The translations under genes were made by a program, and so were the position numbers. A stretch of DNA of 33,044 nt from Desulfomonile tiedjei (GTDB taxonomy: Bacteria > Desulfobacterota > Desulfomonilia > Desulfomonilales > Desulfomonilaceae), in the NCBI GenBank assembly GCA_016212935.1, contig JACRDE010000646.1, positions 1-33,044 of the forward strand. Reading direction: 5' to 3'. Below are positions 1 through 33,044 of the stretch, piece by piece; the stretch's first letter is position 1; each line of letters begins with the position of its first letter. Below the pieces are notes generated by a model. It was not told the DNA's origin and did not search any database. It saw nothing but the letters and a program-made list of their open reading frames with translations.

Positions 1-110
1 CATGGACACCAAGGTCGGATGTTCGTGCTGAGATCCGTCCTACCCGACTTCTCGGAAGTTTGTCGGTTTGAAAAGATCTCAACTTGTCTGAGCCCTTGCC
101 GAAAATACCG

Positions 111-3038
111 CTAAGCTTTCATCCGAAAATACAATTTCGTGAACTCTTCAGTCACTGCCGGAATGAGCGCCAGGCCAAGCACCACCAGCCACTCATTAAG
201 ACTGAGAGCGTGAGTGTTGAACACGGGGTGCAGGTACGGCACGAAAACGGTTACACCCAGCAGTACAACGGAAAGCAGGACCGCCCACACCAGATAGGGG
301 TTTGAAAACGGGCCGATCTGGAATATCGAGAGCCGCTCTGACCGAACAGTAAAGGAACGGATCAGCTCGCACATGGACAGCGTGACAAAGGCCATGGTTT
401 CAGCCGTCTGCACATCCACACCGGTCCAGTTGTATTTGAATACAAACAGCAGGGGGCTAACATCGGCGGGAAGAGCGTTGGTCGCCTGCAGATGCCAGAT
501 GAGCCCCAAGACAAACGCCCCAAGCGTCGCTCCGGTTTGAGTGATCGTCTGTATCAGGATGCCTAGGCGCATGGGACCGTGGATGATGGGCTCAGTCTTG
601 GGCCGCGGCGGCTGATCCATCACGTCCGGGTCACCTTTCTCCTTGGCCAAAGCCAGGGCCGGCGCTCCATCAGTCACCAGATTGAGCCACAACAGCTGAA
701 TGGCCGTAAGCGGAGTGGGTAGGCCGAACAGAGTGGGCAAGAAAATGATCATGATCTCGGCCACGTTGGAGGAGAGCAGGAAAAACACAAACTTGCGGAT
801 GTTCGCGTAGATAATCCGCCCCTGCTCTACCGCGGCCACAATACTCACGTAATTGTCGTCGGTAAGTACCATGTCTGCAGTTTCTTTGGCCACGTCCGTG
901 CCCGTGATGCCCATGGCAACTCCGATATCGGCACGTTTGAGCGCGGGAGCGTCGTTCACACCGTCGCCCGTCATGGCCACGACCTCTCCCCTCTGCTTGA
1001 GCCCGTCGACGATGCGCATCTTGTGTTCCGGGTTGACCCGAGCAAAAACGTCGGTGGTCTCAAGAGCAGCAATGAGCCCCGCGCCGTCCAGTTTGTCCAG
1101 GGCGGCTCCAGCCATGACCTGGCGACCAGGGGTCAACAAACCGATGGACCGTCCTATGGCTGCGGCAGTGTCCGGGTAATCGCCGGTGATCATGATCGTC
1201 CGGATTCCCGCGCCCCGGGCGTTCTCGATGGCCGGGAGCACTTCGGGCCGGGCAGGGTCAATGATCCCGAATAGCCCCAAGAACACGAGGCTGTGCTCCA
1301 CGGCTGACGGCGTGATGTCGTCAGGGGGGGTGTCGGTAACTCGGTAAGATACCGCCAGTACTCGGAGTGCTTCGCGAGCCATTCCTTCGTTGGCCGACGC
1401 CATACGCAACCGCATGTCCTCGGTAAGCAGCGCGGGTTCGTCGTCAATCCGCTGATAATGGGTGCACAACTGCATGATCACATCCGGTGCGCCCTTGCAC
1501 ATAGTCACATACAGCTTTCCTGATCCACCGGAGTCATCGTGAAAGGGTCCTGGGTCGCTTTGCTTTGGAGCGACAACATCCAGAACGGTGGACATGCATT
1601 TACGTTCGGAGTCGAAGGGGATCTCGCAAACTCGCGGATACGCTCTCTCCAGCTTGGGCTTATGCGCTCCAGCTTTGGCAGCTGCCACGATCAAAGCGCC
1701 CTCCGTGGGGTCTCCTACCACACGGTAAGTCTCCATTTCCTCCGAAGTACCCGAAAATTCCAGATAAGCGTCGGAAGCGAGAACTCCTGCCCAAAGCGTT
1801 GTGAGGACTCCGGGGTATTTGGTCAGGTCCACAGGTTGCCCATTCAACGCAAAATCCCCTCGAGGTGCGTAACCTTCGCCACTCACGTTGAAAGCGTGGT
1901 CATCGACCCACAATCGAACTGCAGTCATCTGGTTCTGAGTGAGCGTTCCCGTCTTGTCGGAGCAAATGACGCTTGCCGAACCGAGGGTCTCAACCGCAGC
2001 CAAACGCCGGATGAGGGCATGTCTCCCTACCATTTCTCGCATGCCGAGTGCAAGAGTGATGGTGACTACGGCAGGCAGCCCTTCCGGCACCGCAGCGATT
2101 GCCAGGCTTACGGCAATAATGAAGAGCCCCGTGAGCAGGGAGGAGTACTGACTAAGGTACGCCAGGAAGCCGCCGTCCGGGGCCGTGATCAGGCCGAGGT
2201 TGGTCTGGTTGAATACAGCCACAAAGAACACAAGCGCGCATATGACAAGACAAGCGTATCCAAGTTGTCTTCCCAGTTGGTCCAGCCGCTGCTGCAGAGG
2301 CGTGGGTTCGGCCTCCAACGTCTGAAGCATCTCTGCAATGAGCCCCATCTGCGTGTGCATGCCGGTGGCTACTACGATCGCGCGGCCTCGACCGTACGTG
2401 ATCAGAGTGCCCATGAAGGCTGTGTTGAGACGGTCGCCCAGAGGAATATCGGCTTCCAAATTCACCTGGGCTTTCTTCTCCACAGGGACCGATTCCCCTG
2501 TCAGTGCCGCCTCTTCGATCCTCAGGTTGACAGACTCCACCAGCCTCACGTCTGCAGGCACGTAATTACCGGCCTCCAGGACTACTATGTCCCCAGGGAC
2601 GAGCTCACGACTGGGAATCGTTGTCCGAGAGCCGCCGCGAATCACGCTCGCATTGGGGGCCGCCATTTTCTTCAGCGCCGCGAGCGCCTCTTCGGCTTTC
2701 GATTCCTGAATCACGCCGATGATAGCATTAAGCAGCACTATGGCCATGATGGCCGCAGCCTCCACATAGTCACCAAGCAGGGCCGAGATCACGCTCGCCA
2801 CAACGAGCATCATCACCACGAAACTTTCAAACTGCTGCAGAACTAGTTTCCAAAACGGCGGTCGTGGGGCCTCGCGCAGCTCATTAGGCCCGACCTCCGC
2901 AAGACGTTTTTCGACGGCCTCGGGGGTGAGGCCGCGTTCCAAATGGGCAGAGAGCTTCTCCGCCACAGCCTCTGCTGAATGACTGTGCCAAGCTTCGCTT
3001 GCTAAGATGGTGTGTAGTTTTGGGCCCGTGGAAGACAT
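111..3038 (-). CDS. Cation-transporting P-type ATPase (Ca2+-ATPase-like, type II)
   Basis: 975 aa; DKTGTLT phosphorylation motif, [17 protein letters not shown] hinge, [15 protein letters not shown] in TM4; AGGAG SD 7 nt upstream of the start. Confidence 0.95.
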
Positions 3039-3848
3039 CCAGTGCTCCTAGTGTGAAGAATGTAAACAGCGCGACTGAATTGCGACTTAGAGGACGGGGG
3101 CAACGCCTTGAGCATGCATTTGGTCGAAGTTCATCCGTTGCCTGTAAGGCTCCAGCCTATTGACTCTCACGCAGCGGACTCAAGTACACTACTCGAGTGG
3201 GCATCAGCCTCGGGGGTAGCGCCAGCGAGCGTAAGGTTCAGATTTCGGCTTGGACAGCGGGGATTCGCCCATGCACCACGCGGTACCAAAGGGTGACCAG
3301 GACAAGCTACCGGAACTCTCCGGTGAGACGGGCTCCTGGCGCCGTCGACTATGGTCGATCTATGACCGCCTCTCAAGTCAACGCCGTTGTGTCGACCATT
3401 ATACCAAAGTTACCAAACCTGGCATCATTTTTGTCATCGTGCCGCACAGCGACGAAATTTGAGATAGCGAAAAGGGCCTGAGTAGTCATCCAACAAGGCT
3501 TCCGATGGGGGATTTTCAGGGAGGGGCTGGCGCCCGTGCTCGATCAATTGCATCATATGGTGGCTTATGATTCTTCTCTAGGCCCGGGATTCCAATCGCC
3601 GGACAACATAGCCTATCAGCCCCGACAGTGCGATAAGGGAGGGCGGTCTCTGAAATAGGTGCATGACCGCCTCCGTCACTGCAGAGAATGCGCCGGACAA
3701 TCAAGATTTCGGCGAAGGGTGGCCCCGAGCCCCACGGATTCCTACAGGCCTGATCATCAGGGATGACTCAACGCTTTCGCTGAGTCCCTTACACAGCGGA
3801 AGCTCGGGTCACACTTCATCGGCTTCTCGGAACCGTCACATACTCGCC

Positions 3849-4676
3849 TTAATGCTTGCCTTGAGCTTGGCAGAAATCCACAAACTTCGTTATTGAGGGA
3901 CTTGTGGATCGATCGTCCCACGCAAAGCTAAAAGTCAAAGTGATTGGATAGGTGCCATTCTCTACATTTTCCGCTTTCGGAACAACTGAGGCAGACGAAT
4001 CATCCTTTTTCATTCCCAGCAGTTTGACCCCACTCATGTTGCGACTAGCCGGGACTATTCCAATTGGCAGATCCTGCGCCCTCTTACACGCCGTGAGGAT
4101 CGCCTCCCACGTTTCAGTCATTACAGTGCTTTTTCCAAAAGGCTCACCGTGGAGCACCGTGTTCCAAAAGAAGACAGCCCCGCCTGATTCAGGGATTCTA
4201 CGTGTCAGACACCTTACGGGTTCGTCCGGCCCACCCACCAGCTTCCAATTGTCGTACTCTCCTGAAAAAAGCCTCCTCAGTTGTTCCAAGGTCAGTTCAT
4301 TCACCGGATTGCGCTCGTGCGTTATGACGGCTACGGCCGACCTGCCAATCGGCTTTTCGACAAGTTTCAAGCCTTTCTCGGCACTCTTATTTCGCTCATC
4401 CGGCCTGATCTCGCGGCTCATCATCCCTATTTCTGCCGTGCCGTCGATGATTGATTGGAACCCTTTACCCGCACTGGAACCGATAACGGTTATTTCGACT
4501 CCGGGGTTTTTTTCCATGAACTGTTTGGCCCATTTGTCCACAACGTCCGAAGCCATGGCTGCCCCATTGAGCCTCAAACGCTGCTTTGTGCTCTCTTGGG
4601 CCAACGACGTCCCGGAGAGAACTGAGATTGATACGACTAGCCACGCGCCAAGAATAGCCGTGAAATACTTTCTCAT
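3849..4676 (-). CDS. PstS-like phosphate/anion ABC transporter substrate-binding protein (orphan)
   Basis: Signal peptide MRKYFTAILGAWLVVSISVLSGTSLAQ; RLNGAAMASDVVDKWAKQF..NPGVEITVIGSSAGKGFQSIIDGTAEIGMMSRE typical of the PBP-like superfamily. The ORF extends to 4745, but the SD AGAAGGAG favours a start at 4676 or 4682. Confidence 0.85.
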   Translation of the reverse strand: MRKYFTAILGAWLVVSISVLSGTSLAQESTKQRLRLNGAAMASDVVDKWAKQFMEKNPGVEITVIGSSAGKGFQSIIDGTAEIGMMSREIRPDERNKSAEKGLKLVEKPIGRSAVAVITHERNPVNELTLEQLRRLFSGEYDNWKLVGGPDEPVRCLTRRIPESGGAVFFWNTVLHGEPFGKSTVMTETWEAILTACKRAQDLPIGIVPASRNMSGVKLLGMKKDDSSASVVPKAENVENGTYPITLTFSFAWDDRSTSPSITKFVDFCQAQGKH

Positions 4677-4842
4677 AGACATTTCTCCTTCTGTGCAAAA
4701 CGAGATCCGAACTTGTGTTGCATTATGTTCGGAATCTCCCAGCATTTCAAAAGAGCCGCCATCTCGTTCAGATGGCCGCCCGAATCCACACTCTTCCTTG
4801 TCGCTTAGAGTTGCGCCGTCACACCGATCTGTTTCATGCCCT

Positions 4843-4863
4843 ATCAGTATTGATCATACTGAT
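4843..4863. promoter_or_regulatory. Perfect inverted repeat ATCAGTAT-TGATC-ATACTGAT, candidate operator
   Basis: 8-bp perfect arms with a 5-nt spacer in the intergenic region upstream of the PstS-like gene; additional half-site ATCAGTA at 4947-4953. Confidence 0.45.
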
Positions 4864-5343
4864 GCCGCATCCTATGTTAGGCACATCCTACTAGCATCTA
4901 CTCACACGGTTCACAAGCCCTTTTATCTCAGTTAACTAACTTGGGGATCAGTAGAACTTACTTGAGCCAACAGACAACACAAATATAGCACGATTGCAAC
5001 TTGTAAGCCAGTCTGAAGACTAGTACAAATGCCGTTAAATATCGCTCAGTTATTCTGGAGGAAACAAGACAAATACAGCGGGACAGCGTTCAAATGTGGG
5101 AATTTCACACCAGGATGAGAGCCTCCCGCACGATGTCCGGGGGTTAGAAGAGTTCCAGCGAGTGAAACACCCTCACACGCGATCGTTTGCCGAGTGAAAA
5201 CCGCTCAATCAACAAATAGGTGCTACCGAAGACAATGTGTGGTTGAAAGATCAACAGGAATCATAGTTGACGAATTCATTTACGAGAGTTACTCTACGGA
5301 ACTGGTTTTCATAAGAACGAACCCCAAGAAGCTCAGGAATTCC

Positions 5344-5826
5344 ATGGACAATTCGAGATTCACTTCACCGGTCGAAGACAGGTACTTCGAGGACTATGTG
5401 ACCGGCGCTGTTCACGAGTGCGGCTCCATCGCAGTTGACGAAGAAGAGATCATCACCTTCGCCAGACGTTTTGATCCCCAGCCGTTTCATACAATTCCTG
5501 AAGCTGCTGCGCAATCTGCCTTTGGTGGGTTGATTGCCAGCGGCTGGCACACGGCCAGCCTCATGATGCGCCTGTTCGTGGACCACTACCTGTCTGGGGT
5601 TGCGAGCCTGAGTTCTCCCGGCGTGGACGAACTTCGCTGGCTCAAACCGGTTCGTCCGGGGGACACACTCTTGTTGCGTGTGACCGTCATAGAGACTACT
5701 CGTTCACACTCAAAACCTGATAGGGGAATTGTCCACTCCTATATCGAAGTGCGGAATCAGCGTAGCGAGGTCGTGATGACCATGAAGGCATTGAATCTGC
5801 TGGGTTGCCGAGACAAATCTTTTTAG
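5344..5826 (+). CDS. MaoC-like (hotdog-fold) dehydratase family protein
   Basis: [65 protein letters not shown] is a typical MaoC domain. The ORF opens at 5194, but the domain starts near Met at 5344. Confidence 0.88.
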
Positions 5827-5951
5827 AGGAATTGTCACGGAAAGCTGAATCCGGTCAGGACGATTGTGGGTTAGTATGAATCCATTTATATGTCACGTGC
5901 TCTGGGCGAATATGCGCTGTCGGGATGAACGTCATATCATGGCTGACCGGT

Positions 5952-6782
5952 CTAAATGCGGCAGTCCTTCTCAACAGCATAACCCTCCGCGGCAAGTATC
6001 CGACTGACTCCTACCACGTGTGGTACTCCCACGAAGACCGCTGCGCGTCCACGTTCCAGGTACTCTTGCATCTTTTCGCAGAAGATTGCGTCGCGCCGAT
6101 CAATTACATGCGGATTACGTGTGGGAAAGCCGTAGGGATTTCCCGCGATCGTGGCGAGATTTCCGTCCAAATACCATCGCATGAAATCCCCAGTATAAGA
6201 GTGCCAGGAATCAATTCTTCTCAAGAAGTCAGTCATCTGTTGACAGGAGAGGGACTCCAGTACCTGGATTTGCTCCTCGATGGTCTCCATGAACACAACC
6301 TTTTTCCCCAATTCGTTGGCGATTTGGTACGCTTCCATGTCAACGGAATGCTTCCAACCGTTCTTTCTGAGGTAGGCAGTATATATGGCGAAAAAGGCCA
6401 TCCATGGCTTCATTGTGCCAATGGTCCCGTCCAAGAAAGTCTTCGGCTCAAGGACAGGTTGCAGAGCATGGAAAGCCGCGAGCCGCGGCGCCTCAGGTCC
6501 GAGCACCTTAGCTATGGTTGAGAGAGTTTTTGCATCGAGCTCGTTTAAGAAATGATTTGCGTTTTGTTCTTGAATCCCGGCGGCTACGACTCTTTCCATA
6601 CTTGACGGGTCAAGTGGTCCTTCAAACAGTGCGGCTTCGGACTCCATGATTAATCGCGTGAGACACTTCCTGAAGCTGTGAGGAGAGAAATGAGCGGTAC
6701 CTACGAGAAACGACGAGCGGGCATCTTTCTTCAACCGCCAGACCATTCGCAATTCTTTTCTCCAGAGTCGTCTCCATAGCAT
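5952..6782 (-). CDS. TraB/GumN family protein
   Basis: FLVGTAHFSP motif near the N-terminus, EGPLD, VVFMETIEEQIQVLESLS, and C-terminal AAVFVGVPHVVGVSRILAAEGYAV match the TraB/GumN pattern. Confidence 0.8.
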   Translation of the reverse strand: MLWRRLWRKELRMVWRLKKDARSSFLVGTAHFSPHSFRKCLTRLIMESEAALFEGPLDPSSMERVVAAGIQEQNANHFLNELDAKTLSTIAKVLGPEAPRLAAFHALQPVLEPKTFLDGTIGTMKPWMAFFAIYTAYLRKNGWKHSVDMEAYQIANELGKKVVFMETIEEQIQVLESLSCQQMTDFLRRIDSWHSYTGDFMRWYLDGNLATIAGNPYGFPTRNPHVIDRRDAIFCEKMQEYLERGRAAVFVGVPHVVGVSRILAAEGYAVEKDCRI

Positions 6783-6800
6783 GAGTGTGCACCTCGGCCT

Positions 6801-7652
6801 TTATGACCGTCCAATACCGCCTACGACGGCATCCCAAAAGGAAGGTTTTCTCAACACCAACTCACACAGTTCGTAGGGCCTTGTGGGAATACCGCCCCAT
6901 TTTTCTTTGAATAACCGAATGCCGGCATTGACACCTATCCCGAGATGGATGAAGCGTTTGCCCAAGTTATCGCTGATCCTGATCATTTCGCTGACCAGCA
7001 GATCCGAGGCCCCTGGCAGGTAGTTCGTCTTTGAGTGACAGCCAATAACGTATGTAGCGAAGTTCTTCGGCGCAAGGTCCACAACAAAGAAGGCGGCCAG
7101 CTTGCGGTCTCTACTCCATGCATTCAATACCAGGCTGTCTTTTGCTCTTCCAACGTAATCCCACATTCTGAAAAGTAGCTCACGAATGCGAGGGGCTGGC
7201 GCAACCCGTTCCACAAATTCTCGGGCCAGCTCACGATTGGCTTCCTTCAACAATGTGGCCTGTTCAACCGTACCAGTTTCTTTCGCTTTTCTGACCATCC
7301 GCCCAAGGGTTCCAGTGGGCACCGCTGCCGGCAGATCAAGTGAATAGTAGCTGTCCGTGTTCCGTTCCACAAACGCCGCCTGAAACGACATTGGAGCTTG
7401 AGGCGCGATCAGAGATAAATTGATCGGTTGAAAGGCCTTTATTATCCTGCCCAGAGCTCGTTCAAAACGATCAAGTTCGAACTCGTGCTCCAGCGGGTAA
7501 CCTACGACAATGACACCGCTCTGCGTTTTACAGCACAGATAATCCTCGAACAGGAATGGCTCCCCTCCTGAAATCCTCGTCATAAGTTCAATGCTGTGTT
7601 CAGGCACGTATGCCCGGGCAAGAATCGCCTTTTCTTCTTCCTGGGTGATCAT
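6801..7652 (-). CDS. GNAT/FemAB-like acyltransferase-fold protein, paralog of the 8034-8882 product
   Basis: C-terminal YLPGASDLLVSEMIRISDNLGKRFIHLGIGVNAGIRLFKEKWGG. The ORF track extends to 7844, but alignment with the paralog supports Met at 7652 (MITQEEEKAILARAYVPEH). Confidence 0.65.
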   Translation of the reverse strand: MITQEEEKAILARAYVPEHSIELMTRISGGEPFLFEDYLCCKTQSGVIVVGYPLEHEFELDRFERALGRIIKAFQPINLSLIAPQAPMSFQAAFVERNTDSYYSLDLPAAVPTGTLGRMVRKAKETGTVEQATLLKEANRELAREFVERVAPAPRIRELLFRMWDYVGRAKDSLVLNAWSRDRKLAAFFVVDLAPKNFATYVIGCHSKTNYLPGASDLLVSEMIRISDNLGKRFIHLGIGVNAGIRLFKEKWGGIPTRPYELCELVLRKPSFWDAVVGGIGRS

Positions 7653-8033
7653 GGCTGTAACCGCTCTGGAATCCGGGTGCTCGACGCTTGTCGCACACAG
7701 GAACGGTAGACCCAAAAACAATTGTAGACGTCTAAGATAATCGTAACGTAAAGCCTGGAGCAGGTCAATCGGCTGAGGTAGCCGGGTCCGTGATATCGTT
7801 GCGCACTTAACATGGACATTATGCCCGATGGTCTGCCGCGCCAATTATCCGATTCCGAATGAGCGGGAATAGAATCGTCCGCCCGGCCTAACGGGCCGCA
7901 GAAGTTGACTCCGGTAAAGATGGGGACTAGAATAAAACTGCAACGAAATTAGGCGCATAATTGAAACAAGGGCCCTGAACAGAACCAGGGGCATTTGTGC
8001 CCTGCCCATACCGAGACGGACGCACGAATCCAA

Positions 8034-8882
8034 ATGCTCAGTCAACGGGAACGAGACATGGTCTACAGATACGCATACATCCCGGAACATCTTCCGGAAT
8101 ACGTCCAGGCCGTCTCGCTCGCAGAACCCCACATTCACGAAGGGTACTTATGTTTTCTCCGCGGCACGGTTCTTATATTCATTGGTTACCCGTTGCAACC
8201 AGCACCCTGTGAGCCTACCGACCAACTGCGCCTTGCGCTGGAATCAGCGTGTGACCATTTTCAACCACATACAGTCAGCGTCATTGCTCCTCGAATTCCG
8301 CCTGAAATTGACGGAACCGCATGTGGAAACGACCAATACTACCGGGTAGAGCTCCCTTTGGCGGCAATAAAGCCAAGCGAAGCATACATGTTGCGCCGGG
8401 CAGCCCGAGAGCTGAGCGTGAACGAAGCGGTGTTCGCTGAAGAGCACAGCGCGCTCATTGAGGCTTTCGTCTCGGAACGTATTCCCAGTTCCGCCCACCA
8501 GGAGATCTTTCGCAGTATATCACGTTACGCCGATTGCTCTCAGACGGCACGGCTGCTTGAAGCGCGAAAAGGCAGCGAACTGGCCGCATTCACAATCATG
8601 GACCTTGGTTCTGCAGACTACGGCTTCTATCTGTTCAATTTCAGATCCAGCACGCTTCACGTACCTGGCGCATCCGATCTGCTCTTTTGGGAAATGGCCG
8701 GGCTGGCATTCAAGGAAGGTAAGCGCCATTTGAACCTGGGGTTGGGCGTTAGTTCAGGCATCCAGAGGTTCAAGGAAAAATGGGGAGCCACTCCTTTTCT
8801 CCCGTACGGTTCGGTCACAATCCAAAGGAAGCCGCGTGGCCTGGTCGACATAATTCGAAGGATGTTAATGATCGTGACTTAG
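8034..8882 (+). CDS. GNAT/FemAB-like acyltransferase-fold protein, divergent paralog of the 6801-7652 product
   Basis: MLSQRERDMVYRYAYIPEH...HVPGASDLLFWEMAGLAFKEGKRHLNLGLGVSSGIQRFKEKWG is collinear with the neighbour. The ORF opens at 7995 (TTG). Confidence 0.65.
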   Translation: MLSQRERDMVYRYAYIPEHLPEYVQAVSLAEPHIHEGYLCFLRGTVLIFIGYPLQPAPCEPTDQLRLALESACDHFQPHTVSVIAPRIPPEIDGTACGNDQYYRVELPLAAIKPSEAYMLRRAARELSVNEAVFAEEHSALIEAFVSERIPSSAHQEIFRSISRYADCSQTARLLEARKGSELAAFTIMDLGSADYGFYLFNFRSSTLHVPGASDLLFWEMAGLAFKEGKRHLNLGLGVSSGIQRFKEKWGATPFLPYGSVTIQRKPRGLVDIIRRMLMIVT

Positions 8883-8898
8883 ACCGATGTTCAGGGAG

Positions 8899-8944
8899 GC
8901 CTCTTCCTTCCTCATCGGAATTTGAACTAGTATCGGGAAGAGGC
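8899..8944. terminator. Stem-loop between convergent genes (possible bidirectional terminator)
   Basis: GCCTCTTCC (8899-8907) and GGAAGAGGC (8936-8944), 9-bp perfect arms between convergent CDSs; long 28-nt loop and no clear T-tract. Confidence 0.35.
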
Positions 8945-8990
8945 TACATATCGGGAGGGGATTGCTACACACGGAGATCGGGGAGATCTT

Positions 8991-9734
8991 CTAATGCGAT
9001 GATGACCATTGCTTGAACTCCTCGACCACGTAGACCAGGTGTTCGCGCATGCAGGCCTCTGCGGCATCCGGATCTTGGTCGTGGATGGCCTGAAAAACTT
9101 TCAAGTGATGATCGAAAATTCTCTGTTGATGGTCCTTAGTTACGAATACTTGCTCCCGATGGATCCTAATGGAATAATTGACCCATTGATAAATGCTGCT
9201 CATCAGGTGCAGGAATATAGTGTTATGAGCGGCTGCGACGATCTCCGTATGGAATTTGAAGTCTATTTCATATCGTATGCGCCCCTTCTCAAAGTCATCT
9301 TCCATTTCATCCAGATAACCGCGCATACGGGCAAGCTCCTCTTCGGTTCTGTGCAGAGCCGCTTGCCTTGCCGCCCAGGTTTCCAAAAGGGCCCTAATTT
9401 CAGTTAGCTCCAGAACCCGAAGCCTGTCTGCCCCCAGAAACATCTCTATGGGCTTCAGAATCTCTTGCTCAGTGATGTTCTTAACGATCGTGCCGCCGCC
9501 GTGCACGATCTCCACTATTCCTTGAAGCTCCAATTGCTGAATCGCTTCGCGAATTGAAGGTCGGCTCACCCCCATCTGTTCGGCAAGTTCACGCTCAGAA
9601 GGGAGGCGCTCTCCTACTCTGAGGACTCCGTTGCTGATAGCCTTCTTCAGTTGATTGGCAACCTTCTGTGAGATGCGTTCCAATCGAATCGGTGTGAAGA
9701 GAGGTTCGGGGAGGTCATTATTTTGATTATTCAT
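8991..9734 (-). CDS. FadR/GntR-family transcriptional regulator (FCD domain)
   Basis: ISQKVANQLKKAISNGVLRVGERLPSERELAEQMGVSRPSIREAIQQLELQGIVE wHTH followed by an FCD-type helical C-terminal domain. Confidence 0.93.
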   Translation of the reverse strand: MNNQNNDLPEPLFTPIRLERISQKVANQLKKAISNGVLRVGERLPSERELAEQMGVSRPSIREAIQQLELQGIVEIVHGGGTIVKNITEQEILKPIEMFLGADRLRVLELTEIRALLETWAARQAALHRTEEELARMRGYLDEMEDDFEKGRIRYEIDFKFHTEIVAAAHNTIFLHLMSSIYQWVNYSIRIHREQVFVTKDHQQRIFDHHLKVFQAIHDQDPDAAEACMREHLVYVVEEFKQWSSSH

Positions 9735-9770
9735 AAGGATTTAATTAAAGGAAGTTTATTTGGTTGTCAA
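9735..9770 (-). promoter_or_regulatory. Predicted sigma70-type promoter immediately upstream of the GntR gene
   Basis: Minus strand TTGACA (9770-9765), AT-rich -10 region TTTAATTA, then AATCCTT and ATG at 9734. No SD; in-frame TAA shortly upstream. Confidence 0.5.
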
Positions 9771-9828
9771 CTTTTTTGTGTCCTCAGCTAGCAAAATGAC
9801 TTGACAAATTACAACATATCTTGTTTGA

Positions 9829-9839
9829 TGGTCTTACCA
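9829..9839. promoter_or_regulatory. Candidate FadR/GntR-type operator TGGTCTTACCA
   Basis: TGGT-N3-ACCA palindrome, the form of FadR-subfamily operators, about 95 bp upstream of the GntR gene and near a plus-strand TTGACA (9801-9806). Confidence 0.45.
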
Positions 9840-10734
9840 CTTTCCAGACAGGAACCTGTCATGCTGATGCCCCTCGCGTGTATAATCCAAAATCTGGTCG
9901 GGAGAGAGAAACTGCTTTCAGCCAATGAAGACCCGCTCAAGAGCTATCTTCCCGCCATCCGCCTCGCCGGTTCCTCTGTCGAAAACTTTTGCCTTAACGA
10001 GATCTGTTACTTCCCGTTCCCGAGAGCTTTTTCGTTTAGATTCCGGATGAAGAAGAGGGAAGCTGGTTCACTGGTATTCACAGAGTCGCCCAGTGGAACA
10101 GCTTCATGAAAATACTCGAGGCCAAAATCGCTGTCATCGAAACAACAGGTGCAGATGACGCACCAACTTCACAGGTTTGCCGCTTCCAGCAGCTTCGGGC
10201 CGCCGGGAATAGCGGGACAAAGCGTATCCCACTGTTTGTGTCATTTATACTGGATTCTTAGAGTGTCAAAGAAGCGCGGGGAGGCTATGTGATGGGCTGC
10301 AAGGACCACCCCATCTTTCGCATGCAAAAAAGACCTCAGATGGCTAGGTAAGGGGTTTGCCGTCCTTTGAGTTGGTGGGGTTTCGCCCGCCTTGCGCTCA
10401 AAGATGTGGATCTGGAACGTCTTGGCATTTTTCTGCGTGTCCAGGTCGGAGGAATTTGAGCGACAGCTCGAGCGGTGCGTCGTCACGAACAGGTAATCAA
10501 GGGGTATGCCTGCGTGAGGGGTTGCATGTTTCTGGATTCCAGCGCGCCATCGGCGCAGTTATCGGGGCCAGGGACACTTATGTGCCTCGAACAGCAAGAA
10601 ACTCTCACATCTTGGTCAGAGAAGCTTCATGAAAATGCCGGTTCCCGGTACTACAGGTGGTTGTTTTCCCGGAAGTGTAGTCCAGTCCGGAGAAATGACC
10701 GAAACATTTAACAAATCCAACGGAGGAAGATGGC

Positions 10735-11910
10735 ATGAAAAGAATCGCAGCGACATTGATTGCACTGGTAATGCTTCTAGTGTTTGGAAGCGTTACTGCA
10801 ACAAACTCTTCTGCCCAGGAGAAGAAACCGGACAAGAAAATCGAGAAATTCGGCGAGGACCAGAGAGTCAAAGAGTGGAAAGGCAAGAAATGGACTACGT
10901 CAGACAAGAAAATTACGTGGCGTGCCAGCGATCCCTGGGGCGGTCTGATCTTTCACGATTTCTTGGTTCATTTCGCTGACAGCGTCAGAGCTGCGAGCGG
11001 CGGACGGCTTGACATCAAAGTGTTTCAGACGGGCGCCATTGTCCCTGCAATGGAAGTCTTCGATGCAGTATCAAAAGGCACTCTTGATTGCGGTCATGCC
11101 TGGTCGGGTTACTGGAAAGGCAAGAATGAGGCGTTCGTAGCGTTTGCTTCTGTGCCGTTCGGACTGGATGTCGAGGGATACAACATTTGGTACTACGAGC
11201 GTGGCGGCGCAAAAATGTTGAATGACCTGTATGCTCCTCACAACATGGTCTCTTTCTTCTGCGGCAATGCCGGTCAGGAACTCGGAATTCATTCCAACAA
11301 GAAAGCGGTCAAGATGGAGGATTTCAAAGGGATGAAACTCCGGACCGTCGGATGGTACCAGGATATTCTCAACCTGCTTGGGGCCAACGTCACACCTCTT
11401 CCCGGTCCTGAAATCTACTTGGCCCTTGAGAGAGGCGTCATCGACGGATGTGAGTTCAGCAGCCCCGCTATCAACCTCCCGCAAGGCTATCACGAAATCA
11501 CAAAATACGTTATCGAACCCGGCGTGCACCAACCCAGCGTTCAGACCGACGTCTTCATCAACAAGAAGAAATGGGAAGAGCTCCCGGACGACCTGAAAGC
11601 AATCGTAGAGATCTGCGCGAAGGAGACCCAACTCTGGGCATGGGCATGGATAGAGAACCTCAATGTCGAGGCAATTGAAAAGATGGGCAAGAAGGTGGAA
11701 TACGTACAGATGGACGATGCCACCATCATAGAATTTGCCAAAATCTCTAAGAAGTACCTCGACGATCTGGCTGCCAAGAATCCGGATGTCAAGAAGGTTA
11801 TGGATTCGCAGGAAAAGTTCAAGAAGGACTTTGCACCGTGGCGCAAGATGCGTGGAGGCGTGGCGCCTTGGCCCTATGAGATGGTCATTGACGGGAAGTT
11901 GTACCAGTAA
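10735..11910 (+). CDS. dctP: TRAP transporter substrate-binding protein (DctP family)
   Basis: Signal peptide; DIKVFQTGAIVPAMEVFDAVSKGTLDCGHAWSGYWKGKN, GMKLRTVGWYQDILNLLGANVTPLPGPEIYLALERGVIDGCEFSSP; followed by dctQM. Confidence 0.93.
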   Translation: MKRIAATLIALVMLLVFGSVTATNSSAQEKKPDKKIEKFGEDQRVKEWKGKKWTTSDKKITWRASDPWGGLIFHDFLVHFADSVRAASGGRLDIKVFQTGAIVPAMEVFDAVSKGTLDCGHAWSGYWKGKNEAFVAFASVPFGLDVEGYNIWYYERGGAKMLNDLYAPHNMVSFFCGNAGQELGIHSNKKAVKMEDFKGMKLRTVGWYQDILNLLGANVTPLPGPEIYLALERGVIDGCEFSSPAINLPQGYHEITKYVIEPGVHQPSVQTDVFINKKKWEELPDDLKAIVEICAKETQLWAWAWIENLNVEAIEKMGKKVEYVQMDDATIIEFAKISKKYLDDLAAKNPDVKKVMDSQEKFKKDFAPWRKMRGGVAPWPYEMVIDGKLYQ

Positions 11911-11941
11911 AACGATAACCTTTTCAGAGAGAACTGTTCGC

Positions 11942-11969
11942 GCCCCGGAGAACGCAGATGCTCCGGGGC
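11942..11969 (+). other. GC-rich stem-loop in the dctP-dctQ intergenic region
   Basis: GCCCCGGAG (11942-11950), 10-nt loop, CTCCGGGGC (11961-11969): 9-bp perfect stem with no U-tract. Confidence 0.6.
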
Positions 11970-12005
11970 CTACAGAACAATCGGTGTACGGGAAGGGAAA
12001 CGGCG

Positions 12006-12506
12006 ATGAAAAAGTTCGTCCGCGCGGTCGACGCGTTTAACGAATTCTTCGGTAGATATGTGGCACTACTGATTTTGCCTCTGGTCTTTGTGGTTTGCTA
12101 CGAGGTTGTAGCCAGGAAACTATTTCGGTCTCCCACCATTTGGGCCTTTGAGGTTACGGTATGGCTGTACGGTGCTCACTTTTTGCTTGGCGCAGCATAC
12201 ACGTACCTCCACGATCGTCACGTTCGGATAGACATATTGTCACAAAAACTTCCGAGCAGGGTTCAGGTCTGGTTATCGATTATCACCTTTGTCTTCATAT
12301 TCGTTCCTTTTGTCGGATGCCTCAGTTACGCAGCGGTAATGTACGCCGCCCACTCATGGGCAGGATGGGAACATAGCTGGAGCGCCTGGAAGCCCCCTCT
12401 GTATCTTTATAAGACCGTGATGCCCGTTGGATTGATCCTGTTATTCGTTCAGGGCCTGGCCAAGTTCGTAAGAGATATTTACAGACTCAAGGGGGAAGAA
12501 ATATGA
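12006..12506 (+). CDS. dctQ: TRAP transporter small permease (DctQ family)
   Basis: About 4 TM helices, FEVTVWLYGAHFLLGAAYTYLHDRHVRIDILSQKLP; its stop overlaps the dctM start. Confidence 0.92.
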   Translation: MKKFVRAVDAFNEFFGRYVALLILPLVFVVCYEVVARKLFRSPTIWAFEVTVWLYGAHFLLGAAYTYLHDRHVRIDILSQKLPSRVQVWLSIITFVFIFVPFVGCLSYAAVMYAAHSWAGWEHSWSAWKPPLYLYKTVMPVGLILLFVQGLAKFVRDIYRLKGEEI

Positions 12507-13834
12507 ATCCTGAAACCGTTGCCCTGTTCATGTTCGGGACCCTTTTCGTGGTCCTCTTCCTGGGACACCCCCTTGCCTTTTCCCTGGGTGCCACTGCCGT
12601 ACTTTACGGCTTGATCGGCTGGGGCGGGTCGCCGGATCAGATTTTCGGAATATTTGCAAACAAGACGTACGGTGTCATGGAGGAGTACGTCCTGGTCGCT
12701 GTGCCATTGTTCATTTTTATGGCACAAATGCTGGACGCTTCGGGCGTGGCAGAGAAGCTTTTTCACACTATGCACGTCCTCTGGGGACCTGTTCGGGGAG
12801 GACTTGGCATAGCCGTAGTCATGGTGTGCACGGTATTTGCCGCATCAACCGGAGTGGTGGGTGCTACCGAGGTCGCCATAGGACTTCTTGCCGCGCCGAA
12901 CCTTCTCAAACGGGGATACGACATACCAATGACAGCCGGATGCATCTGCGCAGGCGGAACCCTGGGGATTCTCATCCCGCCGAGTATCATGCTGGTCGTC
13001 TACGGCGGCTTGACGAACATATCCGTGGGCAAATTGTTCGCTGCCGCGATGCTCCCTGGCCTTACTCTGTCGGCCCTATACATGACCTACATAGCTGTCC
13101 GGTGCGGATTGAATCCTGAGATGGGACCGCCTTTGCCGAAGGAAGAGCGAACCCATACAGTCAAACAGAAAATGTATATGATACTAACCTCGCTTGTCCC
13201 TCCCATGTTTCTTATTCTCATGGTCCTTGGGAGCATCGTAGCCGGAGTCGCAACCACAACAGAGGCTGCGGGCCTTGGAGCTTTGGGGGCGACAATTCTC
13301 GCTCTTGTTTATGGCCGTTTGACATGGGACGCAATCGTGGACGCCTCTACGTCCACGCTGAAGATCACAAGCATGGTTATGGTGCTATTTCTTGGAGGAA
13401 ACGCGTTCCAATCTATCTTCATGGGACTTGGAGGGGGCGATTCCGTTTCCAGCCTTCTGCTGGGTCTCGAGGTCAGCCCGTATGCGGTTCTCTTCATAAT
13501 GATGGGGATCGTCTTTTTCCTCGGAATGTTCATCGATTGGCTGGGTATCCTTTTGATAGTGATCCCGGTATTTACTCCGGTGGCACAAGAACTGGGTTTC
13601 GATCCGCTGTGGTTCGGGACTCTCATCTGTGTGAATTTGCAGATGGCCTTCCTCACGCCTCCGTTCGGGTATTCGCTGTTTTACCTGAGGGGAATAGCTC
13701 CGCCGGAAATGACAATGGGGCTCATCTACAAGGGAGTCGTGCCATTCATTTGTCTCCAGTGGGTAGGGTTGATTGCTTGTATCGTATATCCTCCGCTGGT
13801 AATGTATCTACCGACAGCGCTCTTCGGAGAATGA
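12503..13834 (+). CDS. dctM: TRAP transporter large permease (DctM family)
   Basis: 443 aa polytopic; FMAQMLDASGVAEKLF, GGTLGILIPPSIMLVVYG, FLTPPFGYSLFYLRGIAP. Confidence 0.95.
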   Translation: MNPETVALFMFGTLFVVLFLGHPLAFSLGATAVLYGLIGWGGSPDQIFGIFANKTYGVMEEYVLVAVPLFIFMAQMLDASGVAEKLFHTMHVLWGPVRGGLGIAVVMVCTVFAASTGVVGATEVAIGLLAAPNLLKRGYDIPMTAGCICAGGTLGILIPPSIMLVVYGGLTNISVGKLFAAAMLPGLTLSALYMTYIAVRCGLNPEMGPPLPKEERTHTVKQKMYMILTSLVPPMFLILMVLGSIVAGVATTTEAAGLGALGATILALVYGRLTWDAIVDASTSTLKITSMVMVLFLGGNAFQSIFMGLGGGDSVSSLLLGLEVSPYAVLFIMMGIVFFLGMFIDWLGILLIVIPVFTPVAQELGFDPLWFGTLICVNLQMAFLTPPFGYSLFYLRGIAPPEMTMGLIYKGVVPFICLQWVGLIACIVYPPLVMYLPTALFGE

Positions 13835-13877
13835 GCACCGATGGTGCAATATGCCCAAACCAGAGAGGCGTTTTAGC

Positions 13878-14708
13878 ATGAATATCATAACCGTATCACG
13901 GCTCGTGGGTTCGTACGGCGACGAAATTGCCGCAAGAGTGGCCGAGAAAATGGGCTTGGAGTTCATCGGACGCACGGGCCTGCATGAATTGGCAATGAGT
14001 TGCGACCCGGAGTACAGCGAAGCATGCAGCATCTATGAAACCGAACACGGCCCCAGTTTCTTCGAGCGGCTTTTCTTTGACAAGCCTTCACACAGGAGTC
14101 TTTTCGAGGCGCTCACTTATGAGCAGGCCAGCCGAGGCAACGTGGTCATGGTCGGTCGTGGCGCGCAAATTGTGTTGCACGACATCCCTGGAGTTTTTTG
14201 TGTGGGGGTCATTGCCGCTCGCAAGACGAGAGTTCAGCGGATAGCGGACAAGCTGGCCATCTCACCAGACGAGGCCGATTATTACGTGGAAAAGTACGAT
14301 CGAGAGCGAATAACGCTGATCCGAACTGTTTTCGATGAAGACCCAACCGATTTGTTCCTGTACAATCTTCTGATCAACACGGACCACTACTCAGCTGAAA
14401 ATGCTGCAGACGTGGTCGTCCACGCTGTCACCAAGATGGACAAAGTTCCTAATGGAAAAGATATAGTGGAACAACTGAAGGCAATGGCCCTTGCCAAGAG
14501 GGTCGAAGCCCTGGTCCGGAAGAAATTGACTTCCGCTGTCGCGCGAAGCGTTGACATCTCGTTGGAACCAGACGGCGTACTCCGGATCACGGGAGTAATT
14601 CGGGAAAGGGCAGACAAGGAAAAAGCCGGAAGAATTGCGTCCAATTATCCGGGAGTATCAAGGGTAGAGAACGAATTAAAGGTGACGGACTTGTCATTCG
14701 GGGTTTGA
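13878..14708 (+). CDS. Cytidylate-kinase-like protein with C-terminal BON-like domain
   Basis: N-terminus MNIITVSRLVGSYGDEIAARVAEKMGLEFIGR and VVMVGRGAQIVL match Cytidylate_kin2-type proteins; C-terminal VDISLEPDGVLRITGVIRERADKEKAGRIASNYPGVSRVENELKV matches the BON pattern. Confidence 0.75.
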   Translation: MNIITVSRLVGSYGDEIAARVAEKMGLEFIGRTGLHELAMSCDPEYSEACSIYETEHGPSFFERLFFDKPSHRSLFEALTYEQASRGNVVMVGRGAQIVLHDIPGVFCVGVIAARKTRVQRIADKLAISPDEADYYVEKYDRERITLIRTVFDEDPTDLFLYNLLINTDHYSAENAADVVVHAVTKMDKVPNGKDIVEQLKAMALAKRVEALVRKKLTSAVARSVDISLEPDGVLRITGVIRERADKEKAGRIASNYPGVSRVENELKVTDLSFGV

Positions 14709-14727
14709 CGGGTCAGGCAAACGAACA

Positions 14728-15054
14728 ATGTCGGAAACCGCACAAATTTTACTCGGCTTCATTTTTCTCATCGGCTGCTTTGTTTTGACCCGCTACATAG
14801 TGACGTGGCAAATCAAGCGCGCAACCGGATTGATTATCAGAGACCTGGAAAAACAGGAGGCCTTCGATCCACTCACCGCGGTTGATTTGCCCTACACCAA
14901 GCAAAATCCGCTCCGAATGGGCATGAGGAATTATTACGCCAAGTCCATGGAGTACATGGTGAACGAGGGCGTAGTCGGAAAAACCGGGAGCGGAAAATAC
15001 TATCTGCGCGTCAGGCGTACGGAGGAGCATCGTCCCGAGTTGCAGGAATCGTAG
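14728..15054 (+). CDS. Small membrane-anchored protein of unknown function
   Basis: 108 aa; N-terminal TM helix (ILLGFIFLIGCFVLTRYIVTW) and basic soluble tail; closely follows the kinase/BON gene. Confidence 0.6.
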   Translation: MSETAQILLGFIFLIGCFVLTRYIVTWQIKRATGLIIRDLEKQEAFDPLTAVDLPYTKQNPLRMGMRNYYAKSMEYMVNEGVVGKTGSGKYYLRVRRTEEHRPELQES

Positions 15055-15157
15055 CAGAAACCGTCTTTCTTGCGAGGCGAGCACGACTCTGTTTTCTGCC
15101 TTCTTTCCCAAAGGAGGTTGGGTAGCCACATCACTAGCCCACATTGTAATACTAATG

Positions 15158-15231
15158 CGCAGTCAAAGAAGTAAAATCGGGGAGGAATTTCTTACAAGAA
15201 GTGCCTCCCCGATTTTACTTCTTTGACTGCG
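15158..15231. repeat. Perfect 28-bp inverted repeat with 18-nt centre
   Basis: CGCAGTCAAAGAAGTAAAATCGGGGAGG (15158-15185) and its exact reverse complement (15204-15231); the centre contains a second short stem TTCTT-AC-AAGAA. Confidence 0.9.
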
Positions 15232-15294
15232 AAATGGCGTAAGATGGATTTGGGGACAACACTTCTCGGCCGGGGTCGCTATAACGCTTGCGGG

Positions 15295-15951
15295 TTACCT
15301 GGAGTTATCTTTCTTCGGCTTCTGCTTCTTTACGGGTTTGCTCGGCGGTGGTTTGGGGGCACTGAGTTTCGGGGGCTCTGTTTCGATCGGGTTTATCTTC
15401 TTCAGTTGATCATTGAAAGCCTTCCAGGAGGCTGCGTACTCACCTGCTTGATCTTTCATCATCTCAAGGGCGACGCGTGCGACCAAGAATGCCTTGAGGG
15501 ACTTCAGTTCTTCGGCCATGTCAAGCTTCCAGGATGCTCCAGCGTCCTTGCGAACCATTCTGATGACCCTCAAACTGCCTTTGAGCGTTCTTGTCTGCAG
15601 GAGCGCAAGAGTGTCTTCGGACTGCATTACCGTGGGAATCGCCGTGGGGTCCAGGGCGTTCAACAAAGCCAGAGATTCCGGCGGTTGGTCAAGTTTGTAT
15701 TGTGACGCCAGTTCCAGTGCGAGATTGCGGGATTCGTCCGTGAGCAGTTCCCGGCTTTCGACCACATTATCGGCCTTCATGCGATCGCGGTACAGTGTGA
15801 AGACAGCGTCCGGTTTGCTGGGGACAAGTTGGCAACCCAATGAGAACCCTGACACAAGGACAAGAATTCCCACCAGACGCTCAAAACTCTTCCGGCACGA
15901 GTCGCCACGGCTGACCTTCCCTACAGATCCAGATGTATCGCAGGTGGTCAT
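15295..15951 (-). CDS. Putative lipoprotein with Pro/Lys-rich C-terminal tail
   Basis: Hydrophobic segment ending in lipobox-like GFSLGC; C-terminus PPKLSAPKPPPSKPVKKQKPKKDNSR; start uncertain. Confidence 0.6.
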   Translation of the reverse strand: MTTCDTSGSVGKVSRGDSCRKSFERLVGILVLVSGFSLGCQLVPSKPDAVFTLYRDRMKADNVVESRELLTDESRNLALELASQYKLDQPPESLALLNALDPTAIPTVMQSEDTLALLQTRTLKGSLRVIRMVRKDAGASWKLDMAEELKSLKAFLVARVALEMMKDQAGEYAASWKAFNDQLKKINPIETEPPKLSAPKPPPSKPVKKQKPKKDNSR

Positions 15952-16115
15952 GAAAGATCGGGTCGTCTCCTTTCAACGAGTGTGTCAGGGCGATCTTCTG
16001 CCCGGTCCTGACGAGGAAGTTGTCATTGAAGGGGCCTTACCGCAATAAACTCGGCCTGGTACTTCCTATTTCCAGCCAATTGAACGAGACTCCGAACCCG
16101 AAATCATAAGCCGCT

Positions 16116-17321
16116 TCAATTAGACACGAAGTCCGGTCCGCAGTCAATTCTTCCGCGTGCACCCCCTATGCTTCGGTCGAGGATCTTCAGATCGGTACAC
16201 GAGTCCGTCCGCGCAGCATCCATACAGGGCACACGAGCAGGAAACCACGCTGTCATTACGGTGCCGTGAGGCTTTCGCCTATCCGCTTCAAGTGTGCCTC
16301 CGTGAAGCTGCATTATCTCCTTACATATGGACAAGCCCAGACCCGATCCTTTTTCGCCATTCGTTCCTTTGGCGCGGCCCCTGTGGAAGCGTTGAAAGAT
16401 CCTGTCACGCTCTGCAGTCTTTATCCCCACGCCCGAGTCTTCCACTCGGATTTCCACTCCCGGTCTCCCGTCTCTCGTTATGGCACGCGTAACTGTTTTC
16501 ACCAGGCCGCCACCCGGCGTGAACTTGATTGCATTGGAGACAAGATTGTTCACGAGTTGAGAAATCCGGCCAATGTCTCCCTGGATTTTGGGAAGATCGC
16601 CCGCTAAATCCGTCTGGAACGAGATTTCTTTTGCAGAAGCAAGTATCCGTAGCCCTTGGATACATTGATTTACTGGGAGATTCACATCCACAGGGAAAGA
16701 TCTCAGCCCAGCCGCCCCTGATTCCAGTCTCAATAGCTCCAAGAGCGAATTGATGAAAGCCAACTGATCTTTCGCACACTGGTAGAGGGTCTCAATGCCA
16801 GAAGCCGTAGTCGAGGGCTCGTTGGTTCGTCGCAGCAGTTCTATGGTTCCCAGCAATGTTTGAAACGGAGCACGCACGTCATGAGAAAGAACCGACAGAA
16901 GTTCAGCTTGTCGCCGGCTCAATTCCTCTGCCTGACGCCTCAGGCGATTTCGCTCCACAAGGTTCTCGATCATCACCGCTATTTTGCGAGGATCCAAGCT
17001 CAACAGTTCACGTTTTTCCAGGTAACCGTCTGCTCCTGCAGCGAACGCCTCGTTCCAGGCATCCACCGTTTCCATGGAGGAGCTTACAAGGACCGTACTG
17101 TGCGGGTCCCGCTCCTTGATTTCCCGGCAAATCTCTATTCCGTTGCCATCAGGGAACACAATATCCAAAATGATTGCGTCATAGCGCTTTTTCGCCGCGT
17201 CACGGGCTGTCTTAGCCGTATCCGCCTGATCGATGCAGAACTTGTCCTGGAGCATCAGGCAGACTTTCCGGCGAATAATTGGTTCGTCGTCAGCCACGAG
17301 GAGATGCAGTTCGCTGTTCAT
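16116..17321 (-). CDS. REC-histidine kinase hybrid (N-terminal receiver, HisKA, HATPase_c)
   Basis: LLVADDEPIIRR...DAIILDIVFPDGNG (REC), VLSHDVRAPFQTLLGTIELL (HisKA), NLVSNAIKFTPGGG / GSGLGLSICKEIMQLHGG (HATPase). Confidence 0.92.
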   Translation of the reverse strand: MNSELHLLVADDEPIIRRKVCLMLQDKFCIDQADTAKTARDAAKKRYDAIILDIVFPDGNGIEICREIKERDPHSTVLVSSSMETVDAWNEAFAAGADGYLEKRELLSLDPRKIAVMIENLVERNRLRRQAEELSRRQAELLSVLSHDVRAPFQTLLGTIELLRRTNEPSTTASGIETLYQCAKDQLAFINSLLELLRLESGAAGLRSFPVDVNLPVNQCIQGLRILASAKEISFQTDLAGDLPKIQGDIGRISQLVNNLVSNAIKFTPGGGLVKTVTRAITRDGRPGVEIRVEDSGVGIKTAERDRIFQRFHRGRAKGTNGEKGSGLGLSICKEIMQLHGGTLEADRRKPHGTVMTAWFPARVPCMDAARTDSCTDLKILDRSIGGARGRIDCGPDFVSN

Positions 17322-19264
17322 TTAGGCTCCGTAAGAAGAGGCAACCGAATAGTGAAGGAAGATCCGCTCCCAGGCTTGCTTCTGACTTCGATTCTTCCAT
17401 TATGGGCCGTTGCGATCCGCCGGGCCAAATACAGTCCTCGTCCGGTGCCTCCGGTCGTGAATCCCAGTTGAAAGATCTTCCCGAGGTTTTCCGGAGGAAT
17501 GCCAGGGCCGCTGTCTTCCACCCGAACGAAGGCTTCGAGGTTCTCGCCCCCTGTGGAGATGGTTATTTCGCCACCTTTTTCTGTGAACTTCACGGCGTTA
17601 CGGATAATGTTGTCCAGAGCCCTGACCAGGAAGCGCTCTTCCCCTCTTACGTAACAAGCCGATTGATGCAGATGATCAGACTTGATGGTGAGTCCTTTAC
17701 CTGCCGCTGCTTCCCGGTAGTTTGCCACGCATCGGTCCACCACCAGGTTCAGGTTGACTGTAGAGGGTCTTATCTGGAAAGCATCCGAGTGCAGTCGAAT
17801 GAAATCCATGCGGTCTTCCAGCATGGCAAATAGCTCTACTCGCTTATGCTCCACCTGATCCAGGAACTGGACCCCCTCCTCTATTCGCCCGTCAGAAACG
17901 AGTTCCTTGGCGCTGTCCAGCCCTACGCCAATAACATCAAGGGCGGCCTTCAATTCGTGGCGATAAAGGCTCCCTATTTCCTTGTCTATCAGGTATTGAT
18001 CCGTTGTATCTTTTAACAGGATGACCTGAGATTGCAGTTCCACTTCGAACCTTTTGCCGCCGGAATAGATGATAATGCGATCTCCAAAGATCTCGCATGC
18101 TTCTTGGTTCTTGCGTATGAAGGCTGTGATTCTGGAAAGAACGTGGTCACGGGAATAGCGCCGTAGTGCGTCTTCCAACGATCCGTTCCCGAAGAGCAGT
18201 TCTCTGAGATGCTGGTTTTCCGTAAGCACGGACTCCGCCGCAGGGTTCATGTAATATAGTAGTCCGGTACGATCAACACAAATGATGCCGTCCGGGACCA
18301 TTTCAAGGGCCTGCCTGTCGAGTTCGCTGTTTCGGACCCTTCTTTCGCGCTCTTCTTTGAGGCGCTCCGTGCGGTTGCGGTGAACTGACTCTTTTGCGAA
18401 GGAATATGATTCAAAAAGGAATTTCTTGACCAATTGTTGCTTGGAACCTTCAGTGGTCAGGAGATATCCCCCGTTGGAGGCTTCCACTATCTTAGCGAGT
18501 CTGAGGCGATGAAAGAACAGGTGATCCGTATGGCTGAGCCACAGTGAACGCCACTCTTTGTCCGTAAGCGGAACGTAAAAGAGAGACAGCAGGTACACTG
18601 TTCTGGTCAGTGACGACAGTTCTTTCATGTCGTGAACTGAACGCAGAAGCTGGTGGAAGTCGATCTGGCCGGGACTCGGACGATTGGGAAGTTCTGTATT
18701 TCTGGGGAGAGAAGGACGCCACAGATGAAGGATTTCCACACCACCGTACCGAGATCTCAACGAAGTGAGAAGTTCGGGGGATATGCCTGAGTCCAGAAGC
18801 CTGAGAATACACAGTCTGGATGCTGCTCTGAGCTCTTCCTGGACGTCGCGACGTGACAAAACGCTTTCTATCAGAAACGGAATAGCCACTGCCGGATCGC
18901 ATTCTTTGAGCAGAACTACTTGCATAAACCCCATGTCAGGGGAAGGATATTCTTTCAGAAGCTCTTCCGGGTTCCCTCTTAGTTGCCTGTAGGCCCACAT
19001 GCAGGCTGGCGTGACAAATCCCCGGTTGAGAATGGTGTTGCGAAGCGTGACTCTCTGCGTGACAGTAGCCCATCGTACCCCTGCCTGCACAGCAAGGTTC
19101 TGATATGAAGCTTCGCCCTGCTCCAGAAACTCCAGCAATTCTGAAAAGGCTTTCTCAGAAAGCCTGGCGTGACCGGCAGTATCTCGTTCAAAAAAGACTT
19201 CAAAACGCGACAGTGTTTCTACGGGTGCTCGCTTCTCAATTTCTTTTAACAACTTTTTAAACAT
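17318..19264 (-). CDS. Sensor histidine kinase with uncharacterised N-terminal region and PAS domain
   Basis: PAS-like ALEMVPDGIICVDRTGLLYYMNPAAESVL; YRHELKAALDVIGVGLDSA phosphoacceptor; NIIRNAVKFTEKGGEI, GRGLYLARRIATAHNGRIEVRS. 4-nt overlap with the downstream REC-HK. Confidence 0.88.
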   Translation of the reverse strand: MFKKLLKEIEKRAPVETLSRFEVFFERDTAGHARLSEKAFSELLEFLEQGEASYQNLAVQAGVRWATVTQRVTLRNTILNRGFVTPACMWAYRQLRGNPEELLKEYPSPDMGFMQVVLLKECDPAVAIPFLIESVLSRRDVQEELRAASRLCILRLLDSGISPELLTSLRSRYGGVEILHLWRPSLPRNTELPNRPSPGQIDFHQLLRSVHDMKELSSLTRTVYLLSLFYVPLTDKEWRSLWLSHTDHLFFHRLRLAKIVEASNGGYLLTTEGSKQQLVKKFLFESYSFAKESVHRNRTERLKEERERRVRNSELDRQALEMVPDGIICVDRTGLLYYMNPAAESVLTENQHLRELLFGNGSLEDALRRYSRDHVLSRITAFIRKNQEACEIFGDRIIIYSGGKRFEVELQSQVILLKDTTDQYLIDKEIGSLYRHELKAALDVIGVGLDSAKELVSDGRIEEGVQFLDQVEHKRVELFAMLEDRMDFIRLHSDAFQIRPSTVNLNLVVDRCVANYREAAAGKGLTIKSDHLHQSACYVRGEERFLVRALDNIIRNAVKFTEKGGEITISTGGENLEAFVRVEDSGPGIPPENLGKIFQLGFTTGGTGRGLYLARRIATAHNGRIEVRSKPGSGSSFTIRLPLLTEPK

Positions 19265-19300
19265 ACGTGACTAATTATTCGATTTTACATTGTTTGTCAA
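19265..19300 (-). promoter_or_regulatory. Predicted sigma70-type promoter immediately upstream of the histidine kinase gene
   Basis: Minus strand TTGACA (19300-19295), -10 region AATAATTA, then GTCACGT and ATG at 19264. In-frame TAG just upstream; no SD. Confidence 0.5.
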
Positions 19301-19457
19301 GAAATTAGACGAACAAAAGGAATTTAGAATTGAGCAGCGTCGGGCTTGAATTCGGACATGACGATCGACGGCTTGGCCCGTTGCAGACGACGAGGCTACC
19401 GCTTCTTTGGAATGCTACTGTTGGATGAGTTCAGGATCTCCAGCATGCTCAAAAGTA

Positions 19458-19865
19458 TCAACGGGTTGCCAATGCTCGCCGGAGTTCCCCGAGGATCTGG
19501 GGCCTGAGTTCAGCCACTTCCTCCCGCCAGACTTCCACTTTCTCCAAGGCTTCCTCTTCCCAGGGGAGTCTATCTTCTTCGTTCTTGCATCGAATGTATT
19601 CTTCCAGATCGGGGGGCACTGGCGGTGTCAACGCTCTGCTGAATTTTTCCAGTATTCCTTTTACAAGCTTGTTTCGTTGTTGAACCTGTTTCTTGGTGAG
19701 TGTGAGCGGCTCTGTAGGCAAATCCTTGGGTATAAGTCCCAATCTTTCAATTTCCCACCCGTTCTTCTTCGCTATGGCCACCATTGCCTTGACCCGATCA
19801 TATGGAGCAGCAGCGCCCCGGGTGCCTGAATCGGTGTCCCGACAAATTGATTCTCCTTTGACCAT
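19458..19865 (-). CDS. Hypothetical 135-aa charged protein
   Basis: Plausible amino acid composition (KKNGWEIERLGLIPKDLPTEPLTLTKKQVQQRNKLVKGILEKF) and no larger competing ORF. Confidence 0.55.
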   Translation of the reverse strand: MVKGESICRDTDSGTRGAAAPYDRVKAMVAIAKKNGWEIERLGLIPKDLPTEPLTLTKKQVQQRNKLVKGILEKFSRALTPPVPPDLEEYIRCKNEEDRLPWEEEALEKVEVWREEVAELRPQILGELRRALATR

Positions 19866-20077
19866 GAATCCACCCCCGGTGTCATCAACAGAACATAAAA
19901 CATAACAACAAAGTCCGAATACAAACAGAATACTGCCGTCATCATCGGTGGTTACGGCTAATAAGCAGCTATAACGAGCTCGTCTATAGTGCGGAATCGA
20001 GGCCGTGTCAAGGATTTTTCTGTATAACTAATCGAATTGTTTAAAAAACGGCTACAGGTTCTCGGGAATTAATTGCG

Positions 20078-20108
20078 TCCTAGAAAAATGGTCGGATTTT
20101 TCCCAGGA
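20078..20108 (+). other. Stem-loop upstream of the metY-like gene
   Basis: TCCT-A-GAAAAAT / ATTTTTC-CC-AGGA with GGTCGG loop; 11 paired positions interrupted by small bulges. Confidence 0.4.
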
Positions 20109-20181
20109 ACTCATTGCATAGTGCAGAGGATTGATGTACTTCAATTATCTGTGATACTTTTAGTTCCAAGGAGGCCCTCAA

Positions 20182-21474
20182 TTGAACTCTTCTAAAAAGA
20201 CATACAAATTTGATACCTTAGCAGTGCACGGCGGACAGGAGCCAGACCCCGGGACCTTGGCACGGGGAGTTCCAATTCACCGGACCTCTTCATTTATTTT
20301 CAGAGACGCCAAGCACGCTGCCGACCTCTTCGCCTTAAAGGAACTCGGATATATATACACACGGTTGACCAATCCGACCTCCGACATTCTGGAGAAACGT
20401 ATGGCAGCCTTGGATAACGGCGTGGGAGCCCTCGCCGTAGCGTCAGGCACATCTGCGATCTTTTACTCGCTCGTCAACATAATGGAATCCGGTGAAGAAA
20501 TCGTATCAGCGTCGAACCTGTATGGCGGCACATACACGATGTTCAACGACATACTGCCCCGGTTCGGGATCACGGTCCGTTTTGTCGATTACCGCAACCA
20601 CCAGCAGATGCGCGACGCAATAAATTCCAAGACACGCGCGATCTTCATCGAGACCATAGGCAATCCCAGACTGGGTGTGCCCGACTTTGACCGGATCGCC
20701 GATATCGCAAGGGACGCGCGCGTTCCCCTGATTGTGGATTCTACCTTTACCACGCCTTACATATTCCGTCCCCTTGAACACGGAGCGGACGTGGTAATTC
20801 ATTCTCTGACCAAGTGGATCGGCGGGCATGGGACCGGAATTGGCGGAGTCGTGATAGATGCCGGAAAATTCGACTGGTCAGATCCAAGATTCCGGCTGTT
20901 CACCGAGCCGGAGAAGTCGTACGCAGGGGTGCGCTTCGGCAGCGACCTGGGAGACCTCCAGCCGATGGCTTTCATAATCAGGATGCGAACGGTTCCACTG
21001 CGAAATCTCGGAGCTTGCATAAGCCCTGACAACTCCTGGATTTTCCTGCAGGGGTTGGAGACTCTGTTCTTGAGAATGGAACGACACTGCTCCAATGCCC
21101 TTGCAGTAGCAAAGTTTCTCCAGGAGGACTCAAGAGTGGAATGGGTTCGATATCCTGGTCTGGAGGGCGATCCTTCCTACGAGATGACCCAGAAATACTT
21201 TTTCAAAGGGCTAGCGGGCGGCGTAGTGGTCTTCGGTCCCAAAGGGGGGCCTTCCGCAGCAGAGGCTTTCATAGACCGGCTGAAACTTTTCTCCCATCTT
21301 GCCAATGTGGGAGATGCAAAAAGTCTCGCAATACACCCTGCAAGCACGACTCATTCCCAACTTTCGGCGGAGCAGCAATCAGCCGGGGGCTTGTCCCCGG
21401 ACCTCGTCAGACTTTCCGTAGGAATCGAGGACGCTGCTGACATCATTGAGGATCTGGATCAAGCCCTCGGCTAG
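20182..21474 (+). CDS. metY: O-acetylhomoserine aminocarboxypropyltransferase / Cys-Met metabolism PLP-dependent enzyme
   Basis: 430 aa; TLAVHGGQEPDPGTLARGVPIHRTSSFIF, YTRLTNPTSDILEKRMAALDNGVGALAVASGTSAI, VIHSLTKWIGGHG (PLP lysine), NVGDAKSLAIHPASTTHSQLS. TTG start with AAGGAGG SD. Confidence 0.93.
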   Translation: MNSSKKTYKFDTLAVHGGQEPDPGTLARGVPIHRTSSFIFRDAKHAADLFALKELGYIYTRLTNPTSDILEKRMAALDNGVGALAVASGTSAIFYSLVNIMESGEEIVSASNLYGGTYTMFNDILPRFGITVRFVDYRNHQQMRDAINSKTRAIFIETIGNPRLGVPDFDRIADIARDARVPLIVDSTFTTPYIFRPLEHGADVVIHSLTKWIGGHGTGIGGVVIDAGKFDWSDPRFRLFTEPEKSYAGVRFGSDLGDLQPMAFIIRMRTVPLRNLGACISPDNSWIFLQGLETLFLRMERHCSNALAVAKFLQEDSRVEWVRYPGLEGDPSYEMTQKYFFKGLAGGVVVFGPKGGPSAAEAFIDRLKLFSHLANVGDAKSLAIHPASTTHSQLSAEQQSAGGLSPDLVRLSVGIEDAADIIEDLDQALG

Positions 21475-21813
21475 TCAATCATGTTCGTGCTCGTGCCTGT
21501 GCAATCCGCAGTGTCCGTGGGAATGCTCATGCTCATGATCGTGTTGTTCGTCGCCGTGGGAATGCTCATGGCTGTGGCTATGGTTGTGCATCCCGCCGGA
21601 CGGCTGCACACTCCCCCCGAGCATGGAAAGCGCTTGCTCGAATTCCTGGTTGGCCTGTTCCACAAACCCCACACCTAGCCGTATCCTGTCCGCTATGTCC
21701 GAACGGCCCAGGGTTTCGAGCAGCCCGGCAACCTCGAGATATCCTTTAAGGTGCTCAAGGTTGTGACCTATCCAATGAGATAAACGAACTTTGCTTTTTT
21801 CAAGGTCGTCCAT
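21475..21813 (-). CDS. Small protein with His-rich (putative metal-binding) C-terminal tail
   Basis: MDDLEKSKVRLSHWIGHNLEHLKGYLEVAGLLETLGRSDIADRIRLGVGFVEQANQEFEQAL then HNHSHSHEHSHGDEQHDHEHEHSHGHCGLHRHEHEHD (16 His in 37 residues). The ORF extends to 21873. Confidence 0.75.
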   Translation of the reverse strand: MDDLEKSKVRLSHWIGHNLEHLKGYLEVAGLLETLGRSDIADRIRLGVGFVEQANQEFEQALSMLGGSVQPSGGMHNHSHSHEHSHGDEQHDHEHEHSHGHCGLHRHEHEHD

Positions 21814-22184
21814 TGTCCGTATTTCCTTTCGATTTTTGAAAAAAAACGCTTGTACGGATGGGCTTTCCAACAACTAATGCCACGTTTTTGTACAATTATC
21901 AGTTTCTCGAGGGATGGCGGGCACGGAGAGCCTTTCTCAAAACCATCTAGGCTTAGAGAAACGTGCCACGAAAGTTTTCGTTCCCAGGCTCAGCCTCGGA
22001 ACCCACATCTTCCGGACTCTTCCCGGAAATGCCGGTTATTTAGGCATGATAATGGAGGCAGCGCCCGGGAACAACAAATCCTGAATAACGTAGCACGATT
22101 CCGAGTAAAAAGACAGTTTTGAGACAGTCTCCGGAGGCCCGCCCCCACCAAATGTAGTGGGGTCGGCGTGCGCATTGGTACGGA

Positions 22185-22210
22185 TGCGTAATCAAAGAAC
22201 CAAAATCGGG
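22185..22210 (+). repeat. Diverged half-copy of the 15158-15231 inverted-repeat arm
   Basis: TGCGTAATCAAAGAACCAAAATCGGG vs TGCGCAGTCAAAGAAGTAAAATCGGG (15156-15181): 22/26 identical, both intergenic. Confidence 0.55.
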
Positions 22211-22293
22211 CCCCTCTTGTCTGCAACAAAGATTGCGCAAATTCTTAATGCATTGAACGAGGACTGCTGTCATGCCCCGAAACGCTCTTGACT

Positions 22294-23133
22294 TCAACGC
22301 CCCTGGTCAGACACCATCCTGACGAAATTCCCGAGCATGATTCTTCCTTCGCTGCATTCGTTTCCCGGCGATCTTCCCGATCTTTCAGGATGGAAAGCCA
22401 TTCCGTATACGATCATTCCCGGAATCCTGATGAGTTGAGCTTCCGACATTCGGCTCCGGGCAAGATTCACAAAGGGCTCAGGAACGGTCTTGACCTCTTC
22501 GTGATGACTCTCCACAACTCGAAACCTTCCGGGATGAGTCGCCACACCGGAGAAAATTGGATCCGAGCCGAGAGTCTCCAGGTCAAAAATTCCTTTCTCC
22601 GCGATCGCTTGCTTTGGGTATTTTTCAGGGAACACCCCTACCAGTCTGGAATCTATGAAATCTACAGTCCCACCGAAAACCATGGCAAGAAACTGGTGAC
22701 CTCCGCAAATTCCCAGAACCGGAATGCGTTCCTCTAAAATCAGCTTCTTGAGCACGTTTTTCGCGGCATTCAGTCTGACCCCGTCATCGTCACGGTACAT
22801 ATGCCACGGGGTGTTCTGTGGACTGAGCAATATAAAGTCCGGACGCCGTTCCTTCGCCAACTCTGCTGTAAGTCCCTGATAATGAACGTAATAAAGCTTC
22901 GTGCGTATGTGCCTGGCGGCTGGGGCCTCGTCCTGGAGTCGTTGAGTAAACGTCTTGACCAATTCCTCGTAACGTCCGGGTTCGGGACCTTTGAGTTCAA
23001 GGTCGACTAATAGTCCATTCACGATTTTCTCTCTGGGATAAAGAAAAAACGATATTGAAACAAGCGCAATCAGAACGCACGCGAGAGCAATCAGACTCGC
23101 TTTCCGGGAGAACGATGATTTTGATCCTTTCAT
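22294..23133 (-). CDS. Membrane-anchored class I glutamine amidotransferase-like protein
   Basis: N-terminal TM (ASLIALACVLIALVSISFFLY); nucleophile elbow VLGICGGHQFLAMVFGG; HPE motif near the C-terminus (YGMAFHPERSGR). Confidence 0.82.
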   Translation of the reverse strand: MKGSKSSFSRKASLIALACVLIALVSISFFLYPREKIVNGLLVDLELKGPEPGRYEELVKTFTQRLQDEAPAARHIRTKLYYVHYQGLTAELAKERRPDFILLSPQNTPWHMYRDDDGVRLNAAKNVLKKLILEERIPVLGICGGHQFLAMVFGGTVDFIDSRLVGVFPEKYPKQAIAEKGIFDLETLGSDPIFSGVATHPGRFRVVESHHEEVKTVPEPFVNLARSRMSEAQLIRIPGMIVYGMAFHPERSGRSPGNECSEGRIMLGNFVRMVSDQGR

Positions 23134-23415
23134 GCGGTACCGTTCATGAGATCGGCAGAGCTGCTATCCCAGCCAGGAACGCTGTTCGCCGCGTTTGAGT
23201 CCGCCTCTCTGGAAATCTGTGCCGACGATCACTGGCACGTTTTTCCAAGAACGGTCCTGGCATCAATGGACTTTCGAGCAAGTAATAGTTGAGGATCGCA
23301 GAGATCGCCTTTCGGGAAAGTCTCCTTAGCTACGAAAGGCACGGCATGACTATGCCTCGGAATGAGACAGACTTCCCTGAATGGTACCTTTGTGAGCGGA
23401 CCTTCCCTCAGACAC

Positions 23416-23844
23416 CTATTCAGGCTGGCCCCATTGAGGTTGCCCCCATTGACCGTTCCCTTGGGGAACTCCCCACTGCGAATATGGTCTCCTGAGGAAA
23501 ACATTGTAAGAGTCCCCGGTAATGTCTTTGAAAAGGCCTCTTATAGAGCCATCGACATAAAGGTACCCGTGAAATGTGTTGCCTTCTTTTTCGCCAAAGA
23601 TGCTGTTTCCGCGGATCTTCCCGATTATGTCGAATTTTGCTTTCCCTAAGAAATTGCCGCCTTCGACGATTCCATAAATATTTTCACCCTCTTGGCGCAT
23701 AATGGTAACAGTGCCTTCCGCGCCAAAAATTGGTCCCTTGGCGTTTCCGACCCACTGGCCGCGAATGTCGTATCCGGCGGCAAACACAGCGGAGACAGCC
23801 AGAACCTGCACCACAACCAAAGCAAAGAATACGCGTCTTTTCAT
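23416..23844 (-). CDS. Secreted protein of unknown function with Gln/Gly/Pro/Trp repeat C-terminus
   Basis: Signal peptide MKRRVFFALVVVQVLAVSAVFAAG; C-terminus QWGVPQGNGQWGQPQWGQPE. Confidence 0.65.
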   Translation of the reverse strand: MKRRVFFALVVVQVLAVSAVFAAGYDIRGQWVGNAKGPIFGAEGTVTIMRQEGENIYGIVEGGNFLGKAKFDIIGKIRGNSIFGEKEGNTFHGYLYVDGSIRGLFKDITGDSYNVFLRRPYSQWGVPQGNGQWGQPQWGQPE

Positions 23845-23881
23845 GTTCCTATATTTAGCATATTATAGTGGTAAAATACAG

Positions 23882-24970
23882 TTAATTATCAGCTTTTGGA
23901 GATGAACTACCGTCAATCTTGCAGTTATTGTTATGGGCTCTTTCCGATGCTTCTCTCTCCAACACAGAGAGGTTCTTTTTCTCTCCCATCGCAATCAAAG
24001 TGTCATCGGCGTCCATGACGGTGTACGGTCCGGGATTGAAAACCATCTGTCCATCCTTCTTTTTGATGGCGATAATTATGAGGTTAAGTCCTTTCCGAAT
24101 ATCCGTGTCCACAAGTCTCTTTCCAGAGTAGCATGAATTCTCATGAAGTCCCACTTCCTCGATTTCTATGTCGTACTGTTTGTGGTCCATGGCCACTTCC
24201 AGGAAGTTCATCACCGCAGGCTTGAGAATGCTCATTACTAGACGCATGCCTCCGATTTTGTACGGACTTATGACTCTGTTGGCGCCAGCGCGGACAAGTT
24301 TCTTTGCTGCTGCTTCCTCGCCTGCTCTCGCGATTATTTCCAAATCCTGGTTCAGCTCACGAGCGGTGAGCACAGCGTAAACGTTGGCCGCATCAGAATC
24401 GAGCACTGACACGAATCCTTTAGCATTTCTTATACCTGCTGCCAGCAGTACTTCTTCCTCTGTGGCGTCGCCTGGAGAGAGGTAATATCCTATCTGCATT
24501 ATCTTGTCCTGAGTATCCTGCTTGGTCTCCACGACGACGAAAGGAATTTGCCGGGCATGCAGCTCGTCACAAATGAAAGAGCCCATACGACCGAATCCGC
24601 ATATGATGAAATGATCCTTCAGTTTCTCTATTGCCTTCATTGACCGCCGCCTTGTAAGTATCTTTGTGAGTTCCCCTTCAATGATCATTTGGCTTCCGGT
24701 GACTATGGCATACGCGACAACACCTACCCCGGAAAATATTATGAAGAGCGTGAATATTCTTCCGTAAAAGGTTGGATCATGGACCTCTTTGAAGCCAATG
24801 CCAGTGATGGTTATGACGGTCATGTAAAAGCCGTCCAGATAGGACCACCCTTCAATGAATCTGTAGCCCAACGTTCCAATGGTGAGGATCAGGGCTATTC
24901 CCGTCAGGGCCTTGACCAGAGCATGATGGTAACTGAATAATCCGTCGCTTTTTAGGGTCTTTGACGACAT
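23882..24970 (-). CDS. Ion channel with TrkA-N (RCK) and TrkA-C domains, Kch-like K+ channel
   Basis: Two-TM pore module with filter-like TITGIGFKEV; HFIICGFGRMGSFICDELHARQIPFVVVETKQD RCK domain; C-terminal TrkA-C. Confidence 0.9.
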   Translation of the reverse strand: MSSKTLKSDGLFSYHHALVKALTGIALILTIGTLGYRFIEGWSYLDGFYMTVITITGIGFKEVHDPTFYGRIFTLFIIFSGVGVVAYAIVTGSQMIIEGELTKILTRRRSMKAIEKLKDHFIICGFGRMGSFICDELHARQIPFVVVETKQDTQDKIMQIGYYLSPGDATEEEVLLAAGIRNAKGFVSVLDSDAANVYAVLTARELNQDLEIIARAGEEAAAKKLVRAGANRVISPYKIGGMRLVMSILKPAVMNFLEVAMDHKQYDIEIEEVGLHENSCYSGKRLVDTDIRKGLNLIIIAIKKKDGQMVFNPGPYTVMDADDTLIAMGEKKNLSVLEREASERAHNNNCKIDGSSSPKADN

Positions 24971-25098
24971 GGTTTCGTCCCGTCAGACTGATGAGACTTG
25001 CCGGAAGCAGCAGTTAGCGATGTTGCTTTCTTGACTGCTCATCGGCATGAAATTCATCGAACCAGCCTTGCTGAAATCGCTCCTGCGAATCCGGGGTT

Positions 25099-25620
25099 TT
25101 ATTCCAGCACGTACAGGCAGCCGTGGCACCGGTCATGCTCATTACAATCAAGGCCGTAGCCAACTATAAATCCGTCCTGGATCCTGAAGCCGCAATAGTC
25201 CACCTCAACATGTTTTTCCCGCCTTCCGGTCTTGTCCAGCAGCGCCGCTGTTTCAATGCTTTTCGGGCCTTGCTGCTCAATTCGCTTGCGATATTCACTC
25301 AGAGTGAGTCCGGAATCAACTATATCATCCACAAGAATCACGTTCCTGCCTTCCACCGAAATACCCACGTCCAAGAGTATGTCCAGCTTTCCACTGGTCA
25401 CAGTCCCGTCCTTGTACGAGGAAATCCTTACAAAATCCACCTGGCAATCGACATTGATATTTCTGACCAGGTCGGCCATGAACATGAAAGACCCTTTCAG
25501 TATTCCTATCAGCAGGAGATTGCCGTTCGGATATTTCTGGGATATCTGCCGCCCGATTTCAGCCACCCTGGCTGATATTGTTGCTGCGTCAAACAGCACT
25601 CTTTTGTTCAGAGATTGCAT
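25099..25620 (-). CDS. hpt: Hypoxanthine phosphoribosyltransferase
   Basis: LLIGILKGSFMFMADLVR, VDFVRISSYKDGTVTSG, VILVDDIVDSGLTL (PRPP motif), VGYGLD. ORF extends to 25656; Met at 25620 begins the domain. Confidence 0.93.
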   Translation of the reverse strand: MQSLNKRVLFDAATISARVAEIGRQISQKYPNGNLLLIGILKGSFMFMADLVRNINVDCQVDFVRISSYKDGTVTSGKLDILLDVGISVEGRNVILVDDIVDSGLTLSEYRKRIEQQGPKSIETAALLDKTGRREKHVEVDYCGFRIQDGFIVGYGLDCNEHDRCHGCLYVLE

Positions 25621-25756
25621 CGTTGACTCCTTCGGCTTTTGCTCCAATCCGCACAAAAGGATGGTCGTAGTCCGAGCGCCAGGAATTCTTGGGACCGTCT
25701 TCAGCGGATAAGTCCTGTTCGAAATCGCTCAACGCGTATCACTGCTCAATAATATA

Positions 25757-26812
25757 TCACCATCGGCTCTTCGCGCTGAAATTCAAATCGTCAGAGAGGC
25801 CGGCAGAAAGCAGGTGTTCGGCCCGGGCAGCTATCATGGCTCCATTGTCAGTACACAATGAAATGGCAGGGAATACAGCTTCTATCCCTTTACGTAGGCC
25901 TTCTTCAATCATCCTTTCCCGAAGAGCCGTGTTAGCCGCCACTCCTCCACAGACTATCAGTTTTTCGGATTTGTGCATTTCTGCCGCCCTCAGCCCTTTT
26001 GTGGTCAGTACATCCGTGACGGCGTCCTGAAATGCCGCGGATATGAGTTTGACCCCTTCGTGAACACATTCACCCGCGCTGGGTATTGAAAGAGCGTGAA
26101 AGCTGCCTGGCGCGTCATTCAACCTTGACCGGCCGAAAAATTCCTCAGCCTGTCTCAGCACCGCCGTCTTGAGTCCCGAGAAAGAAAAATCCAGACTGTC
26201 CTTTTCCATAAGGGCCCTGGGAAACCGCAAATCGCCAGGATCAACCCCCTTGGCGTGACGCTCGATGACCACTCCGCCAGGGTAGCCCAGGCCGAGCAAC
26301 TTGGCTACTTTGTCGAAAGCTTCGCCTGCTGCGTCGTCTCGGGTGCGCCCTATCAGCTGGATCTCCATGGGGCTCTCGACGTGATAAAGACTCGTGTGGC
26401 CACCGGAGACCACAAGCCCAACGAAAGGAAAGTGTATGTCATCACGTTCCAGGAACACGGCAAACAGATGCCCGTGCAGGTGATTCACTCCGCACAGCGG
26501 TTTTCCCAAAGCCAAAGCCATTCCTTTGGCAGCGCTTATGCCGACGAGCAACGAACCGATCAAGCCGGGTCCGCGGGTAACACCTATACCACCGAGCTGT
26601 TCCGGTTCTACTCCTGCCCCGGACAGGGCCTCACGGATGACGAATGAGATCGCCTCCACGTGTTTCCTGGAAGCCAGCTCAGGTACCACTCCGCCGTATT
26701 CCTTGTGGACATCGATTTGCGACAGGACAACGTCCGACAAGATACGCCTGCCGTCCTCGATCACAGCGGCTGCCGTTTCATCGCATGAAGTCTCGATTCC
26801 CAGCACGAGCAT
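25757..26812 (-). CDS. tsaD: tRNA N6-adenosine threonylcarbamoyltransferase TsaD
   Basis: MLVLGIETSCDETAAAVIEDG, HLHGHLFAVFLE, VSGGHTSLYHV, GGVAANTALRERM, CTDNGAMIAARAEHLL. Start codon shares one base with the upstream stop (TGATG). Confidence 0.97.
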   Translation of the reverse strand: MLVLGIETSCDETAAAVIEDGRRILSDVVLSQIDVHKEYGGVVPELASRKHVEAISFVIREALSGAGVEPEQLGGIGVTRGPGLIGSLLVGISAAKGMALALGKPLCGVNHLHGHLFAVFLERDDIHFPFVGLVVSGGHTSLYHVESPMEIQLIGRTRDDAAGEAFDKVAKLLGLGYPGGVVIERHAKGVDPGDLRFPRALMEKDSLDFSFSGLKTAVLRQAEEFFGRSRLNDAPGSFHALSIPSAGECVHEGVKLISAAFQDAVTDVLTTKGLRAAEMHKSEKLIVCGGVAANTALRERMIEEGLRKGIEAVFPAISLCTDNGAMIAARAEHLLSAGLSDDLNFSAKSRW

Positions 26813-28554
26813 CAATTCTGTCCGATCATCATTCTGATTGTTTGCACGCGTTCCTGTACCAATTCTTTCGGAAGATCCGCGTATCGCTCGGGTAGAATCT
26901 CCCTGGACGTGCACTCCAGGACCGCCAGGAGTTCCTGGTATTCTCGCTGGCGAGCAATATCAGAGGGAATGAAATCCTTGGCCTCGTCAAGTACCATCTC
27001 GGGAGTGAGCTTACCTTCCAGGATTCTCCGGCGCTTCAATTCGGTGAGAAGCTGATCGTAATCCGCGGGGAAATAGTCTGTCGTATGCACGAGGAATTCG
27101 CTGCGATGCTCCGGCGAGAATGACGCTAGATCGACGTCGGCTTGGGAAAGCACTTGTTTCACAAAGGCCTCTTTTTCGTCACCGTCGCTCGCAAATACAG
27201 GGAGGTGCTCTCCCGCTCTGCCGGACCTCTTAATGTCCGGTTCCAGTCTGTCCGGCCTTGCTGTTATTATGATCCAAACAATTTTCCCTCTATTCTCCGG
27301 GTCGGACATCATCTTAAGTATGTTTCCAAAGAGACGCCTGTCAACATCGTGAGTCTGCGCGCTTCGTCCGCCGATTTCCGTGTCGGCTTCGTCGTATAGC
27401 ACGATTACATTTCCCATAGCCTCCAGGACCGAACGTATGCGCTCCCAGTTTTTTTCAGTCTGGCCTACATAAGGGCCCCTTATATTTTTCAGGACCACGG
27501 CAATCCATCCGCATTCCTTTGCAAAAGCTTTGTAGATAAAAGTCTTGCCCACCCCGTTCGCACCGGCAACCAGAATCCCGACCGGCATTATGTCCGGATC
27601 GCTTCCCTTCAGGCAGGATTTCAGCTCGTTGAGCTTCTTCAAAAGCTTGGACGCTCCGATCACTTTCTCAAAGCCGTATTTCAGGTTGGGAAACTCGATG
27701 TGACCTTCCAGCTCCTTTTCAATGATTTCCTTGGATTTTTCAAAGATCAGCTCAGGTGTGAGCGCTTGACCCTTGAACGAGGCCTGTCTGAAGATCTGGC
27801 GAATGGAAAGCAGTGACAAACCGGCACTACTGTAAGCCAGGTGGGACGGCGATACTGCGCTTTGAACAGGCTCCCGCTTGAGCAGGTATTCGATGTAACG
27901 CTTGCGTTCCTCTTCTTTCGGGCGGTCTATCCTGATTGCCGAGCAGTATGGAAGATCCACTACTCGTTCGTTAATCCCGTTCAGGGTTTCTGCAGTCATG
28001 AAAGCTATGTCCGGGGATGCTATGAATGAGCTGTCTGAAAACCAGTTTTCCAGAGTTATTATTTTGAGCCGGTCGGAATCCAGCGCCACCTCGCCCCTGG
28101 ATGGAGGAGCTACGGCCTCAGCGTATCGAATTATTATCGCGAAGTCTTTTCTTACTTTCTTCCCGGGGCTTCCCTCCACTGGAATCCTTATGTTGATACT
28201 GGTAAGTTGCCGCAGCGAGGCGCAGGCAAGCACAATGTCGCTGCGGGCTGCAGCAAGCATCTTTTGCAGCCGTGTCTCTCCAATTTCCAGTGAGATCAGT
28301 TGCCTGTCAACAGGATTGAGAAAAGAAATCCCGTTTGCGGGGTCATATAGCAAGACGATTCTCGGTGCCGCGGGCTTGTCGGGCTTTATAAGCGCTTCGA
28401 CGAGGAAATCTACAAGAGGGACATACCTGTCTTCCGCGACAGGGTATATGTCTTTGGTATTTCCATATATAATGAACGCATTGGATTGAGCGGAGACGTA
28501 TTTCTCGATTATTCTTTGAGCGAACTCAGGCGGATTCGGATCGTTATTGTTCAT
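26812..28554 (-). CDS. Tandem AAA+ ATPase (degenerate N-terminal module plus active C-terminal module; Ycf46-like layout)
   Basis: C-terminal Walker A GILVAGANGVGKTF, Walker B NVIVLYDEADTEIG, arginine-rich RPDRLEPDIKRSGRAGEH; N-terminal AAA-like region lacks a recognisable Walker A. ORF extends to 28665. Confidence 0.85.
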   Translation of the reverse strand: MNNNDPNPPEFAQRIIEKYVSAQSNAFIIYGNTKDIYPVAEDRYVPLVDFLVEALIKPDKPAAPRIVLLYDPANGISFLNPVDRQLISLEIGETRLQKMLAAARSDIVLACASLRQLTSINIRIPVEGSPGKKVRKDFAIIIRYAEAVAPPSRGEVALDSDRLKIITLENWFSDSSFIASPDIAFMTAETLNGINERVVDLPYCSAIRIDRPKEEERKRYIEYLLKREPVQSAVSPSHLAYSSAGLSLLSIRQIFRQASFKGQALTPELIFEKSKEIIEKELEGHIEFPNLKYGFEKVIGASKLLKKLNELKSCLKGSDPDIMPVGILVAGANGVGKTFIYKAFAKECGWIAVVLKNIRGPYVGQTEKNWERIRSVLEAMGNVIVLYDEADTEIGGRSAQTHDVDRRLFGNILKMMSDPENRGKIVWIIITARPDRLEPDIKRSGRAGEHLPVFASDGDEKEAFVKQVLSQADVDLASFSPEHRSEFLVHTTDYFPADYDQLLTELKRRRILEGKLTPEMVLDEAKDFIPSDIARQREYQELLAVLECTSREILPERYADLPKELVQERVQTIRMMIGQN

Positions 28555-28738
28555 TGGTTCCAATTCGAAACGCTTATGAGAAGAAGCTTGAATTCGAATG
28601 AACATGGCTGCCACGGGGTCCGGACACCACAGTTTGCCGGGGGAGCCGGAGTCGCTGCCTGCCATTATTTGCTCGATTACCTGTTTGACTGAGAAATGGT
28701 ATGAAGCACAACCTGAGATATATGTCGGGCTCTACGGC

Positions 28739-29485
28739 TCAGCCAAGCTCTCTTTCTTTGTCCGACACCCCGGCTTTGACACTTGTTCTTGCTTTGAGCA
28801 ATTCGTCGAATTTTGATGCAGCTTCTTTTTCAGTTCCCACGTGCTCATAAGCTTGGTCTTGAGCCTCGAGTGTGGCTGTGCCCATCTCGGTGGCGATTTT
28901 CGCGTGGGAGCGCATAGTTGCAACTCTTTCGCGTATCGCTACTATGGATTCGTCAACCGCGGTTTCTCCCAGACCTTTCAAGCGGTCCTCCAGTTGGATC
29001 ACCTGCTGCGTGGAAACGAATTCCGCCACCATTTCGCCTTGTTCCTTCTGGAGGCGACCAATCTCCTCCGTGAATGAACGCAGTCTGAACTTGTAGTCTT
29101 CGACCTTCCGCCTCTCGGTTTCCAGGGCCGTTATCAGACTGACCTGTTTATCGCCGATCTCTTTTATCCGTGCAAGGTATCGAGTGCCTGCCTCACGGTG
29201 GGCCGGATTTGTGGGATCAGCTTCCGCGGAGGCCAGGGCCCCATCCAGTTTTCGCTGAAGTTCCACTTCTTCCTTTTCCAGATCCTTGAGAGTCATTTCA
29301 GTTCGATCGCGTTCCCGTGCCAGGAGCGCTACGGCCTGCTCCATTTCCTTGTAACGCCTCTTAGCGTCATCTATGGCTGCGGCATATGTCGCGCGAATGG
29401 CCTCAGGGCTAGACGACACAATGTCATTACCCGCGCCTATGAAAATCCCGCGGAGCCTGGCCCAAAGTTTCCCGAAAAACCCCAT
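28739..29485 (-). CDS. PspA/IM30 (Vipp1) family protein, ESCRT-III superfamily
   Basis: N-terminal amphipathic MGFFGKLWARLRGIFIGAGN then long coiled coil with ATYAAAIDDAKRRYKEMEQAVALLARERDRTE. SD AGGAGG upstream of 29485. Confidence 0.82.
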   Translation of the reverse strand: MGFFGKLWARLRGIFIGAGNDIVSSSPEAIRATYAAAIDDAKRRYKEMEQAVALLARERDRTEMTLKDLEKEEVELQRKLDGALASAEADPTNPAHREAGTRYLARIKEIGDKQVSLITALETERRKVEDYKFRLRSFTEEIGRLQKEQGEMVAEFVSTQQVIQLEDRLKGLGETAVDESIVAIRERVATMRSHAKIATEMGTATLEAQDQAYEHVGTEKEAASKFDELLKARTSVKAGVSDKERELG

Positions 29486-29645
29486 GTTGATCCTCCTGTG
29501 CAAAGGGAAGAATTAATTATAAGGCGGAGTTGTCCACGTTGTGCATTCTATAGAGGAATGTCTACATGTCAAGGCAGAAGAGTCTTATGAGTCCTTTACA
29601 CAAACCCATCCTTGGGGCTTCTCATCAGAGCTTAGGCCAAGAACA

Positions 29646-30215
29646 CTATTGCCTTTGCGGTGCAATCTTCTCCAGGAGCCAAGTGCCCAGTTCAGTCCAA
29701 TCATCGAATCTTTTGGTGACAGGTACCTCTGTAAGTCGATTCCATGGCTGGACCATAAGCCCTACCCCTATGCCCAGATTCAGGTATTCCTGCAAGTATG
29801 CGATATCGTCTTCAATTATGAAATCAACGGACTGCTCGGACAAATACAGGCGTTTGTCCCGATTGCCGCCCACAACTATCATTTCCGGCATGGTTGGGTT
29901 CCAGGGAAGCGCCTGAAGCTGAGGCAGAGCGGTCTTGGGATCAGAGCGCCCGGTGATAAACAGAAGTGGGCTCTTTTTTTCCCGATAGATTCTGTTCAAC
30001 ACCTTAACTGCATCCGAGTAGGGCTCTATCTTTGGTTGAGAATACATATATCGAACTGCATCCCACAAAGTATCTTTGTCCAATCCCAGCGGCTCAAGCT
30101 CCCATCCCGCCAGATCATCGGGTTTGATGTTCCGGCCTGTCACTGTGTTAATGCGATCCAAGATCACGTCAATCGATCTAAGCACTACTCCGTCTATATC
30201 AAAAGCTATTCTCAT
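29646..30215 (-). CDS. HAD-superfamily phosphatase (5'-nucleotidase C-like)
   Basis: MRIAFDIDGVVLRS motif I, LLFITGRSD motif II, FIIEDD motif IV. Confidence 0.82.
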   Translation of the reverse strand: MRIAFDIDGVVLRSIDVILDRINTVTGRNIKPDDLAGWELEPLGLDKDTLWDAVRYMYSQPKIEPYSDAVKVLNRIYREKKSPLLFITGRSDPKTALPQLQALPWNPTMPEMIVVGGNRDKRLYLSEQSVDFIIEDDIAYLQEYLNLGIGVGLMVQPWNRLTEVPVTKRFDDWTELGTWLLEKIAPQRQ

Positions 30216-30248
30216 GGAAAAACCCCATTTGTTGTTCGTCCAACCCCG

Positions 30249-30998
30249 CTAGGCGGGCATCCTCTGGAACAAAATTGCCCCCGAAAGCGTTGCCGAAACG
30301 GCGAAAAAGGTCAGAATCACAAAATCCAGGAGCGGCGAAAATTCATACGGCCCACCGAGGGCGTATCGCATGCCGTCTATGCCGTACGTCAGGGGATTGA
30401 TTTTTGTGAGCAGGTCGAGCCACCCGGGCAACCCTTCCAGCGGAAACAAGGCCCCGGAAAGGAAGAACACGGGCATGACCAGAAAGTTCATGATAAGCTG
30501 AAATCCGTGGGGATCGGTCATGAGAGCTGCAGTGGCTATTCCCAGCGCCACAAACGCTGCGGAAATAACGAACATGAAAGCCAGGGTCAACAGCAGACCT
30601 AATGGGTCCGGCTTCACCAACCCGCCCATCCCAAGGGCCACTATCAGTATCACGCCCTTGATCATTGAAGTGGTGACTGTCCCAAGAGTCTTCCCGGCCA
30701 TTATAGCGACTCGACTCACCGGAGCCACAAGGATTTCTTTCAGGAACCCGAATTGCCTGTCCCATAGGACGCTCAATCCTCCAAACATGGCGGAAAAAAG
30801 CAAAGTCATCCCCAGGATGCCTGGTCCCAAGAACTGCATGTAAGTAACATCCTGCCTGTACTGAAAAAAACCGCCGAACCCGCTTCCCAGCACAACCAAG
30901 AACAATATTGGCAAGGCCATGGACCCTATGATTCGACTCCGGTTTCGGATAAATTTCTTCATTTCTCGGAGCCACAGTGTGTAAACAGCTGAGTTCAT
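30249..30998 (-). CDS. ABC-2 type transporter permease (DrrB-like)
   Basis: YTLWLREMKKFIRNRSRIIGSMALPILFLVVLGSGFGGFF, six TM segments; 4-nt overlap with the upstream ATPase gene. Confidence 0.92.
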   Translation of the reverse strand: MNSAVYTLWLREMKKFIRNRSRIIGSMALPILFLVVLGSGFGGFFQYRQDVTYMQFLGPGILGMTLLFSAMFGGLSVLWDRQFGFLKEILVAPVSRVAIMAGKTLGTVTTSMIKGVILIVALGMGGLVKPDPLGLLLTLAFMFVISAAFVALGIATAALMTDPHGFQLIMNFLVMPVFFLSGALFPLEGLPGWLDLLTKINPLTYGIDGMRYALGGPYEFSPLLDFVILTFFAVSATLSGAILFQRMPA

Positions 30999-31942
30999 CG
31001 TTTCCGCCTCAGCATAAAAATGCGCATGCGCTCGGTAGGTTCGGTAACCGGAGCTTCCCGCATTTCCCGACCCGTGAGTTGAATGAACACGTCTTCCAGG
31101 TTCGGCTTTCGCATGGACACGGAGTTGATTGCTACCCCCAAGCCCTGGGCAATTTCGAAGACTTTCGGAATGACGGCTTCCCCGTGATTCACCCTCAGAA
31201 CAATTCTTTGGTCTTCAAATCCTATGTTATGCACGCCGTCCATGGCCAGCAATCTGTCCGTGAATTCTTTGTCGTCCTGGATTACTTCCAATTCAAGGAC
31301 ATCTCCCCCTAGACCGGCTTTCAACTCATCCGGGCTGTCCAGGGCGACTATTTCTCCTCTGTCTATCACTGCGATCCGCGAACATAACTGGTCCGCTTCG
31401 TCCATATAATGAGTCGTAAGAATAACGGTCATTCCAAAGCATGCTTTCAAATCTCGGATGTAATCCCATATATTTCTGCGTGCTTGCGGATCCAATCCCA
31501 ACGTGGGCTCATCCAGGAAGAGCACCTCAGGTCTGTGCATGAGGCCGCGGGCAATCTCCAACCGCCGGCGCATTCCCCCGGAATATGTCTTCACAAGGTC
31601 ATGTCTGCGGTTTTCCAGGTCCACGAGCTTCAGGACCTCACCGATGCGCTGCCTGCGTAGGACCGCGTTTAGCCCATAGAGCCTCCCATGGAAATCCAGG
31701 TTTTCGTCCCCGGTGAGATCGTCGTCCAGGCTCGGATCCTGAAAGACAATTCCGATGCACTTGCGGACTGCGCTCTGCTCGCGTCGGACGTCGTACCCGC
31801 AGACGGACGCGCTCCCTGAAGTGGCCGGGAGGATGGTGGAAAGAATCGAAATAAGCGTGGTTTTTCCTGCCCCGTTTGGGCCCAGCAATCCAAAGAGCTC
31901 ACCCTTTTGTATCTCAAGGTTGACGCTGTTCAGGGCGGCCAC
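30995..31942 (-). CDS. ABC transporter ATP-binding protein (DrrA-like); true start probably upstream of 31942
   Basis: GLLGPNGAGKTTLISILSTIL Walker A, YSGGMRRRLEIARGLMHRPEVLFLDEPTLGLDPQARR signature/Walker B, TTHYMDEADQL. Confidence 0.93.
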   Translation of the reverse strand: MAALNSVNLEIQKGELFGLLGPNGAGKTTLISILSTILPATSGSASVCGYDVRREQSAVRKCIGIVFQDPSLDDDLTGDENLDFHGRLYGLNAVLRRQRIGEVLKLVDLENRRHDLVKTYSGGMRRRLEIARGLMHRPEVLFLDEPTLGLDPQARRNIWDYIRDLKACFGMTVILTTHYMDEADQLCSRIAVIDRGEIVALDSPDELKAGLGGDVLELEVIQDDKEFTDRLLAMDGVHNIGFEDQRIVLRVNHGEAVIPKVFEIAQGLGVAINSVSMRKPNLEDVFIQLTGREMREAPVTEPTERMRIFMLRRKR

Positions 31943-32102
31943 TCCGCCAAACTTCTTGACCAGTCCGTTGACACTGATTATTGCCGAAGCAATCCCTCCT
32001 TGACAAAAGCTAGGTTCTCGCCGTGGAACAACACAGATGAACTCAGGTCAAGCCATACCGGGCTCGTGAGCGCTCGGTGACACATAAGCTTCCATCTTAG
32101 GG

Positions 32103-33044
32103 TCAAGTCTTAATCTTGTCCTTCAACAGCTCTCCAAGGGTCCCAAAGGAAGAGCGGCTTTCCTTGCCGGTAATGAATTCCTTGAACTGAGAATGCTCCT
32201 CGTGCTGTTTGAGGCTCTTGGTGCTGAGCGAGATCTTGCCTGATTCCACGTCCACAGCCAGTATCTGGACTTGGATCGATGAGCCGACAGCAAATCGGCT
32301 TCTGAGGTCACCCGTCCTGCCGTCCCCGACTTCCGAAACATGTAGCAGACCTGACTTGCCTCCGGGGAGGGTTACAAACAGGCCGTAGTCCTTAACTGAA
32401 TCTACTTCTCCTGTGACCACGTCACCCTCACGGAGTTCCACTGCATCCAAGGAACCTTCGATTCCCGGGTGTTTAAGCTCCAACCCTATGCGGCGCGCTT
32501 GCTGATCCACAGAAATGATCCTGACTTGCACCTGGTCGCCCTCTGAGACCACTTCTCTCGGGTGATTGATCCGACGACCGGCTCCGAGATTGGAGATATG
32601 AATCAATCCCTCCACCCCGGGCTCCAATTGAACGAAGGCGCCGAAGTTCATCAGTTTTGTCACAGCACCTTCAATAACGGCCTCTTCAGCGTAGCGCCGA
32701 GCTACGGTGCTCCATGGATCTTCCAAAGTCTGCTTGAGGCTGAGAGAAATCCTGTTGTGTGCCCAATCCAGGTCCAGAATCCGTACGGTCACAGTTTCTC
32801 CCGTATGCAGGACGTCAGACGCCTCGTTCACCCTGAACCACGCCAGTTCGGACATGGGTATAAGACCCTCTACTCCTCCAATGTCCACGAATGCGCCGAA
32901 AGGCGCGAGCTTCTGAACAGTCCCCTGAACCTCATCGCCCGACTTCAATGTCTTCTTGAGCTCCTCCGCTTTTTGTCTGCGCTCTTCTTCCAGCAATGCC
33001 CTTCGAGAAATTACTATGTTGCGTCCTCGCTCAGAGTATTCAAC
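32103..33044 (-). CDS. S1 RNA-binding domain protein (ribosomal protein S1-like), truncated at the window edge
   Basis: At least three S1 domains (VQGTVQKLAPFGAFVDIGGVEGLIPMSEL; IEGAVTKLMNFGAFVQLEPGVEGLIHISNL; VTGEVDSVKDYGLFVTLPGGKSGLLHVSEV). The frame stays open to 33044 (VEYSERGRNIVISRRALLEEERR). Confidence 0.9.
   Translation of the reverse strand, partial: VEYSERGRNIVISRRALLEEERRQKAEELKKTLKSGDEVQGTVQKLAPFGAFVDIGGVEGLIPMSELAWFRVNEASDVLHTGETVTVRILDLDWAHNRISLSLKQTLEDPWSTVARRYAEEAVIEGAVTKLMNFGAFVQLEPGVEGLIHISNLGAGRRINHPREVVSEGDQVQVRIISVDQQARRIGLELKHPGIEGSLDAVELREGDVVTGEVDSVKDYGLFVTLPGGKSGLLHVSEVGDGRTGDLRSRFAVGSSIQVQILAVDVESGKISLSTKSLKQHEEHSQFKEFITGKESRSSFGTLGELLKDKIKT

Follow-up and report, generated by a model that had tools for sequence, protein, structure and literature searches.

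A putative gene module combining paired tandem-GNAT transferases, a TraB-family protein and a radical-SAM protein in Desulfomonile tiedjei and other, mostly sulfate-reducing, bacteria

The stretch of DNA analysed here (the window) comprises 33,044 nucleotides of contig JACRDE010000646.1 from Desulfomonile tiedjei. It harbours two divergently oriented paralogous genes, designated A and B, and a TraB-family gene downstream of A; a fourth gene, D, which adjoins B in most related loci, is found on a different contig of the same genome. The layout is as follows.

5952-6782, minus strand: TraB/PrgY/GumN (TIKI-type) gene, ATG start, 276 aa, assigned by its PF01963 match
6783-6800: gap of 18 bp between A and the TraB gene downstream of it, read directly
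6801-7652, minus strand: gene A, ATG start, 283 aa, tandem-GNAT (FemX/LPG-synthase-type) transferase, assigned by fold and family alignment
7653-8033: divergent A/B intergenic region of 381 bp, read directly
8034-8882, plus strand: gene B, ATG start, 282 aa, paralogue of A from the same transferase superfamily
L081:243-2165 (contig C350, outside the window), plus strand: gene D of the window genome, 60% identity, E 7.4e-165

Direct reading confirmed the coordinates and strands that a preceding sequence-only reading had given for A, B and TraB, together with the TraB-A spacing and the intergenic region from which A and B diverge. Longer frames starting from TTG extend upstream to 7844 for A and to 7995 for B; relatives, however, begin at the Met of the ATG starts given here. 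The A/B gap contains one promoter-like site per strand (7905-7933 on the plus and 7768-7740 on the minus strand), with such sites being near the chance level region-wide (4 found versus 2.2 expected). The position after B, where relatives have D, is occupied in the window by a gene for a GntR/FCD-type regulator (8991-9734). This is followed at 10735-13834 by what appears by eye to be a TRAP-type transporter set (a solute-binding protein and membrane subunits), which looks unrelated to the module.

The A and B proteins are full-length paralogues (34% identity over 262 aa, BLASTP E 2e-45), a similarity far beyond chance that upholds the collinear paralogy perceived earlier. The motifs singled out at that time as shared by the two proteins, i.e. 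YxPEH...YL, P(G/H)xSDLL, GK...NLGLGV and FKxKWG, are indeed present and conserved across families, with the exception of a C-terminal 'PY', which is not strictly kept: in A only the Tyr is conserved, and in B the position is variable. No Pfam or NCBIfam model matches the window A, and the window B yields a weak GNAT match only, so the initial guess that the two are GNAT/FemAB-like N-acyltransferases needed a test. Members of both families match PF09924, PF13480 and ATE_C weakly. The commonest Pfam match among B relatives is PF09924 (LPG_synthase_C, DUF2156), recovered by 21 of 36 of them at E<0.1 with a best value of 4.8e-7, and the most frequent one for A is PF13480. The PF09924 gathering cut-off of 27.5 bits is not reached, the window A and B being unmatched and relatives scored individually attaining only 16-19 bits; indeed, all individually scored family matches of A/B relatives fall under the curated cut-offs. 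Searches of PDB sequences with A, B and combined profiles returned nothing useful. The window A and B reach no curated cut-off, and none of the libraries searched has a family dedicated to them. As a side observation, the B gene of genome G199 is broken into two pieces (L059:6591-7357), reflecting a frameshift or an assembly error.

An AlphaFold2 model of A (pLDDT 93.2) is a tandem GNAT, in keeping with the initial guess, and its best PDB match according to Foldseek is L-PGS (4v36, E 2.5e-12), followed by FemX (1ne9, E 6.2e-12). L-PGS, FemX, DUF2156 proteins, MprF and Sbb17 (9wqx, 286 residues, E 7.6e-10) rank above acetyl-CoA enzymes. The top 25 matches comprise LPGS, FemX, MprF, Sbb17 and the uncharacterised 2hqy, which together with 3frm is the exception to the tRNA-dependent enzymes in the top ranks. 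The architecture of two fused GNAT halves with a substrate cleft between them is evident for A from the model and the Foldseek matches, and for B by homology. Furthermore, a Phe-Lys pair in the C-terminal half (F248-K249 in A, F246-K247 in B) is invariant in every row of both families, the A alignment comprising 37 sequences. Lys305 has been named as the catalytic residue of FemX, and in DhpH-C Lys329 is essential with Phe328 contributing (review, PMC12945691). The Phe-Lys pair of A and B probably matches the FemX Lys305 site. Since it is invariant in A as well as in B, both copies look active, which speaks to the earlier question of whether each of them had retained catalytic residues. Fold and motif together make the assignment of A and B to the FemX/LPGS-type transferase class well supported and, in our opinion, probable.

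One might alternatively view A and B as acyl-CoA-dependent tandem GNAT acetyltransferases (compare the clavulanate-pathway tandem GNAT and glucosamine N-acetyltransferase) acylating a peptide or an amino sugar, with TraB and D acting in the same pathway. Acetyl-CoA tandem GNATs do match the A model (2wpw, E 5.8e-9; 6wqb, VipF, E 5.5e-9), and the prevalence of PF13480 among the Pfam matches of A would agree with this. However, the top Foldseek ranks are held by tRNA-dependent enzymes (save for the two exceptions mentioned), LPG_synthase_C is the commonest match of B, the invariant Phe-Lys pair fits the tRNA-dependent class, and the canonical pyrophosphate loop (Q/RxxGxG/A) is not evident in the invariant columns, so we regard acyl-CoA dependence as unlikely, if still worth considering.

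Even within the FemX/LPGS-type class, A and B stand apart from the characterised enzymes. They share the tandem-GNAT fold with FemX from Weissella viridescens (1ne9/4ii9), yet exhibit only ~14% identity to it, are ~50 residues shorter, and occur as a pair accompanied by TraB. Unlike LPGS and MprF, whose transferase domain (PF09924) includes the best fold match of A, they are devoid of a membrane domain and have TraB and radical-SAM partners. A further group comprises the aminoacyl-tRNA-dependent peptide synthases of antibiotic pathways (Sbb17/Sba18, DhpH-C, VlmA and Orf11), stand-alone tandem GNATs of the same size as A, for one of which (DhpH-C) a Phe-Lys pair as in A/B has been reported; identity to Sbb17/Sba18 is, however, just 13-17%. 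The TraB and radical-SAM partners also set A and B apart from these antibiotic-pathway enzymes.

The TraB protein of the window is a firm member of its family (PF01963, E 2.8e-31; score 109.8 bits, cut-off 26.8). Its residues G28xxH31 (GTxH), E54, E166 and G252xxH255 are invariant in all 36 rows of the alignment and resemble the 2His/2Glu set of TIKI peptidases (PMC6254334). The TraB model (pLDDT 89) finds weak fold matches in the PDB, the sole one returned by Foldseek being a Tetrahymena complex IV subunit. The protein shares its Pfam membership and the GxxH...E...GxxH pattern with the TIKI/TraB/PrgY/GumN hydrolases (PF01963; e.g. VvRRSP and Tiki), but it differs from them in being genetically tied to a transferase and in having no solved close relative. 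As far as we know, bacterial TraB proteins have scarcely been tested for catalytic activity.

A protein search revealed A/B in 25 of the 297 genomes of the window's phylum, usually as two copies, and closer relatives provided further loci. In Nitrospirota, reached via Thermodesulfovibrio contigs, nine of 198 genomes are strong A/B carriers, and a genome set centred on G331, an apparent further phylum, returned the same genomes. Among the 38 genomes with usable sequence after A, TraB is the next gene on the same strand or is fused to A in 35, spanning two phyla; the concern that the adjacency of TraB might be unique to the window genome is thus dispelled. The three exceptions are G333, where the order is A-B-TraB, and two Thermodesulfovibrio genomes in which TraB lies elsewhere. 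A and TraB reside on one polypeptide in eight genomes (with a TraB remnant only in G052), and mapping these fusions onto the tree requires two changes, one in a clade of the window's phylum and one in G491 (Nitrospirota), a pattern we read as two independent origins of the fusion. The case of G052 (L069:5453-7429) is peculiar: a single ORF joins A to an N-terminal stretch of TraB and a C-terminal stretch of D, B is gone, and the radical-SAM cluster motif is missing. This ORF is a deletion relic and fits the ancestral gene order. Two Nitrospirota genomes, G352 and G361, carry two TraB genes in the order A-TraB-B-TraB-D (L118:168-4631 and L117:4884-9366), as if there were one TraB partner per transferase.

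Gene D encodes a 350-420-aa protein and lies directly 3' of B in most loci, B-D adjacency being the rule in most Desulfobacterota-type loci. In the relatives both PF04055 (Radical_SAM) and PF13186 (SPASM) score over the cut-off in all four D proteins examined, and a CxxxCxxC motif can be read in D sequences. A profile of D also locates it near B in G235, G138, G256, G255, G276 and G218, and in G300 B and D are fused into one 711-aa protein (L075 9813-11948). The D gene of the window genome is well separated from other candidates, as the second-best radical-SAM protein reaches just 5e-14; of the two domains only PF04055 is listed for it (55 bits). A short-chain dehydrogenase (PF00106, E 6e-48) is fused in front of this D, and the neighbouring ORF (2668-3162) encodes transposase-type helix-turn-helix domains, which suggests that a rearrangement moved D away from B in this genome. 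The Thermodesulfovibrio group and G020/G094 (f22) either lack D or have it at an unlinked site. As some carriers are missing D, the core consists of A, B and TraB, with D being a frequent but not obligatory fourth member. The sequence-only reading had rightly sketched this core; it could not show D, the transporter and dsr links described below, or the second TraB in two genomes.

The nearest NCBIfam models of D are the maturases TIGR04317 (tungsten cofactor oxidoreductase; 157 bits, cut-off 380) and TIGR04311 (150 bits, cut-off 400), which have the same domain order, yet D scores well under both cut-offs. We did not notice a gene for an aldehyde oxidoreductase in the vicinity of D. The radical-SAM core of D also matches prokaryotic viperin models weakly (E 5e-19), which could hint at an anti-phage or antimicrobial module. 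We find this extremely improbable: D scores 139-157 bits to metalloenzyme-maturase models against 67 to viperin, PADLOC has no match for A, B or TraB, and the genes, which diverge together and are present in small genomes, match no plasmid. An identity of D with prokaryotic viperins was rejected, the 67-69 bits to pVip stemming from the shared radical-SAM core only and no defence neighbours being noticed, and so was a plasmid-borne nature of the module, in view of the lack of a plasmid match.

In a maximum-likelihood tree of 74 sequences, in which the first gene of G024 counts as A in accordance with its position, the A and B sequences are split by a single branch with 100/100 support. Accordingly, the pair is older than the lineages sampled, unless it was passed among them as a unit. 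This settles the earlier question of a recent duplication versus an ancient pair in favour of the latter, the single split across two phyla ruling out a recent tandem-inverted duplication. Between-genome distances correlate for A and B (r=0.85), A and TraB (0.71), B and TraB (0.71) and B and D (0.69); none of 2000 permutations reached any of these correlations, although the figures are uncorrected for species descent. The fusions and the joint conservation of the genes make it highly probable that the module functions as a unit.

Several other genes recur in the neighbourhood. A YeiH-like carrier (PF03601) adjoins the locus or D in eleven loci, including those of the Nitrospirota genomes G333, G352 and G361. 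Carriers of this kind ('putative sulfate exporter') accompany the module in both phyla, in L055, L061, L142, L143, L146, L116, L117 and L118. Where tested, the PF03601 carriers score far under the TIGR00698 cut-off, and those linked to the module are possibly a distinct carrier family. In addition, dsrAB is located ~1-8 kb from the module in G298, G081/LaPlata and G177/G125, five genomes that belong to three families. A rough binomial estimate, assuming 15 independent lineages and per-lineage probabilities, gives 3e-7 for chance linkage of the carrier and 4e-4 for that of dsr, so linkage by chance is unlikely.

The carrier, being a membrane protein, and L-PGS as the best fold match of A would both be compatible with A and B aminoacylating a membrane lipid in the manner of MprF/LPGS, with TraB removing the amino acid. 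This scenario is nevertheless improbable, given that A and B are without the MprF membrane domain and that known lipid aminoacylation gives a radical-SAM partner no role. Nor do we know of any aminoacyl-PG hydrolase that is a TraB protein.

The proximity to dsrAB raises another possibility, namely that the module modifies or matures the Dsr machinery (DsrAB/DsrC or an associated metalloenzyme), with TraB clipping, A and B adding residues and D carrying out a radical modification. A dsrA gene over the cut-off is present in 22 of 25 A/B-bearing genomes of the window's phylum versus 121 of 272 lacking A/B (p=2e-5), and the models nearest to D, both matched under cut-off, describe metalloenzyme maturases. 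On the other hand, most loci are not beside dsr, and the excess of dsrA largely follows lineage: read family by family, genomes without A/B usually have dsrA too, and in Nitrospirota the difference (6/9 with versus 78/189 without A/B) is not significant (p=0.12), with dsrA over the cut-off absent from the A/B-bearing G333, G352 and G361. We consequently reject a strict tie to sulfate reduction and deem a Dsr-directed role quite unlikely. The module occurs mostly in sulfate-reducing lineages, sometimes beside dsr, and is not shown to serve dsr.

Some further neighbours are recorded here in their own right. NF038143 (HYxxLL) proteins are encoded near the module or dsrA, often in tandem (L052:6944-8183, L067:2438-3037, G093 C259 and G199 C151). 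They were discarded as a core partner, as they are adjacent in three loci but occur in only 5/25 genomes with A/B versus 6/272 without, and are accessory at most. In one family, two small genomes have radical-SAM genes that by eye are AhbC/AhbD-like (siroheme-dependent haem synthesis) immediately upstream of the module (L063:4813-7929 and L070:5023-8137). Neither a dedicated aminoacyl-tRNA synthetase, among the neighbours looked at, nor murein genes nearby were noticed. A RiPP cluster with a precursor peptide was set aside, since a reading of the sampled gene orders brought up no conserved small ORF within or next to the closely packed A-T-B-D genes.

We propose that the window locus accounts for most of a four-protein module, A-TraB-B-D, in which tRNA-dependent addition of amino acids would be combined with radical modification by D and hydrolysis or editing by TraB; we see about an even chance that this proposal is correct. 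A and B would be two non-interchangeable tandem-GNAT transferases of the FemX/LPG-synthase/aminoacyl-tRNA-dependent peptide-synthase class, each using a charged tRNA as amino acid donor and attaching the residue to an amine of the substrate, a small molecule or protein held between the two GNAT halves, with the invariant Lys helping. With two ligases, the module would probably carry out two additions, either in succession or of different kinds. D, as a member of the radical-SAM/SPASM family, would then modify the aminoacylated or peptidic product, TraB, as a TIKI-type hydrolase physically tied to A, would cleave or edit this product or a protein bearing it, and the nearby YeiH-like membrane carrier may move the product. 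We infer tRNA dependence, the order of the steps and the action of TraB on the same product. The idea of a 'synthesis/processing pair', put forward when only the window sequence had been inspected, remains a plausible hypothesis.

While the parts of the module each belong to known superfamilies, the pairing of FemX/LPGS-type ligases with TraB and a radical-SAM protein matches no described system that we found. We encountered no description of the combination in Pfam, NCBIfam, PADLOC or the literature covered, subscription journals falling mostly outside it. Going a step further, and only tentatively, the module might represent a previously unknown tRNA-dependent, ribosome-independent peptide-building pathway with two ligases, a radical-SAM rearrangement, TraB-mediated release and a YeiH-like carrier, which would build on a metabolite or a Dsr-related protein and yield a cofactor, carrier or signal of anaerobic sulfur metabolism. 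If so, such a pathway would be conserved in mostly sulfate-reducing bacteria from two phyla. Some of the A/B carriers are probably in culture, namely those with a single-contig Nitrospirota genome of 2.00 Mb and with a genome of 6.50 Mb from the window's own genus, which makes metabolite comparison practical. For TraB, a family with a largely open role in bacteria, the module supplies a concrete partner that apparently became fused to it in two separate events, which permits a direct search for its substrate. The recurrent proximity of the module to dsrAB and to the PF03601 carrier suggests that the gene set for sulfate reduction has a side branch so far unrecognised.
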